Part shown: positions 1-64,000 of the stretch, one piece after another
How positions within the stretch are numbered: position 1 is the first letter of the stretch
Layout: each line of letters begins with the position of its first letter
NCBI RefSeq assembly: GCF_000419525.1
Contig: NZ_ATTE01000001.1
Span: forward strand, 2,650,655 to 2,714,654
Reading direction: 5' to 3'
DNA length: 64,000 nt
Source: Leucothrix mucor DSM 2157
Lineage (GTDB): Bacteria; Pseudomonadota; Gammaproteobacteria; Thiotrichales; Thiotrichaceae
The notes under the pieces: generated by a model
Told to the model about the DNA's origin: nothing
Database searches by the model: none
What the model saw: only the letters and a program-made list of their open reading frames with translations
Position numbers and translations under genes: made by a program

Positions 1-355
1 CGGCGACCACTGCGATCGGCAATACAGCCAGCGCGGTAAAAAAAGCCAGATAGGAAGCGGTCATCAATACGGAGCGGAATATTACGGCTTTGGTATTGAT
101 CATCCGAATAGTCGGCAATTTACGCATCAGAATTAGTAGTACTAACAAAAAGATGATGCCAAATGCAGAGCGCATAGACTGTAATTGCCACAGGGATAAA
201 TCCGAGGTCAGCCACTTGGTGGTTAGGTCAGTGCTAGCGATGGTGAGGGTTCCGGCAATGGCCATGGTGATGGCAAAACCGATGCGGTCTGGTTGCGGGG
301 CGATGGTGGCGGCAGAATTAGCCATAAAGCGATACTCGATAAGCGACTGTTTCAT
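1..355 (-). CDS. EamA/DMT-family permease, N-terminal part (cut by window edge)
   Basis: Reading the minus strand from an ATG at 355 gives an open frame of 118 codons that runs off the window edge. The visible protein has a short polar N-terminus, then hydrophobic segments around residues 28-45, 62-82 and 98-118, with the pattern of the first helices of EamA (drug/metabolite transporter) permeases. An ATG ten codons further in (325) is an alternative start. It lies downstream of a GNAT gene and a second EamA gene on the same strand. Family assignment rests on helix pattern and overall resemblance; the substrate cannot be told. Confidence 0.7.
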   Translation of the reverse strand, partial: MKQSLIEYRFMANSAATIAPQPDRIGFAITMAIAGTLTIASTDLTTKWLTSDLSLWQLQSMRSAFGIIFLLVLLILMRKLPTIRMINTKAVIFRSVLMTASYLAFFTALAVLPIAVVA

Positions 356-449
356 ATCGATAATTCCCACTCATTCCAGCTTTGGAATTATCACGCGTAG
401 CTATCAGTCAATCCCAACAGAAACAGCTGATACTCGCCGAGTATAGTAG

Positions 450-914
450 CTATACGAGCTTGCGCACCATCTTAAAATTCCGCAGTACCTGTCCGCGGAT
501 TTCGACAAACTGCTCCTCATCCACCACAAAGCCCTTGGCTTCAAAAAATGGGCGGGCGGTAATGCTAACATCCGAGCTCATTTCAGTAGCTCCTTTAGCG
601 CGAGCAAGCTGCTCCAAGTGTGCCATTAGAAAACTCCCAACGCCCTGCCGCTGGTAATCTGCATGGCAGAAAAAGTGATCCACATAACCACTCTCCTGCA
701 CATCTGAGTACGCCACAATCGTGTCATCAATTAACACGACAACGGGATTAATAGATTCAATTTTCTGCTGCCAAATGGCTTCATCCAACTCGGCATAGCC
801 CCAGGCATCAAGCTGCGCTTGCGAGTAATCTCTGGCATTTACCGTGTGGACCGTATTATAAAAAAGCGACCACAGAATGCGCTCTTCCCCAGCCTGATAC
901 TGTCGAATTTTCAT
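450..914 (-). CDS. GNAT family N-acetyltransferase
   Basis: A 154-residue single-domain acetyltransferase. The acetyl-CoA binding motif A is visible as QRQGVG at residues 88-93, followed by a helix, and the C-terminal beta strand ends in a basic tail. Its length is normal for stand-alone GNAT proteins of the YafP-like type. The start at 914 is supported by a GAGGGAG ribosome-binding site a few bases upstream. It lies 43 bases after the EamA gene and may be cotranscribed with it. The acceptor substrate is unknown. Confidence 0.85.
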   Translation of the reverse strand: MKIRQYQAGEERILWSLFYNTVHTVNARDYSQAQLDAWGYAELDEAIWQQKIESINPVVVLIDDTIVAYSDVQESGYVDHFFCHADYQRQGVGSFLMAHLEQLARAKGATEMSSDVSITARPFFEAKGFVVDEEQFVEIRGQVLRNFKMVRKLV

Positions 915-957
915 AATACGGCTCCCTCAATAACTGATTTTCTACGGTGTATTGCTC

Positions 958-1857
958 TCAGATCGCTTGTCTGGATTTAGGCATATAGCGGGTAATGGCG
1001 ATACCTGAAATAATCAATCCCAACGCTGCCAGACTCTGCCATTCAATCATCTCATGCAGCATGAGCGCACCAGTGAAATACGCCACCACGGGCACCACAT
1101 AATTGATATTCGATAAGAATGTGGGGCCTGCATTACCAATCACTGCAAAGTACAATAAGGTAGCAATCCCCGTTGGCCCGATACCTAACCAAATCAACGA
1201 TAAGATCGCTTGCTGGCTATAAGTCTGCTGCCATGGCATATCGCGAAACAACCAGATCGGCACAATAATCAGGCTGCCAGTAATCAGCATCCCTGCTCCC
1301 GCCACCACTGGATTAAAGCGTGGCAAGCGACGCACCAATACGCTATTGAGCGCATAGCTCAGGCTGGCTAACAGGATGAGAATAATGCCAAATAAGGTGT
1401 TATGGCCACCCAATAAGCTGGGATACATCACAATTAGAACGCCCAAAATACCGAAGCTAAAGCCGAGTATTTTGTATCGATTTAAAGACTCATCCGGTAC
1501 CAGATAATGCGCTAATACCATGGTCGCCAGCGGCATACTCGCCATCAGCAAGCCGGCAATACCTGAAGTCACACTTTGCTGGCCAAAGGAGATAAAGGAA
1601 AATGGCAGCAAGTTACCTAATAATCCAAACAATAAGAAGATCGACCACGACTTCAGGTCACGCGGAAAGCTTAAGCCTTTAGCCCATAAAAAGCCGGTGA
1701 GCACCAAAGCCCCGAGCGATACCCGCATGGCCACCACACCGACCGGCGAGAAACTCTCCAGCGATAGCGAGACAAACATAAACGAGGTGCCCCAGAGCAT
1801 AATCAAGCCCAGCAGCATTAACCAGTTAAGCATTGGTGACCCATTTGACTGGTTCAT
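958..1857 (-). CDS. EamA/DMT-family transporter
   Basis: A 299-residue inner-membrane protein with about ten hydrophobic helices arranged as two EamA repeats (roughly residues 13-140 and 155-292), the normal size of drug/metabolite exporters in this superfamily. Its ATG overlaps the stop codon of the upstream acetylpolyamine amidohydrolase gene as ATGA (1854-1857), so translation is probably coupled. That pairing suggests, but does not prove, export of an amine or a deacetylation product. Confidence 0.88.
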   Translation of the reverse strand: MNQSNGSPMLNWLMLLGLIMLWGTSFMFVSLSLESFSPVGVVAMRVSLGALVLTGFLWAKGLSFPRDLKSWSIFLLFGLLGNLLPFSFISFGQQSVTSGIAGLLMASMPLATMVLAHYLVPDESLNRYKILGFSFGILGVLIVMYPSLLGGHNTLFGIILILLASLSYALNSVLVRRLPRFNPVVAGAGMLITGSLIIVPIWLFRDMPWQQTYSQQAILSLIWLGIGPTGIATLLYFAVIGNAGPTFLSNINYVVPVVAYFTGALMLHEMIEWQSLAALGLIISGIAITRYMPKSRQAI

Positions 1858-2900
1858 ATCGCGCCCTCAAACCCCTGCAATACATTGACCATATTCACGC
1901 CTAATTCCTCAACGTTATAGCCACCTTCCATCACAAATAAGGTAGGGATGCCCAGCGAGGCAATGTCTGCGCCCATCACTAAATAATCTGGTGTGGTGAG
2001 TTTAAAAGCACTAATTGGGTCACCCTCAAAGGTATCCACGCCCAAAGACACAATCAGCACTTCCGCGCCAAAGAAATCAATGGCCGCTAAGCTCTTTTTT
2101 AACGCCTCACGCCAAACAGCAAAGCCCGTTCCGGAAGGCAGTAGGATGTTTATATTGAAGCCTTCGCCAAGGCCTGCGCCGCACTCGTCGGCATGTCCCC
2201 AGTAGTAAGGAAAGCTATCCATCGGGTCGCCATGAATCGAGGCAAAAAACACATCATCGCGATCATAGAAAATCTCCTGTGTGCCGTTTCCATGATGGAA
2301 GTCCACATCCAGAACCGCTACCTTTTCAATACCCTGATCACGGCAATATTGAGCAGCCAGTGCGGCGTTATTTAAGAAGCAATAGCCGCCATATAAGGCT
2401 TTCGCCGCGTGATGTCCCGGTGGTCTGCCTAAGGCGAATGCACCCATTTTTTCAGAGGCATGAAAGGCTTCACTGATCATTGCTGCACCGGTTAATGCCG
2501 TTTGCGCCGCGCCCAAGGCAGCCGTCCAAGTCCCTGCGGTGATATTGGTATCAGTGCCTAAGGCATAGCGCCCGACTTTACCTTTAATATGGCGCGGTAC
2601 GATGTCAGAGGCTTGTCCGGCAGGCCAGCAAATCGGGATAATATCCCCCTCATAGCCCGCGGCTTTCCACTCCTGCCAAGCCAGCTGCAAAAAGCTAATA
2701 TAGTTAGCATCGTGCACCGCTAAAATCGGTCGAATTCCAAACTCTTGAGGGGCAATTATTTCCCCCAAGCCCACCGCTTTCACTCGCGCCAATACATGCT
2801 CCGCGCGGGATGGATTTTCAAAAGATGGCACCAGCTCGCCACCGGCCAACTCCAGCTTGGGGCTTTGCTGGAAATGTTGATCTGAATATATGGTCTTCAT
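1854..2900 (-). CDS. aphA: Acetylpolyamine amidohydrolase (class II histone deacetylase fold)
   Basis: A zinc hydrolase of the arginase/deacetylase fold that in characterised relatives removes acetyl groups from acetylated polyamines. With the start at 2900 the protein has 348 residues and begins MKTIYSDQHF, like the Mycoplana enzyme. The predicted active site is complete: His163/His164, zinc ligands Asp200, His202 and Asp289, and Tyr328, all shifted by about five residues from the Mycoplana numbering as I recall it. A longer frame reaches back into plsB (to 3086), but that N-terminal stretch is not family-like and is rejected. It follows plsB by 28 bases and overlaps the next permease gene. 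Confidence 0.88.
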   Translation of the reverse strand: MKTIYSDQHFQQSPKLELAGGELVPSFENPSRAEHVLARVKAVGLGEIIAPQEFGIRPILAVHDANYISFLQLAWQEWKAAGYEGDIIPICWPAGQASDIVPRHIKGKVGRYALGTDTNITAGTWTAALGAAQTALTGAAMISEAFHASEKMGAFALGRPPGHHAAKALYGGYCFLNNAALAAQYCRDQGIEKVAVLDVDFHHGNGTQEIFYDRDDVFFASIHGDPMDSFPYYWGHADECGAGLGEGFNINILLPSGTGFAVWREALKKSLAAIDFFGAEVLIVSLGVDTFEGDPISAFKLTTPDYLVMGADIASLGIPTLFVMEGGYNVEELGVNMVNVLQGFEGAI

Positions 2901-2928
2901 CGTTACTAACCTGAAAAGTATAAGGCCA

Positions 2929-5427
2929 CTAGGGTTTGCTAGCGGCATCCGAATCTTGGGGAATTGCTGGCTCAGTTCTCTCCAGCATCTGCATAATATT
3001 GGCGCGCATGGCTTTACTAAGTAACAGGCGAATGCGCTGATCTGCGCGCTCAAACACTTCACTAAACGCAAGATCTTCCGTGCCATACACTTTCACGTAA
3101 TCGATGTGAATGAGCGTATCAATAAAGTTGGCAATCAGGTTTTTATCTGAATAATCTGGCGAATTCAACTCATGAATCATCGCCACTCGCTGCGCCATCA
3201 ACTGACACTTCTTTTCAAGCTCGGCTTTGGGGATGGTTTTAGTGCCACTTTGCGCTAATAACGCGAGAGTCAGGTAGTAGACTTCAAGCGTCGGTGAAAT
3301 CACCCGCGCCAGTAAATTAAGCTGTGCAAACTCCAGTGTTCCAAAGCTGCGACGCTCATAGCTATCACTGTCAGCATCCTTTTCCAATAAACCCTGCTCA
3401 CACATAAGCTGCAGCATATTTTTGATCGCAGTGGGCAGCTCATCAACTTCCCACACTAAAAATAGCTCACTCTTTAAGAATGGATAAATCAGCACAATCA
3501 GCTTGATAATATCCCGCTCCGGCAGCTTGCGCATATTGATAAAGCAGCAGGCGATCACGGATGGCAGCGCCATTAAATGCAGAATATTATTGCGATAATA
3601 AGTGAGCGATACCGAGTGTTTTTCATCCAAATACAGAATATCACCCAGCTCATGCTGGCGACGCTTGAGCATTTTTAAGGCTTCTACTCGTGCCACTTGT
3701 GCAGCACCGGTTTCCTGCGTCACGACTACGCGATTGGAATAGCCCTGCTGTGAAATTAAAGCTTGGTAGACCGACAGCATTTTTAATAACTCAGCTTCAT
3801 CCATGCTTTGCTTGGAGGTGGCAAGCAATACAGTGGAAATCAAGTTCACCGCATTCACCGTCGCCGCCTGATTGATTCGACTGGCAATGGTGTCAGAGAC
3901 CGTTTCTACCGAATCACGCACCCATTCCGGTCGCTTAGCATCATCATACTCAGCCGTTTTCCAATCGTCCTGCTGCTCATCCAACACCTTATTCAGGAAA
4001 ATAGGCTCACCAAAGTTAGCCGATACTTTTCCGAAATTCCCCCGAATCTGCAGCATCGAACGCACAGAGTTCATAAAGGTTTCGGACTTTTTATCCTCCC
4101 CTGATAGCTCTGCCTGATAGGCTTTGGTTTCCAGCAGCTTTTCATAGCCGATATACACCGGAATAAAGGCAACTGGCTTTTTGCGATATTTCAAAAAGCC
4201 ACGCACGGTCATTGAAACCATGCCGGGCTTGGGCTTGAGCAAGCGTCCGGTACGGCTGCGGCCACCTTCCACGAAATATTCAATGGCGACACCTTTAGAC
4301 ACCAACTCAGCCACATACTCAAACATCACTGCGGAATACAGCTGATTGCCTTTAAAGCTGCGGCGAATAAAGAACGCGCCACCACCACGCAAAATCGAAC
4401 CAATCACTGGCATATTCAGATTGCGCCCCGCTGCAATATACGGAATCGCCAACCCTTCGTAATAAATCACATACGACAGCAGTAGATAGTCGATATGGCT
4501 ACGATGGCACGGCACATAAACCAGTTCATGGGTGCGGGCTAGCTCTTTAAGCTCGGCGTTATTCGTCACCTCAATGCCAGAATAAAACTTATTCCAGAAG
4601 TATGACAAACCACGATTCATCAGCTGAATGGTGATCTGCGTGCAGTTAGCCACAATCTCATGCACATAGCGCCGCGCTTGCACGGTAGCTTGATATTCGG
4701 TGAGATTATCTTCGGCACTGCGCGCTTTAATGGCTGCCTGCACATCCGACTTTAAAATCAAATCCCGCACCAAGGTCCGGCGGTGGGAAATATCCGGTCC
4801 CAAGGTTGCGACACGCTCATCGGTTAAACGCTTGGATAATACACCCTGCAAACGATCAATCATTTGATCGCTGAGTTCGTCATGATCCGGCTCGGCTTTA
4901 AAGCGAATCACCTCGGAGTATTTGACAAAGGTATCGCGGCCATGCACCAATATCGTAAAAAATTTGCGCACACGGCTGGCCAGATTCCACGAGTCTGCAA
5001 ACACCACTGGCAACCAACGCTCTTGCTTGGAAACAGGTCGCCCCCAAAACACCGAGACCGGTACAAACTGAATTTCTTTACCCGGATGATCCCGTAAACA
5101 CTCCACAATCCCACGCAACATACGCGAGCGCTTCGGTTGTTTTTGTAGCCAAGCTTTAAACGGTTGGCGCGGTGAAATCGAGTACACAGAATACCAGGCT
5201 GACAGCTCAGCAATGCCAACGGGATTCAGCGGCGATGGCAATCCTAAGCGTTCACACTCGGTTTCCAGTACTAATAAACTCGACCATGAACGGGTTTCTA
5301 ATACATAGATAATTGGCTGATCCGGCCTGATATCCAACTCGCTCAATTCAGTGGGCACCACATCGGTTCTCACCCATAAATAGAGGAATTTTCTGGCTAA
5401 GTAATTAATGGATTTACGGATAGTCAT
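2929..5427 (-). CDS. plsB: Glycerol-3-phosphate 1-O-acyltransferase PlsB
   Basis: This inner-membrane enzyme carries out the first step of phospholipid synthesis, acylating sn-glycerol-3-phosphate at position 1 with acyl-ACP or acyl-CoA. The 832-residue length matches the large gammaproteobacterial PlsB family (E. coli about 807). The HxxxxD acyltransferase motif is HRSHID at residues 308-313, followed by the conserved GGGAFFIRRSFKG block, then VEGGRSRTGR and FIPVYIGYE, the other PlsB motifs. It is the first gene of a minus-strand group with the amidohydrolase and EamA genes, and diverges from the aromatic leader/DAHP synthase unit. Confidence 0.97.
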   Translation of the reverse strand: MTIRKSINYLARKFLYLWVRTDVVPTELSELDIRPDQPIIYVLETRSWSSLLVLETECERLGLPSPLNPVGIAELSAWYSVYSISPRQPFKAWLQKQPKRSRMLRGIVECLRDHPGKEIQFVPVSVFWGRPVSKQERWLPVVFADSWNLASRVRKFFTILVHGRDTFVKYSEVIRFKAEPDHDELSDQMIDRLQGVLSKRLTDERVATLGPDISHRRTLVRDLILKSDVQAAIKARSAEDNLTEYQATVQARRYVHEIVANCTQITIQLMNRGLSYFWNKFYSGIEVTNNAELKELARTHELVYVPCHRSHIDYLLLSYVIYYEGLAIPYIAAGRNLNMPVIGSILRGGGAFFIRRSFKGNQLYSAVMFEYVAELVSKGVAIEYFVEGGRSRTGRLLKPKPGMVSMTVRGFLKYRKKPVAFIPVYIGYEKLLETKAYQAELSGEDKKSETFMNSVRSMLQIRGNFGKVSANFGEPIFLNKVLDEQQDDWKTAEYDDAKRPEWVRDSVETVSDTIASRINQAATVNAVNLISTVLLATSKQSMDEAELLKMLSVYQALISQQGYSNRVVVTQETGAAQVARVEALKMLKRRQHELGDILYLDEKHSVSLTYYRNNILHLMALPSVIACCFINMRKLPERDIIKLIVLIYPFLKSELFLVWEVDELPTAIKNMLQLMCEQGLLEKDADSDSYERRSFGTLEFAQLNLLARVISPTLEVYYLTLALLAQSGTKTIPKAELEKKCQLMAQRVAMIHELNSPDYSDKNLIANFIDTLIHIDYVKVYGTEDLAFSEVFERADQRIRLLLSKAMRANIMQMLERTEPAIPQDSDAASKP

Positions 5428-5582
5428 AGAGCCCTGTTATGCCGCTTTAAAGTTTAGGAAGTATACAACGTTGCTGAGCGCTATGGCCGGCAGATTGCAG
5501 ATTGTTATTAATTTCATAACCTTACCGATTAGTTAATATCGCAATCAGACAGAAATCATCAAAAGATTATGAAATTATTTTT

Positions 5583-5597
5583 TTTACCAACGGTAAA
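5583..5597. promoter_or_regulatory. Inverted repeat in the plsB/leader intergenic region
   Basis: A perfect inverted repeat, TTTACC AAC GGTAAA, in the divergent region between plsB and the aromatic leader peptide. A TTGCAT (5606-5611) and TATTAT (5628-5633) pair with a 16-base spacer lies just downstream. That would start transcription almost at the leader ATG, so the true promoter is unresolved. The palindrome is not the TyrR box arrangement (TGTAAA-N6-TTTACA). Which gene it controls, if any, is open. Confidence 0.3.
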
Positions 5598-5640
5598 GTT
5601 TTCGCTTGCATGAACGCTCGTTATTGTTATTATCGGGGCC

Positions 5641-5745
5641 ATGAACACATTAAACACACAACGATTTATTCAGCCAGCCACGCAATCTGCCTCTCACGAG
5701 ACGGGTTATTCTTGGCTGGGCTATTTTTATGGATTCACTGAATAG
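5641..5745 (+). CDS. Aromatic-rich leader peptide upstream of DAHP synthase
   Basis: A 34-codon frame, ATG at 5641 to TAG at 5743-5745, too short for ordinary gene calling. Six of the last twelve residues are aromatic: Tyr23, Trp25, Tyr28, Phe29, Tyr30 and Phe32, in the run GYSWLGYFYGFTE. The peptide is followed within 20 bases by competing hairpins and an intrinsic terminator directly in front of the DAHP synthase gene. That is the arrangement of amino-acid leader peptides such as those of trp and pheA. The ribosome-binding site is weak (GGGG close to the ATG). The role as sensor of charged Tyr/Phe/Trp tRNAs is inferred. Confidence 0.72.
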   Translation: MNTLNTQRFIQPATQSASHETGYSWLGYFYGFTE

Positions 5746-5763
5746 GTCGCTGTAGAAACATCT

Positions 5764-5828
5764 GTAGGCGGTCTAAAAACTGCCTACCTGAGAACCCCAA
5801 TAGGCAGGCGTCTATCGGGGTTTTTTTT
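5764..5828 (+). promoter_or_regulatory. Transcription attenuator of the DAHP synthase gene
   Basis: Three mutually exclusive pairings can be read. Segment 1 GTAGGCGG (5764-5771) pairs with segment 2 CTGCCTAC (5780-5787). Segment 2 CTGCCTA (5780-5786) pairs with segment 3 TAGGCAG (5801-5807). Segment 3 CCCCAATAG (5795-5803) pairs with segment 4 CTATCGGGG (5812-5820, one mismatch), followed by eight T at 5821-5828. The 3:4 hairpin is the terminator and 2:3 the antiterminator. Segment 1 begins 18 bases past the leader stop codon, a little far for simple ribosome masking, so the exact switching geometry is uncertain. Confidence 0.7.
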
Positions 5829-5849
5829 GGCCTAGAGGAAATTATTAAA

Positions 5850-6947
5850 ATGAACAGCAAGACAACTTTGGAAGATTTAAACGTGTTAAGTGCAGAACGA
5901 TTAATCACACCGGTGCAGCTAAAACAAGAAATTCCTGTTACCGAGCGTGCGATGGAAACCGTCGCCGCAGGCCGCCAAACCATTAAAAACATACTGGACC
6001 GGACTGATCCACGCATGTTTCTGGTCGTTGGCCCCTGCTCCATTCACGATACTGAAGCCGCTATGGACTACGCGCAGCGCCTTAAAGCACTGGCAGAAGA
6101 AGTCTCCGATACGCTCTACTTAGTGATGCGTGTTTACTTCGAAAAGCCTCGCACCACGGTTGGCTGGAAAGGTCTGATCAACGATCCACACCTCAATAAT
6201 TCATTCGAAATCGAAGAAGGTCTGAAAATTGGTCGCAAGCTGCTGACGGATCTGGCGGACATGGGTATGCCAACGTCTACAGAAGCGCTTGACCCGATTT
6301 CACCACAGTTCCTGCAAGATCTGATTAGCTGGAGCGCCATTGGAGCACGTACCACTGAGTCACAAACTCATCGTGAAATGGCTTCTGGTTTGTCCTCAGC
6401 AATTGGCTTCAAAAACGGTACCGATGGCGGCTTAGATGTTGCCATGAATGCACTCAGTTCAGTGGCTGCACCCCACCGCTTCTTAGGTATTAACCACGAA
6501 GGCGAAGTGTCGGTCATTCATACTCGCGGCAATCAACATGCACACGTCGTATTACGTGGCGGCAGCAAAGGCGCTAACTACGATGCGGCGAGCGTTGCAG
6601 AGTGTGAGCAGTCTTTACTGGCAGGTAACCACAAGCCCAATATTATGATCGACTGCAGCCATGCAAACTCTGAAAAAGACCACAACCGCCAGCGCAATGT
6701 ACTGGAAAATGTGGGCGAGCAAGTGGTGAATGGCAACCAATCAATCATCGGCCTGATGGTTGAAAGTAATATTGGTGCAGGCAATCAGAAGATTCCGGCG
6801 AATTTAGCTGATCTGGAATACGGTGTTTCGGTGACCGATGCCTGTGTTGACTGGGAAACCACTGAAACCATGATTCGTGCATTACGTGATCAATTAAAAG
6901 ATGTGCTGCCACAACGACAAGCACAGCAGGCTCAGAAAGTTGCCTAA
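5850..6947 (+). CDS. aroG: 3-deoxy-7-phosphoheptulonate synthase, AroF/G/H type
   Basis: DAHP synthase condenses phosphoenolpyruvate and erythrose-4-phosphate, the committing step of the shikimate pathway to Phe, Tyr and Trp. The 365-residue length fits the class I-alpha family (E. coli 348-356). Visible motifs are VGPCSIHD with metal-ligand Cys63, FEKPRTTVGWKG, GARTTESQTHREMASG, LRGG and DCSHANS. A GAGGAAA ribosome-binding site supports the ATG at 5850. It lies just after the aromatic leader and attenuator, so expression probably responds to aromatic amino acids in addition to any allosteric feedback. Which E. coli paralogue (AroF, G or H) it matches functionally cannot be decided by eye, so the symbol is provisional. 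Confidence 0.95.
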   Translation: MNSKTTLEDLNVLSAERLITPVQLKQEIPVTERAMETVAAGRQTIKNILDRTDPRMFLVVGPCSIHDTEAAMDYAQRLKALAEEVSDTLYLVMRVYFEKPRTTVGWKGLINDPHLNNSFEIEEGLKIGRKLLTDLADMGMPTSTEALDPISPQFLQDLISWSAIGARTTESQTHREMASGLSSAIGFKNGTDGGLDVAMNALSSVAAPHRFLGINHEGEVSVIHTRGNQHAHVVLRGGSKGANYDAASVAECEQSLLAGNHKPNIMIDCSHANSEKDHNRQRNVLENVGEQVVNGNQSIIGLMVESNIGAGNQKIPANLADLEYGVSVTDACVDWETTETMIRALRDQLKDVLPQRQAQQAQKVA

Positions 6948-6969
6948 TGAAAAGCGATAGCATTGTGTG

Positions 6970-6989
6970 CCCGCTACACGACTAGCGGG
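6970..6989 (+). terminator. Hairpin downstream of DAHP synthase gene
   Basis: CCCGCTA (6970-6976) pairs perfectly with TAGCGGG (6983-6989) around a six-base loop, 22 bases after the stop codon. No T-run follows, so it may be an mRNA 3' end or a weak terminator. Confidence 0.4.
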
Positions 6990-7039
6990 TACGGCTATCA
7001 ATATCCAATAACGGCGTTTAAAAGTTCTGTTTTTTGTTT

Positions 7040-7060
7040 TTGCGGCGCAAGTGCTACAAT
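7040..7060 (+). promoter_or_regulatory. Probable asd promoter with a small palindrome
   Basis: A TACAAT -10-like element lies at 7055-7060, 43 bases before the asd ATG. Upstream, where the spacer would be, sits the palindrome TTGCG G CGCAA (7040-7050). The -35 is poor (TTGTTT at 7034-7039, 15-base spacer). No lysine riboswitch could fit in the short leader. Confidence 0.35.
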
Positions 7061-7103
7061 TCGCCCCTCTTTTAAGAAGTGCGGCATTTTGTAGGAGTTT
7101 ACA

Positions 7104-8222
7104 ATGCGCAAAGTAGGTTTTGTTGGTTGGCGTGGCATGGTTGGTTCAGTGCTGATGGAGCGTATGCGCTCTGAAAATGATTTTGAAGGCTTTGAACCGG
7201 TCTTCTTTACCACGTCTCAAGCGGGTCAGGCGGGTCCTGATGTCGGTACTGGTGCGACGATTCTTGAAGATGCGATGAACATCGACAAGCTGGCTGAGAT
7301 GGATATTATTTTATCTTGCCAAGGTGGCGACTACACGACCGCGGTTTACAACAAACTTCGCGCGCGTTGGGATGGCTACTGGATTGATGCGGCCTCTACC
7401 CTGCGCATGGATAACCACAGCATTATCGTGTTAGACCCGGTTAACCGTGATGTAATTGATGCTGGCCTGAAAAGCGGCGTTAAGAACTATATCGGCGGTA
7501 ACTGTACCGTCTCTTTAATGATGCTGGCATTAGGCGGCCTGTTTGAAAAAGATTTGGTTGAGTGGATTTCATCCATGACCTATCAGGCAGCCAGTGGTGC
7601 CGGTGCTAAGAATATGCGCGAACTGCTGACTCAAATGGGTGAGCTGGAAGCCGAAGTTAGCGATTTATTAGCCGACCCACATTCTGCGATTTTAGATATC
7701 GACAGCAAAGTGACCGCTAAAATGAATGCGGATGATTTGACTAAGGCTAACTGGGGCGTTCCACTTGCGGGTAGCTTGATTCCTTGGATCGATAAGGCCG
7801 TTGAAAAAGGTCAGACTAAAGAAGAGTGGAAAGGTCTGGTTGAAACCAACAAGATTTTAGGCAATACCGAAGCCAATAGCATTCCGGTCGATGGCCAGTG
7901 TGTGCGTATCGGTTCTATGCGCTGCCATTCTCAAGCCTTCACGATTAAGCTGAAGAAAGATCTGCCATTGGAAGAGATCGAAGCCATTATCGCTGGTCAC
8001 AATGAGTGGGTAAAAGTGGTTCCGAATGATAAGGAATCGACTCTGCAAGATCTGACTCCAATGAAGACCTCTGGAACGCTGACTATTCCCGTTGGCCGTA
8101 TTCGTAAGTTGAATATGGGCCCTGAGTATTTGACGGCATTTACCGTGGGTGATCAGTTATTATGGGGTGCTGCTGAGCCAGTACGTCGTATGCTGAAAAT
8201 CACTTTGGAGCATATTGCTTAA
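7104..8222 (+). CDS. asd: Aspartate-semialdehyde dehydrogenase
   Basis: Asd reduces beta-aspartyl phosphate to aspartate semialdehyde with NADPH, feeding lysine/diaminopimelate, threonine and methionine synthesis. The protein has 372 residues, close to E. coli Asd (367). It begins [20 protein letters not shown], the NADP-binding start typical of the gammaproteobacterial type. The catalytic cysteine is Cys134 in GGNCTVS, and the [11 protein letters not shown] block carries substrate-binding residues. A TAGGAG-type ribosome-binding site lies ahead of the ATG. It appears monocistronic, with a terminator after it. Confidence 0.97.
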
Positions 8223-8281
8223 GTTAATGGCTTAGGTCGATTTAATCCGTTTCTTGAAGCGTGATTAAATAAGATGCTTGA

Positions 8282-8313
8282 AAATAACCTCCGCTGGTCG
8301 GAGGTTATTTTTT
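8282..8313. terminator. Bidirectional intrinsic terminator between asd and the flavin reductase gene
   Basis: A perfect 12-bp stem, AAATAACCTCCG (8282-8293) with CGGAGGTTATTT (8299-8310), around a five-base loop and followed by more T. It sits between two convergent genes and can serve both, though the T-run favours asd. Confidence 0.85.
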
Positions 8314-8346
8314 ACCTGCTTGATATTCTCAACTGCTAAAAAGTGA

Positions 8347-9024
8347 TTAGTATTTGCCACTCCACGGACCACTTTTCAGCGTTGCCGTTTTTTTATCCGC
8401 ATCCACTTCCGGGCGGTTCAGGCTAAACATATTGTCTTTATTAATTACCGCATAATCCATATAACCCAAGCGCGCTAAGGGCTCCATTGCGGCGGTATCT
8501 ACGCGACCATCAACAATATAATCGTCATTAATATAAACACCTTCAACGCTTAAAATCACCGTGGTATAACCTGCACTACCATCCGCTCGTGGCGGTAATT
8601 CAATCGATTTCCACAGCTTGCATTCCATAGCCGCCGGGCTATCAGCCACTCGCATGGGCTTGATCAACTTCGACTCAGCACCGACAACACCCGCTAATTC
8701 AAACTCATTCACTGAGCCATCTACGCCGGCACTACTCATATTCATCTGATCCATCATCGCTTTATTGGCAAATGAGCAGCTCGCTTCGCCGTTAGCTTGA
8801 AGATTACGTAGTGTGTCGTTATGACCACCGAACGACAGCATAATCATTGGTGGATTATCTGCAATGGCATTAAAGAAGCTAAAGGGTGCTAGATTTGGCA
8901 CGTCATCTTCGCTAATCGTAGAAATCCAACCAATCGGGCGTGGTACAACCAAGGCCTTAAATGGATCAAACGCTAAGCCGTGCTGACGGGTATCAGTAGT
9001 ATAAAACATTGGGCAATCAACCAT
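8347..9024 (-). CDS. Flavin reductase-like / FMN-binding split-barrel protein
   Basis: A 225-residue protein of the DIM6/NTAB flavin reductase family, which binds FMN in a split barrel. The typical start RPIGWISTISEDDVPNLAPFS is seen near residues 30-49, followed by the NPPMIMLSF strand and a Cys/Ser-rich NLQANGEASCSFAN segment. Members act as oxidoreductases or flavoprotein oxygenases of diverse substrate, so a specific reaction cannot be given. The ATG at 9024 lacks a clear ribosome-binding site; an internal ATG at 9009 (MFYTTDTRQH) is an equally good start. It converges with asd. Confidence 0.82.
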   Translation of the reverse strand: MVDCPMFYTTDTRQHGLAFDPFKALVVPRPIGWISTISEDDVPNLAPFSFFNAIADNPPMIMLSFGGHNDTLRNLQANGEASCSFANKAMMDQMNMSSAGVDGSVNEFELAGVVGAESKLIKPMRVADSPAAMECKLWKSIELPPRADGSAGYTTVILSVEGVYINDDYIVDGRVDTAAMEPLARLGYMDYAVINKDNMFSLNRPEVDADKKTATLKSGPWSGKY

Positions 9025-9180
9025 TCGTGAAAGAGTGCCGCAGTATAATCCTACTGGCTGTCAGATGGAAAATAGATAGCCTTTAATACCCAGCCAAATT
9101 CGTGGCTTATAGCCATCTACTATGCTGATAGGATACTCTGTAAAGTAATAATATCCCCTACTACTGCAAAGGATGGTGCC

Positions 9181-10092
9181 ATGTCTCAGAAACATATCCT
9201 GCTAACCGGCGGCTCTGGTTTTATTGGCCAGCAACTGGTTCCGACACTGCTCAACGCCGGGCATACCATCACCATATTCACACGAAATCCGAAAAAGACC
9301 TCGGCGATCTTCCAGCAGCAAGTAGCGACCATTGACAACCTTGATGATCTAACTGAAGACGATCATTTTGATGCTGTTATTAACCTTGCGGGACAAGGCA
9401 TCGGCGATCAGCGCTGGACTGATACCGTTAAACAGCAATTACGCGACAGCCGTCTGATCACTACTGCCGACCTTGTCGAGTATCTAAAACGCGCTAAACA
9501 AAAACCTGAAGTCTTTATTAGTGGCTCAGCGATTGGCGTGTATGGCCTTCATGGCGATGAGAAACTGGATGAGCAAGCCAGCGGCGATGACAGCTTTTCC
9601 AGCAAACTCTGTCGAGATTGGGAAGCGCAAGCTGCTGAGGCAGAAGCCCTAGGCATTCGCTGCTGTTATCTGCGAACCGGCGTGGTGTTGGGTAAAAACG
9701 GCGGCGCACTCTCCAAAATGCTTCCGCCGTTTAAGATGGCGTTAGGTGGCCCAATGGGCAGCGGCCAGCAATGGATGTCCTGGGTGCATATGGATGATCT
9801 TGTTTGCGCAATACTCTACACACTGGAAACGCCGTCCATCAAAGGCCCAGTTAACGGAACAGCTCCTAACCCTGTCACCAATAAAGAGTTTTCAAAAATA
9901 CTCGGTGCAGCATTAAACCGTCCCGCTATTATTCCGATGCCAGAGTTTGTGCTGAAATTAATGATGGGTGAAATGGCAGAAGAGTTGCTGCTATCGGGTC
10001 AGCGTGTGGTACCAGCCAAACTCACTCAGAGTGGCTTTGAGTTTAAATATCCGCATTTGGATGGCGCTTTACGCGATATTATTCAGCATTGA
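9181..10092 (+). CDS. TIGR01777 family NAD-dependent epimerase-like protein (YfcH type)
   Basis: A 303-residue short-chain dehydrogenase/reductase of the extended type. The Rossmann glycine motif GGSGFIGQQL is at residues 10-19. The C-terminal half has MSWVHMDDLVCAI, NGTAPNPVTNKEF and a DUF1731-like end (LLLSGQRVVPAKLTQSGFEF), features of the YfcH/TIGR01777 family. The biochemical role of the family is not settled; some members are linked to cell division. The ATG at 9181 follows an AAAGGATGG ribosome-binding site. Confidence 0.9.
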   Translation: MSQKHILLTGGSGFIGQQLVPTLLNAGHTITIFTRNPKKTSAIFQQQVATIDNLDDLTEDDHFDAVINLAGQGIGDQRWTDTVKQQLRDSRLITTADLVEYLKRAKQKPEVFISGSAIGVYGLHGDEKLDEQASGDDSFSSKLCRDWEAQAAEAEALGIRCCYLRTGVVLGKNGGALSKMLPPFKMALGGPMGSGQQWMSWVHMDDLVCAILYTLETPSIKGPVNGTAPNPVTNKEFSKILGAALNRPAIIPMPEFVLKLMMGEMAEELLLSGQRVVPAKLTQSGFEFKYPHLDGALRDIIQH

Positions 10093-10118
10093 GTACCACT
10101 TTCTGTGAATTAGCGGCT

Positions 10119-10148
10119 TTGCGGGTGAAAGACAACTCAGGCTATAAT
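10119..10148 (+). promoter_or_regulatory. Sigma70-type promoter of the carbonic anhydrase gene
   Basis: TTGCGG (10119-10124) and a perfect TATAAT (10143-10148) are separated by 18 bases and lie 34 bases before the carbonic anhydrase ATG. Confidence 0.55.
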
Positions 10149-10182
10149 CCGCGAACTATCCCATAGCCACAGGAACACGCCC

Positions 10183-10824
10183 ATGCTGGAAAAAATATTT
10201 GAGAGTAATAAGCAGTGGGCTAAAGGTATTCTCAAGAAAGACCCGGCATTTTTTGAAAAGCTTCAACAGCAACAGAGCCCGGAGTATTTCTGGATTGGTT
10301 GCTCTGATAGCCGTGTACCTGCCAGTGAGATTATGAATCTGTTGCCTGGCGATGTCTTCGTACAACGCAATGTGGCAAATCAGGTGGTGCATTCTGATAT
10401 GAACTGCCTGTCTTCATTGCAGTTTGCGGTAGACGTGTTGAAGGTCAAACACATCATTGTTTGCGGCCATTACACTTGCGGTGGTATCAAAGCAGCCTTA
10501 GGTAAAGAGCGACATGGCTTGGTTGATAACTGGCTGCTGCATGTACGGGATACCATTAAAAAGCACAGCAAACAGCTAGATCAGATTGAAGATCAAACCG
10601 AGAAACTCAACCGCTTATGTGAATTGAATGTTATCGAGCAAGTGGTGAATGTGTGTAATACCACAACGCTGGAAGATGCCTGGTCTCGCGGACAAGAAAC
10701 CACAGTGCATGGTTTGATTTACGGTATTCACGATGGAATGCTGAGAAATTTGGATGCCTCTATCGGCAAACCAGAAGAAATTACAACACAGTACCAATAT
10801 GCTAAACAGCGCATTTTAGGCTAG
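10183..10824 (+). CDS. can: Beta-carbonic anhydrase
   Basis: This zinc enzyme interconverts CO2 and bicarbonate in the cytoplasm, supplying bicarbonate for carboxylations. The 213-residue protein matches E. coli Can (220). Zinc ligands are Cys40, His96 and Cys99, and the Asp42-Arg44 dyad is intact in CSDSRVPA; HYTCGG completes the second motif. It stands alone with its own promoter and terminator. Confidence 0.96.
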   Translation: MLEKIFESNKQWAKGILKKDPAFFEKLQQQQSPEYFWIGCSDSRVPASEIMNLLPGDVFVQRNVANQVVHSDMNCLSSLQFAVDVLKVKHIIVCGHYTCGGIKAALGKERHGLVDNWLLHVRDTIKKHSKQLDQIEDQTEKLNRLCELNVIEQVVNVCNTTTLEDAWSRGQETTVHGLIYGIHDGMLRNLDASIGKPEEITTQYQYAKQRILG

Positions 10825-10845
10825 TCCAAACGAATAGATACAATT

Positions 10846-10882
10846 AAAAACGCCCGAATACCGACTGGTATCGGGCGTTTTT
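10846..10882. terminator. Intrinsic terminator between can and the DUF2889 gene
   Basis: AAAAACGCCCGA-A-TACC (10846-10862) pairs with GGTATCGGGCGTTTTT (10867-10882) around a GACT loop with one bulged A. A- and T-runs on both sides make it bidirectional between convergent genes. Confidence 0.88.
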
Positions 10883-10885
10883 AGC

Positions 10886-11461
10886 TTAACCCATCAGATC
10901 TTTTTCTCGCATGGCACTGGCTTCAGATTTATACAAACTGGGGAAGTGCATACGAACGACTTCACCCGATTGAGACCACGAGTGGCAAGTATTCAATGCC
11001 AGCGCTGCGCTGTATTGGCGCATACTCTCATCCATCATTGGCCAAATCGCTTGCACCGCAGTGGTTGCAATCGGCTTAAGTAATTCCAGCAGATGCGTAC
11101 AGCCTTTAACGCCACCCAATAATTCACGGGTTTTGCTGTGCCAGCCAGGGCCAATTCGTGTCCCTTCCAGTGCTTTAAACGCTGAGGTGATTTTTGGGCA
11201 GGAGCCAAACGGCGTCGAGTCCATCACCGCAACCACTTCATGAATCAGAAACTGTTGGTCGAGGGTGATCCGTAAATACATATCATGATAAGGCTCGCCC
11301 GCTTCCACGGTACGCCCCTCTTCATTAGCCTCGACATAGTATTCCTTGATGTCGGACATATGGCCATCAATGTCCCACAGACCATCTTCACGCCTGAAAG
11401 CGTCGCAGCTTACACGGCGACGATGTAGATGTTCCCGCTTAACGGACTGTGGTAAAGGCAT
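10886..11461 (-). CDS. DUF2889 domain-containing protein
   Basis: A 191-residue soluble protein with the DUF2889 hallmark near the N-terminus: an RRRV..DAFRREDGLWDIDG block (residues 14-34), then a YHDMYLRITLD strand and a conserved cysteine-rich middle (FGSCPK, VKGCTHLLELL). No enzymatic function is established for the family. It follows the chalcone-isomerase-like gene by 23 bases on the same strand and is downstream of the fatty-acid degradation block, so a link to acyl-CoA metabolism is possible but only inferred. Confidence 0.8.
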   Translation of the reverse strand: MPLPQSVKREHLHRRRVSCDAFRREDGLWDIDGHMSDIKEYYVEANEEGRTVEAGEPYHDMYLRITLDQQFLIHEVVAVMDSTPFGSCPKITSAFKALEGTRIGPGWHSKTRELLGGVKGCTHLLELLKPIATTAVQAIWPMMDESMRQYSAALALNTCHSWSQSGEVVRMHFPSLYKSEASAMREKDLMG

Positions 11462-11484
11462 TACAGATCACTCCTCTGATTAAG

Positions 11485-12045
11485 TTATAAACCCAACATT
11501 TGGGCACGCAAGTTTGCCTGAACTGGTTTGTTTGATAACCAAATTCCAAACAGGGCTTGCTTGAATGGTAAAGAGCTAATTTTTTCAACGAGCTTACCGT
11601 TACGGACAACGTGTACACCACTGCCCGGCATATTGATCAACTCATAGATATCGCCAGGGCCAACGCCCTTGTCGAAAGAATTCATTAATTTGGTAATCTG
11701 TGGCTGGATAGGAGCCAGATTTCCTTGCGTCGCGATTTTGAAGCCGTCAAGTGTCGCCGCTTTCATACGCTCAGGAGAAATCATGCTGGAATTAATGACT
11801 AAACGAATACTCATTGGCTCATCCGCTGCAATGATGGCAGCAGCATCTTTGTTTTTCTGAGTGAGGTACAAGCCACCAAAGTACAGCTTCATAAACAATT
11901 TTGTACGCACGCCGACGCCATTCAGTACTAAAGTTTTTCCGCCGTACTGGATCTGATCAGGCATGGTTGCGCTTGCTGATAATGCTGGGGTACTGGCACA
12001 CAATGCCAATAGTAGACCTGCCACAAATGTGTAGATATGTTTCAT
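11485..12045 (-). CDS. Exported chalcone-isomerase-fold protein
   Basis: A 186-residue protein with a signal peptide (residues 1 to about 23, hydrophobic core VAGLLLALCAS) and a chalcone isomerase-like domain. The motifs are RTKLFMKLYFGGLYL and SGVHVVRNGKLV. Bacterial members are not flavonoid enzymes; the fold binds fatty acids in plant relatives. The start at 12045 is chosen because it gives a proper signal peptide and follows GGAGAGG; the longer frame to 12078 adds eleven residues before it. Probably periplasmic; role unknown. Confidence 0.8.
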   Translation of the reverse strand: MKHIYTFVAGLLLALCASTPALSASATMPDQIQYGGKTLVLNGVGVRTKLFMKLYFGGLYLTQKNKDAAAIIAADEPMSIRLVINSSMISPERMKAATLDGFKIATQGNLAPIQPQITKLMNSFDKGVGPGDIYELINMPGSGVHVVRNGKLVEKISSLPFKQALFGIWLSNKPVQANLRAQMLGL

Positions 12046-12081
12046 TTCCTCTCCTTGTTTTTGGATAGTAACAGCCACCAG

Positions 12082-12120
12082 AAAGTACCGGAAGGAGTTT
12101 CACCCCGCTTCCGGTACTTT
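12082..12120 (-). terminator. Hairpin downstream of fadA
   Basis: A perfect 13-bp stem, AAAGTACCGGAAG (12082-12094) with CTTCCGGTACTTT (12108-12120), about 38 bases beyond the fadA stop codon. There is no strong T-run on the minus strand, so it may stabilise a 3' end rather than terminate alone. Confidence 0.55.
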
Positions 12121-12157
12121 ACCGATTTACTAATACTAAGTAGTAGCTTGGTTAAAG

Positions 12158-13348
<1,191 letters not shown>

Positions 13349-15505
13349 TTAGCCTGCTGCCGGAAAGTAAGTGCTGCCATTGGCTGCCATTTCACGCATT
13401 GCATCCGTTGGTGTGTACATAGGACCTAAGTCAGCATACTTATCTGCCATTTCGCAGAATGCTTTCAGACCCATCTGATCCATGTAGTTCATCGCGCCGC
13501 CCAAGAATGGAGGGAAACCAATACCGTAGATCAAACCAATATCCGCTTCTGCTGGCGAGGCAACAATGCCCTCTTCCACACAGCGAGCGGTTTCAATGCA
13601 CAATGGAATCATCATGCGCTCAATGATCTCCTGATCATCAAACTCACGCGCTTCACCTAATACACCGGACAACAACTCAGGAACTGCTTCATCAGCAATT
13701 TTCTTAGGTTTGCCGCGACGATCCGTTTCATAACGGTAGAAACCTTTCTGGTTCTTCTGACCAAAACGCTCCAACTTGAACATGCGGTCGATTGCATTTT
13801 CATTGCTGTGCGCCATGCGATCAGGGAAGCCTTCAGCCATTACTGCATCTGCATGGAACGCGGTATCAATACCGACCACATCCAACAGATACGCAGGGCC
13901 CATTGGCCAGCCGAAGCGCTCCATCACTTTATCCACGCGAGTAAAGTCAGCACCAGACTCTAGCAAGCCAGAGAAGCCACCAAAGTAAGGGAACAATACA
14001 CGGTTAACCAAGAAGCCCGGGCAGTCATTCACAACAACCGGCGTCTTACCCATGGCTTGTGCATAGGCTACCGTGCGAGCAATGGTTGCCTCAGAGGTCT
14101 TCTCACCGCGGATAACTTCAACCAGTGGCATTCTGTGTACTGGGTTAAAGAAGTGCATTCCACAGAATTGCTCAGGACGCTCCAAACCTTTAGCCAACTC
14201 AGTAATAGAGATGGTTGATGTGTTAGAAGCTAAAACCGCATCCGCTTTCAGATGCTTTTCAGCTTCTGCCAATACCGCTTTCTTGACGTTTACATTCTCA
14301 ACAACCGCTTCAACCACTAAGTCCACACGATTAAAATCGCCATAGCTCAGTGTTGGAGTAATCTTGGTGATGACCTGCGCCATCTTAACCGCGTCAATAC
14401 GACCACGCTTAAGCTGTCCACCAAGCAATTTGGTGGCTTCATCCAGACCCAACTGCAACGCTGGCTCATTGATGTCTTTCATCAGAATCGGAGTGCCACG
14501 TGAAGCAGATTGATACGCTACACCGCCACCCATGATTCCAGCACCCAATACCGCCGCCTGCTTAACAGGCTCTGCAGTCGCTGTGTATTGCTTAGCGACT
14601 TTCTTAACGCGCTGATCTTTCAGGAACAAGCCCACTAATGAGGCTGTTACGCTGTTCGTTGCCAATTTCGCAAAGCCTTTCGCTTCAACCAAAAGGGCCT
14701 TATCGCGTGTCATGGTGCATGACTTTTCAATCGTCTTTAACACCAGCATTGGCGCTGGGTAATGAGGACCTGCTTTAGCACCGATAAAACCGCGTGCACT
14801 TTCAAAGGCCATCATTTGTTCCATATTATTCAATAGAACAGGGCTTTGTTTTTCAGTACGACGTGCTTTGTAGTCAAATACGCCTTCAGCGCAATCACTT
14901 AATAACTGAAGCGCAGAAGCGCGTAAGTTTGCAGGCTCAACCACGGCATCTACCGCACCAACAGCCAAAGCAGCATCCGCTTTATTCTCGCCACCGCCAC
15001 AAATCCACTCATTGGCATTATCAATACCAATTAAGCGTGGCAGTCTTACCGTACCACCCCAACCTGGGTAGATACCTAACTTCACTTCTGGCAATGCAAC
15101 TTTGGCGCCTTGCGCCATGACACGGTAATCCGCTGATAAACACAGCTCAAAACCACCACCAAAAGCAATGCCGTTAATTGCCACAACCGTCGAGCAAGGC
15201 AGATCTTCAATGTCGTTGAAGAGTTTATTGATCTCTGCGAGGTAGTCAGTAATCGTTGACTCCTCAGCATTGAACATTTCAGAAAATTCTGTGATGTCCG
15301 CACCGACGATAAATGCGTCTTTAGCACTGCTTAGCAGCACACCGCGCATATCATCTTGCTTCATCAGCAGATCAACCGCTTCGCGCAACTCACCCAGTGT
15401 TTTGCGGTTTAACGTATTGATCGCGCTATCTTTAAGGTCAAAGTTGACCTCGTAGAAGCCGGATTCCAGGGCTTCTACGCGAATGGAGTTACCTTCCATT
15501 AACAT
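13349..15505 (-). CDS. fadB: Fatty-acid oxidation complex alpha subunit FadB
   Basis: A bifunctional enoyl-CoA hydratase and 3-hydroxyacyl-CoA dehydrogenase of 718 residues (E. coli 729). The N-terminal crotonase domain has catalytic Glu120 and Glu140 (GGGFELCLS and [16 protein letters not shown]). The NAD-binding motif GAGIMGGG follows near residue 320 and the dehydrogenase motif [15 protein letters not shown] near 450. A GGAG ribosome-binding site supports the ATG at 15505. The operon order is acyl-CoA dehydrogenase, SCP2 protein, fadB, fadA. Confidence 0.97.
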
Positions 15506-15532
15506 GTTTTTTCTCCGTGAACCAATGAGGAT

Positions 15533-15847
15533 TTAAGCAACTGGGAAGATCGTCGCCAGTTGGGTTGCCAACATCATGTTGCCAGTCGCTTTGATACGAC
15601 CCGCCATGAATGCCTGCATGCCATCAGTCTCGCCATTCATCACTTCAGCCAAGGTCTCAGCATCCATGGTCAGCGTTACACTCGGGTCATCGTGCTCAGC
15701 TTCAACGATGACGCAAGTGCCATCATCAATCACTGCATGCCACATCTCATCATCGATATCGAATTGAAAGACCTCTTCAACGCCAGATGCTGCATCCGCA
15801 TCAAAGCTCTCGCCCATTTTCTTGAAAATTTCGCTTACATTACTCAT
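15533..15847 (-). CDS. SCP2 sterol-carrier domain protein
   Basis: A 104-residue stand-alone protein with the SCP2 lipid-transfer fold: FQFDIDDEMWHAVIDDG, PSVTLTMDAETLAEVMNGETDGMQAFMAGRIKATGN and a C-terminal hydrophobic helix. It is about the size of bacterial single-domain SCP2 proteins. Start ATG 15847 is preferred over a TTG at 15853 because GAGGAA sits at the right distance. Its place between the acyl-CoA dehydrogenase and fadB (27 bases from fadB) suggests it carries acyl-CoA or hydrophobic intermediates for beta-oxidation; that role is inferred. Confidence 0.85.
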   Translation of the reverse strand: MSNVSEIFKKMGESFDADAASGVEEVFQFDIDDEMWHAVIDDGTCVIVEAEHDDPSVTLTMDAETLAEVMNGETDGMQAFMAGRIKATGNMMLATQLATIFPVA

Positions 15848-15893
15848 GATCAATTCCTCGTAAAATTTATTGCTGCATTATTTTGTTAACGAT

Positions 15894-17696
15894 TTACTCA
15901 ACGCTGAACAGTGCTTCGTCCATTGCCATCAAGTTGTCTGCGCCGGATAACATGGTTTCAACTAAACCACGTGTACGAGGCAGTATGCGCTCAAAGTAGA
16001 AACGCGTCGTTATCATTTTAGCTTTGTAGAAGTCAGCGTCATCTGCACCGCTGTCCAGCTTCTCTTGTGCCACTTTCGCCATACGAAGCCACAAATAAGC
16101 CATTGTTACATAACCGGAATACATCAGGTAATCAACCGATGCTGCACCGACTTCGTCGCGATTCTTCATCGCTTTCATACCGATTTTCAGCGTCAGGTCG
16201 CCCCATTCCTTATTCATCTCAGACAACTGCTTGACGAAAGGCTTGAGTGCTTTATTACCAGACTCTTCTTTACAGAATTTGTGGATAATCTTAGTGAACT
16301 TGCGCAGTGACGCGCCTTGAGTCATCAGGACTTTACGACCTAATAAATCCAGTGCCTGAATCTGTGTAGTCCCTTCGTACAACATAGAAATACGGCTATC
16401 ACGCACGTTTTGCTCCATGCCCCATTCAGCGATATAACCATGACCACCAAAGATCTGCATACCGTGGTTAGCACATTCAAAGCCAAGCTCAGTCAGGAAT
16501 GCTTTAGCAATCGGCGTCAACAAGGCCAGTAACTGGTCTGCATCTTCACGCTCAGACGCATCCTGAGATTTGCTCGTCGTATCAATCAACATCGCCGTGT
16601 AGTAACACATTGCGCGGCCACCTTCAGCAATCGCCTTCTGCGTTAACAACATCTTGCGAACTTCAGGGTGAACGATGATTGGATCAGCTGGGCCGTCCGG
16701 ATTCTTAGGGCCAGTCAGAGCACGCATCTGCAAACGGTCTTTAGCATAAGCTAATGAACCTTGGAAACCCGCTTCAGCATGGACCAGACCTTGAATCGCC
16801 GTACCAATACGCGCCGCATTCATAAAGGTGAACATGCAGTTCAGACCACGGTTTGGTGGGCCAATCAGGAAGCCTTTTGCGCCGTCAAAGTTGATTACGC
16901 ACGTCGCATTACCGTGAATACCCATCTTGTGCTCAATCGATCCACAACTCACACCATTGCGATCGGCAACATTGCCATCAGCATCGGGTACAAACTTCGG
17001 TACGATAAACAGAGAGATACCTTTAGTACCCGCTGGGGCATCTGGCAGACGTGCTAATACGATGTGCACGATGTTCTCAGCCATATCGTGCTCACCCGCC
17101 GAGATAAAGATCTTGGTACCGGTCAGGTTGTAGCTACCATCGTCCTGAGGCTCTGCACGAGTCCGCATCATACCCAAGTCAGTACCGCAGTGAGATTCGG
17201 TCAGGCACATCGTGCCTGTCCACTCGCCGCTGATCAGCTTGGTCAGGTAAGTACCTTTTTGTTCTTCAGTACCATGCTCTTCAATCGTCGCCATTGCACC
17301 ATGGCTTAGGCCCGGATACATACTCCAAGACCAGTTGGCAGTACCAATCATTTCATTGATCACAATGCCTAATGACTCTGGCAGACCTTGTCCACCAAAC
17401 TCAGGCTTATGTGGCAGCGATGGCCAGCCTGCTTCAACAAACTGCTGGTACGCTTCTTTAAATCCATCTGGCGTTGTTACAACACCATCTTCAAACTTAC
17501 AGCCTTGACTATCACCAATCTGATTCAGTGGCGATAAAACACGCTCTGAAAACTTTGCGCCTTCTTCCAGGATCGCATCAACCACATCTGCAGTTGCCTC
17601 TTCACAACCCGGCAGACGCTGATAGTGCTCCTCAATGTTGAGAACTTCATTAAGCACAAACTTCATTTCACGCTGGGGGGCTTTATATTCTGGCAT
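15894..17696 (-). CDS. Acyl-CoA dehydrogenase, long (about 600 residue) type
   Basis: A FAD enzyme introducing the trans-2 double bond into acyl-CoA, the first step of beta-oxidation. The 600-residue protein has an N-terminal helical domain, the FAD-domain signatures MCLTESHCGTDLG and TKIFISAGEH, and the C-terminal GGHGYIAEWGMEQNVRDSRISMLYEGTTQIQALDLLGRKVL block, plus the extra C-terminal domain found in this class. It is the FadE5/DmdC-like type rather than E. coli-type FadE (about 814 residues). First gene of the operon leading through SCP2 to fadBA. Confidence 0.92.
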   Translation of the reverse strand: MPEYKAPQREMKFVLNEVLNIEEHYQRLPGCEEATADVVDAILEEGAKFSERVLSPLNQIGDSQGCKFEDGVVTTPDGFKEAYQQFVEAGWPSLPHKPEFGGQGLPESLGIVINEMIGTANWSWSMYPGLSHGAMATIEEHGTEEQKGTYLTKLISGEWTGTMCLTESHCGTDLGMMRTRAEPQDDGSYNLTGTKIFISAGEHDMAENIVHIVLARLPDAPAGTKGISLFIVPKFVPDADGNVADRNGVSCGSIEHKMGIHGNATCVINFDGAKGFLIGPPNRGLNCMFTFMNAARIGTAIQGLVHAEAGFQGSLAYAKDRLQMRALTGPKNPDGPADPIIVHPEVRKMLLTQKAIAEGGRAMCYYTAMLIDTTSKSQDASEREDADQLLALLTPIAKAFLTELGFECANHGMQIFGGHGYIAEWGMEQNVRDSRISMLYEGTTQIQALDLLGRKVLMTQGASLRKFTKIIHKFCKEESGNKALKPFVKQLSEMNKEWGDLTLKIGMKAMKNRDEVGAASVDYLMYSGYVTMAYLWLRMAKVAQEKLDSGADDADFYKAKMITTRFYFERILPRTRGLVETMLSGADNLMAMDEALFSVE

Positions 17697-17823
17697 TTTT
17701 GTTCACCTGTGTTTTTATCATGTAGTAATAATCAGCTATTTAAGTGCATTGGCCAATAACAAAACCTGTCAATATTAATAACAAAGTCAATCACTCAGAT
17801 ATTATGCGAAAACCGTTAAACTA

Positions 17824-19926
<2,103 letters not shown>

Positions 19927-19979
19927 TTATAAAATTAGGGTTGGTCACTGATCGACCGCACTACACAGGCCTCGCAGCC

Positions 19980-20819
19980 TTATTCAAACGGCTCAGTAAT
20001 TGGGTGCAGCGGTTCAAATTCGCCCGGCTTTTTCTGCATTTGTGCCGCCATGCTGATCATTAAATCGTTGGGCTGGAACATGCCTGCCTGCCAAGTCGCC
20101 ATATATTCAAGGCTATCGGCAGTGCTGTGATCGCGGGCATAGTTCATCATGGTTTTGGTGCCTGAAACGGCTAATGGGGAATGTTCGGCGATTTGCTTGG
20201 CAACAGCCATCACGCCTTGTTGTAGCGCTTCCGCATCAGAAAAGACTTGATTGACAAAGCCACTGCTTAGCGCTTCTGCAGATGGCATCTTACGAGCGGT
20301 AAATGCCAGCTCACGGGCTAAGCCCGGCGCAATGAGTTTTGGAAGGCGCTGCAGAGTCCCTAGATCTGCAGTCATACCGAGTGCCGTTTCTTTAATGGTA
20401 AAGAAAGCATCCTCAGTACAATAGCGGCTGTCGCTGGCACACACCAAATCTACCGCGCCACCAATACAACCACCTTGAATTGCGGTCAGCACTGGAATGC
20501 GCATCTTTTCCATTTGAGTAAAGCAGTCTTGAAGCTGTTGCACTAAGCGGCGCACATGCTCACCGCGTCTGCCCGGCTCACCGCCAAACATTTTAGGGTC
20601 AGGGTTTTGGAAAACCGATAAATCCATGCCAGCACAAAAGTGCTTACCGGTGGAGGAAATAATCAACACTCTCGCCTCAGCCGACTGATCAATCTCCGCA
20701 AGTGCCTGCGGGAACTCCCGCCAGAAGTGTTTGTTCATGCTATTGAGCTGTTGCGGGCGGTTAAATGTTAACTGTGCAATGTGATCGTTGATTGCAATAT
20801 CAAAACATTGATAAGCCAT
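19980..20819 (-). CDS. Delta3,5-delta2,4-dienoyl-CoA isomerase-like crotonase
   Basis: A 279-residue crotonase-fold enzyme. The active-site triad spacing matches the ECH1 dienoyl-CoA isomerase rather than ordinary hydratases: Asp124 (GGCIGGAVDLV), Glu144 (FTIKETALGM) and Asp152 (TADLGTLQRLPK). These have the same 20- and 8-residue spacing as the rat enzyme's Asp176/Glu196/Asp204. It would convert 3,5-dienoyl-CoA to 2,4-dienoyl-CoA, the substrate of the neighbouring FadH. Start ATG 20819 follows GGAGGAAG; the longer frame to 20873 runs into the promoter. It is divergent from a TetR gene. Confidence 0.88.
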   Translation of the reverse strand: MAYQCFDIAINDHIAQLTFNRPQQLNSMNKHFWREFPQALAEIDQSAEARVLIISSTGKHFCAGMDLSVFQNPDPKMFGGEPGRRGEHVRRLVQQLQDCFTQMEKMRIPVLTAIQGGCIGGAVDLVCASDSRYCTEDAFFTIKETALGMTADLGTLQRLPKLIAPGLARELAFTARKMPSAEALSSGFVNQVFSDAEALQQGVMAVAKQIAEHSPLAVSGTKTMMNYARDHSTADSLEYMATWQAGMFQPNDLMISMAAQMQKKPGEFEPLHPITEPFE

Positions 20820-20871
20820 CGTGCTTCCTCCAAGTGCGCCCCGTGACAGAGCTATTTCTCTAGTGGGCATC

Positions 20872-20900
20872 AAAATATCGCCTTATCTTGACGGTGTCAA
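20872..20900 (-). promoter_or_regulatory. Sigma70-type promoter for the dienoyl-CoA isomerase gene
   Basis: On the minus strand a consensus -35 TTGACA (20900-20895) is followed after exactly 17 bases by TATTTT (20877-20872). Transcription would start near 20865, giving a leader of about 45 bases. The -35 lies inside the palindrome at 20887-20901. Confidence 0.7.
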
Positions 20901-20901
20901 G
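20887..20901. promoter_or_regulatory. Operator candidate CTTGAC-ggt-GTCAAG for the divergent TetR regulator
   Basis: A perfect 6+3+6 inverted repeat between the divergent tetR and isomerase genes, 22 bases before the tetR ATG and covering the isomerase -35. TetR-family proteins usually bind such palindromes next to their own gene, so self-control and repression of the isomerase gene are likely. The inducer would plausibly be a fatty acyl-CoA. Confidence 0.6.
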
Positions 20902-20922
20902 TTAGATTGATACGCTGGCACA

Positions 20923-21594
20923 ATGAGCAAACAAAAATCAAACTATCATCACGGTGACCTTTGCCAGAGCTTAATTGCGACTGCTAGCGAGTTAATTCGG
21001 GAGCATGGCGTGGAAGCATTGTCGATGCGCAAGCTGGCCGATCATGTTGGCGTTTCTCGTACCGCGCCCTACCACCACTATAAAGATAAGAATGAATTGC
21101 TTTGTGCGATCGCCGAAGAAGGTTTTCGATTGCAGCGTGAACGAGTAGGCCAATTTAATCCCGACAGCTCATCAGACAACGCGGCAGAACAGTTTGAGTT
21201 ATTGATGCAGCACTATATTGAGTTTGCGATTGAGCACCCTGCGCATTATGAGCTGATGTATGGCGGTAATATCTGGAAGCATAAGCAAGCCACGCCAAGC
21301 TTAGAAAAAGCAGCGAAGGAGACGTTTAAACAGTGGCTGATCCGTATTGAAGCTTTGCAAGCCGCAGACTTGTTGACCCGCCAAGAAAGCGCTTTACGTG
21401 TTGCGCAAGTCACTTGGGCGACCATGCACGGCTTATGCCGATTGGCGAATGATGGGATCTATATCGATCAACAAGATGTTGTGAAAATGGGCCGCAGCGC
21501 TGTGCATATGATGCTGCTTAGTGGCGCTCAAGACTCTTGCGATAGTCATCACCCTGACGGTACTCACCCGGCGTCATCCCCGTCCAACGTTTGA
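20923..21594 (+). CDS. TetR/AcrR family transcriptional regulator
   Basis: A 223-residue one-component regulator. The N-terminal helix-turn-helix domain spans about residues 10-57 (ELIREHGVEALSMRKLADHVGVSRTAPYHHYKDKNELL). The C-terminal ligand-binding domain carries the TMHGL motif of the WHG-type TetR C-terminal family. The last 25 or so residues (77 bases) overlap the end of the convergent AraC-type gene and look like low-constraint tail. Its position next to unsaturated fatty-acid degradation genes suggests it responds to acyl-CoA. Confidence 0.9.
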   Translation: MSKQKSNYHHGDLCQSLIATASELIREHGVEALSMRKLADHVGVSRTAPYHHYKDKNELLCAIAEEGFRLQRERVGQFNPDSSSDNAAEQFELLMQHYIEFAIEHPAHYELMYGGNIWKHKQATPSLEKAAKETFKQWLIRIEALQAADLLTRQESALRVAQVTWATMHGLCRLANDGIYIDQQDVVKMGRSAVHMMLLSGAQDSCDSHHPDGTHPASSPSNV

Positions 21595-22579
21595 AGGACC
21601 GGAAAAAAGCCGATGGCTCATCAAAGCCCATTAAGCCTGCTACATCGTTAATCGAAAGCTGTGGTGAGTTCATATAATCAATGGCTGACTGCTTGCGGCA
21701 CTCATCTTTGATTTTTTGGTAAGTGGTGTCTTCTTCCAGCAAGCGCCGACGTAAGGTTGAAACTGACATATTCAGTGTTTTAGCCACCGATTCAGCACTT
21801 GGCGGTGCTAAGCTAAAGTCACGCCCAATCAATGAAATAACCTGCTCGGTCAATGAGCTATCATCACTACCCACCATAACAATTAACTGATATGGCGCAG
21901 TTTGCAAAAAGGCATGCAGCGTTTTCTCATTCTGCACCACTGGATAATCCAGATAGCGAGATGGGAACACAAAGGCGGTGTCATGCTGGTTAAACTTCAC
22001 ATCGGCACGGAATCTGGCTCGACTGTTAGGCAAACCGTCTGACTCCGGAAAGTTAAAATAAGCCGCTTTTAGCTCAATCCGCTGACCAATTAACCAACTG
22101 ATAAAGTGATGCCACATCGACAGCGAAGTGATGATTTGCGCGGGTGATTGGCTATTCACAAAAGCCGCCGCTTCTTCCGCATCCATATTGGTTAAAGCAG
22201 CAAATGAAACTTTGGCATAACGCCCACGACGCACCAGCTTCGGCTTAATGCGCGCACCACGACAAATCTCATGAAAGTCGCTGGCGCGGGAAATCGCCTG
22301 CCCCAGCGTTTTACTGTGGATAATCGCCAGACACATCATCCGGAAGGTGCCATTTGGCACCTTGCCCACACTGATCATGCCGAAATATTCATCCTGTGCG
22401 ATATACATAATCCGCTGATACAGGGCACTGAAAATTTCGGCTGACACTTCCTGATCATCGCTAATATCCAGCGACTTTATTCCAACATAATCCATCACTT
22501 CGAGCACGTCGTAGCCTTGCTCGGCAACTTGCAGCATCAAATGACGAACGTAACTGGCAGGAACCGTGTGTTGTTTCAT
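21518..22579 (-). CDS. AraC family transcriptional regulator with arabinose-binding-type N-domain
   Basis: A 353-residue regulator. The N-terminal two thirds resemble the AraC_binding/OruR type (VPASYVRHLMLQVAEQGYDV). The C-terminal helix-turn-helix pair includes SVAKTLNMSVSTLRRRLLEEDTTY and INDVAGLMGFDEPSAFFRSFKRWTGMTPGEYR. The ATG at 22579 begins just past the stop of the upstream gene; a TTG at 22615 would overlap that gene by 32 bases and is the alternative. Its target is unknown; relatives often control lipid or amine catabolism. Confidence 0.88.
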   Translation of the reverse strand: MKQHTVPASYVRHLMLQVAEQGYDVLEVMDYVGIKSLDISDDQEVSAEIFSALYQRIMYIAQDEYFGMISVGKVPNGTFRMMCLAIIHSKTLGQAISRASDFHEICRGARIKPKLVRRGRYAKVSFAALTNMDAEEAAAFVNSQSPAQIITSLSMWHHFISWLIGQRIELKAAYFNFPESDGLPNSRARFRADVKFNQHDTAFVFPSRYLDYPVVQNEKTLHAFLQTAPYQLIVMVGSDDSSLTEQVISLIGRDFSLAPPSAESVAKTLNMSVSTLRRRLLEEDTTYQKIKDECRKQSAIDYMNSPQLSINDVAGLMGFDEPSAFFRSFKRWTGMTPGEYRQGDDYRKSLERH

Positions 22580-22583
22580 AAGC

Positions 22584-23348
22584 TTAGCGACTAGGACGTA
22601 TGGGTTTGGCGTCAACCACCATGATTAACATATTATTATCATCACAGGCGCCTCTAGACTCTAAACAGGCTGCACTGGAGAGTGACCCCAGACGATAAGT
22701 TAAGCTGACTTTTTTGTCCAGTAACTCGCTTTCACGTTGGCAAAATGCGGTGTCAGCCACTTCAGTAAAGGGTTTGCGGTCTTCATCAAAGAGGTCTAAA
22801 AAGCACGCGCCATCACCAAGCGAGAAACCGCGGAAGGTGGCAATTTTCAGGTCATTCCCACCACTATCAGGATCGGTGTTACGACTGCGAGCCGGCTTGG
22901 CAACACCTTGAATCGGTAAGGTATTTAGATAGGTGTATAGCTGAATCACTCGCGCATTGAGCATGAGGTTACGCAGTTGCAGGATGCTGAGGTGCTCAAT
23001 GCTATTGGGTTCTACCGGACTATGCGCCAGATCCATCCATTTAAATTCTGCATCGCGATGGCTATCCCACAGGTGTTGGGACTCGGTCATATTGGCACGC
23101 TGCGAGGGCTTCATTTGCGTCATTACCCGATCAAAGGCACGATCGAGCTCACGCTTTAAAGCAGCTTCCAAGGTATTATAGGCCGCGATTTGTCCGGGGA
23201 TATTGCCTGCGCGCTCGGAGATTGCTGCCTCCATCACTCGCATACGGCCATTAAAGCCATCCAGCTCGGTTTCATCAGCAAACGCCGGGACTGTCAAAAA
23301 CATAGCGGCAAGCAGACTGAACAAATTCAGGACTAAAAATCGTTTCAT
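22584..23348 (-). CDS. LprI-like (DUF1311) exported protein
   Basis: A 254-residue protein with a signal peptide (residues 1 to about 24, ending VPAFA) and a DUF1311/LprI domain near residues 60-140. The family pattern of a helix with RAFDRVMTQMKPSQRANMTESQHLWDSHRDAEF is clear. Two cysteine pairs in the C-terminal third (GACFL...FCQRE and AACLESRGACDD) suggest disulfides in the periplasm. LprI proteins in other bacteria inhibit lysozyme; whether this one does is not shown. ATG 23348 is preferred to a GTG nine bases upstream because it begins the signal peptide. Confidence 0.75.
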   Translation of the reverse strand: MKRFLVLNLFSLLAAMFLTVPAFADETELDGFNGRMRVMEAAISERAGNIPGQIAAYNTLEAALKRELDRAFDRVMTQMKPSQRANMTESQHLWDSHRDAEFKWMDLAHSPVEPNSIEHLSILQLRNLMLNARVIQLYTYLNTLPIQGVAKPARSRNTDPDSGGNDLKIATFRGFSLGDGACFLDLFDEDRKPFTEVADTAFCQRESELLDKKVSLTYRLGSLSSAACLESRGACDDNNMLIMVVDAKPIRPSR

Positions 23349-23418
23349 AGTGAACACTCGTGTTGGCTTCGGGAGAAGTAGGTTCAGTATAGACGATTTA
23401 TACCGTCAAAAATTCCAT

Positions 23419-23451
23419 AAAAAAAGCACCATGATTATAAATCAATGGTGC
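23419..23451 (-). terminator. Intrinsic terminator of the peroxiredoxin gene
   Basis: On the minus strand GCACCATTGAT (23451-23441) pairs with ATCATGGTGC (23435-23426), one bulge, followed by seven T (23425-23419). It lies about 60 bases beyond the peroxiredoxin stop codon. Confidence 0.8.
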
Positions 23452-23509
23452 TCTTGGTCTGCCTGTGGCTGACTAATTTGCTAGCGTGTTACTTGGCTAG
23501 CGCCTTAGA

Positions 23510-24169
23510 TTAACCTGGCTGCTTCACATAACGCAGGTAAGGCTTAAGCGTTCTGAAGCCTTCAGGGTACAAAGCGGCTGCTTGTTCGTTAGACACTGTT
23601 GGTGGAATGATTACATCATCACCATTTTTCCAGTTAACCGGCGTCGCTACACCGTACTTCTCACCAACTTGAATCGCTTCTAATACACGTAGGATTTCAT
23701 TGAAATCACGACCCGCGCTCATTGGGTAAGTCATGGTCAGTTTGATTTTCTTATCAGGGCCAACGATGAAGACAGTACGAACAGTCGCGTTGTTCGCTGG
23801 AGTACGCTCTTCTGTTGAGCCAGACTCGTCTGCTGGCAGCATGTTGTACAGCTTAGCCACGTTCAGATCAGTGTCTGCGATCATTGGGAACTTAACGGCA
23901 GAACCTTGAGTTTCTTCAATGTCTGCTGCCCAAGACGCGTGGTTATCAACTGCATCAACACTCAAGCCGATTAGCTTCGTGTTACGTGCCGCGAACTCAG
24001 GCTCAAGCTTTGCTGCGTAGCCAAGCTCTGTGGTGCAAACTGGTGTGAAATCTTTTGGGTGAGAAAATAAAATCGCATAACCGTCGCCGATCCACTCGTG
24101 AAAGTTGATTGGGCCTTGTGTAGTTACCGCTGTAAAATCTGGTGCAATATCGTTAATACGCAATGACAT
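23510..24169 (-). CDS. 1-Cys peroxiredoxin (Prx6 type)
   Basis: A thiol peroxidase of 219 residues that reduces hydrogen peroxide and organic peroxides. The peroxidatic cysteine is Cys45 in DFTPVCTTE, and the long C-terminal domain (IIPPTVSNEQAAALYPEGFRTLKPYLRY) is typical of the Prx6/1-Cys group. No second (resolving) cysteine is seen. An AGGAAA ribosome-binding site precedes the ATG. It stands alone with its own terminator. Confidence 0.94.
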   Translation of the reverse strand: MSLRINDIAPDFTAVTTQGPINFHEWIGDGYAILFSHPKDFTPVCTTELGYAAKLEPEFAARNTKLIGLSVDAVDNHASWAADIEETQGSAVKFPMIADTDLNVAKLYNMLPADESGSTEERTPANNATVRTVFIVGPDKKIKLTMTYPMSAGRDFNEILRVLEAIQVGEKYGVATPVNWKNGDDVIIPPTVSNEQAAALYPEGFRTLKPYLRYVKQPG

Positions 24170-24324
24170 AATATTTCCTGTTAATCATTCAATTGATGAC
24201 GGCATTCTACCGACAATCACTGAAGATTGAAGGCTTTCAGCTATGACCAATAATCAATTCATTATCTTAAAAAGCGATACATCGATAAGTTAAAATCTTT
24301 TAATTAGTTTTAACATATACACCC

Positions 24325-25668
24325 TCAGCGCCACTCATGCTGCTTAACCAGCTTGGGGTAAGCCATGCCCAGAGTGATTCCCCTGAGTGCCATAAAGGTC
24401 ATCAAGCTAAACCATAAGCCTTGATTACCCCATTGTGGAATTAAGACCAAAGCCAACACGACATAAATCAGTAATGACAATGCTACGGTATTGCGCATGG
24501 CCTTGGTTTTAGTCGCGCCGATGAAAATCCCATCGAATTGATAGCTCCAGACTGAGATAATTGGTGCGGCAATCATCCATGGTAAATACTGGTTAGCGAT
24601 AGCGATCACCTCAGTATTTACCGTCATCAGGTTGATAATGGAGGGCCCTGCGACCGCATAAATCAGGCAGATTAATAATGCCATAACGGCAGCCCATAAG
24701 GTGCTACTGATAACAGCCTGCTGGAATGCCGTACGGCGTTTCGCACCATAAGCGCCACCGGCTAGGGCTTCTGCCGCATGCGCAAAACCATCCAAGCCAT
24801 AAGCCAGCATTTGTAATAGATTAATCAGCAGGGCATTCGCCGCCAGCACCACCACACCAAATTGGGCACTTTGCGCGGTGAAAAAGAAGAAAGCACTGGT
24901 TAATAACAGAGTCCGCAAGAACAGATTGCCATTCACTTCAAATAAGGCGCGTAATCGTTCTTGGTTAAGCAACACACCCCAGCTCACACTTTGACGCAGC
25001 CATTTCGGAAACAGTAGCTCCCGTAACCACCAAAGCCCGACCAATGCAGCGAGGTATTCGCTAATCACCGAGGCTAGTGCGACGCCATCGGAATCCCAAC
25101 CCAGATACAGCACAAACAAGATATCCAGAAACAGGTTTGCGCCATTGAGAATAAGCTGCAGCACTAGTGCCAAGCGCATTCGCTGCATGCCGATCAGGCA
25201 GCCCAAAATACAGTAATTCACCAAGGTTGCCGGTGCGCTGAAAATCCGGATGGCATAGTAACTTTCAACCACCGCAGTCACGCTATCGCCAGCGCTCATT
25301 AGGCGCATCGCCAACCAACCAATGGGTTGTTGCAATAGGATTAGCAGCAAGCCCAGCACCACCGCAATCAACATCGGACGCAGCACGCTGTAGCTAACTT
25401 CCTGCTGATCCCCTGCTCCGGCAGCCTGAGACACAAAGCCAGTTGTCCCCATTCGCAGAAAGCCAAACACCCAAAACACGCTACTAAAAATGGTCGCACC
25501 GATAGCGACCGCGCCCATGTATTTAGGGTCGGGTAATTGGCCAACGACGGCGGTATCGACCAGTCCCACCAACGGCACCGAAAGATTCGACACAATGATA
25601 GGCCAAGCCAACATTAGGACTCGCCAATGCCACTCGCGCTGAGTTGCTGGAAACTGCTCAACGGACAT
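24325..25668 (-). CDS. MATE family efflux transporter, DinF-like
   Basis: A 447-residue inner-membrane protein with about twelve helices in two MATE repeats. The N-terminal AWPIIVSNLSVPLVGLVDTAVVGQLPDPKYMGAVAIG segment with an Asp in helix 1 is characteristic of the DinF subfamily, as is the FGFLRMGTTGFVSQAAGAGD loop. Such proteins export cationic compounds using a Na+ or H+ gradient; substrate not predictable. It lies downstream of cysE on the same strand, 42 bases apart. Confidence 0.92.
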   Translation of the reverse strand: MSVEQFPATQREWHWRVLMLAWPIIVSNLSVPLVGLVDTAVVGQLPDPKYMGAVAIGATIFSSVFWVFGFLRMGTTGFVSQAAGAGDQQEVSYSVLRPMLIAVVLGLLLILLQQPIGWLAMRLMSAGDSVTAVVESYYAIRIFSAPATLVNYCILGCLIGMQRMRLALVLQLILNGANLFLDILFVLYLGWDSDGVALASVISEYLAALVGLWWLRELLFPKWLRQSVSWGVLLNQERLRALFEVNGNLFLRTLLLTSAFFFFTAQSAQFGVVVLAANALLINLLQMLAYGLDGFAHAAEALAGGAYGAKRRTAFQQAVISSTLWAAVMALLICLIYAVAGPSIINLMTVNTEVIAIANQYLPWMIAAPIISVWSYQFDGIFIGATKTKAMRNTVALSLLIYVVLALVLIPQWGNQGLWFSLMTFMALRGITLGMAYPKLVKQHEWR

Positions 25669-25710
25669 AATTATCCAACGACCTGAAAGTTTATAGACAA
25701 CAGATTAGAC

Positions 25711-26526
25711 TCACTTCTTGATCACGCCCTCTGGGCAATCGAAATCATTATCATAAATATTTTGCTGCATGGAGCGCGATGGGGAGTCACAATCCGGACG
25801 ACCAACAATCGCCGCTGGCACACCCACTACTGTCGTGTGTGGTGGTACCGAGCTTAGCACTACACTACCTGCACCAATTTTAGCGCCACGACCGACTTCA
25901 ATATTTCCCAGTACTGTAGCACCCGTTCCAATCAATACGCCGGAGCGAATTTTTGGATGACGATCTCCGGTCTCATTACCAGTTCCACCTAGGGTGACTT
26001 GCTGCATGATAGAAACATCATCTTCAATCACGGCCGTTTCACCCACCACAATGCCGGTAGCGTGATCAAACATGACACCCTTACCAATGCGGCTGGCGGG
26101 GTGAATATCCACGCCAAACACTTCCGAGTTACGGCTTTGGATAAACATGGCCAAGTCTTTGCGGTTATCATTCCACAGGCAATGCGCGAGGCGGTGCGAC
26201 TGAATAGCCTGATAACCTTTAAGGTTTAATAAGACGGTTAGCATCGAATAAATCGCAGGATCGCGATCGAATACGGCCCTTAGATCATGCTTTCCATAAT
26301 TAATCACATCCGGGCAGTTGCTGTAGGCTCCCACAAATAAGTCACGGATTGCCATCGATGGCATGACATTATCCGCAATCTTATTCGACAAAATAAAGCT
26401 CAAACTCGCCTCAAAACTACTGTGATTGAGCACACAGGAGTAGATATAACTGGCCAGTAAAGGCTCTGCTTTAATGGCATCATCAGCTTCTTGTTTGAGG
26501 GTTTCCCACACGCTACGTGAACTCAT
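25711..26526 (-). CDS. cysE: Serine O-acetyltransferase
   Basis: CysE transfers acetyl from acetyl-CoA to serine, making O-acetylserine for cysteine synthesis. The 271-residue protein (E. coli 273) has the helical N-domain (WETLKQEADDAIKAEPLLASYIYSCVLNH). A left-handed beta-helix of hexapeptide repeats follows (VDIHPASRIGKGVMFDHATGIVVGE, GGTGNETGDRHPKIRSGVLIGTGA). The catalytic Asp/His are in FDHATGIV and the C-terminal tail is the usual cysteine-feedback region. A GAGAG ribosome-binding site lies before the ATG. Confidence 0.95.
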   Translation of the reverse strand: MSSRSVWETLKQEADDAIKAEPLLASYIYSCVLNHSSFEASLSFILSNKIADNVMPSMAIRDLFVGAYSNCPDVINYGKHDLRAVFDRDPAIYSMLTVLLNLKGYQAIQSHRLAHCLWNDNRKDLAMFIQSRNSEVFGVDIHPASRIGKGVMFDHATGIVVGETAVIEDDVSIMQQVTLGGTGNETGDRHPKIRSGVLIGTGATVLGNIEVGRGAKIGAGSVVLSSVPPHTTVVGVPAAIVGRPDCDSPSRSMQQNIYDNDFDCPEGVIKK

Positions 26527-26766
26527 CGTTATCTCTCTTTTGATCGCTACCGGATTAGGGCGCTAAGTATAACCGACTCCGCACAGACTATGCGGTATGA
26601 CCTTTCATCACCCCGATGAAAAATAGTTTTTTTTCGTGAGCTTCCTTTCTGAGACTTTGCGCTATATGTTGGTAAGGATGCAATGAAATGATCTGAGAGT
26701 CATTACAACGCTCTTGAAGCAATACCAACGAGTTAATCATTCACACAAAGTTTTTGGGAGTTCTAC

Positions 26767-27390
26767 ATGTTAAAGCAAAGCAAAACGATTTTAGTGACAT
26801 CATTATTAGTTATGGCTGCAGCACAATCTGCGCATGCTAATCCAGATCTGAGTAATGTAACTCTGCAAGATGTCGGCTACGGCGGAAATGGTTGTCCTGC
26901 AGGCTCTGCCTCAGTCACGATTTCACCAGACAAGCAAAGTGTTTCGGTATTGTTTGATGAGTACATCGCAGAAGCCGGCGGCCAGGGCCAACGCACGTTT
27001 TCACGGATGAAATGTGATATCGCATTTAGCTTAAAAGTCCCGAATGGTATTAGCGTATCGCTGATTGATGCAGACTACCGTGGCTTTATGGATCTGCCTC
27101 GTGGTGCTCGTGCAGACTTCTCTCGCGACTACTTTTTCGCTGGCGCTCGTGGCCCAAGCTTAAAGTCTAACTGGAATGGTCAGAAGAGTGATGACTACCT
27201 GATCAAGGACCGCTTGGGTGTGATGGCTAACGTATGGTCTCCTTGTGGCGCTTCGGTAATCCTGCGCTCCAAGACAGCCGCTTCAGTACGAACCAATCGC
27301 GGCAACGAAGCGATGCTAACGGTCGACTCAGTTGACTTAACCACCAAGACAACCTTCAAGTACAATTTCCAATACAGAACTTGCAGCTAA
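26767..27390 (+). CDS. DUF4360 exported protein
   Basis: A 207-residue protein with a signal peptide (residues 1-24, LLVMAAAQSAHA) and a mature domain of the DUF4360 type. The signature GGNGCPAGSASVTISPDKQSVSVLFDEYIAEAG follows the signal, then a conserved Cys (RMKCDIAFSLKVPNG) and a C-terminal YRTCS. Four cysteines in the mature part suggest two disulfides. DUF4360 proteins occur in fungi and scattered bacteria, and their function is unknown. It has a good GGGAG ribosome-binding site and its own terminator, and 240 bases of upstream non-coding DNA. Confidence 0.8.
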   Translation: MLKQSKTILVTSLLVMAAAQSAHANPDLSNVTLQDVGYGGNGCPAGSASVTISPDKQSVSVLFDEYIAEAGGQGQRTFSRMKCDIAFSLKVPNGISVSLIDADYRGFMDLPRGARADFSRDYFFAGARGPSLKSNWNGQKSDDYLIKDRLGVMANVWSPCGASVILRSKTAASVRTNRGNEAMLTVDSVDLTTKTTFKYNFQYRTCS

Positions 27391-27414
27391 GCCGTAACGT
27401 TTTGAGATAACTCA

Positions 27415-27444
27415 GGCACCTTATTTCGATAAGGTGCCTTTTTT
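27415..27444 (+). terminator. Intrinsic terminator of the DUF4360 gene
   Basis: GGCACCTTAT (27415-27424) and ATAAGGTGCC (27429-27438) form a perfect 10-bp stem around a TTCG tetraloop, followed by six T. Confidence 0.93.
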
Positions 27445-27632
27445 ATGCTCCAAATATCAGGTCTTATCAAAATTCGCTTTTAAAATGAACAAATTAACGA
27501 CACTTGCTACTTAATACCAAACAGCCAATGACTCGACTCCAACCCACATTCAGCATATTATAATTAATGCGATATATTTTGGTGCGCATAGCCACGCCCT
27601 CTTATTAATTAAAAAACTAAAATTTAAACTAT

Positions 27633-28598
27633 ATGAATATTCTTGTTGTAGATGACGCCAAAGACATACGCCTGATTATCAAGTCCGTACTTGAAAAACT
27701 TGGCCATACTGTCACTACAGCAGGTGATGGTGAAGAGGCATGGACATTACTACAGGATGGTCAGGATTTTCAGATAGTAATCAGTGATTGGATGATGCCA
27801 AGACTGGATGGATTGGGCCTGTGTGAACGCATTCGTAATGAAGCGTTTCCCAACTACATCTATATTATTTTATTGACGGGCATGTCCGGAAGAACTAATT
27901 TAATCAGTGGGATTGCAGCCGGTGCTGATGACTTTGCCAATAAACCAATCAACAGCGAAGAGCTAGAAGTACGCTTGCGCTCTGCTAAACGCATTATGGA
28001 TCTTGAGCAATCATTAGCTCAGCAAAATATCGAACTGGAACGTGCAAACCGTAAGCTGCAAGGCATCGCAACCACGGACAGTCTCACGGGGCTATTTAAC
28101 CGCAGAGCTTTTCAAGCCCGCTTAGAAGATAATATATTATTTTCTCTTCGTACCAGACAGCCACTCTCACTCCTGCTGATTGATGTGGATTTTTTCAAAT
28201 CCTATAACGACACCTTCGGCCATATAGAAGGTGATACTGCGCTGCAACGCGTCTCGAAACTGCTTAAAAGCAGCAGCCGTGGTAGTGATTATGTTGCCCG
28301 CTTTGGTGGTGAGGAATTTGCAATTATCCTACCCAATACCGATGCTCAGGGAGCGAATATCTGTGCTGAGGAAGTTCGCAGTGCAATCGAGTCTTATCAA
28401 TGGCCCAAACGACCGCTGACGATCAGCATTGGCGTCGCCACAATGACCTACGATGTAGAAGAAGACTTGGAAGTCTCGCTAGTCTATACCGAGTTATTAA
28501 GTGAAGCGGACCAGGCCTTGTATATCTCCAAGGACACTGGCCGCAATAAAGCCTCTCACTTCAGTGCTGTATTATCACCGGCTAAAGCCAGTAATTAA
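27633..28598 (+). CDS. Response regulator with GGDEF domain (diguanylate cyclase)
   Basis: A 321-residue protein with an N-terminal receiver domain (residues 1-120; acidic DD at 7-8, phospho-acceptor Asp52, Lys104 in NKP), a short coiled-coil linker (120-142) and a C-terminal GGDEF domain (about 145-312). The active site is GGEEF at 225-229. The RGSD inhibitory I-site at 216-219, exactly five residues upstream, is intact, so c-di-GMP feedback is expected. It would make c-di-GMP when phosphorylated. No partner kinase is adjacent. A TATAAT at 27559-27564 without a clear -35 lies upstream. Confidence 0.95.
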   Translation: MNILVVDDAKDIRLIIKSVLEKLGHTVTTAGDGEEAWTLLQDGQDFQIVISDWMMPRLDGLGLCERIRNEAFPNYIYIILLTGMSGRTNLISGIAAGADDFANKPINSEELEVRLRSAKRIMDLEQSLAQQNIELERANRKLQGIATTDSLTGLFNRRAFQARLEDNILFSLRTRQPLSLLLIDVDFFKSYNDTFGHIEGDTALQRVSKLLKSSSRGSDYVARFGGEEFAIILPNTDAQGANICAEEVRSAIESYQWPKRPLTISIGVATMTYDVEEDLEVSLVYTELLSEADQALYISKDTGRNKASHFSAVLSPAKASN

Positions 28599-29215
28599 TG
28601 ATGCTTTTTGCTAGCAACCTCACCCCATAGCTGCTCAATACGGTTATCGCGACCACAGCTACTTCTGTAATAACTGTAGCGGATCGGATTCTTTTTGTAA
28701 TAATCCTGATGATAGCCTTCCGCAAGGTAGAACGTTTTAGCCGGTAACAACTCCGTCACAATCGGTGCTGTAAATGGCTTATTGGCTTTCACTGCCGCCA
28801 AAGAGGCTTCTGCTACTTGCTTTTGAGCTTCGTTTTGGTAGAACACGCCTGTTTTGTACGGGCTACCTTTATCGCAGAATTGTCCGCTTGCATCCGTTGG
28901 ATCAATCGTCTTCCAAAAATAATCAAGCAAGGTGCGTAGCTGCACTTTTTGATCATCAAACGTGATTTTTACTGCTTCGTAATGACCTGTTTTTTTACCT
29001 GAAACTTGCTTATACGTTGGGTTTTCTACGGTTCCGCCAATGTAACCGGACACCACATCCGAGACTCCATCGACCTTTTCATAGTCTGACTCAACGCACC
29101 AGAAGCAACCACCTGCAACGATTAAAGTCTGAGTTGCCGCGTGGCTAGGGATAGAAAGTGCTCCAAGGCTCAATGCTGCCGTAAAGGTTGTGGTCAAAAT
29201 CGCTCTTAAGGTCAT
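28595..29215 (-). CDS. msrA: Peptide-methionine (S)-S-oxide reductase, exported
   Basis: MsrA repairs oxidised methionine S-sulfoxides. The 206-residue protein begins with a signal peptide (residues 1-26, ending SHA), so it acts in the periplasm, unlike the cytoplasmic E. coli enzyme. The catalytic Cys37 is in GGCFWC, and the IDPTDASGQFCDKGSPYKTGVFY and EGYHQDYYKKNP blocks are intact. It converges with the diguanylate cyclase gene and their stop codons overlap by four bases. Confidence 0.95.
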   Translation of the reverse strand: MTLRAILTTTFTAALSLGALSIPSHAATQTLIVAGGCFWCVESDYEKVDGVSDVVSGYIGGTVENPTYKQVSGKKTGHYEAVKITFDDQKVQLRTLLDYFWKTIDPTDASGQFCDKGSPYKTGVFYQNEAQKQVAEASLAAVKANKPFTAPIVTELLPAKTFYLAEGYHQDYYKKNPIRYSYYRSSCGRDNRIEQLWGEVASKKHH

Positions 29216-29365
29216 AACAACTCCAGTTGATATTCTTTAATATTAATAGTTATACGTATAGAATCAGGACTTGGATTTTTGACTAGGCAAAGATTGTTTT
29301 GGTTCAGTGTCATTTGAAGGTTAGCCCTTCCCCAATTTGATCTTTAACCATCAATTTTTAGCCAT

Positions 29366-29391
29366 AAAAAAGCCGCTCCCAAAAGAGCGGC
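29366..29391 (-). terminator. Intrinsic terminator of the histidine-rich peptide gene
   Basis: On the minus strand GCCGCTC (29391-29385) pairs with GAGCGGC (29378-29372), followed by six T (29371-29366). Confidence 0.85.
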
Positions 29392-29428
29392 TCTTATTTA
29401 GCCTGTGCTTATCATTCAGATAGAATGA

Positions 29429-29644
29429 TTATTTGCCACAAACCTTACCATGGTTATGACCAGGACCACCCAGCTCAGGACCATGAGAATGAGTTACTGC
29501 ATAGAAACATGCATTTTCAGGATGAGTATGCTCAACCATGATTGGCTTAGGCGGAACTTTTGCTGTGTTCTGTGAATCCATTGCTGCGTAGGCAGTCAGT
29601 GACACACTTGCTAATGCGATTGCTACAAGACCTTTAATTTTCAT
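29429..29644 (-). CDS. Small exported histidine-rich protein, family unknown
   Basis: A 71-residue protein starting at ATG 29644, which follows GGTGGAG; a GTG nine bases upstream is less likely. It has a signal peptide (residues 1 to about 20, cleaved after AYA). The mature part of about 50 residues is rich in histidine (HTHPENA, THSHGPELGGPGHNHGK) with two cysteines. The pattern suggests binding of a soft or borderline metal such as copper, zinc or nickel in the periplasm. I do not recognise the family. It has its own terminator, and two inverted repeats lie upstream. Confidence 0.7.
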   Translation of the reverse strand: MKIKGLVAIALASVSLTAYAAMDSQNTAKVPPKPIMVEHTHPENACFYAVTHSHGPELGGPGHNHGKVCGK

Positions 29645-29679
29645 ATTCTCCACCTGCTATTGAAATAATTTAACACTTC

Positions 29680-29724
29680 GATCACTTAAAAATGATCATT
29701 AGGGAATTTGTCTTAATCCCCTAA
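29680..29724. promoter_or_regulatory. Two inverted repeats upstream of the histidine-rich peptide
   Basis: GATCA-N8-TGATC (29680-29697) and TTAGGG-N14-CCCTAA (29699-29724) lie 36 to 80 bases before the ATG of the histidine-rich peptide on the minus strand. Either could be an operator of a metal-responsive regulator. Only the symmetry is seen; no known box is matched. Confidence 0.3.
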
Positions 29725-29766
29725 TCAGTTTAACAGCACCATCCATCAAAGAAAAGCGACCACTTA

Positions 29767-30510
29767 TTACTGCTTTAAAAATCCACGATCCTGCAGAAAA
29801 CTCAGCATGTGTATACGCTTCTTTTGCTGTACTGCTGCGGCTGTTTGTGCTGACCAATTTGTAAGCTTTTGATTAGACCCGCGCGCTTGGTAATAGGCTT
29901 GCATTTGCGCATCATACGCTTGCACATCCTGCTCGCAGCGACTGGCATCATATTTTTCACGATGCAAGATCACATCCACCGGAAGACGTGGCTTCAAATC
30001 CGGCTCAGCGTCTGGCCAACCTAAGCATAGACCAAAGACTGGGTAGACCTGATCTGGCAACTCTAGCAGCTCAGATACCTGACTTGGGTCATTACGAATA
30101 CCACCAATAAACACCGCACCTAAACCTTCAGACTCTGCCGCCAGCATCAAATTCTGCGCCATCAGCGATGCATCAACCGTTGCAGTTAAGAAGTGCTCTG
30201 CATAGCCTTCTAAACGTCCCATGCCCTGCTGCTCACAGCAATACTCGACGCGACTTAAATCCGCACAAATCACCAAAAACTCAGCGGCAGATTCAATCCA
30301 CTTTTGCCCACCAGCCAGCGCTGCAATTTTAGCCCGGGTTTCGGACGAGCTTACCTGAACCAAAGAGTAAGCCTGCACGAAACTGGATGATGCTGCACCC
30401 TGAGCGCTTTGAATTAAGCTAACTAACAGGCTTTCCTCAATCGGCTTGCCAGAGTACTGGCGAATTGAACGGTGGCGTAATTGGGCTTCAGTAACAGGAT
30501 TCATAATCAT
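29767..30510 (-). CDS. NfsA-type oxygen-insensitive NADPH nitroreductase
   Basis: A 247-residue FMN enzyme of the nitroreductase family reducing nitro compounds and quinones with NADPH. NfsA-type features are RHRSIRQYSGKPIEE at the start, GAASSSFVQAYSLVQV, the EGLGAVFIGGIRN strand, LPDQVYPVFGLCLGWP and a C-terminal arm ending FLQDRGFLKQ. An ATG two codons further in (30504) is an equally possible start. Size and motifs fit E. coli NfsA (240 residues). Confidence 0.9.
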   Translation of the reverse strand: MIMNPVTEAQLRHRSIRQYSGKPIEESLLVSLIQSAQGAASSSFVQAYSLVQVSSSETRAKIAALAGGQKWIESAAEFLVICADLSRVEYCCEQQGMGRLEGYAEHFLTATVDASLMAQNLMLAAESEGLGAVFIGGIRNDPSQVSELLELPDQVYPVFGLCLGWPDAEPDLKPRLPVDVILHREKYDASRCEQDVQAYDAQMQAYYQARGSNQKLTNWSAQTAAAVQQKKRIHMLSFLQDRGFLKQ

Positions 30511-30533
30511 CTATCTACATAACATACATTAAT

Positions 30534-30574
30534 AAAAACGCCCTCTTGTTCTGGATTAAAGAGCAAGAAGGCGT
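30534..30574 (-). terminator. Terminator of the TRAP transporter operon
   Basis: On the minus strand ACGCCTTCTTG (30574-30564) pairs with CAAGAGGGCGT (30548-30538), one mismatch, followed by five T (30538-30534). It sits 30 bases beyond the large-permease stop codon. Confidence 0.75.
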
Positions 30575-30603
30575 AACCAACACTTAGCGGTTCACACAAG
30601 CGA

Positions 30604-33273
30604 TTAGAAGCTTAGTGAAACATCCTTGTGCGAAGACTGACACATAGCAATTTGCTTAGCCTGATCGTCCGTTAAGCGCGCTTGAGATCTCACACCAATC
30701 GTCTTAGAGATCGCCGCATCATACGTTGCTAATGCAGGTGCTAGCTCTTTTTCAGCCCTTAAGCGCCAGACCATTTCAGACTCATAGATCTCAATCGCCT
30801 TTTTCTGGAACTTGATCGCTGCAGTACGCCCTTCTTCAGAGTCATCCTTTTTCAGAGCACGACGCGCTCTGGAGAGGTTCGACTTGATGGCGCTAGCACC
30901 GGCAATATCACCTAAACGATCTTCAACCGTTTTGATGGTATCCATTGCAGGCTCTTGTGGCGCATGCGTAATGGTCTCAGCCAACATATCCAGCTCAGGT
31001 CGGAACACCTTAAGCGCTGGTGTTGAGGCTATTACATCACGAATGTTTCGAGTCTGCTCATATGCCGTATCAGTCGTGCTGTAATACTTACGTTGCGCCT
31101 TGGAGAGATTATCCTGAAGCTCAATATAACGTGCACGAGCCGCTTCCCAAGTATCAGGAATCGTCGCCAACAGCTTTTCACGATCTTCTTTTAGCGAAGC
31201 CACCTGAGCTTCCATAACTGCCGTTGCAGTGCTCTGGTCGCCAGCAGTATAAGTAAGTGACTTGATCTCAGTTTCCAGATCCTTAATGCCTGCTTCGATT
31301 CGCTTAGCATCTCGCTCAATGGTGCGCACGTTTCTATGAATCGGTGCGTATTCAGGCGCATAGTCATCCAGCTCCTGACGAACCCGAGCCGTCTCAGCCA
31401 TCAGATCAAAGCTGCGTGCGGCATCATTAGTGCTCTCTTTAAAGCTCTGCTGCAAATCAGCTGGCAAATAAGAGATATCCAACTTCTGAGCAGTTTGAAT
31501 CGCTGCCCGGATTGTCTCCTCGTTATTCGCATACTCCTCGATTACATAGTCTTCTAGACAACCTTGGATCTTAGGATTCATTGGTGGCGGTGCTGTATCT
31601 GATAACAGATGCGTACGATTTGGCAGGTAGTTCACCAGTGTTGGGTAGTAACCCGCAATCGCCAAACCTAAAATCTGCAAACCAATAAACACACTGGCCC
31701 CTTTGTAAATATCCATGGTGCGAATGGTTTTATCTGCCACCCCCCTGAGATAAAACAAGGCGAAGCCAAATGGTGGCGTTAAGAACGAGGTCTGAATATT
31801 CAAACCAATCATCACACCTAACCATACCGCAGTAATATTCGCTTCTGGGTTAGCCAGCAGAATTGGCGCAACAATTGGCACTACAACGACAGCAATCTCA
31901 ATAAAGTCGAGGAAGAATCCCAGCAGGAAGATAACCAGCATGACCACCAGGAACTGAGTCCAGAAACCACCCGGTAAGCCCGTCAGATAATGCTTAACCA
32001 GCTCTTCACCACCGAACGCACGAAATGCAGAGGTCAACATTGCCGCACCAATCAGGATGATGAATACCATGGAAGTGGTTTTAGCGGTTTCGATCATGAC
32101 TTCTGACAAGGTGTTGTCAATGCGGTAAATACGCCATGCGCTCCAGCCAATGGCAAATAGCAAACCACCGACTGCAATACCCGCATAGATAATCGCCTGA
32201 CGCTCTTCTTCACTTTGCACATTACGAATATTCAGATCGTGCTTGCTGCGTAAATATGCAATCGCCAGTACCGATACCAAGGCGATAAGCCCCGGTAAAA
32301 ACGTTGTCCAGCGCCCACCATACAAGCGGTAGCCGGCCATAATCATGGCACCAACCGCACCAATCGCACCGGCTTGGTTAACGGTTGCAACACCTAGAAG
32401 AATTGAGCCCAATACCACAAAGATCAAAGTCAGTGGTGGAACTAACGCCAACAGGATATTACGTAAGAAACGCGCATCGTACTCACCTTCATAAGGCACA
32501 GGAGGCGCCATACTCGGCTTAATCCAGGCAATGACCAGAATGTACAACATGTACAAACCAACCAAAATTGCACCCGGAATTAAAGCTCCCATGAACATGT
32601 CACCGGCACTCGCCGATACCACATCAAAATGCGATGGCATGGAGAATTCGCCGGTATTTTCACGGTACAACACTTTACGTGCAGTATTCGCTTGATCGGC
32701 TGCGCTCGACAACTGATCTGCCAAAATGATTAATACAATCGATGGCGGGATAATTTGCCCCAGCGTTCCGGAAGCACAGATGGTTCCGGTCGCCAGCGAT
32801 TTGGAATAGTTGTTGCGCATCATTGCCGGGAGCGAAATCAGCCCCATGGCAATTACGGTTGCACCCACGATACCGGTAGTCGCAGCCAGCAAGGCTCCTA
32901 CAAATACTACTGAGATACCTAGTCCGCCCGGAATTGGGCCGAACAGCTGCGCCATTGCGACCAATAAATCTTCAGCAATTTTTGAACGCTGCAGCATGAT
33001 TCCCATAAAGATAAACAAAGGAATAGCAATCAAGGTATCGCGTTCAACAATCCAGTAGAGACTTCGGAAGTTGGTGACCCCGGCACTTAGCCACTGGGTT
33101 GGCCCATCCTGCGCAAAATAGGCGCTTACATCCCCTTCAAATAAATAACCGGCACCGGCTGCCAGCAAAACCGCTCCGATGGCGGAGCCGGGTAAGGCAA
33201 AGGCGACCGGAAAGCCGGACACCAACGCCGTGATCATCAGTAGGAAAAGTATTCCTAAAAAGACTAATTCCAT
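30604..33273 (-). CDS. TRAP transporter large permease (DctM family) with long C-terminal extension
   Basis: The ion-coupled permease subunit of a tripartite ATP-independent periplasmic transporter. Residues 1 to about 565 hold the DctM core of hydrophobic helices (GFPVAFALPGSAIGAVLLAAG at the start; GTLGQIIPPSIVLIILAD and QTSFLTPPFGFALFYLRGV later). A further roughly 320 residues follow: soluble, largely helical, charged, with probable coiled coil around 660-740. The tail has only two cysteines, one at each end (GCLEDY and AMCQSS). Typical DctM proteins are about 425-450 residues. The ATG overlaps the small-permease stop as TAATG. The function of the extension is unknown. Confidence 0.9.
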   Translation of the reverse strand: MELVFLGILFLLMITALVSGFPVAFALPGSAIGAVLLAAGAGYLFEGDVSAYFAQDGPTQWLSAGVTNFRSLYWIVERDTLIAIPLFIFMGIMLQRSKIAEDLLVAMAQLFGPIPGGLGISVVFVGALLAATTGIVGATVIAMGLISLPAMMRNNYSKSLATGTICASGTLGQIIPPSIVLIILADQLSSAADQANTARKVLYRENTGEFSMPSHFDVVSASAGDMFMGALIPGAILVGLYMLYILVIAWIKPSMAPPVPYEGEYDARFLRNILLALVPPLTLIFVVLGSILLGVATVNQAGAIGAVGAMIMAGYRLYGGRWTTFLPGLIALVSVLAIAYLRSKHDLNIRNVQSEEERQAIIYAGIAVGGLLFAIGWSAWRIYRIDNTLSEVMIETAKTTSMVFIILIGAAMLTSAFRAFGGEELVKHYLTGLPGGFWTQFLVVMLVIFLLGFFLDFIEIAVVVVPIVAPILLANPEANITAVWLGVMIGLNIQTSFLTPPFGFALFYLRGVADKTIRTMDIYKGASVFIGLQILGLAIAGYYPTLVNYLPNRTHLLSDTAPPPMNPKIQGCLEDYVIEEYANNEETIRAAIQTAQKLDISYLPADLQQSFKESTNDAARSFDLMAETARVRQELDDYAPEYAPIHRNVRTIERDAKRIEAGIKDLETEIKSLTYTAGDQSTATAVMEAQVASLKEDREKLLATIPDTWEAARARYIELQDNLSKAQRKYYSTTDTAYEQTRNIRDVIASTPALKVFRPELDMLAETITHAPQEPAMDTIKTVEDRLGDIAGASAIKSNLSRARRALKKDDSEEGRTAAIKFQKKAIEIYESEMVWRLRAEKELAPALATYDAAISKTIGVRSQARLTDDQAKQIAMCQSSHKDVSLSF

Positions 33274-34277
33274 TATTCTTCCTCAACCCCGATTACATCC
33301 GCGCCCTGTTCGTTCACCAAGATGGCGACGTTGCTGAGCAAGTAACTAACAAACTGAAATGCCATCGACACGGCAAACACGACCAAGAAAGCCGCCATCA
33401 GATACTTCACAAATAAGCCGTAGCCGCTCTGTGACATTTCAAAATTAATAATCGGGCTGATCAGGCTACTTTGTTTAGTATCCATGCCCAGTGTCAGAAT
33501 GGTCCAACACAACGGTAAGCCCAGTAAAATACAACCAACTGTATTCACCCATGCTTTGGCGCGTCGACTCAGACCCGCATAAACAACATCCACCCGAACA
33601 TGACCGCCCTCAACCAAGGTATAGGCGCTGGCAAACAGGAACAGACCCGCATACCAAAAACGCACCAAGTCACCCATGAAGGCTTGTTCGTAGGAGAAGA
33701 TAAAACGAGAGAGTACGATGCCGAACTCAGCCATTACCACTAAAAAGGCTAACCAGATAAAACCTAGTGACCGACTAAACCAAGCAATAACCATTGAAAC
33801 GAGAATGAGCGGGTAATGAACCCATATTCCACGCCAACGGGCTTGGTCCAGATTTTGTGCCAACTCTTCACCAGCTACACCGACCAGTAAATTTTCGACC
33901 CGTAAAAATGAGATAACAGTGTCTGCCAAACCAATCAAAAAGATTGACCAGAAAGCCGCTCTAACCAAATAAGCAGCCCAACGGGAGTAACGCTCAGAGT
34001 CATCCAACAAGGTAACCTCGGGAGACTTAGCGATTTTTCTCAGTAAGTAGACAAAGACCAGCACACTAAATACGAGGAAACCAACGGTTTCCATGAGTTC
34101 TGTGACTGTCAGAGTTTCATTGGCTTGACCAAAATGCCCGATGAGCTTATCCACACCGGGAACGTCTAACCAAAACATCAGGTAGCGGCTAAACAGAAAC
34201 AGCAAGATCGCTGATACCATTAGCGCAGAAGCAGATCGCCAGAACCGGCGGGATCTGGGTACGGAATTTATCATCAT
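33273..34277 (-). CDS. TRAP transporter small permease (DctQ family), extended
   Basis: The small membrane subunit of the TRAP transporter. At 334 residues it is about twice the usual DctQ length. The C-terminal half (about 185-320) has the DctQ pattern of four helices with LVEGGHVRVDVVYAGLSRRAKAWVN, while the N-terminal half adds roughly four extra helices. It is translationally coupled to the large permease by a TAATG overlap. A second ATG three bases in is an alternative start. Confidence 0.88.
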   Translation of the reverse strand: MMINSVPRSRRFWRSASALMVSAILLFLFSRYLMFWLDVPGVDKLIGHFGQANETLTVTELMETVGFLVFSVLVFVYLLRKIAKSPEVTLLDDSERYSRWAAYLVRAAFWSIFLIGLADTVISFLRVENLLVGVAGEELAQNLDQARWRGIWVHYPLILVSMVIAWFSRSLGFIWLAFLVVMAEFGIVLSRFIFSYEQAFMGDLVRFWYAGLFLFASAYTLVEGGHVRVDVVYAGLSRRAKAWVNTVGCILLGLPLCWTILTLGMDTKQSSLISPIINFEMSQSGYGLFVKYLMAAFLVVFAVSMAFQFVSYLLSNVAILVNEQGADVIGVEEE

Positions 34278-34328
34278 CGAGTATATGCCCCTAAGACAAA
34301 CAGTGGCTTAGCAGTAAATGAACGCCAG

Positions 34329-34364
34329 AAAAACTAAACGGAGCAACAAGGCCCCGTTTAGTTT
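34329..34364 (-). terminator. Intercistronic hairpin between the TRAP binding protein and permease genes
   Basis: A perfect 11-bp stem, AAACTAAACGG (34331-34341) with CCGTTTAGTTT (34354-34364). On the minus strand it runs into five T. It lies 17 bases after the binding-protein stop codon and probably gives partial termination, so more binding protein than permease is made. Confidence 0.75.
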
Positions 34365-34380
34365 CAATCAATCCTGAAGC

Positions 34381-35469
34381 TTACAGCCCCAGTACACGGT
34401 TACGCTGTGATACGTAAGCCTGATCAGAGATCTTAGCCCAAGCACCAATATCTGCTCTCGCCGCTACAAAGCTTTCGTGGATTTCTTTTGCCAATGGGCT
34501 GTGCTTCTTAACATCTTCAAACACTTCATCAGCCGCTTCACCGAAGCTATCGTAAACGTCATCACTAAATGCGCGCAGCTTAACGCCTTGCTCATTAACC
34601 AATGCTTTCAGTGCCGCACCGTTTTTCGCATTGTACTCAGACAACATCACGTCATTTTCCATGGATGCTGCTGCTTCGATTAACAGTTGATCTGCCTTAG
34701 ACAAACCATCCCACCACTTCTTGTTCATGCCGATCGACAGCATTGCGCCAGGCTCGTGCATTCCAGGGTAGTAGTAGAACTTAGCCGCTTCATACAGTTT
34801 CATGATTTGGTCATTCCAAGGACCAACCCACTCGGTCGCGTCAATCGCGCCAGACACCAAGTTTTCATAAATCTGTCCACCAGGCAGAGAAACCGGTGAT
34901 GCGCCCAACTTAGACATAACATCGCCGCCCAGACCAGGCATACGAATTTTCAGACCTTTCAGGTCGTCTGCAGATTTAATTTCTTTACGGAACCAACCGC
35001 CCATCTGGACGCCGGTGTTACCGCACATCAGGCCTTTAACGCCAAAATCACCGGCCAATTTGTCCCACAACTCTTGTCCGCCACCAAAGCGAATCCAAGC
35101 GTTCATTTCTGTTGCGGTCAGACCAAATGGTACCGCTGTGAAATATGCAAAACCAGGATGCTTACCTTTCCAGTAGTATTCAGCACCGTGGTACATTTGT
35201 GCGTTACCAGATGCCACTTCATCGAAGGAGTCGAATGGCTTAACACGCTCGCCCGCTGCATAGTAAGTGATCTGAATACGGCCATCACTCATCGCAGTTA
35301 CGCGCTCTGCAAAACGCTGTGCGCCTGTTCCCAAACCTGGAAAATCACGAGGCCAGGTGGAGACCATATTCACTTCAATACGCTCTTTAGCGATCGCCGG
35401 TGCAGCAACTGTGCCAGCAGCGGCAACAGCCCCAAATGCAGCACCTTTCAATACGTCACGTCTATTCAT
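34381..35469 (-). CDS. TRAP transporter substrate-binding protein, TakP-like
   Basis: A 362-residue periplasmic DctP-family protein with a twin-arginine signal (MNRRDVLKG, cleaved near residue 27), suggesting Tat export. It resembles TakP, the alpha-keto acid binder of Rhodobacter, in GNTGVQMGGWFRKEI, LKIRMPGLGG with the substrate Arg, IDATEWVGPWNDQ and YYYPGMHEPGAML. A 2-oxo acid or related carboxylate is therefore the likely ligand. It is the first gene of the operon and has a strong AGGAAGAGG ribosome-binding site. Confidence 0.92.
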   Translation of the reverse strand: MNRRDVLKGAAFGAVAAAGTVAAPAIAKERIEVNMVSTWPRDFPGLGTGAQRFAERVTAMSDGRIQITYYAAGERVKPFDSFDEVASGNAQMYHGAEYYWKGKHPGFAYFTAVPFGLTATEMNAWIRFGGGQELWDKLAGDFGVKGLMCGNTGVQMGGWFRKEIKSADDLKGLKIRMPGLGGDVMSKLGASPVSLPGGQIYENLVSGAIDATEWVGPWNDQIMKLYEAAKFYYYPGMHEPGAMLSIGMNKKWWDGLSKADQLLIEAAASMENDVMLSEYNAKNGAALKALVNEQGVKLRAFSDDVYDSFGEAADEVFEDVKKHSPLAKEIHESFVAARADIGAWAKISDQAYVSQRNRVLGL

Positions 35470-35676
35470 GTGGATCCTCTTCCTATTTTAATCTTATATG
35501 AAACATCAGCGGCCTGGACAAACCTGAGCCGGACTGAACCACTTAATCTCTTCTAACGAATCTATTATTGCCTATCAGTGGAGGAAAGTAAAACGGGCAA
35601 CTGGCGAAAGACTAGCGTTCCTCAAAACAAGCTCAAGAAAACTAAAATCAGCCTCTGAAAAGACGTTTTGCAGTAA

Positions 35677-38028
35677 TTATTCAACATTCTTTCGGGTCCA
35701 AAAGCGCGCTTGTCGCTGTCGGTAAGTTATTGGTCTGACCAGTTTTTTTGAATTTTCAACTCTAAATTGCAGCGCACCGTGCAAGGCAGTACTTAAAACT
35801 GACACTCCAGTATCATTATAACGCGCTAACACTTTAGGATGAGGGTGTCGGTAACGACTACGATAGCCTGCTGAAGCCAGTGCCCACTCCGGATTAACCG
35901 CTTTGATAAATGCCTTGGTTGACGAGCTATTACTGCCATGATGTGGCATTAATACAATCGAGGATTGCAACTGGTCGGATGACAGCTTAAGTAGACTCTT
36001 TTCCGCTTTTTTATGGATATCGCCGGTGAGTAAGACAGATTGCTCATTATTACTGATTTTTAGCACGCAGGAGAGGTCATTATCACTCCCTTCGGCATCT
36101 TCCAACGGGTGCAAAAACTCAAACTGCACACCATCCCATTGCCATGACTGGCCTTGCTGGCACAGTAAATTATTGCGCTCTGGGGTTAAGCCATCACGAC
36201 TACTGTAAAAGTGCTCAACTGGCATCATTTTCAACACCGATTGCAGGCCGCCCGAGTGGTCACGATCATCATGTGACACAATCAACGTATCAATTGACTC
36301 AATCGCTCGATGCTGCAAATAAGGTACCAACACCATTCGCCCAAGGTCAAAACTATCACTGGTTTTATCACCCGTATCGTACACCAGCGTATGTCCGGAG
36401 GTTTCCACAACAATCGATAAGCCCTGCCCCACATCCAGCACCGTTAGCCAAAAATCACCCGATTGCGATGGGCGAACGACCTGAAACAGTAGCAGTGGTA
36501 ACAACAATAACCCTGATGCATAACGCCAAGTTAAACCACGCGGTAGCAGCCATAAAATACCCGCCAACAAAATACCTAGTGATAACCACAAAGGCAGATG
36601 CGAGAAATGCACGGTGGCATGCGGTAAAGCAGCCAGTGCATCCAGCACAACAAATAAACCATCCAAGTGAAGTGCGACAAACTGAAAGACGAATACCGCC
36701 AGCGGTTCATTAATAGTCGCCAGTACCACAGCCAACAAGCTAAACGGCACCACAATTAAAGACACCCAAGGGATGGCAATTAAATTAGCAATCGGCGACA
36801 CCAAGGAGCCTTCACCAAAAAACAACAACCCTAATGGCAGCATCAACAAGGATAGCGCGGCCTGTAAGCGCAGCATCTGAAATTTCGGAGCCTGAGCACT
36901 GCGAGATAAAGTCCAAAGGATAAAGCCTACCGCAGCAAAAGAGAGGTAAAAGCCAACACTCATGACAGCCAATGGGTCCCAAAGAATCACGGCGATCATG
37001 GCCAGCGCTAAGACGCGTGATGGAGAATAATGATAGCGGTATGCCATCAGCACTAAGGCCACAATAACCATCACCAATGCCCGCTGAGTGGGAATCGTAA
37101 ATCCTGCCAGCAAGGCATAAACGGTCGCTAGCACTACGCCAAGCACACTGCCAGCAATGCGTTGAGGAATCCATAAACTCAGCTGTGGAAAACACCACCA
37201 GACTGCCCAGACTAATAACACACCAAAGCCTGCCACTAAGCCGATATGCAGGCCGGAAATGGCCATTAGGTGATTGGTACCGGTTGCCCGTAAGGTATCC
37301 CACTGCTCAGTACTTAATAAATTCTTATCCGCAATCGTTAAAGCCAACATAATGGCTTGAGACTCTTCCCGAGTTACTAGCCGAGTTATTTGATCATATA
37401 TTTGTGCACGCCAAGCGTGAATGGAATACCAAGGCGCTGTCTCTATTCGCTTATTTACTGAAGAACTGCGAACATAGCCTGTCGCCATAATGCCTTGCGA
37501 GAATAGCCATTTTTCATAATCGAAACCGCTAGGATTGGCAAAGCCGTTAGGACGCTTTAGCCGCACTTCAAGTCGCCAACGTTCACCGGCTTTAATTGGT
37601 GGAGGGTTTTGATAAACGCCTAATCTGACCAAGCCGGACCACTGCTGAGCCAATACCGAATCAGCATTTACTGCTGAGGATTTTGTATCTAGCAACTCTG
37701 AGTCATCAACTTTAAACAAAAAGCGGATACCCTGCTCGCTTTTATCCACTAAGCTAACAACCGTGCCGTCCAGCTGTAGGCTCTGACCTTCCAGCTCTGC
37801 GGGAAAAGCGTGATCAAGTTGCCAAGAAGCAACTAAGGAAGTAATACAAAAACCAACGATCAACATTGGCAAACCGATAAGCCATGACGATACCCGCCGA
37901 TACAGTAGGTACATTGAGGTAAATAGCGTCACTAGCAATATAATCGTGATCAGACTAGAATTCAGCAGCGCGGCTTCCGACAGGACCAGCAGACTACCCA
38001 ACAATAATCCGCAAGCCGTCATGCGCAT
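35677..38028 (-). CDS. comEC: ComEC/Rec2 competence-related DNA channel protein
   Basis: A 783-residue inner-membrane protein that in competent bacteria moves single-stranded DNA into the cytoplasm. Order: N-terminal helices and the DUF4131 OB-like region (about 25-210), the Competence domain (about 225-500) with GTNHLMAISGLHIGLVAGFG, then a metallo-beta-lactamase-like domain (about 520-760). Its motifs are DVGQGLSIVVETSGHTLVYDTG, SHDDRDHSGG and LMPHHGSNSS. All expected metal motifs look intact. No frameshift is seen. Confidence 0.95.
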   Translation of the reverse strand: MRMTACGLLLGSLLVLSEAALLNSSLITIILLVTLFTSMYLLYRRVSSWLIGLPMLIVGFCITSLVASWQLDHAFPAELEGQSLQLDGTVVSLVDKSEQGIRFLFKVDDSELLDTKSSAVNADSVLAQQWSGLVRLGVYQNPPPIKAGERWRLEVRLKRPNGFANPSGFDYEKWLFSQGIMATGYVRSSSVNKRIETAPWYSIHAWRAQIYDQITRLVTREESQAIMLALTIADKNLLSTEQWDTLRATGTNHLMAISGLHIGLVAGFGVLLVWAVWWCFPQLSLWIPQRIAGSVLGVVLATVYALLAGFTIPTQRALVMVIVALVLMAYRYHYSPSRVLALAMIAVILWDPLAVMSVGFYLSFAAVGFILWTLSRSAQAPKFQMLRLQAALSLLMLPLGLLFFGEGSLVSPIANLIAIPWVSLIVVPFSLLAVVLATINEPLAVFVFQFVALHLDGLFVVLDALAALPHATVHFSHLPLWLSLGILLAGILWLLPRGLTWRYASGLLLLPLLLFQVVRPSQSGDFWLTVLDVGQGLSIVVETSGHTLVYDTGDKTSDSFDLGRMVLVPYLQHRAIESIDTLIVSHDDRDHSGGLQSVLKMMPVEHFYSSRDGLTPERNNLLCQQGQSWQWDGVQFEFLHPLEDAEGSDNDLSCVLKISNNEQSVLLTGDIHKKAEKSLLKLSSDQLQSSIVLMPHHGSNSSSTKAFIKAVNPEWALASAGYRSRYRHPHPKVLARYNDTGVSVLSTALHGALQFRVENSKKLVRPITYRQRQARFWTRKNVE

Positions 38029-38173
38029 TATTAGACTTTAACCTTTTAGAGATGTAACACTACAGACAATCGCAGCAAAGTGTCACTGTAACGTAGGCTA
38101 GTTGCACTATAGCTTAACCAATACTGTGCAATGGCGTATCACTCTATAAACACATAAACCTGGTGCACTAAGC

Positions 38174-38716
38174 ATGCCAAGGAAGTTTTTCAAACGTTAC
38201 TCCCCGGACCCTAAACGGATCCGTGATACCCCTGGACTGGGGTTCTTAGGAGAGCGGTTACACCAACCGAATTTATGGCACTTCAATCGCCATTCAATTT
38301 CCAAAGCATTTGCCATTGGTTTGTTTTGTATGTGGCTTCCGTTCCCATTCCAAACCTTGGTTGCGGCAGCTTGTGCATTGCTGCTTCGCGCGAACCTACC
38401 GCTTTCAGTCGCCTTGGTATTTATTACCAACCCGATCACTATTCCACCGATGTTTTATTTTGCGTATAAGCTAGGGAATTTGGTGCTATCACTGCCGGCT
38501 GGCGAGTTCTCAATGGAATTGAGCATGCATTGGCTGACGCAACGCATGGGTGAAATCTGGCAACCCTTATTTATGGGATGCTTCTTGCTAGCACTGTTTA
38601 GCTCAATGCTGGGCTTTTTTACGATTCAGGCACTGTGGCGTTACAACATTCACACCAAGCTCAAGCACCGCGCCAATCGCCCTTGTAATGATTTAAACAA
38701 GAGCGATACCGAGTAA
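38174..38716 (+). CDS. DUF2062 domain-containing membrane protein
   Basis: A 180-residue protein. The positively charged N-terminus (PRKFFKRYSPDPKRIRD) is followed by the DUF2062 region with about three helices, including ISKAFAIGLFCMWLPFPFQT and FITNPITIPPMFYFAYKLG. The family is of unknown function and in several gammaproteobacteria sits, as here, between comEC and the lol genes. It is convergent with lolD, with stop codons four bases apart. Confidence 0.9.
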   Translation: MPRKFFKRYSPDPKRIRDTPGLGFLGERLHQPNLWHFNRHSISKAFAIGLFCMWLPFPFQTLVAAACALLLRANLPLSVALVFITNPITIPPMFYFAYKLGNLVLSLPAGEFSMELSMHWLTQRMGEIWQPLFMGCFLLALFSSMLGFFTIQALWRYNIHTKLKHRANRPCNDLNKSDTE

Positions 38717-38719
38717 GAC

Positions 38720-39412
38720 TTAAGACTCGAAGGTGGTCAAATGGCCATCTGTCAGTTTGAACTGACGATCCATTTTTTCAGCCAAACCCAGATCATGAGT
38801 AACAATGATGAAGGCTGTTTTCAAGGAGTCATTCAACTCTTGCATCAGATCAAAAATCTGCAAGGCCGTTTTCTCATCCAAGTTACCCGTTGGCTCATCG
38901 GCAAGAATCGCCGCAGGTTTAGTGACCATCGCCCGCGCAATCGCCGCACGCTGACGTTCACCACCGGATAGCTGTCCTGGTTTATGTTGAATGCGTGAAC
39001 CCAATCCAACTTTCACCAGCAAATCAGTCGCTTGCTTAGTTGCCTCTGCCACCTCCAAACCACGGATTAGTAATGGCATCGCCACATTTTCCAGCGCGGT
39101 AAACTCAGCCAGCAAATGATGGAATTGGTAAATAAATCCCAGCGACTCATTACGCAAAATACCACGATCAGCATCCGATAGGCTCGCCATATCTTTGCCC
39201 ATGACCGTGACAGAGCCCTGACTTGGCAAATCCAAACCACCTAACAGGTGCAGCAAGGTACTTTTACCACTACCGGAACTACCGACAATCGCGATTTTCT
39301 CGCCTGCTTTAATATCCAGATCCACCCCTTTCAGGACTTCAACATCCAGCTTGCCTTCCACAAAACGCTTACGCAGGCCTTCGCAGGCAATTATTGTTTC
39401 AACTTCACTCAT
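38720..39412 (-). CDS. lolD: Lipoprotein-releasing system ATP-binding protein LolD
   Basis: The ATPase of the LolCDE complex that extracts outer-membrane lipoproteins from the inner membrane and hands them to LolA. The 230-residue protein has Walker [11 protein letters not shown]-loop [18 protein letters not shown] (typical of LolD), signature [14 protein letters not shown] and Walker [12 protein letters not shown]. It begins one base after the stop codon of the upstream permease gene and is the last gene of the operon. Confidence 0.96.
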
Positions 39413-39413
39413 T

Positions 39414-40661
39414 TTATTCGTACCTTAATGCTTCTGCAGGTTGTACTCTGGAGGCTTTCCAGGAGGGATAAAGGGTTGCTAGCATGGATAAAACCAACGC
39501 GCTGATGGCAATCATCGTGACATCGGACCACTCTACTTTAGACTCCAACTCGCTAATACCGTAGACATCGGCGGAGATAAAGTTAACGTCAAATAAGCGC
39601 TCCAACCATGGCACGATCACATCGACATTGGTGGCGAGTAACACGCCGAATATGACGCCTAGAATTGTACCAACCACCCCAATCAACGTGCCTTGCACCA
39701 TAAACACTTTCATAATGCTACCGGGAGTCATACCCAGTGTACGCAGTATGGCGATATCGCTGTCTTTATCAGTAACGACCATCACCAATGTAGAAACCAG
39801 ATTAAATGCCGCTACCGCAATAATCAGGCCCAATAGGAAGAACATGATTTTCTTCTGCAGCTGAATAGCTTTGTAGAAATTCTCATTCTGACGTGTCCAA
39901 TCACTGACCCAGTAATCAGGGCCGGAGGTTTCTTCAAGTTTCTGAGACACCTCTCGTGACAGATAAAGGTCATCCAGCGTTAAGCGCAAACCCGTTACCT
40001 GATCACCCATTTCAAATAAGCGCATGGCATCAGCCATATGCACATAAGCGGTTCCGCGGTCGTATTGCTGCAAGTCAACGCGGAATATACCGACCACATT
40101 AAATTGCTTCAAAATCGGCAACTCACCCGTGGTCTCGCTTAATGCGCTGGGCGTTAGCAAAGTCACACTATCACCGACGGCAACACTCAGCGTCTCAGCC
40201 AGCTTGACGCCCAGAATAATATTATCTTCGCCATCGACTAAATCCTGAAAGCTACCTTCCAGCATATGCTCGCTCACATTACCGATGTCTTTATCATATT
40301 CGGGCAAGACACCTTCAAGTAAAGCACCTTGAACACTACTGCCCTCATTTAACATAATTTGCTTTTCGACGAAGGGCGCAGCAGCAATAACATGCTCCAT
40401 TTTAAGCACACCGTCACGTCTATCTGACCAATTCTCAATCATGGCATCGGTTTCAGATAAGGTGATATGTGAAACCACCCCTAAAATTCGATCACGCATG
40501 GCTTGCTCAAATCCATTCATCACGGACAGCACGGTGATTAACACCAAGACTCCCAGTGCGATCCCAATCATCGAGGCAAATGAAATGAAGGATACAAAGC
40601 TCTGCTGACGGCGCGCACGGGTATAGCGTAGGCCAATACTGACCTCAATCGGTTGAAACAT
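39414..40661 (-). CDS. Lipoprotein-releasing ABC transporter permease, LolC/LolE family (second copy)
   Basis: A 415-residue inner-membrane protein with the MacB/FtsX topology: one N-terminal helix (about 25-50, with [21 protein letters not shown]), a large periplasmic domain, and three C-terminal helices. It is clearly a paralogue of the gene before it, with the same length and the same start pattern GLRYTR. One of the pair should be LolC (LolA docking) and the other LolE (lipoprotein binding), but I cannot decide which by eye. Its ATG overlaps the stop of the first permease as TAATG. Confidence 0.93.
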
Positions 40662-41908
40662 TATTCGTACCTCAGGGATTCAGCAGGCTGCACGGCAGCG
40701 GCCTTATTCGCAGGGTAAATAGTGGCAACTACAGCCATCACTAAGGCGGCAACCGTGATTATCCAAACATCTTGCGACTGCAGATCGGACGGCACAGTGG
40801 AGATATAAAACACATCTTCCGCAAATAACTTGGCCCCGAAGAAGCTCTCAATCGCTGGAATAATGACATCCAGATTGCTGGCTAATAACACACCAAAGAT
40901 TGCGCCCAGAATTGCCCCAGACACTCCAATCAGGCTACCCTGAATCATGAAGATCTTTTTCACAGAATTTGGTGACATACCCAGCGTTCGCAAGATGGCG
41001 ATATCCGCTTGTTTGTCATTAACGACCATGACCAACGATGACACCAAGTTAAAGGCGGCAACGACTACAATTAGCAATAGAATAAAGAACATCATGGTCT
41101 TTTCCATGCGAATGGCACTGAAGAAGGTTTTGTTATCCCTACCCCAATCGCTCACCTCAACGGCATCACCCAATTGCTTCTGGAGCTTCATAGCAATGGG
41201 TTGTGCAGCGAACAAATCATCCAGCTTTAAACGCAAGCCGCTAATCTCATCGCCCATTTTGAATAGTCGTGCAGCATCGCTCATCTGGATAAATGCCGTG
41301 CTGCTGTCGTATTCGCGCATATTCATCTTATAGATGGCGCTGACAGTGAAGCGCTTCATACGCGGCAATACACCGGCTGGCGTAATCGTTGCGGAAGGCG
41401 TGATAATTGTGACCTTGTCGCCAATATACGCACCAATGGCAGACGCTAATTCGGAGCCGATGGCAATGTTGTAGTCGCGGTCGACCAGAGTATCGAGACT
41501 GCCATCTAATAAGTGATCAGATAGCTCACTCACCGCAGGCTGGCGCTCAGGTTGAATACCTTGGATTACGATGCCACGCACCTCGCCATTGGCGCTGATC
41601 ATAACCTGCTGTTCGATATAGGGGGCAATGCCTTGGATTTCTTTATCAGCCGCTAATCGCTGGTCAATATCCTCCCAACCGGAGAGCTTGCCGCCCGTCC
41701 CTGAAACCGTGACATGGGCCACCATGCCCAGTATTCTTTCACGCAGTTCCTTCTCAAAACCGTTCATAACGGATAAGACGGTTATCAATGCTAATACCCC
41801 AATCATAATCCCCAGCATTGATGCCAAAGAGATGAATGAAATATAGTGATTCTTGTGCTTGGAGCGCGTATAGCGCAGACCAATAAATAACTCTAATGGT
41901 TTAAACAT
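40661..41908 (-). CDS. Lipoprotein-releasing ABC transporter permease, LolC/LolE family (first copy)
   Basis: First gene of the lol operon. The 415-residue protein has the same four-helix FtsX-like layout as its neighbour: [38 protein letters not shown], then a periplasmic domain, then [28 protein letters not shown] near the C-terminal helices. The order permease-permease-ATPase differs from E. coli lolC-lolD-lolE. Assignment as LolC or LolE is open. Confidence 0.93.
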   Translation of the reverse strand: MFKPLELFIGLRYTRSKHKNHYISFISLASMLGIMIGVLALITVLSVMNGFEKELRERILGMVAHVTVSGTGGKLSGWEDIDQRLAADKEIQGIAPYIEQQVMISANGEVRGIVIQGIQPERQPAVSELSDHLLDGSLDTLVDRDYNIAIGSELASAIGAYIGDKVTIITPSATITPAGVLPRMKRFTVSAIYKMNMREYDSSTAFIQMSDAARLFKMGDEISGLRLKLDDLFAAQPIAMKLQKQLGDAVEVSDWGRDNKTFFSAIRMEKTMMFFILLLIVVVAAFNLVSSLVMVVNDKQADIAILRTLGMSPNSVKKIFMIQGSLIGVSGAILGAIFGVLLASNLDVIIPAIESFFGAKLFAEDVFYISTVPSDLQSQDVWIITVAALVMAVVATIYPANKAAAVQPAESLRYE

Positions 41909-41976
41909 AATTTAGTTTTATTGAATAACACAGGGACGCTGACCAATTAAAATAATGAGTAACACTGGTGAATACC

Positions 41977-42285
41977 ATGAAACTTAACCCTTTATTACTG
42001 ACTGCATCATTAACCGTGCTGTCAATTTTCTTTACACCGAGTATCGCGACGGCGGAAATTATTAAGAAAGGCGGGCAAATGACAATTGCCACCAAAGCCG
42101 AAACGCCAACTCGTGGTACTAGTATGAGTGCCGTACAGAAACGTTTTGGCAAGGCGTCAAAGATATCGACATCTAAAGGCAAAACATCTCGTAAGAACCC
42201 GCGCATAACACGCTGGAACTATGGCAGCTTCTCAGTTTATTTTGAGAATAAGCACGTGGTACATACGGTATTGCATCGCCAATAG
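41977..42285 (+). CDS. Small conserved exported protein
   Basis: A 102-residue protein starting at ATG 41977; the in-frame GTG nine bases upstream is less likely. A signal peptide covers residues 1 to about 26 (FFTPSIATA). The mature part has a TRGTSMSAVQKRFGKASK helix and a C-terminal ITRWNYGSFSVYFENKHVVHTVL strand pair. This pattern recurs in small conserved proteins of other gammaproteobacteria and is reminiscent of the SmpA/BamE-like fold. Function unknown. It is divergent from the lol operon. Confidence 0.72.
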   Translation: MKLNPLLLTASLTVLSIFFTPSIATAEIIKKGGQMTIATKAETPTRGTSMSAVQKRFGKASKISTSKGKTSRKNPRITRWNYGSFSVYFENKHVVHTVLHRQ

Positions 42286-42720
42286 ATGCTAAATAACGCG
42301 CCAGTGACTGTTTACGCGGCAGTTTACTGGCAGCGTCATCGTAAGTCAGCCATTATTTTAGTTAATGATTGGTTAGCCGCAGCTAACTCATAGGTAGCTT
42401 ATTTGGGCTTCATCGCTTACTCCAGCGCAACTAAACTCATGAATTAAGCGACCTCCAAACGTGTTTCTCAACGCACTGGAGACACTCTTCTGCGCGCTGG
42501 AAACAATAGGGACTTCAGCCATCGGCCAATCCCAGTAGCTGTTAGTACACTTACTGCTTTCCATGCTCGCATAACAATCCAGCCTTTAGCCCCATGCCTT
42601 TCATGATACTTTTTGGAAGGCTGGCGTAGACTTATTATCAATGTATTTACAAGCCCTTGGGATTCCCTAAACAGCGGTTTAAGGATACACTTCAGCGCAT
42701 CCTATCAAGCAAGCCACCTC
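42286..42720. other. Non-coding stretch, nothing recognised
   Basis: About 435 bases between the small exported protein and the DUF1415 gene. An open frame extends the DUF1415 gene upstream to 42613, but that extension is not family-like. I see no RNA gene, repeat or clear terminator. Confidence 0.5.
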
Positions 42721-43278
42721 ATGATTCTGACACCGACTGAAGACCTGATCAAACATAGCCAAAACTGGCTAAAAAGCGTGGTTATCGCGCATAATTTTTG
42801 CCCTTTTGCTAAGCAAGAATGGCTTCAGGAGCGGATTCATTTTGACGTTATCCCCCATACCGATATAGAGGTTTGCCTTGAAGAGCTGATTTTGGCCTGT
42901 GAAAGGCTAGATGAAAACCCAAACATTGAAACCAGCCTACTGATACTACCTAATGGCTTTACTGACTTTGAGGATTACCTCGATTTACTGGATTATGCCG
43001 AGCGCTTATTAGAAGACCAGCAATACGAAGGCACTTATCAATTAGCCAGCTTTCACCCTGACTATTGTTTTGATGAAGCCACACCAGATGATCCGGCAAA
43101 CTATACCAACCGCTCACCCTACCCTATGCTTCACCTGCTGCGTGAGAGTAGTGTTGAGCGTGCACTGGAATCCATTAGTGATCCGGAGGAAATTCCTCAA
43201 AACAATATCAATAGAGCAAGATCTCTAGGCATTGAAGCGCTGAAAAAACAATTGGAAGCATGCTATACGGCCGACTAA
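42721..43278 (+). CDS. DUF1415 family protein
   Basis: A 185-residue protein starting at ATG 42721 (MILTPTEDLIKHSQNWLKSVVI). The DUF1415 features are AHNFCPFAKQEW near residues 25-36, TSLLILPNGFTDFEDYLDLLDYAE in the middle, and YQLASFHPDYCFDEATPDDPANYTNRSPYPMLHLLRE. The conserved CPFA cysteine suggests a redox or metal role, but no function is established. A longer frame upstream to 42613 is not supported. Confidence 0.85.
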   Translation: MILTPTEDLIKHSQNWLKSVVIAHNFCPFAKQEWLQERIHFDVIPHTDIEVCLEELILACERLDENPNIETSLLILPNGFTDFEDYLDLLDYAERLLEDQQYEGTYQLASFHPDYCFDEATPDDPANYTNRSPYPMLHLLRESSVERALESISDPEEIPQNNINRARSLGIEALKKQLEACYTAD

Positions 43279-43389
43279 GTCACTGAATAGCTTAAAATAG
43301 CAACACTTTATCTGCTGAGTTAGAATGCACCTCAGATTGAAGGTATGCTATGGCAATCGAAATGAAGGCGTTGCACCGGGGCCGGTAAA

Positions 43390-43402
43390 TTGGCAATGCC
43401 AA
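43390..43402. promoter_or_regulatory. Palindrome upstream of the exopolysaccharide locus
   Basis: A perfect TTGGCA-A-TGCCAA inverted repeat about 93 bases before the first gene of the exopolysaccharide locus. It could be an operator. No matching -10/-35 pair was recognised nearby. Confidence 0.3.
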
Positions 43403-43494
43403 AATAACTCAGGTTTAAAATGAACCAGAGCACAACCATTTAACGACTAGCTTCGCACGCCGACAGTTAACAGATAATTTAGGAAAGAAAATCC

Positions 43495-44460
43495 ATGCAG
43501 TGTCGCATCTGTTCAAATAAAGAAAATAATACCCCTTATCAAGCCCGCGAGATGATGCTCGGACTCCGAGACCTGCATGACTACTTTGAATGTGGTCAAT
43601 GTGGCTGTCTGCAAATTGCCAATGTGCCGGACAATATTCAGTCTTACTACCCTGGCGATGATTACTACTCCTACGATCAGATCAAACCAGCGACGGGCAT
43701 TAAGAAAATCCTGATTAATCTTCGTGATAGCTATGCGGCTACCGGCAAAGGTTTTCTAGGTAAGATCCTGCAAGATCGCATGCCACATGACAAGCTCCCG
43801 ACGCTACAAGTTGCTGGCGTTACCAAGCAGTCAAAAATTTTGGATGTGGGCTGTGGTGCGGGTCACCTATTGCACTCATTACGTGAGTGTGGATTTAACA
43901 ATACGCACGGTATTGACCCTTTTAATGCCAAGAAGATTGATTACAGTAATGGCTTAACCATTGAGCAGAAATCAATTCATGACGTCACCGAGTCAGGCTG
44001 GGATCTGATTATGATGAACCACTCGTTTGAACACGTGATGGATCAACATGAAACATTAGAGCAAATCAAAAAACTGCTGAAACCGGGCGGCGTTTGCATG
44101 ATCCGCATTCCAACGGTCAGCAGCTGGGCGTGGGAGCATTATGGCGTTAATTGGGTGCAATTGGATGCACCACGTCACTTATTCCTTCATTCAACTAATA
44201 GTGTGAAGTTTCTGGCGGACACTGCAGGCTTAGAGCTTCGCAAAACAGTTTATGATTCCTTTGCTTTTCAATTCTGGGGTAGCGAGCAATATCTGAAAGA
44301 TATTACGCTGCAGGCTGATAATTCATACGCAGTTAACCCTGAAAAGTCTATTTTTAGTGCTGAGCAAATTGAAGAATTCAAACAACGCAGCATTGCTCTA
44401 AATAAAGAAAATAAAGGCGATCAAGCCGCGTTCTATCTTTATAAACCTGAAAGCGCCTAA
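43495..44460 (+). CDS. Class I SAM-dependent methyltransferase of the exopolysaccharide locus
   Basis: A 321-residue protein with an N-terminal zinc-finger-like module (CRIC at residues 3-6 and CGQCGC near 33-38) and a Methyltransf_23-type domain. The SAM motif is ILDVGCGAGHLLHSLRECGF, followed by DLIMMNHSFEHVMDQHETLEQIKKLLKPGG. It probably methylates a sugar or a polysaccharide end, but this is inferred from location. A GGAAAG ribosome-binding site precedes the ATG. It opens a run of same-strand genes to 50234. Confidence 0.87.
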   Translation: MQCRICSNKENNTPYQAREMMLGLRDLHDYFECGQCGCLQIANVPDNIQSYYPGDDYYSYDQIKPATGIKKILINLRDSYAATGKGFLGKILQDRMPHDKLPTLQVAGVTKQSKILDVGCGAGHLLHSLRECGFNNTHGIDPFNAKKIDYSNGLTIEQKSIHDVTESGWDLIMMNHSFEHVMDQHETLEQIKKLLKPGGVCMIRIPTVSSWAWEHYGVNWVQLDAPRHLFLHSTNSVKFLADTAGLELRKTVYDSFAFQFWGSEQYLKDITLQADNSYAVNPEKSIFSAEQIEEFKQRSIALNKENKGDQAAFYLYKPESA

Positions 44461-44466
44461 TTAGCT

Positions 44467-44925
44467 ATGTCAAAAAAACAAAAAATACTGGCTATTGCCT
44501 CTCCGGGAGGCCATTGGATTCAACTCAATAAGATTTGCAATGCAATGGAGTCTCGCTTTGACGTGGTTTATGCCACGCCAACGGCTCAATACGGCTCAAC
44601 TAACAGCCTGCGTAAAATCCATAACATTACGGATGCCAGTGCAGACAGCAAACTAAAGCTGATCCCATTGGCCTTTCAGCTGTTGTTGATTATGATCAAA
44701 GAGCGCCCGACTGCCATTATTTCAACGGGTGCAGCCCCTGGTGCGATTGCCGTATTAATTGCGAAATTTTTACCTATTAAAACCATCTGGGTTGACAGCA
44801 TTGCCAATGTCGCAAAGCTCTCGCGCTCAGGTGAAATGGTAAAAAATCACGCCAACTTAGTGATCACACAGTGGGAGCCTCTCAGTGATGATAAAACGAT
44901 TCATTACAAGGGGTCTGTTTTATGA
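44467..44925 (+). CDS. Alg14/PssD-like glycosyltransferase subunit
   Basis: A 152-residue protein of the Alg14 family, the membrane-anchoring and acceptor-binding half of a split GT28-type glycosyltransferase. It has the start SPGGHWIQLNKI (glycine-rich loop), a hydrophobic stretch LIPLAFQLLLIMIKERP and the STGAAPGAIAVLIAKFLPIKTIWVDS block. Its stop overlaps the next gene's start (ATGA at 44922-44925), so the two halves are made together. Confidence 0.9.
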   Translation: MSKKQKILAIASPGGHWIQLNKICNAMESRFDVVYATPTAQYGSTNSLRKIHNITDASADSKLKLIPLAFQLLLIMIKERPTAIISTGAAPGAIAVLIAKFLPIKTIWVDSIANVAKLSRSGEMVKNHANLVITQWEPLSDDKTIHYKGSVL

Positions 44926-45404
44926 TTTTTGTCGCCGTAGGGACTCAGTTTTCGTTTGATCGTTTGATTCAATATATGGATGAATGGGCTAGCCAAAATG
45001 ATGAGGCTGTTTTTGCTCAAATTGGTGATGGCGAGTACATTCCTCAAAATATGAAATGGGAGCGTTTTTTAAACGGCGACCAATACAACCAAAACATTAA
45101 TGAGTCGACTGCCTTTGTTTCTCATGCAGGCATGGGCAACATCATTAGTGCCCGTGAACATCAAACACCTGTGATTGTAATTAATCGCCAGTTTGAACTG
45201 GGCGAGCATCGGAATAACCATCAGGCTGATGGCTTGGTTTGGATGTCTCAGTTGCCGGGTGTGTACACAGCGGATACTAAAGAGACTTTATTCGCTCAGC
45301 TGGCTAAGCGCACAGAGCTAACTAGCCCTGCCGAGTCGGACAACCAGAAGCGTGAGCAGCTCACCCAGTTTTTAGGTGACTATATTGAAGGCATTACCGG
45401 CTAA
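44922..45404 (+). CDS. Alg13/PssE-like glycosyltransferase subunit
   Basis: A 160-residue protein of the Alg13/GT28 C-terminal family, the catalytic half that binds the nucleotide sugar. Motifs are MIFVAVGTQFSFDRLIQYMD, FVSHAGMGNIISAREHQTPVIVINR and ELGEHRNNHQADGL. It should assemble with the preceding Alg14-like subunit to add the second sugar on the lipid carrier. Donor sugar not predictable. Confidence 0.9.
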   Translation: MIFVAVGTQFSFDRLIQYMDEWASQNDEAVFAQIGDGEYIPQNMKWERFLNGDQYNQNINESTAFVSHAGMGNIISAREHQTPVIVINRQFELGEHRNNHQADGLVWMSQLPGVYTADTKETLFAQLAKRTELTSPAESDNQKREQLTQFLGDYIEGITG

Positions 45405-45407
45405 GCC

Positions 45408-46721
45408 ATGACAATCCTTCATAAGCTCCGTCACAACCCACTCATTATTCAAAGCCTGCTCTCCATCATTGCACGCTTTACGGGTGTTGCGCTGAATTTT
45501 GCGGTAGCGATTATTATTACCCGACAATTAAGCTTGGGAAATGCCGGTGTCATTTTCTTATTAATGACCTTTGTTGCTGGTATTGCACTGATTAGTCGAG
45601 TTGGTTTGGACCAGCTCATTGTAAAAGAAGTCGCCAGCGCACAAGTCGAACACATTGCCTTTAAAACGGGTTACTTAAAGAATACTCACTTTTTAGTCTT
45701 ACTAATTTCATTATTATTCGTTGGCCTCTGGCTGGCACTAAGTCCATACGTACAGAACGCATTTTTTAACAACGGCATTAAATTGAGTGAACTAATGTGG
45801 GCGTCGGTCTGCGTTATATTTTTCAATTTCATGATTGTGAATAGCTTTTACTTGAAAGCCATTCGTCACACGTCTTTATCCGTATTAACACAGAACGCCC
45901 TGCCTGCGGTTTGCTTTTTAATCGTTATCGGCTTTGGTTGGCAATATTTCACCAATGGCACTGGCCATATTGTGATCTATATTCTGTCGCTGGTATTTGC
46001 TGGCATCCTGTCTTTTCAGTTAATCCGTCCTTATGTTAACCGTAATGCTGAAGCCGATCGCGAAGTCCCCGGACTGAAGCAGCTGTTCATCAAGTCGCTT
46101 CCGCTCGCCCCCATTTCATTATTCTCTTTTATGATGCTGTGGTCCGATACGGTAATGGTTGGCTACTTTCTGGATAATGAAAAAGTGGCGCTGTACAACG
46201 TGGCTGCTAAGATTTCCTACATCAGCCTGTTTTTCCTAGGCGCGTTAGATGCCACGATTTATCCGCGCCTGCTGGCGATATACAACCACCAACCTGAAAG
46301 GCTTTGGAGCTTTTTCTGGCAGGCAACCGCTTTAGTGCTGGTAGTAATCTCAGTGGTTACCGGCATCATGTATGGTTTATCAGACTATCTACTACTGGTA
46401 TTTAAGCCAGAATATCTGGCCGCCTCACAAGTCTTGGCGTTATTATTACTGGCGCAACTATTGCGTGCGGCTAGCCTGACCTTCTCATTCTTATTCATTG
46501 CTCGTGAGAAAGTCCGCTTTTTAAATATCGCGTTAACCATTGCAATGGTCGTCAACCTGATTGCAAATGTTGTACTGATTCGCAGCCACGGTATTGAAGG
46601 TGCAGCGATGGCAACGTTGTTGGCTAATGGCGTACTGGTCGCCTTAGTGATCATCTTATTTTACCAGCAGAAATTACTATCCCGCACCAAGGTGAGTGAA
46701 GCCAACGCTTATGATTCTTAG
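45408..46721 (+). CDS. Wzx-type oligosaccharide flippase
   Basis: A 437-residue inner-membrane protein with about twelve helices of the polysaccharide biosynthesis/MOP superfamily (start NPLIIQSLLSIIARFTGVALNFAVAIIITRQL; middle SLPLAPISLFSFMMLWSDTVMVGYFL). It would flip undecaprenyl-linked repeat units to the periplasmic face. Three bases separate it from the Alg13-like gene. Confidence 0.92.
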   Translation: MTILHKLRHNPLIIQSLLSIIARFTGVALNFAVAIIITRQLSLGNAGVIFLLMTFVAGIALISRVGLDQLIVKEVASAQVEHIAFKTGYLKNTHFLVLLISLLFVGLWLALSPYVQNAFFNNGIKLSELMWASVCVIFFNFMIVNSFYLKAIRHTSLSVLTQNALPAVCFLIVIGFGWQYFTNGTGHIVIYILSLVFAGILSFQLIRPYVNRNAEADREVPGLKQLFIKSLPLAPISLFSFMMLWSDTVMVGYFLDNEKVALYNVAAKISYISLFFLGALDATIYPRLLAIYNHQPERLWSFFWQATALVLVVISVVTGIMYGLSDYLLLVFKPEYLAASQVLALLLLAQLLRAASLTFSFLFIAREKVRFLNIALTIAMVVNLIANVVLIRSHGIEGAAMATLLANGVLVALVIILFYQQKLLSRTKVSEANAYDS

Positions 46722-47997
46722 AATTCTGGCCATCCTGTTTGTTATCTCCATTTTTATTCCGGTGGAGTTCCACTACCTGTTAGGCAGCTTGCGGATAGAG
46801 GCTTACCGGCTAGTGCTTGGTGCTGCCCTGCTGGTTAGCATTATCAATATTAAGACGGTTTTGGAACGCGCTGATCTAGTCGATATTTTGCTGGGTGCAT
46901 TTATGCTACTGGCAACAGCAAGTTTGATCTACAATCACGGCCCACAAAAAGGCTTGGAATCCTCAGGTATTCTTGCCATTGAGGTACTGGGTTCGTTTTA
47001 TTTAGCGCGGCTATTTATTACAACGCCGAAACGCTATTACTATATCAACTTGGCCTTTGTTAGCATTCTGGCTGGCCTCTTAGTTTTCTCTTTGTATGAA
47101 GCCTTTGCTCAGCATCGTATTTTGCACGAGTGGGCAACTCGCATAACGGGTAATGACTCCCTGGATTATCGCCTGTACACGCACTACTACATTCGTGCGG
47201 GCATCATGCGGACAACCAACCTATTCGCACACCCTATTTTATACGGCACAATCGGCGCGATATTCTTCCCATTTGCTGTTTTGCTCATGATTTACCGCTT
47301 TAACTTCTTAAATGCAGTGCGTGCATTCGCGTTGTTGATCGGAATGATCACTACCCTATCCTCTGCACCACTGTTATCCGTGGTATTTCAAGGTGCAACG
47401 GCAGTATTAGCACACAACTGGCAAGGGGCTAAGCGATTGTGGTCGTCGTTAATCTTCTTTGCGTTTGCAATATTCCTACTAATTAATGCGCTATCGAATC
47501 GTGGCTTCTTCGCCATTCTGATTTCCTATCTGACATTCAACCCAGTTACTGGTTACTACCGAATGTTGCAGTGGGAGTACGCGATGGATGATATTGCCGA
47601 CAACCCGGTAATGGGAATCGGCTTGCATGACTGGTCCCGCCCGGAGTGGATGAACTCCAGTATCGATAGCTTCTGGCTGCTCGTCACCATGCAGCACGGC
47701 GTATTCGCGAGCTTTATTCTGTTGTTCTGCTGCTTCTATGCCGTATTTAAAGCGCTAGGCACTTTACACAAGCACCATCCCGCAGTGAAATGGATGGTGA
47801 GCTCATGGATCATGGCATCCATGGCACTTATTCTGATCGGTTTTACCGTTGACTACTTCGGTAAAATACAACCGATGTTCTTTTTTGTATTGGGCTCCAT
47901 TAGCTGGGCGCAATATCATGAGCAGCTATCCAGTTCGGTCACCCGCTTAAGTCGGATTGCCCAAATCAAAGCCGCTTATAAACGTAAAATGAAATAA
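46711..47997 (+). CDS. Wzy-type polysaccharide polymerase / O-antigen ligase family protein
   Basis: A 428-residue inner-membrane protein with ten or more helices and a long periplasmic loop in the second half (around residues 270-310, with NPVMGIGLHDWSRPEWMNSSIDSFWL). This is the O-antigen ligase/polymerase pattern. It would join repeat units in the periplasm. ATG 46711 is preferred, overlapping the flippase stop by eleven bases; an in-frame GTG at 46696 is possible. Confidence 0.88.
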   Translation: MILRILAILFVISIFIPVEFHYLLGSLRIEAYRLVLGAALLVSIINIKTVLERADLVDILLGAFMLLATASLIYNHGPQKGLESSGILAIEVLGSFYLARLFITTPKRYYYINLAFVSILAGLLVFSLYEAFAQHRILHEWATRITGNDSLDYRLYTHYYIRAGIMRTTNLFAHPILYGTIGAIFFPFAVLLMIYRFNFLNAVRAFALLIGMITTLSSAPLLSVVFQGATAVLAHNWQGAKRLWSSLIFFAFAIFLLINALSNRGFFAILISYLTFNPVTGYYRMLQWEYAMDDIADNPVMGIGLHDWSRPEWMNSSIDSFWLLVTMQHGVFASFILLFCCFYAVFKALGTLHKHHPAVKWMVSSWIMASMALILIGFTVDYFGKIQPMFFFVLGSISWAQYHEQLSSSVTRLSRIAQIKAAYKRKMK

Positions 47998-48010
47998 AGG
48001 CACCTGTCTC

Positions 48011-48460
48011 ATGAGAGCACGCTTCGTTAATCAACGCATGTTTATGGTTCTGGTTAATCTACGTAACCGTTTGTTATTTGCCCGTACCTGGTACTTCCGA
48101 ACGGTTTACGGCATGGACATCGCTAAAGATGTACGCCTGTCATTCAAGGCTCGCATTGACAAAACCAATCCTAAAGGCCTGTCGATTGGTGAAAAAACCA
48201 TGGTGACATTTGATGCCATTGTTCTATCACATGACTACTCTACTCGACGTCACGATGCCAAAACACGCATAGGTACTCACTGTTTTATTGGCTGCGGCTC
48301 TATTGTGTTACCCAATGTCACGATCGGCGATCATGTGATTGTTGCTGCCGGCAGCGTAGTAACCAAAGACGTGCCATCTAACAGCATCGTCGCAGGAAAT
48401 CCTGCCAAGGTTATTGCCAGTGATATCAAAACAATTGAATACGGAATGTTGGCAGAATGA
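48011..48460 (+). CDS. Hexapeptide-repeat acyltransferase (WcaF/maa type)
   Basis: A 149-residue left-handed beta-helix acyltransferase. Hexapeptide turns are visible in GLSIGEKTMVTFDAIVLSHDYSTR, RIGTHCFIGCGSIVLPNVTIGDHVIVAAGSVV and the closing VPSNSIVAGNPAKVIA. The likely catalytic His is in LSHDYS. It probably acetylates a sugar of the repeat unit. Its stop overlaps the next gene as ATGA. Confidence 0.9.
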   Translation: MRARFVNQRMFMVLVNLRNRLLFARTWYFRTVYGMDIAKDVRLSFKARIDKTNPKGLSIGEKTMVTFDAIVLSHDYSTRRHDAKTRIGTHCFIGCGSIVLPNVTIGDHVIVAAGSVVTKDVPSNSIVAGNPAKVIASDIKTIEYGMLAE

Positions 48461-49389
48461 GTCGCGTAGATATAATTTTAGTTTCTTATAATACCGCTGA
48501 GTACACGATTCGGGCCATTCAGTCAGTATTCGAGCAAACCAAGCAAACAAATGTAAACCTTATTGTTGTTGATAACGACTCAACGGATAACTCAGTCGAA
48601 AGAATCCGGAACGAGTTTCCAGAGGTCACTTTGATCGAGTCAGGAGCCAACTTAGGCTTCGCTGGCGGCGTGAATTTAGGCGCTAAAGACGGCGATGCAG
48701 AGTATGTGCTTTTGCTAAATCCGGATACTGTTATCTTGGATGGCGCAATTGATAAGCTGGTAAGCTTTGCGGAAACACATCCACAGTCTGGGGTTTGGGG
48801 TGGTGTCACACTCAATAACGACCTCAGTCTGAACCCAAATAACGCCCGCGCCAGAATTAGCTTTAGCACGCTACTATTTAGTGCGACCGGATTAAGCAAA
48901 GTATTCCGCAAGAGTTGTTTTTTCAATCATGACAACTATGGCTGCTGGGATCGAAAATCTGAGCGTGATGTTGATGTAATTACCGGCTGCTTCTTCTTAA
49001 CACCGAGAAGCTTATGGGAAAAACTAGGCGGTTTGGACGACAGTTTTTTTATGTACGCAGAAGAAGCAGACTATTGCATTCGTGCTATTGAGCTTGGTCA
49101 TCAGCCTCGCGTTACTCCAGAGGCTAAAATTATTCATCATGGCGGCGTTAGTGAAGTCAATCTGTCCGGCAAGATGATTAAGCTGCTCAAAGGAAAAGCA
49201 CACTTTATCGCAAAACATGAGTCTCCCTGGAAACAGGTCATCTATAAAGGATTGTTATTAGCTCATGTCTTCAATAAGTATGTGTCGAGCAGCCTGCTGG
49301 CATTGATCAGCAAAGATAAACAAGCGGTACGTAATGAGTGGCGTACCATATTCCAACAACGCCGCAGCTGGCTGGAAGGATATCGTTAA
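48457..49389 (+). CDS. GT2 family glycosyltransferase (rhamnosyltransferase-like)
   Basis: A 310-residue GT-A fold enzyme. The start VDIILVSYNTAEYTIRAIQSVFEQT, the donor-site DNDSTDNSVERI, the DxD-equivalent LLLNPDTVI and the late GGLDDSFFMYAEEADYCIRA (catalytic-base region) are typical of RfbF/WcaA-like enzymes. Product linkage unknown. Translation is coupled on both sides by overlapping start/stop codons. Confidence 0.92.
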   Translation: MSRVDIILVSYNTAEYTIRAIQSVFEQTKQTNVNLIVVDNDSTDNSVERIRNEFPEVTLIESGANLGFAGGVNLGAKDGDAEYVLLLNPDTVILDGAIDKLVSFAETHPQSGVWGGVTLNNDLSLNPNNARARISFSTLLFSATGLSKVFRKSCFFNHDNYGCWDRKSERDVDVITGCFFLTPRSLWEKLGGLDDSFFMYAEEADYCIRAIELGHQPRVTPEAKIIHHGGVSEVNLSGKMIKLLKGKAHFIAKHESPWKQVIYKGLLLAHVFNKYVSSSLLALISKDKQAVRNEWRTIFQQRRSWLEGYR

Positions 49390-50234
49390 TGGCAACCGTA
49401 ATTGTTCCCGCGCACAATGAAGCCGGCGTTATTGAAGCGTGCTTAGATAGCATCATTGGACAAGACAATGTTGATAACATTATTGTCGCTTGCAACGGTT
49501 GCACGGATGAAACTGCTCAGATTGTTCGCGAGAAATATCCAGATATTCACTGCTTGGATATCGAAACACCATCCAAGGTTAATGCGCTTAATGAAGCAGA
49601 AACCTATGCACGTGAACTTGGCCTGACATTCCCTGTCTACTACATTGATGCAGACACACGGCTCAGCGAAAACTGCCTGACCAAGATTAATGCATACCTA
49701 GAGACGCACCAAGATATTTTACTGGCGGCCCCCACGCCAATTATCGATACCTCAGCGTCTTCATGGCTAGTAAAGACTTACTACAAAGTATGGGTCAACC
49801 TCCCCTATATCAAAGAGGGAGTGATCGCGACCTGCAGTTACATTATTACGGAGACCGGTAGACAGCGCTTTGAAAGCTTTCCGGAAGTCATCAATGATGA
49901 TGGTTTTGTTCGCTGCAACTTCTGGAACCGTGAAATTAGCAATGTTCCGGATACCGAAATATATATTAATGCACCAAGGGATATTTATTCCCTAATTAAG
50001 ATCAAAACACGCGCCCGACTGGGCAATATGCAGCTGGCAGCAACGGGCCAATGCAAGGTAAAAGAGGATAAGCAGTACGGCAGCGTTATGCGCTCCAGAC
50101 TGTTAAGTCGTGACTGGTTTTCGACGCTAATCTATATTGGTATCGCCGGAATCATTAGGATTCGGTCAAAAAACCAATTTAAACGACTAAAGGACTACCG
50201 TTGGGAGAAAGACCTATCCTCTCGCAATGCATGA
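49389..50234 (+). CDS. GT2 family glycosyltransferase
   Basis: A 281-residue GT-A protein. The start at 49389 overlaps the previous stop as TAATG and gives a proper beginning, ATVIVPAHNEAGVIEACLDSIIGQ; the longer frame to 49338 lies inside the upstream gene. The VACNGCTDETAQIVREKYP and VYYIDADTRLSENCL (DxD) motifs are intact. Substrate unknown. It is followed by a 122-base gap before wcaJ. Confidence 0.88.
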   Translation: MATVIVPAHNEAGVIEACLDSIIGQDNVDNIIVACNGCTDETAQIVREKYPDIHCLDIETPSKVNALNEAETYARELGLTFPVYYIDADTRLSENCLTKINAYLETHQDILLAAPTPIIDTSASSWLVKTYYKVWVNLPYIKEGVIATCSYIITETGRQRFESFPEVINDDGFVRCNFWNREISNVPDTEIYINAPRDIYSLIKIKTRARLGNMQLAATGQCKVKEDKQYGSVMRSRLLSRDWFSTLIYIGIAGIIRIRSKNQFKRLKDYRWEKDLSSRNA

Positions 50235-50356
50235 TTAGTGTACAATAAAGATATTAAATAACGTGAATAACACGAAAATAGTAATTAAAAATAGTGAACC
50301 AAAACTGGTGCCAGATACCCCCACTAGCTACCAGCTGAACCCCAGAGAGGACTACC

Positions 50357-51739
50357 GTGGACGATAGAAGAATAAGTTCCGAGTTAATATATCGACTAGT
50401 TGACATCATGGTTATCCTGATGCCACTCATTCTGGGCGCCCTTTATACTCACTTCTACAATGTGCAGGGGTATTTAGTCGCAGGTTTATCAGCTGTTGTA
50501 CTGTTTGGTTTGTATGGCCGCTTTACCGAGATTTACACCTCTTGGGGCGGGCGACCGGTACGTGACGAGGCGGCTAGAATCGTGGTTGCTTGGTTACTGA
50601 CGTTCCTATCAATGGTATTCATTGCCTTCATTTCAAAGACCAGTGAGCAGTTCTCTCGTGTCGTGTTATTAGCATGGTTATTGACCACACCGGTCATCTT
50701 GATTATCGCTCGTGTTATTTTACGTCAGGTTTTCTCTCACTTGAAACGTCTGGGTATGAACAACCGTACCGTTGCTATTGTCGGCATGACTGAAAATGGT
50801 TTACGTTTTGCTCGTGAGCTGGAAAACAATCCCGACTTCGGTTACCGCATTGCTGGTTTCTATGATGAGCGCCAAAGTGAGAACCCAGCGGATTTCGGCG
50901 GCTATGCTAATCTTGGAAATTATCAGGACATGATCAGCTCTGCCCGTAAAGGCGAGTGGGATCAAATTTACTTTGCTCTACCGGTTGAAGCCAAGCAGCG
51001 TATGCATGCCCTATTGGATGATCTTTCCGACAGCGCAACCCCTATTCGTTTACTGCCTGACTATTTCACTACTAACCTGCTGCATAGTAAATTTATCGAA
51101 ATTGCTGACACACCAGTTTTATGTATCTATGACTCACCATTTTCATCTGATCACGCTTTAGTAAAGCGCGTTGAAGATATTATTGTGGGTAGCATTATTC
51201 TGACACTGATCTCACCTGTGTTACTGGGAATTGGAATGGCGGTTAAATTCACTTCCAGAGGTCCTGTGTTATTCAAGCAAACACGTTATGGCTTGCGTGG
51301 TGAAAAGATCCTTGTTTGGAAGTTCCGTACAATGAATGTATGTGAAGATGGTGACAACGTTCGACAAGCACAACGCGATGATGACCGCTTTACACCAATT
51401 GGTCGCTTCCTACGTCGCACATCATTAGATGAGTTGCCACAATTCATCAACGTACTGCAGGGAAGAATGTCGATTGTAGGCCCTCGTCCTCATGCCGTTG
51501 CGCACAACGAACAGTACCGTTCACTTATTCCAGGCTACATGTTACGCCATATGATTAAGCCAGGCATTACAGGCTGGGCACAGATCAACGGATGGCGCGG
51601 CGAAACCAATACCGTTTACAAAATGAAAAAGCGCGTTGAGTTCGACTTGGAATACATGCGTGAATGGAGCTTGTCGCTGGATATTAAGATTATATTCCTG
51701 ACAATCACTCGCTCATTTATTGACAAAAACGCTTACTAA
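50357..51739 (+). CDS. wcaJ: Undecaprenyl-phosphate hexose-1-phosphate transferase, WcaJ family
   Basis: The initiating enzyme of polysaccharide synthesis. It moves a sugar phosphate, usually glucose-1-P, from UDP-sugar to undecaprenyl phosphate in the inner membrane. The 460-residue protein has four N-terminal helices, a Rossmann-like central domain (TVAIVGMTENGLRFARELE) and the C-terminal catalytic domain. Catalytic-domain motifs are FKQTRYGLRGEKILVWKFRTM, LRRTSLDELPQFINVLQGRM, VGPRPHA and KPGITGWAQINGWRGET. The start is GTG at 50357, after an AGAGAGG ribosome-binding site. Confidence 0.92.
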   Translation: MDDRRISSELIYRLVDIMVILMPLILGALYTHFYNVQGYLVAGLSAVVLFGLYGRFTEIYTSWGGRPVRDEAARIVVAWLLTFLSMVFIAFISKTSEQFSRVVLLAWLLTTPVILIIARVILRQVFSHLKRLGMNNRTVAIVGMTENGLRFARELENNPDFGYRIAGFYDERQSENPADFGGYANLGNYQDMISSARKGEWDQIYFALPVEAKQRMHALLDDLSDSATPIRLLPDYFTTNLLHSKFIEIADTPVLCIYDSPFSSDHALVKRVEDIIVGSIILTLISPVLLGIGMAVKFTSRGPVLFKQTRYGLRGEKILVWKFRTMNVCEDGDNVRQAQRDDDRFTPIGRFLRRTSLDELPQFINVLQGRMSIVGPRPHAVAHNEQYRSLIPGYMLRHMIKPGITGWAQINGWRGETNTVYKMKKRVEFDLEYMREWSLSLDIKIIFLTITRSFIDKNAY

Positions 51740-51766
51740 AATATAAACAATATTTGAGCTTATAAC

Positions 51767-52852
51767 GTGCAAATTAATCAAATTACGTTTACGCGCTTTA
51801 TTGCTGCGCTGACTGTCGTTTACTTCCATTATGGAATGCAGGCCTTCCCAGCTAACATTCCATGGATTAATGAAAGTGTTACCGCCGGGCCAATTGCCGT
51901 TAACTACTTTTATGTATTGTCTGGTTTTATTATGGCAATTGCATATTTTAGGTTAAACCCAGACCGCCCTTTAAATAAGCGTAGTTATTGGATTGCCCGA
52001 TTTGCACGTATATACCCAGTCTACTTAGTTGGCTTACTGCTAATGGTCGTTGCCAGCTCACATGAGCTCAGTGAAAAGCCACTAGCCCTGCCATTGCACA
52101 TGAGTATGCTGCAAGCCTGGATTCCAGGCTACCCGATGACACTCAATAACCCGGGTTGGTCTCTATCGGTTGAAGCCTTTTTCTACCTTTGCTTCCCGTT
52201 TTTATTAGTACTCATTTATAAAAACGGGCTGAAATACGTCGCTTTAATTGGTTTAGTCACTTGGGTCGTAACCCAGTATGTTTTAACTGACGCCATAAAT
52301 AGCTCGCAATACACTGGAAAAAGCCTGCTGCACGACTTCATTTACTACCACCCTTTGATGCATATTAATGCATTCATTGCGGGCTTAGTTTGTGGTGTAC
52401 TTTTTAAGCGAAATTCACATAAGTTGAAGTCGCCTCACCCAATATGGCTACTGGCTTCGCTTGGACTAATTGTACTGCTACTTGAAACACGCCCCCAACT
52501 GGAAGCATTACTAGGACTGAAACTAGCTTACACAAACGGATTAATTGCACCCGCTTTTTTACTCTTTATCTGGCTACTGGCAGCAAGCAAGAACAAAGTA
52601 ACAGACTGGCTGAGCCACCCATTTTTAATCCTGCTTGGTGAAGCTAGCTTTTCGCTCTACATCCTACAGAAGCCCGTGTTTGGACTTTACAACCGGCTGA
52701 TTGAGACACGAATCAACTTAGGTGAGATTGCTGACTTTTATGCCGCCTTGGCGTTACTGATTATTATCTCGATAGCCTCATACAAGCTGTTTGAGACACC
52801 CGCTAGAGAGTGGATCAAAAAAAGGCTCTCCGGAAATAAGGTTACCGTATAA
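51767..52852 (+). CDS. OafA/YrhL-type acyltransferase (acyltransferase 3 family)
   Basis: A 361-residue inner-membrane protein with about ten helices. Family marks are FTRFIAALTVVYFHYG near the N-terminus (catalytic His in HY), NYFYVLSGFIMAIAYFRL, RFARIYPVYLVG and NNPGWSLSVEAFFYLCFPFL. It would transfer acetyl or another acyl group to the exopolysaccharide. The start is GTG at 51767. Confidence 0.93.
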   Translation: MQINQITFTRFIAALTVVYFHYGMQAFPANIPWINESVTAGPIAVNYFYVLSGFIMAIAYFRLNPDRPLNKRSYWIARFARIYPVYLVGLLLMVVASSHELSEKPLALPLHMSMLQAWIPGYPMTLNNPGWSLSVEAFFYLCFPFLLVLIYKNGLKYVALIGLVTWVVTQYVLTDAINSSQYTGKSLLHDFIYYHPLMHINAFIAGLVCGVLFKRNSHKLKSPHPIWLLASLGLIVLLLETRPQLEALLGLKLAYTNGLIAPAFLLFIWLLAASKNKVTDWLSHPFLILLGEASFSLYILQKPVFGLYNRLIETRINLGEIADFYAALALLIIISIASYKLFETPAREWIKKRLSGNKVTV

Positions 52853-53154
52853 ATTATCTCAGTAATATCAACAATATAGTTAACAACTACATTATTGTAC
52901 TGCAGCAGCCGAATTGCTATTATAAGCGACTGTGTTTTGCCATTTGTAGCCGGTTGCTTCAGCTCGTCGCTAAAGCCTGAATGGGGGCTGAAATACCACT
53001 GGTTTATCTCCAATAAAGGCTAGCTTATCTCAGATTCTTTGTATTCATAAATTAAACAACCAACAATCAAGCATCACAAAAAATAGTCAATTGCTAAGCT
53101 TCAATATGACTATGTATATACAACCCGACTATCAAACTAGATGACAGAAAACTT
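52853..53154 (+). promoter_or_regulatory. Non-coding leader of the Wzc-type kinase gene
   Basis: About 300 bases without a gene. A promoter candidate TTGTAC (52895-52900), 17 bases, TATTAT (52918-52923) would give a leader of roughly 225 bases. That leader holds an 8-bp stem, TTCAGCTC (52958-52965) with GGGCTGAA (52985-52992), around a 19-base loop. No T-run follows, so it is not a terminator, and I do not recognise a known riboswitch class. Confidence 0.45.
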
Positions 53155-55368
53155 ATGAGTGTTGACAACAACCAAAGACTCCCCTCCCGAGTCGCGAACA
53201 ATCAGGCAAGCGCTACTCAAGCCGTTCCTCACCCTGGTGCAATCTATCCGGAAGAGTTGTTAACGCCGCCGAGTGGCCTGGACCTGAAAGAATTCATTGG
53301 AATTATTGCCCGCCGTAAGTGGTTAGTTATTGCAACAACACTACTGACATTGTTAGCAGTCCTGCTTGTTACGCTGATGATCAAGCCAGTGTACCGTGCT
53401 AGCTCTACGATTCAGATTGAGCGTAATGCTAAACAGATCGTCAACGGTGCGATGTTCGAAAGCATTGAATCACGCAGTGATAAAGACTTTCATGAAACGC
53501 AACGTCAGCTGATTCAAAGTAAAGCACTGGCTCGTCGTGTCATCAACCAGCTTGGCCTTGACACCAAAGACACATCATTTGGTGTGATCAGCTCGATTAA
53601 ACAAGCACTAGGAATGTCTACTGTAGATTTGAGCAGTTCAGATCGTACAGAGGCCCTGTTTCTTGAGAACCTGACGGTACAGCCGATTAGCAACTCTCAG
53701 CTGGTCATGATCAACTACGACTCAACAGATCCAAAACTGGCTGCTGATATCTCTAATGCTATCTCAAGAACATTTGTAAGAATGAATCTTGAAAAGCGTT
53801 TTGATACAGCGTCCTACTCTAAAGAATTCCTGACGGAAAACATTCAACAAGTTCGCCAGTCGCTAGAGAAATCAGAGCGTGCGTTAAACGAGTACGCCCG
53901 CCAATTTGGCATTATTCAGGATGTAGATGGTGAGAGCACTAACACCTACTCCTTGAAAAAGTTAAGCGAAGAGTTAGTCGGCTCAGAGCGTGATCGTATT
54001 GAAGCAGAAGCACTGTATGCTCAGGCCAAAAGCGCTGGTATTGATGATCCTTCAGTGATCGCAGCTCTATCTAATGATCCAGCCCTACAAAGAAAAGGTA
54101 GCGAGCTTAACGAGCTAATCGCTGAGCGAAATACCGCAATTCAACGCTCTGCTAGCGGCAACAATCGCACTATCCGTAACTTAAACGCCAAAATCAATGC
54201 TATCAGAAATGAACTGAGCAGCCAGGCAGCTTCTACGCTTAAAGGCCTTGAGTCAGCAGCTACTGCAGCAGCCCGCAGACAAGAAATGCTGAACGCACAA
54301 CTTGATCGCCTGAAAAGTGCGACTCTGGAAACTCAGGGCGACAGCATTAAGTACAATACATTAAAACGTGAGGTTGAATCTAACCAAGTGCTTTACACCG
54401 AACTGCTGCAACAACTGAAGCAGGTTAACGTCGCTGGCGGTGTTGGTACCAACAACATCAGCATCATTGATAAGGCAGGCGTCCCTTACGAGAAGCACAA
54501 ACCAAGACTACGTAACAATCTGGCCTTCGGCATGCTATTAGGCTTAATGCTTGGTATGGGTGCGGCTTTCTTGCGTGAATTTATGGATGACAGCCTTAAG
54601 AACTCTGATGAAGTTGAGCGCGTCACAGGCCTTCCAGTACTTGGATTGCTGCCTAATATTAAGAACCAGTCTAGCGACCAGCTGGCATTATTAGCGCACT
54701 TAGAGCCTCGTTCACCACTTGCTGAAGCGATTCGCTCATTGCGTACCAGCCTCAAATTCTCGACTCGCTATGGTGCTCCACGAGTTACATTTATCACTAG
54801 CTCCAGCCCTGCAGAAGGTAAAAGTACAATCGCCCTGAACTTGGCAACGGCTTATGCTCAGGTTGGCAGTAAAGTATTGCTGATCGATGCAGACTTAAGA
54901 AATCCAAGCCTGCACCAACGACTAAAGCTGGATAACCTGGAAGGTTTAACGAACTATTTGGCAGGTGCTGGCAATGCTGCACAGATCAGCCGTCCATGCC
55001 TGATTAAGCAACTGCGTGTTATTACTTCAGGTCCAATTCCGCCAGATCCGGTTGAACTGCTCTCTGGAAAGCGTATGCAGGATCTATTGGAAATCTCGAT
55101 GGACGAGTTTGATTACATCATTATTGATGGTCCACCAGTCATTGGTTTAGCGGATGCTCTGGTATTGTCTAATCTTGCAGATGCTACGATTTTAACCATA
55201 CAGGCAGGCAAGACTCGCAAGGCTTCATTGCTTGCAGCGCTGAAACGTATGGAGCGTACTAGCGGCAATATTATTGGTACTTTACTATCAAGAATAGATC
55301 GTTCCAGCAATCCGGAATATAGTGATGATAGTTACTATACTTACACCAAGCCGGAACAAGCTCAGTAG
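53155..55368 (+). CDS. Polysaccharide biosynthesis tyrosine autokinase, Wzc/GumC-CpsD type
   Basis: A 737-residue inner-membrane chain-length regulator and BY-kinase. It has a Wzz domain with a first helix near residues 55-78 (KWLVIATTLLTLLAVLLVTLM), a long periplasmic coiled coil (about 210-430) and a second helix near 460. The cytoplasmic kinase has Walker A SSSPAEGKST (about 550), Walker A' LLIDADLRNP (about 577) and Walker B YIIIDGPP (about 654). A C-terminal tyrosine cluster YSDDSYYTYT is the autophosphorylation tail. No Wzb phosphatase or Wza exporter gene is adjacent. Confidence 0.94.
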   Translation: MSVDNNQRLPSRVANNQASATQAVPHPGAIYPEELLTPPSGLDLKEFIGIIARRKWLVIATTLLTLLAVLLVTLMIKPVYRASSTIQIERNAKQIVNGAMFESIESRSDKDFHETQRQLIQSKALARRVINQLGLDTKDTSFGVISSIKQALGMSTVDLSSSDRTEALFLENLTVQPISNSQLVMINYDSTDPKLAADISNAISRTFVRMNLEKRFDTASYSKEFLTENIQQVRQSLEKSERALNEYARQFGIIQDVDGESTNTYSLKKLSEELVGSERDRIEAEALYAQAKSAGIDDPSVIAALSNDPALQRKGSELNELIAERNTAIQRSASGNNRTIRNLNAKINAIRNELSSQAASTLKGLESAATAAARRQEMLNAQLDRLKSATLETQGDSIKYNTLKREVESNQVLYTELLQQLKQVNVAGGVGTNNISIIDKAGVPYEKHKPRLRNNLAFGMLLGLMLGMGAAFLREFMDDSLKNSDEVERVTGLPVLGLLPNIKNQSSDQLALLAHLEPRSPLAEAIRSLRTSLKFSTRYGAPRVTFITSSSPAEGKSTIALNLATAYAQVGSKVLLIDADLRNPSLHQRLKLDNLEGLTNYLAGAGNAAQISRPCLIKQLRVITSGPIPPDPVELLSGKRMQDLLEISMDEFDYIIIDGPPVIGLADALVLSNLADATILTIQAGKTRKASLLAALKRMERTSGNIIGTLLSRIDRSSNPEYSDDSYYTYTKPEQAQ

Positions 55369-55401
55369 TAATACTTATTTATCTGTTGTGATGTTTAAAC
55401 T

Positions 55402-56490
55402 ATGAAAAAATCAGCAATCCAGTTTGCGCTTTATCTGCACAAGCATCCAACACACGGAATGGAGCAATGGCGCCTAATACGCGCCTTGCCTCATGGTATG
55501 TCGGAGCTACTGCAAACGACTGCCTCGGCCCGCAAACGTGCCGAACTAGCCGAGAGCATGGGGATTGATGAACAGATTATTCAAGATGCTTTCCTAGGTT
55601 TCTTGAAGCTGGTAATGGCGGATCACGAAAAAAGCCCATACAGAGGTCTCGCAACTCGTGAACAAGCCAGTCTGGACACATGCAAGCGCCATAAACGCCT
55701 GCTACAAAACATTTTTCATCCAGATAAGTTTACGAGCAAGCAAGATCATCCGCATTTACAACAAATACAACAGTCATTTGATAAGATTCTAGCAATGCAA
55801 ACATCACCTACAGACCAACCTAAGCCTGCCCAAAGCGCTCATGAAGAGCAAGACTACGCTATGAATTCTGACTTTAGAGTCCATCATGGCCCTAGACCAA
55901 ATAGCAATTACCGCAGATCTCAGCAGAAGAAGCAGATCAACTATGTTTTATTTGCTGGAGTGATGGGCTTAGTACTCGTCGGGTTTATGATTGTGTTGCT
56001 GGTACCTTCGACTCCACAAGCAATTGTGCGTCAGGACATTGTCTCACTGCCGCTTGATGAAACAACTAACCAACAAATGACTGAGAGCGCTACGACGATT
56101 CGTACCGTGTCATCTCAATCAAAAGTGACTATTGACAACACTAGTAATGCAAAAGGTGTAAACCGCATTCAGTTGTTACTTAATGACTTTGAAAAGGCGT
56201 TAGAGGGTAACTTAATTCAAGAGCTGCAGGCCAACAATAGCCTACCTCAATCCTCTAAACAAATATTGGATCTATTTGCTTCGGCCACACAGAAAAAAGT
56301 TTTCCTGCATAACTTTACCTGGAAAGTAACACCTGATGGTTTCTATGGTGACGGTGAGTTTCTGACTCGATTTGAGTTCAGCGATGAGCAACAATGGCTG
56401 ACTCGCACCGGAAAATGCAATATCACTTTAGCCGACAATGGTGAAAAACTAATTATTCGTCAGTTCCACTTCGAAGATAACCTTCACTAA
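55402..56490 (+). CDS. Membrane protein with J-domain-like HPD segment, family unknown
   Basis: A 362-residue protein I do not recognise as a named family. Residues 1-130 are helical. A segment near 95-130 (KRHKRLLQNIFHPDKF, then a helix QIQQSFDKILAM) looks like a J-domain with the HPD tripeptide at 106-108. A polar linker follows, then one transmembrane helix (181-202), then a C-terminal domain of about 110 residues (250-362) with a helix-then-sheet pattern, vaguely NTF2-like. It lies 33 bases after the Wzc-type gene and ahead of an HExxH protein. A chaperone-partner role in polysaccharide assembly is conjecture. Confidence 0.65.
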   Translation: MKKSAIQFALYLHKHPTHGMEQWRLIRALPHGMSELLQTTASARKRAELAESMGIDEQIIQDAFLGFLKLVMADHEKSPYRGLATREQASLDTCKRHKRLLQNIFHPDKFTSKQDHPHLQQIQQSFDKILAMQTSPTDQPKPAQSAHEEQDYAMNSDFRVHHGPRPNSNYRRSQQKKQINYVLFAGVMGLVLVGFMIVLLVPSTPQAIVRQDIVSLPLDETTNQQMTESATTIRTVSSQSKVTIDNTSNAKGVNRIQLLLNDFEKALEGNLIQELQANNSLPQSSKQILDLFASATQKKVFLHNFTWKVTPDGFYGDGEFLTRFEFSDEQQWLTRTGKCNITLADNGEKLIIRQFHFEDNLH

Positions 56491-56499
56491 GCAAGCATC

Positions 56500-57024
56500 G
56501 TGAATCCAACTGAAGAGTTAACTACACCCAGCACTCCTCCTGTAACACGCATTGCTGAAGTTGATCTTACTGAGGCACAGACACTATTAAATCGATATCA
56601 GTTGCACTTAAATGTCGTTGATATCAATCAGGCCATCCCTGGTAGCTTCTGGGGCGATGAAGAAGCTGGCCTTATCGCTGACCAACTCTATATAAGACCT
56701 GACACCCCTCTCCACTCTCTATTACATGAAGCCTGTCACTACATCTGCATGGACAACAAACGTCGCTCACAGCTCCATACAAATGCTGGTGGCACATCTG
56801 ATGAAGAAAATGCCGTGTGCTATTTACAAATCTTACTATCTGATCATTTCACTCAATTTAGTAAAGCTAAAATGATGCAGGATATGAATAGCTGGGGTTA
56901 TAACTTTATGCTTGGTTCTAGCGAGGCTTGGTTTAAGGAAGATGCAGAAGATGCCAGACAGTGGCTTATCAAACACAAACTAATTAACGCAGCTAACCAA
57001 CCCAGCTACCAGCTACGCGATTAA
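56500..57024 (+). CDS. Small HExxH-motif protein, putative metallopeptidase-like
   Basis: A 174-residue cytoplasmic protein without signal or membrane segments. HEACH at residues 76-80 fits the zinc motif HExxH, with acidic residues DEE at 101-103 that could supply a third ligand. The block NAVCYLQILLSDHFTQFSKAKMMQDMNSWGYNFMLGSSEAWF looks well conserved in related proteins I have seen, but the family has no name I know. The start is GTG at 56500, nine bases past the previous stop. Peptidase activity is inferred from the motif alone. Confidence 0.65.
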   Translation: MNPTEELTTPSTPPVTRIAEVDLTEAQTLLNRYQLHLNVVDINQAIPGSFWGDEEAGLIADQLYIRPDTPLHSLLHEACHYICMDNKRRSQLHTNAGGTSDEENAVCYLQILLSDHFTQFSKAKMMQDMNSWGYNFMLGSSEAWFKEDAEDARQWLIKHKLINAANQPSYQLRD

Positions 57025-57046
57025 GCAAAACCTAAGAAATTTCCAC

Positions 57047-57087
57047 AAAAAAAAGCCCGATCTGCATATTGCCGATCGGGCTTTTTT
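57047..57087. terminator. Bidirectional terminator closing the exopolysaccharide locus and ilvH
   Basis: AAGCCCGATC (57053-57062) pairs perfectly with GATCGGGCTT (57074-57083) around an eleven-base loop, with an A-run before and a T-run after. It serves both convergent transcripts. Confidence 0.92.
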
Positions 57088-57108
57088 ATTAAGCGATGCT
57101 TTAAAAAT

Positions 57109-57603
57109 CTACACTCTCAAAGCGATATTTCCACGAGCAATACCAATACATCCAGATCGAACCACCTCGATGATAATCTGATCTCGCATCGCAACGATAA
57201 AGGCATCAAGCTTATCGCCTTCACCAGACACTTCAATAGTGAACGTGCGATTACTCAGGTCAATAATCTTGCCTCTGAAGATATCTGCGATCTGCTTGAT
57301 TGAAGTGATTGCATCAGCATGCTTTGCTTCCACTTTAATCAACATCATTTCACGCTCAATATACTTGTGCTCAGACAAGTCAGAAACCTTCACAACCTCA
57401 ATCAACTTGTTCAGCTGCTTCAGAATCTGCTCAATGATTTGCTCACTGCCACGAGTGACCAGTGTCAAGCGCGACAGGCTGTCATCATCTGTCGGAGCAA
57501 CAGAGAGAGACTCAATATTATAGCCACGAGCTGAAAACAGACCGACAACTCTAGATAAAGCACCCGACTCATTTTCCATTAAAACTGAAATTACATGTCG
57601 CAT
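57109..57603 (-). CDS. ilvH: Acetolactate synthase small (regulatory) subunit
   Basis: The regulatory subunit of acetohydroxyacid synthase, giving valine feedback control. The 164-residue protein has an N-terminal ACT domain (RHVISVLMENESGALSRVVGLFSARGYNIESLSVAPT) and the C-terminal ALS_ss_C domain, the same size as E. coli IlvH (163). It starts three bases after the ilvI stop codon, in the same operon. Confidence 0.97.
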   Translation of the reverse strand: MRHVISVLMENESGALSRVVGLFSARGYNIESLSVAPTDDDSLSRLTLVTRGSEQIIEQILKQLNKLIEVVKVSDLSEHKYIEREMMLIKVEAKHADAITSIKQIADIFRGKIIDLSNRTFTIEVSGEGDKLDAFIVAMRDQIIIEVVRSGCIGIARGNIALRV

Positions 57604-57605
57604 AT

Positions 57606-59309
57606 TTATACCAAAATCATTTCATTTTGACCTGCACCGGCAGGAATCATCGGATAAACATTTTCTTCAGGATTAGTTAGGAAATCCAGGAAGTATAAAC
57701 GCTGCTTATTTTCAATGGCTTCTTTCAGAGCACCTTCAACATCAGCCGGATCTTTGATCTGCAAGCCAACATGACCATAAGCCTCTGCCAACTTAACAAA
57801 GTCAGGTAATGACTCCATGTAAGACATTGAATAACGCTTCTGGTAGAAGAATTCCTGCCACTGACGAACCATTCCCAGATAACCATTATTCAAAGAAATA
57901 ATGTTCAGTGGTAACTGATACTGCAGGCAAGCTGCCAACTCTTGAATACACATCTGGATACTGCCGTCCCCGGTAATACAAGCAACTGTCGCATCCGGAT
58001 GAGCCAATTGCACACCCATCGCCGATGGCAAACCGAAGCCCATCGTTCCAAGACCACCAGAGTTTATCCAACGGTTAGGCTTATCAAAGCGGTAGTATTG
58101 TGCAGCCCACATTTGATGCTGACCAACATCCGAGCAAACATAAGCATCGCCGTGCGTCAGCTTCCAGAGCGTATCAATAACATACTGAGGCGTGATGAGC
58201 TCTTTACCTTGATCGTAGTGCAGACAGTCTGTCTTACGCCACTCATTGATCTGATCCCACCACAGTGCATTTGCTTCCTGATCAGGTTTCTCGTCGCGCT
58301 TTTTAAGCTCAACCAACAGATCAGTCAACACGCTTTTCACATCACCAACGATTGGGACATCAACTTTCACATTTTTAGAGATTGATGCCGGATCAATATC
58401 AACATGAATGATTTTTGCATTCGGGCAGAACTTCTCGATATTACCAGTTACCCGGTCATCGAAGCGTGAACCAATGGCAATAACCAAGTCGGTCTTATGC
58501 ATCGCCATATTGGCTTCGTAAGTACCGTGCATACCCAACATGCCAACAAACAGCGGATCGGACGCTGGGAACGCACCCAAGCCCATCAGTGTGTTGGTTA
58601 CAGGGTAATTAAGCATGCGAGCCAGCTCTGTCAGCTCCTCAGAGCCGCCAGAAAGGATTACACCACCACCAGTATAGAAAATCGGTGATTTAGCCTCTAG
58701 CAGTGCATCTACCGCGTGACGGATCTGTCGAGGGTTACCCTTAACGTTTGGATTGTATGAACGAATGCTAACCGTCTCAGGGTACTCAAATGCACATTTC
58801 TCAACACCGTCAGTGATGTCTTTTGGAATATCGATGAGTACAGGACCAGGACGGCCAGAGTTAGCAATGTAGAATGCTTTCTTGATCGTTGGCGCCAGAT
58901 CTTCAATCGACTTAACCAAGAAGTTGTGCTTCACGCAAGGACGTGTGATACCGATGATATCCACTTCCTGAAATGCATCATTACCAATCAGTGCACGAGG
59001 TACTTGACCCGTGAATACCACCAATGGAACGGAATCCATATAAGCGTCAGCAATACCGGTGACAGCGTTAGTTGCACCCGGACCAGACGTTACAATCGCC
59101 ACCCCAACTTTGTTAGTTGATTTGGCATAGCCTTCTGCAGCATGGATCGCTGCCTGCTCATGACGTACGAGGATATGATTAATGTCACCAGCGGCTTTAT
59201 CCAGTTCATCATACAAAAACAGAACTGCTCCACCTGGATAGCCAAAAATGGTATCTACGCCCTCTGCCTTGAGACTCTCAACGAAAATCTTGGCTCCGGA
59301 TAATTCCAC
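57606..59309 (-). CDS. ilvI: Acetolactate synthase large (catalytic) subunit
   Basis: This TPP- and FAD-dependent enzyme makes 2-acetolactate (valine, leucine) and 2-aceto-2-hydroxybutyrate (isoleucine). With a GTG start at 59309, directly after GGGAGAGAG, the protein has 567 residues (E. coli IlvI 574). The upstream-extended frame to 59393 is not homologous and is rejected. Motifs are VDTIFGYPGGAVL, catalytic Glu51 in RHEQAAIHAAEGYA, and the TPP motif GDGSIQMCIQELAACLQYQLPLNIISLNN. No branched-chain leader peptide is visible upstream. Confidence 0.96.
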   Translation of the reverse strand: MELSGAKIFVESLKAEGVDTIFGYPGGAVLFLYDELDKAAGDINHILVRHEQAAIHAAEGYAKSTNKVGVAIVTSGPGATNAVTGIADAYMDSVPLVVFTGQVPRALIGNDAFQEVDIIGITRPCVKHNFLVKSIEDLAPTIKKAFYIANSGRPGPVLIDIPKDITDGVEKCAFEYPETVSIRSYNPNVKGNPRQIRHAVDALLEAKSPIFYTGGGVILSGGSEELTELARMLNYPVTNTLMGLGAFPASDPLFVGMLGMHGTYEANMAMHKTDLVIAIGSRFDDRVTGNIEKFCPNAKIIHVDIDPASISKNVKVDVPIVGDVKSVLTDLLVELKKRDEKPDQEANALWWDQINEWRKTDCLHYDQGKELITPQYVIDTLWKLTHGDAYVCSDVGQHQMWAAQYYRFDKPNRWINSGGLGTMGFGLPSAMGVQLAHPDATVACITGDGSIQMCIQELAACLQYQLPLNIISLNNGYLGMVRQWQEFFYQKRYSMSYMESLPDFVKLAEAYGHVGLQIKDPADVEGALKEAIENKQRLYFLDFLTNPEENVYPMIPAGAGQNEMILV

Positions 59310-59461
59310 TTGCTCTCTCCCGATATAAATGCAAAGGATTGCGGCTAGGGTAGGATTAAAAATCTTGGATCTATGCCTGCAAAGGTCAAGCATAATAATA
59401 TGAATTTACTTTTAAATCATCCCCGCAATATGGATAGTTTAAAAGTTCATACTCAGAATAC

Positions 59462-59495
59462 AAAAAAGGCCCGCATTAAATAAATAATGCGAGCC
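59462..59495 (-). terminator. Intrinsic terminator downstream of tRNA-Met
   Basis: On the minus strand GGCTCGCATTA (59495-59485) pairs with TAATGCGGGCC (59478-59468), one wobble, followed by six T (59467-59462). It begins nine bases past the tRNA 3' end. Confidence 0.88.
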
Positions 59496-59503
59496 TTAGA
59501 ATG

Positions 59504-59580
59504 TGGTGGCTACACCGGGATTCGAACCTGGGACCCCATCATTATGAGTGATGTGCTCTAACCAACTGAGCTATGTAGCC
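59504..59580 (-). tRNA. tRNA-Met (CAT), elongator
   Basis: A 77-base cloverleaf with CCA encoded. The acceptor GGCTACA pairs with TGTAGCC. The anticodon loop CTCATAA carries CAT, and the T-arm contains GGTTCGAATCC. The sequence is close to E. coli elongator tRNA-Met, which has 1-72 pairing; initiators lack it. It lies 57 bases after ychF. Confidence 0.97.
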
Positions 59581-59637
59581 GTTCAAATAATCGAGGATGC
59601 GAAATATATAGATATCTCAAATCACTGTCAACTACAT

Positions 59638-60732
59638 TTATACATTAAATCTAAAATGAACCACATCACCTTCTTTCATGATGTATTCTTTGCCTTCAAG
59701 ACGCCATTTTCCAGCATCTTTCGCACCAGCTTCACCCTTACAAGCGATGAAGTCATCATAGCCAACCACCTCTGCGCGAATGAAGCCACGCTCGAAGTCT
59801 GTATGGATACGTCCGGCACCCTGTGGCGCTGTAGCACCCACAGCAACCGTCCAGGCACGAACTTCTTTAACACCAGCAGTAAAGAACGTCTGAAGGTTAA
59901 GCATGCTGTATCCAGCACGAATAACACGATTCAAACCAGGCTCTTCCAAGCCCAGATCAGCTAAGAACTCTTTCTGATCTTCTTCTTCCAACTGTGACAA
60001 CTCTTCCTCAATCGCCGCACAGACGACGACCAATTCAGCCCCCTCTTTATCCGCAAGCTCACGCAACGCATCAAGGTATGGGTTATTTTCAAAGCCATCA
60101 TCATCCACGTTAGCGATAAACAACAAAGGCTTAATCGTGATCAGGTGAATTTCTCTAAGTAGCTTGGATTCGTCATCGCTCAGCTCGAAACTTCTTGCTG
60201 GCAAACCTTCACCCAAATGCTCATATAGACGATCTAACAATTCTTTTTGAGCAACCGCATCCTTATTACCAGAACGGGTGTTCTTAGCCACACGAATCAA
60301 CGCACGCTCAACAGAATCCATATCTGCCAGCGCAAGCTCGGTATTGATTGTCTCAACATCTGATAACGGGTCAACTTTTCCACTTACATGGATAATGTCA
60401 TCGTTATCAAAACAACGCACAACATGCGCAATAGCATCGGTTTCACGGATATGCGACAGGAATTTATTTCCTAAACCTTCACCTTGAGAGGCGCCGGCAA
60501 CCAGGCCTGCAATATCTACAAACTCCATGGTCGTTGGAATGACGCGCTCTTTCGGCTTAACAATATCAGCTAACGCCTGCAGCCGTAAGTCCGGCACCGG
60601 CACGATGCCGACGTTTGGCTCGATCGTACAAAACGGATAATTTTCTGCCTGAATGCCTGCTTTTGTCAGCGCATTAAACAGAGTCGATTTACCGACGTTT
60701 GGCAAACCTACAATTCCACACTTAAAACCCAT
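59638..60732 (-). CDS. ychF: Redox-regulated ATPase YchF (Obg family)
   Basis: A universally conserved P-loop ATPase that binds ribosomes and affects oxidative stress response. The 364-residue protein (E. coli 363) has P-loop GLPNVGKST at residues 9-17, switch region [31 protein letters not shown], a coiled-coil insert and the C-terminal TGS domain ([41 protein letters not shown]). It follows pth by 14 bases. Confidence 0.97.
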
Positions 60733-60746
60733 GATAGTTACCTTAA

Positions 60747-61325
60747 CTATTTACTGTGCAGCGTATTCATGACGATTTGCATGTCGCCCTGAACAATCCG
60801 CTCTATTTCATCGCAAGCCAAATCAATGCTGCGCATAATCTCAATTTCTTCATTCTGAGTCGGACGTGACAACACATAGTCGACCACTTTATTCCGATCC
60901 CCGGGATGACCTATGCCAATTCTTAGCCGCCAATAGTCCGCCCCAAGCTGCGCATGCAAATCACGCAAACCATTATGCCCACCATGGCCGCCGCCAAACT
61001 TCAGGCGCAATGCACCTGGCGCGATATCCAACTCATCGTGTGCAATTAAAACATCAGTAGGGGAAAACTTGAAGAAAGACATTAATTGCTTCGCAGACAA
61101 ACCACTGCGATTCATAAATGTCGTCGGCTTGAGCAGCCAAACCGGCATACCGGCAATATCGACTTTGCAGCATTCTCCCGAAAAGCGACTTTCTGTTTTG
61201 AAAGTCCCACCATAACGTCGGGCTAATTCGTCGACAAACCAAAACCCGGCATTGTGCCGGGTTTTGTCATACTTCATACCGGGGTTACCCAGACCAGTGA
61301 TCAGTTTAATGCCTGAACTAGTCAT
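60747..61325 (-). CDS. pth: Peptidyl-tRNA hydrolase
   Basis: Pth releases tRNA from peptidyl-tRNA that has dropped off ribosomes. The 192-residue protein (E. coli 194) has [22 protein letters not shown] with catalytic His24, [38 protein letters not shown] and [15 protein letters not shown] 61325 is preferred to the preceding TTG. It lies between rplY and ychF, as in many gammaproteobacteria. Confidence 0.97.
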
Positions 61326-61346
61326 CAATAAGCACCCTGTAATTTT

Positions 61347-61919
61347 TTAGTGAATTGTAGCAATGGCCAAATCGTGATCTTCGCCGTGTGCCAACTGAAC
61401 AGACTCAACGCCTTCTGGCAGCTTCAGATCAGAAATATGCAGAGACTCACCTTTCTTCAGATCAACCAAGTCAGCTTCAACGAATTCAGGGATGTCTTTT
61501 GGCAAGCAGATTACTTCCAAGTCCATCATTGCACGGAATACAGTACCACCTTCCGTCTTAACACCGTATGCATTCTCTTCATTAGAGAAGTGCAACTGAA
61601 CAACAACTTTGATCTTCTCATCAGCGTTAACGCGCTGTAAGTCAGCATGCAGAATAACCGGGCGTGCTGGGTGACGTTGCAGGTCACGCAGAACAACTGT
61701 CTCTGGCTTGCCATCAACATTCAAAGTGATCAGTGAAGAATAGAACAGCTCTTCCTGAAGGTGACGAACCAACTGGTTCTCTTTCAGGTTTAGGGATACT
61801 GGCTCACCAGATCCACCGTACAAAATCGCAGGGATTTTGCCAGTGCGACGTAGGCGGCGGCTCGCACCTTTGCCTTCATCCGTACGCACTTCTGCTTCCA
61901 AAGTATATGTATTAGCCAT
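61347..61919 (-). CDS. rplY: 50S ribosomal protein L25/general stress protein Ctc
   Basis: A 190-residue two-domain L25 (CTC type). The N-terminal domain binds 5S rRNA (EVRTDEGKGASRRLRRTGKIPAILYGG). The C-terminal TL5-like beta domain (PEFVEADLVDLKKGESLHISDLKLPEGV) is absent from the 94-residue E. coli protein. It lies between prs and pth. Confidence 0.95.
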   Translation of the reverse strand: MANTYTLEAEVRTDEGKGASRRLRRTGKIPAILYGGSGEPVSLNLKENQLVRHLQEELFYSSLITLNVDGKPETVVLRDLQRHPARPVILHADLQRVNADEKIKVVVQLHFSNEENAYGVKTEGGTVFRAMMDLEVICLPKDIPEFVEADLVDLKKGESLHISDLKLPEGVESVQLAHGEDHDLAIATIH

Positions 61920-61966
61920 GAGTTACTCCAAGTAACAAAATCGACCCTTAATTGGGTCTAGATAGT

Positions 61967-62001
61967 AAAAGCGGCTGGATTCGCGACCAAATTCCAACCG
62001 C
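61967..62001 (-). terminator. Hairpin between prs and rplY
   Basis: On the minus strand GCGGTTGGA (62001-61993) pairs with TCCAGCCGC (61979-61971), one wobble, followed by four T. It may be a partial terminator that leaves rplY expression lower or separately promoted. Confidence 0.5.
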
Positions 62002-62010
62002 CCGATAAAA

Positions 62011-62973
62011 TTATTCTTGCTCGCCGAACAAATCACTGACCGACTGGTCAAGATTGATATGCTGCATGGTATCAGCCAGTACTTTCGCAACTGAAAGCTG
62101 TCTGATTTTGCTGCATTGCTGAGCTTCTGCTGACAAAGGAATTGAGTTAGTTACAACCACCTCATCCAGCATAGAACCATTGATGTTTTTCACCGCAGGA
62201 CCAGAGAACACAGCGTGTGTTGCATAAGCAACCACTTTAGCAGCGCCCTTCTCTTTCAGAGCAGCAGCTGCGTGACACAATGTGCCTGCAGTATCTGCAA
62301 GATCATCAATCAGTACGCAAGTCTTACCCTTTACGTCACCAATGATATTCATCACGGCAGAAACGTTAGGCTCAGGACGACGCTTATCAATGATTGCCAG
62401 ATCCACATCCCCCACAGACTTTGACAAAGCACGAGCACGAACTACACCACCAACATCCGGTGAAACCACCATCAGGTTGTCGTAGTTCTTGCTCAGGATA
62501 TCTTCGCGCAGCACACCAGAAGCATAGATATTATCTACTGGTAGGTCGAAGAAGCCTTGAATCTGATCAGAGTGAAGATCAATGGTTAGTACGCGATCGA
62601 CATGGCTGGTAGCCAGCATGTCTGCCACTAACTTAGCGGAGATCGGTACGCGACGTGAACGCACTCGGCGATCTTGTCTGGCGTAACCGTAGTATGGGAT
62701 TACTGCTGTGATACGACCTGCTGATGCACGATATAAAGCGTCAACAATAATTAACAGCTCCATTAGGTGATCGTTGGTAGGTGCGCATGTAGGCTGGATC
62801 ACGAATACATCTTGACCGCGGACATTCTCGAGGATTTCGGCATGAACTTCGCCGTCGCTGAATTGGCCTAATAACATTCGGCCTAGAGGTACGCCAACAC
62901 AATCTGAAACTTCTTGTGCCAACTGGGGATTCGCGTTACCTGCGAAAATCATCATCCTGTTAATCTCGGACAT
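62011..62973 (-). CDS. prs: Ribose-phosphate pyrophosphokinase
   Basis: Prs makes PRPP from ribose-5-phosphate and ATP, for purine, pyrimidine, histidine, tryptophan and NAD synthesis. ATG 62973 follows AGGAAGAG and gives 320 residues (E. coli 315); an extended frame to 62997 is less likely. Motifs are [52 protein letters not shown] and the PRPP loop [13 protein letters not shown]. Confidence 0.97.
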
Positions 62974-62995
62974 GATTAGTCTCTTCCTAAATGAC

Positions 62996-63021
62996 AAAAA
63001 GTCTGCATATAGCAGACTTTT
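62996..63021 (-). terminator. Terminator-like hairpin between tRNA-Gln and prs
   Basis: AAAAGTCTGC (minus, 63021-63012) pairs perfectly with GCAGACTTTT (63006-62997) around a five-base loop, with T-run on the minus strand. It lies 13 bases past the tRNA and 23 bases before the prs ATG, so prs needs read-through or its own promoter. Confidence 0.75.
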
Positions 63022-63033
63022 AATCGGAATTAA

Positions 63034-63108
63034 TGGCTGGGTCGGTAGGGTTCGAACCTACGAATGCCGAGATCAAAACCCGGTGCCTTACCACTTGGCG
63101 ACGACCCA
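63034..63108 (-). tRNA. tRNA-Gln (TTG)
   Basis: A 75-base cloverleaf with encoded CCA. The acceptor TGGGTCG pairs with CGACCCA. The anticodon loop is TTTTGAT with anticodon TTG, and the T-arm holds GGTTCGAACCC. It resembles E. coli tRNA-Gln, with T at position 1. It lies between ispE and prs, a common gammaproteobacterial arrangement. Confidence 0.97.
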
Positions 63109-63122
63109 TCAGATAAAACTAT

Positions 63123-63971
63123 TTAACTTTTACTGTACTGATTAATTGCCTCAAACACTGGAGAAGTATTTACTGCTTTAGCAACAAAACCTTTCCATTT
63201 ACTTGGCATATCTTTCAATACTTTTTCAGCTTCCTCAAAAGAATCAAAACCTGCAAAAATACAACTACCGGTTCCAGTCATTCTAGCTGTCGAAAATTGG
63301 TTTAACCAACTTAACGACAAATCCACTTCAGGATGCTGTTCTCTGACGATAACTTCGAAGATGTTTTCGATGTCTGTGTCAGTGAAGTCGCGCATTTTAA
63401 GGATGCTCTTGTTTCTTGTCAACACTTCTGATGAAAAAAGTTTTGCTGTTGATACAAAAACTCCGGGATGCAACACCAAAAACCAAATTTCGGGTAAGTC
63501 CATTGGCGTTAACTGCTCACCAATACCCTCTGCCCATGCGCTATGACCTGCTACGAACACCGGAACATCAGCGCCTAATGTAACGGCTATACCTAAAAGC
63601 TCGTCTGTAGAGAGATGACATTCCCACAAGGCATTTAATCCAAGTAAGGTTGTCGCCGCATCGGAACTACCTCCCCCAATCCCGCCACCAACTGGCAACC
63701 GCTTAACAACACCGACATCTGCACCATAGGTGGTGCCAGTATAATTTTTAAGGGCCTGAGCAGCCTTCACAATCAAATCATCGGAGGGCTCAACCTCTGC
63801 CAAGCCCTCCGTACGCCGAATTACACCATCATCACGACGTAATAACGTCACCTCATCCGAATAATCCAGCAATTGAAAAATCGTTTGCAGATTATGATAA
63901 CCATCATCACGCACACCTGTAATGTGCAGAAACAAGTTTAACTTAGCGGGTGCCGGTAACGTCCAAATCAT
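63123..63971 (-). CDS. ispE: 4-diphosphocytidyl-2-C-methyl-D-erythritol kinase
   Basis: IspE phosphorylates CDP-methylerythritol in the MEP isoprenoid pathway. The 282-residue GHMP-family kinase (E. coli 283) has PAPAKLNLFLHITGVRDDGYH with Lys10, the ATP loop LPVGGGIGGGSSDAA at 92-106 and LGADVPVFV with the catalytic Asp. The C-terminal GTGSCIFAGF motif is intact. It precedes tRNA-Gln by 14 bases. Confidence 0.96.
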   Translation of the reverse strand: MIWTLPAPAKLNLFLHITGVRDDGYHNLQTIFQLLDYSDEVTLLRRDDGVIRRTEGLAEVEPSDDLIVKAAQALKNYTGTTYGADVGVVKRLPVGGGIGGGSSDAATTLLGLNALWECHLSTDELLGIAVTLGADVPVFVAGHSAWAEGIGEQLTPMDLPEIWFLVLHPGVFVSTAKLFSSEVLTRNKSILKMRDFTDTDIENIFEVIVREQHPEVDLSLSWLNQFSTARMTGTGSCIFAGFDSFEEAEKVLKDMPSKWKGFVAKAVNTSPVFEAINQYSKS

Positions 63972-63973
63972 AC

Positions 63974-64000
63974 TTAACGAATTTTCCAGTTTCTGGGTAA
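63974..64000 (-). CDS. Possible 3' end of a gene upstream of ispE
   Basis: Eight codons and a TAA stop (63976-63974) on the minus strand, ending three bases before the ispE start. In many gammaproteobacteria lolB precedes ispE, which would fit, but eight codons cannot identify a gene. Confidence 0.2.
   Translation of the reverse strand, partial: LPRNWKIR

Follow-up and report, generated by a model that had tools for sequence, protein, structure and literature searches.

A predicted six-segment attenuator with a mixed tyrosine, phenylalanine and tryptophan leader peptide upstream of a DAHP synthase gene in Leucothrix mucor and relatives

The window, the whole 64,000-nucleotide stretch of Leucothrix mucor DSM 2157 DNA that was analysed, carries on its forward strand a gene for a type-I DAHP synthase, the enzyme at the entry to the shikimate pathway, which is preceded by a short frame rich in aromatic codons and by a series of RNA segments with competing partners. 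In Escherichia coli, control of DAHP synthase is through TyrR, TrpR and feedback. The features at the locus are as follows, in window positions.

5606 to 5633, + strand: promoter-like boxes, seen by eye (TTGCAT at 5606-5611, a 16-base spacer, and the extended -10 element TG-T-TATTAT at 5625-5633)
5641 to 5745, + strand: leader ORF of 34 codons, read from the sequence (ATG at 5641, stop codon TAG at 5743-5745)
5662 to 5673, + strand: segment A, within the leader at codons 8-11, partner of B (5738-5749)
5738 to 5751, + strand: segment B, spanning the stop codon of the leader, partner of A (through 5738-5749) or of C (through 5743-5751)
5764 to 5775, + strand: segment C (segment 1 of an earlier note on this DNA), pairs with B (through 5767-5775) or with D (through 5764-5772)
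5779 to 5787, + strand: segment D (segment 2 of that note), pairs with C or, through 5780-5786, with E
5801 to 5807, + strand: segment E (segment 3 of that note), pairs with D as the antiterminator or sits in the terminator stem
5790 to 5828, + strand: predicted intrinsic terminator E:F, with its stem at 5790-5825 and a run of eight T at 5821-5828
5850 to 6947, + strand: the regulated gene, a type-I DAHP synthase of the aroF/G/H family (NF009395, 533 bits; TIGR00034, 507 bits)

The frame at 5641-5745 translates as MNTLNTQRFIQPATQSASHETGYSWLGYFYGFTE, and its residues 23-32, YSWLGYFYGF, hold three Tyr, two Phe and one Trp (Y23, W25, Y28, F29, Y30 and F32); direct reading thus confirms the 34-codon frame with an end rich in Tyr, Phe and Trp that the earlier note had described. 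Other mixed leaders are those of ilv and thr. Of 2000 shuffled versions of the leader, 17 equal its aromatic run, a modest figure by itself, but the run recurs in relatives, and a putative short leader ORF with codons for the end products near its end is found by sequence in all eight copies of the element discussed here. Across the five genus copies the pN/pS of the leader is 0.44, with codons 22-34 at a pS of 0.63 and a pN of 0.19, and codons 2-21, which contain segment A, at a pS of only 0.29.

In the window, TATTAT at 5628-5633 is followed by 7 bases before the leader ATG, and CTTGCA together with ATTGTTAT is unchanged across the five genus copies. By eye, a TATNNT box ends 6-7 bases 5' of the leader ATG in all eight copies, and seven of them also have a TTGCA(N) box 16 bases 5' of the TATNNT box, the exception being the copy from ERR598993, which has TGGACA at 18 bases. 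A scan of 5400-5900 for simple consensus patterns returned neither promoter nor terminator, presumably because the -35 hexamer agrees with TTGACA at only three of six positions and because the terminator rule tolerates no stem mismatch. Going by general knowledge, a TATNNT box 6-7 bases before the ATG would place the start of transcription at, or adjacent to, the A of that ATG. The poor ribosome-binding site that had been counted as a weak point in the earlier note is real, in that no Shine-Dalgarno sequence is seen by eye before the leader ATG, and fits a leaderless transcript instead: to judge from the sequence, the leader mRNA is probably leaderless and translated without a ribosome-binding site. 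Such a start, if real, would link ribosome loading to the very first nucleotides of the transcript. Just 5' of the promoter-like boxes, at 5583-5597, the window also has a palindrome, TTTACC-AAC-GGTAAA, which by eye is absent in the genus relatives.

Downstream of the leader, the 1:2, 2:3 and 3:4 pairings and the eight T just upstream of the DAHP synthase gene, as drawn in the earlier note, are all found: 5764-5772 pairs with 5779-5787, 5780-5786 pairs with 5801-5807, and the latter is contained in the 5' portion of the terminator stem. Sequence and fold together predict an intrinsic terminator between leader and gene, and none of 200 dinucleotide shuffles folds as stably as the native RNA (z -5.0). 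What had been overlooked, besides the promoter-like boxes before the ATG, are segment A in the first half of the leader and segment B over its stop, the latter pairing with C in the window through nine base pairs that join 5743-5751 (the stop codon and the bases following it) to 5767-5775. As had been pointed out, 18 bases separate the leader stop from segment 1, but the resulting difficulty with masking falls away, since B over the stop codon pairs with segment 1. On the modelled pairings the element is a six-segment attenuator of the his type, where A:B, C:D and E:F are predicted to terminate, and B:C and D:E to allow read-through. At gathering score Rfam gives only two tRNAs across the window and none of its families at 5550-5900, where the best matches are to two sRNA families and fall far under that score.

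The genus search covered seven genomes, including the window's own (G000), three of the seven being only 56-69% complete. Four further genomes carry copies of the leader (G001, G002, G003 and G005); G004 (64% complete) yielded no window-type gene and G006 just the 3' part of one where a contig ends, and neither is informative about the leader. Among the 63 genomes of the family, the same 63 that represent the order, a member of another genus (G045, locus L098) also has leader and attenuator. Two MAG contigs, TMED1 (L004) and ERR598993_bin.45 (L005), carry a diverged version; they were matched by covariance model R1 at 40.2 and 37.9 bits, as two of 92 loci searched, 76 of which came from the 80 related loci of a named collection. 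A terminator-plus-ORF scan that is independent of R1 likewise found an aromatic leader with a terminator only at L004 and L005 among the 80 loci, ten of which have a terminator-like site upstream within up to 330 bases (some, L073, L055 and L027 among them, offer fewer than 330). The full leaders are MNLFNPQRFMQPARKSALIGTDFSWLVYFMYDS in G045, MHCNDQFKLSSPRSKLALKQFRFFCRLGYYFFIKF in TMED1 and MQQRATVSSSRTTSRLMMLFEQFKNPARDYWLGNYYSTN in ERR598993, those on the two MAG contigs ending in RDYWLGNYYSTN and RFFCRLGYYFFIKF, and the four others are close to that of the window. Within the last 13 leader codons Tyr is present in 8/8 copies, and Trp and Phe in 7/8 each; the TMED1 leader has no Trp, and that of ERR598993 has no Phe in these 13 codons.

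Searched across the order, R1 matched 8 of 63 genomes at E <= 0.001, six of these matches being the attenuator; those in G007 and G035 are weak, lie elsewhere in the genome and are not convincing copies. Motif reading left aside seven of the 16 family loci, whose genomes the R1 search covers. Three weak R1 matches (at L035 and on the opposite strand of L005; E 0.036-0.054) were dropped, and a second match in the window genome (G000:C1:2707701-2707846, minus strand, 31.9 bits; about 57047-57192 of the window) was set aside, as this minus-strand hairpin with a T-run, located at the 3' end of frames of the acetolactate-synthase type, is probably an operon terminator. Class-wide, model R2 matched 4 of 369 genomes, G000 included, under strict filters that scored just seven candidates per genome and may miss diverged copies; the three other matches (35.7-38.8 bits) have no adjacent recognisable DAHP synthase frame and look like chance terminators. 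A plasmid collection gave no match to the attenuator. In Vibrio loci, frames rich in Phe and Tyr near the start (MFFIVYT...) have no such terminator downstream and were rejected as copies; we suspect that TyrR boxes may lie there.

The earlier note had made close relatives one of its tests, and there, in five other genomes, both the leader frame and the competing pairings are kept. In the modelled structures six close copies form mutually exclusive folds with B at the leader stop and few mismatches: they retain all nine aligned A:B pairs, except for one each in G000 and G045, and when B to E are folded without F, the combination of B:C and D:E is the minimum-energy structure in five of the six, the exception being G001. 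The D:E helix of G001 contains a C.A mismatch. In G045, a double change in B:C from G-C to A-U preserves pairing, and C-G replaces U-G at another pair. Both-side changes affect 2 of the 18 B:C and D:E pairs in the six-copy alignment, a count equalled in 60 of 500 shuffles and not decisive alone, while the covariation score of the same alignment is reached by 9 of 500. When partners are swapped over the eight copies, the native combination is matched by 42 (B:C), 26 (C:D), 11 (D:E) and 3 (E:F) of 5000 permutations and, marginally, by 268 for A:B, the permutations being not fully independent since the five genus copies are related. Swaps among four lineages only, with 24 possible ranks, place the native partners first for A:B, B:C and D:E, second for E:F and fourth for C:D. 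The A:B pairing of TMED1 is weak, and in ERR598993 model R1 misaligns A, for which CAGUCAGUU is a better candidate by eye only. Frame, aromatic run and stems across the eight copies nonetheless lend support, from sequence and model, to what the earlier note had proposed, a mixed Tyr/Phe/Trp ribosome-mediated attenuator before a DAHP synthase gene.

The predicted architecture is like that of hisL in E. coli and Salmonella, which also has six segments with B over the leader stop, and which forms B:C and D:E when the ribosome stalls and C:D and the terminator when it arrives at the stop (his-type attenuation in general is outlined in the relevant parts of PMC3896937). Folded in an identical manner, the E. 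coli his leader gives B:C and D:E at six of its seven His codons, and C:D at the last His codon and at the stop (by eye). It differs in that the codons here are for Tyr, Phe and Trp, whereas hisL has seven for His, in that the leader has 34 codons and that of hisL 16, and in that no 5' UTR is predicted here before the leader ATG and a DAHP synthase is controlled.

We consider it highly probable (roughly 0.88), on the sequence and modelled folds, that the element is a his-type ribosome-mediated transcription attenuator through which one DAHP synthase gene would sense a shortage of charged tRNA-Tyr, tRNA-Phe or tRNA-Trp. Transcription would start at the leader ATG or no more than one or two bases away from it, and a ribosome would load on the AUG at the 5' terminus with no Shine-Dalgarno sequence to guide it. 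With the aromatic tRNAs charged, the ribosome at the stop codon would cover B, so that C:D forms, E remains available to F and the T-run ends transcription. A shortage of any one of these tRNAs would stall the ribosome within codons 23-32 and leave B free to pair with C; D, thereby released, would pair with E, and the polymerase would continue into the DAHP synthase gene. With no ribosome loaded, A:B, C:D and the terminator would form, an off state predicted for the window copy though not for every copy. The start site, leader translation, termination and the response to each amino acid are in this scheme what we infer.

To compute the dependence on ribosome position, we assumed a footprint reaching 12 bases beyond the first nucleotide of the A-site codon, removed the RNA up to that limit and folded the remainder to E. 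In the window copy, D:E reaches 0.75-0.85 with the ribosome stalled at W25, Y28, F29 or Y30, and the stalls at Y23 (0.40) and F32 (0.27) are weaker; with the ribosome at the stop codon C:D stands at 0.87 and D:E at 0.00, and the same two values are obtained with no ribosome. Mean D:E for stall and stop, respectively, is 0.65/0.00 in G000, 0.99/0.01 in G005, 0.89/0.01 in G002 and 0.98/0.00 in G003, the four of eight copies where the computed switch from antiterminator at the stall to terminator at the stop is clear; it is partial in G045 (0.99/0.40), weak in G001 (0.15/0.00) and ERR598993 (0.26/0.00), and absent in TMED1 (0.97/0.97). Without a ribosome, D:E is 0.00 in G000, G001 and ERR598993, 0.11 in G002 and 0.26 in G003, and it rises to 0.93 in G005 and 0.98 in both G045 and TMED1, which means that a basal off state is not general. 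Sequence and computation together establish the parts, their conservation and the exclusive pairings, along with, for most copies, a predicted dependence on ribosome position.

A reading in which only one or two amino acids are sensed and the remaining aromatic codons are incidental strikes us as unlikely without being far-fetched. The Corynebacterium leader aroR has Phe-Tyr-Phe and, by the account available from PMC11802643, answers Phe and not Tyr; TMED1 has no Trp and ERR598993 no Phe in its last 13 codons, and the Y23 and F32 stalls act weakly in the window copy. Set against this are the near-universal presence of all three residues in the last 13 codons (Tyr in all eight copies, Trp and Phe in seven each) and the finding that W25, Y28, F29 and Y30 each yield the antiterminator in the window copy.

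A classic trp-type attenuator of four segments, where the stalled ribosome itself masks segment 1, would make use of the same 1:2, 2:3 and 3:4 pairings, which are real. Segment 1, however, begins 18 bases past the stop, and a ribosome at codons 23-32 leaves it free under the assumed footprint. Moreover, when the stretch from the stop codon to C, which holds B, is shuffled with segments 1-4 intact, the computed switch becomes weaker in seven of eight copies: the observed stall-minus-stop difference is reached by none of 100 shuffles in G005, by 1 each in G000 and G001, by 3 each in G045 and ERR598993, by 4 each in G002 and G003, and by 62 in TMED1. The mean difference after shuffling is 0.01-0.04 in G000, G001, G045 and ERR598993, and stays at 0.31 in G005, 0.48 in G002 and 0.36 in G003. 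We regard the trp-type arrangement as quite improbable. Still less probable is a metabolite-binding riboswitch, T-box or protein-bound antiterminator, which would share the upstream position and the terminator; what is conserved is a reading frame that carries codons for the end products, and 5550-5900 matches none of the Rfam families at gathering score. That a plain terminator, or a small RNA gene expressed constitutively, should lie next to an aromatic ORF by chance is hardly credible: stable hairpins with a T-run would look alike, and the best Rfam matches are indeed to sRNA families, if far below gathering, but the frame, the aromatic run and the two exclusive folds recur over eight copies and the leader has a pN/pS of 0.44.

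The window genome has two type-I DAHP synthases, the gene at 5850-6947 and an AroG-like one without such a leader, which lies directly after a hisG-like frame (L096, G000:C1:679659-680684); a third PF00793 match is taken, by its length, for a KDO-8-P synthase. The pheA-like gene, close behind another coding frame, likewise has no such leader within 330 bases upstream. The control of all aromatic synthesis that the earlier note had envisaged is not supported, given a second DAHP synthase and a pheA-like gene without such a leader; one of two DAHP synthases would be governed. TrpR was found in none of the seven genus genomes, the three incomplete ones included, and the TyrR family model reached its cut-off in none of them, only its central and C-terminal parts being matched in all seven. 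In other lineages aroF is under TyrR/TrpR control, according to the passages of PMC5343134 that treat it.

In a quick tree of 43 chosen rows, the eight leader-bearing genes form one clade (SH-aLRT 99) with L087, a paralogue in G001 that is 79% identical to the window gene and has no leader attenuator. Two label changes suffice on this tree, and their simplest reading is one gain and one loss. Neighbouring frames differ by eye among the window, G001, G045, G002 and G003, except that G002 and G003 have a divergent transporter-like frame in common. A fuller proposal, that of a leaderless six-segment attenuator that sums all three aromatic shortages, replaces the unfound TyrR and TrpR and moves with its gene as a self-contained cassette, is tentative, and we would put its chances somewhat below even; its mobility is suggested by neighbouring frames that mostly differ and by G045's genus, which otherwise carries a more distant version. 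As a separate observation, L087 lies within locus L145 (G001:C27:33000-39500), and a leader-less and a leader-bearing gene in one cell offer a natural comparison.

Parts of this picture have precedents. The earlier note was right about a Corynebacterium aroF attenuator: in C. glutamicum aroR precedes aroF and stalling raises transcription, as far as described in PMC11802643 and PMC4046766. Likened by description, it too is an aromatic leader peptide before a DAHP synthase gene; it differs in its Phe-Tyr-Phe run, in being Phe-responsive with no response to Tyr in the portions of these accounts at hand, and in belonging to another phylum. The uORFC-13-1 motif of Acholeplasma is alike in that a uORF containing one Phe codon or more is followed by a terminator and aroF, but it has a ribosome-binding site, is hypothetical, and comes with no mixed run in the description accessible in PMC8632094. 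Closer in lineage, the passages concerned in PMC2659441 report a possible attenuator in the Shewanella aroF 5' UTR by RSSVM prediction, with tRNA-Tyr sensing suspected, and cite a 1980 hypothesis of E. coli aroF attenuation; these are likewise gammaproteobacterial aroF genes under suspected attenuation, and neither leader nor structure is given in those passages. The Sinorhizobium meliloti trpL attenuator RNA begins, similarly, at the ATG of its leader ORF and is leaderless, but this is a Trp leader of 14 residues that controls trpE(G), by the sections available of PMC7298713. E. coli pheL, which we also folded, resembles the present element in its aromatic leader peptide and terminator, and differs in having Phe codons only and in controlling pheA. 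For the Actinobacteria, according to the extract available of PMC1262725, no RNA structure is conserved upstream of phenylalanine or tyrosine operons.

DAHP synthase attenuation (C. glutamicum) and a leaderless trpL are therefore already known, on the accounts just cited. A literature search on aromatic and DAHP synthase attenuation, proteobacterial attenuation and leaderless leaders did not return this element among the matches listed, and among those matches it is the combination, with defined leader and structure and in a gammaproteobacterium, that looks new. A genus with TrpR unfound and TyrR below cut-off seems to read charged tRNA directly, one leader standing for three end products, and the eight copies lend themselves to testing how switches of this kind drift with function kept.

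Two further observations concern other aromatic and histidine genes. A possible Trp leader, MRLNLYKHWRW (L150), lies about 90 bases before a possible trpE (Chorismate_bind) near G000:C1:1899261, any terminator there being weak by eye. Finally, a frame that by eye resembles the HisG C-terminus directly precedes the second DAHP synthase in all seven genus loci (L090 and L092-L097).
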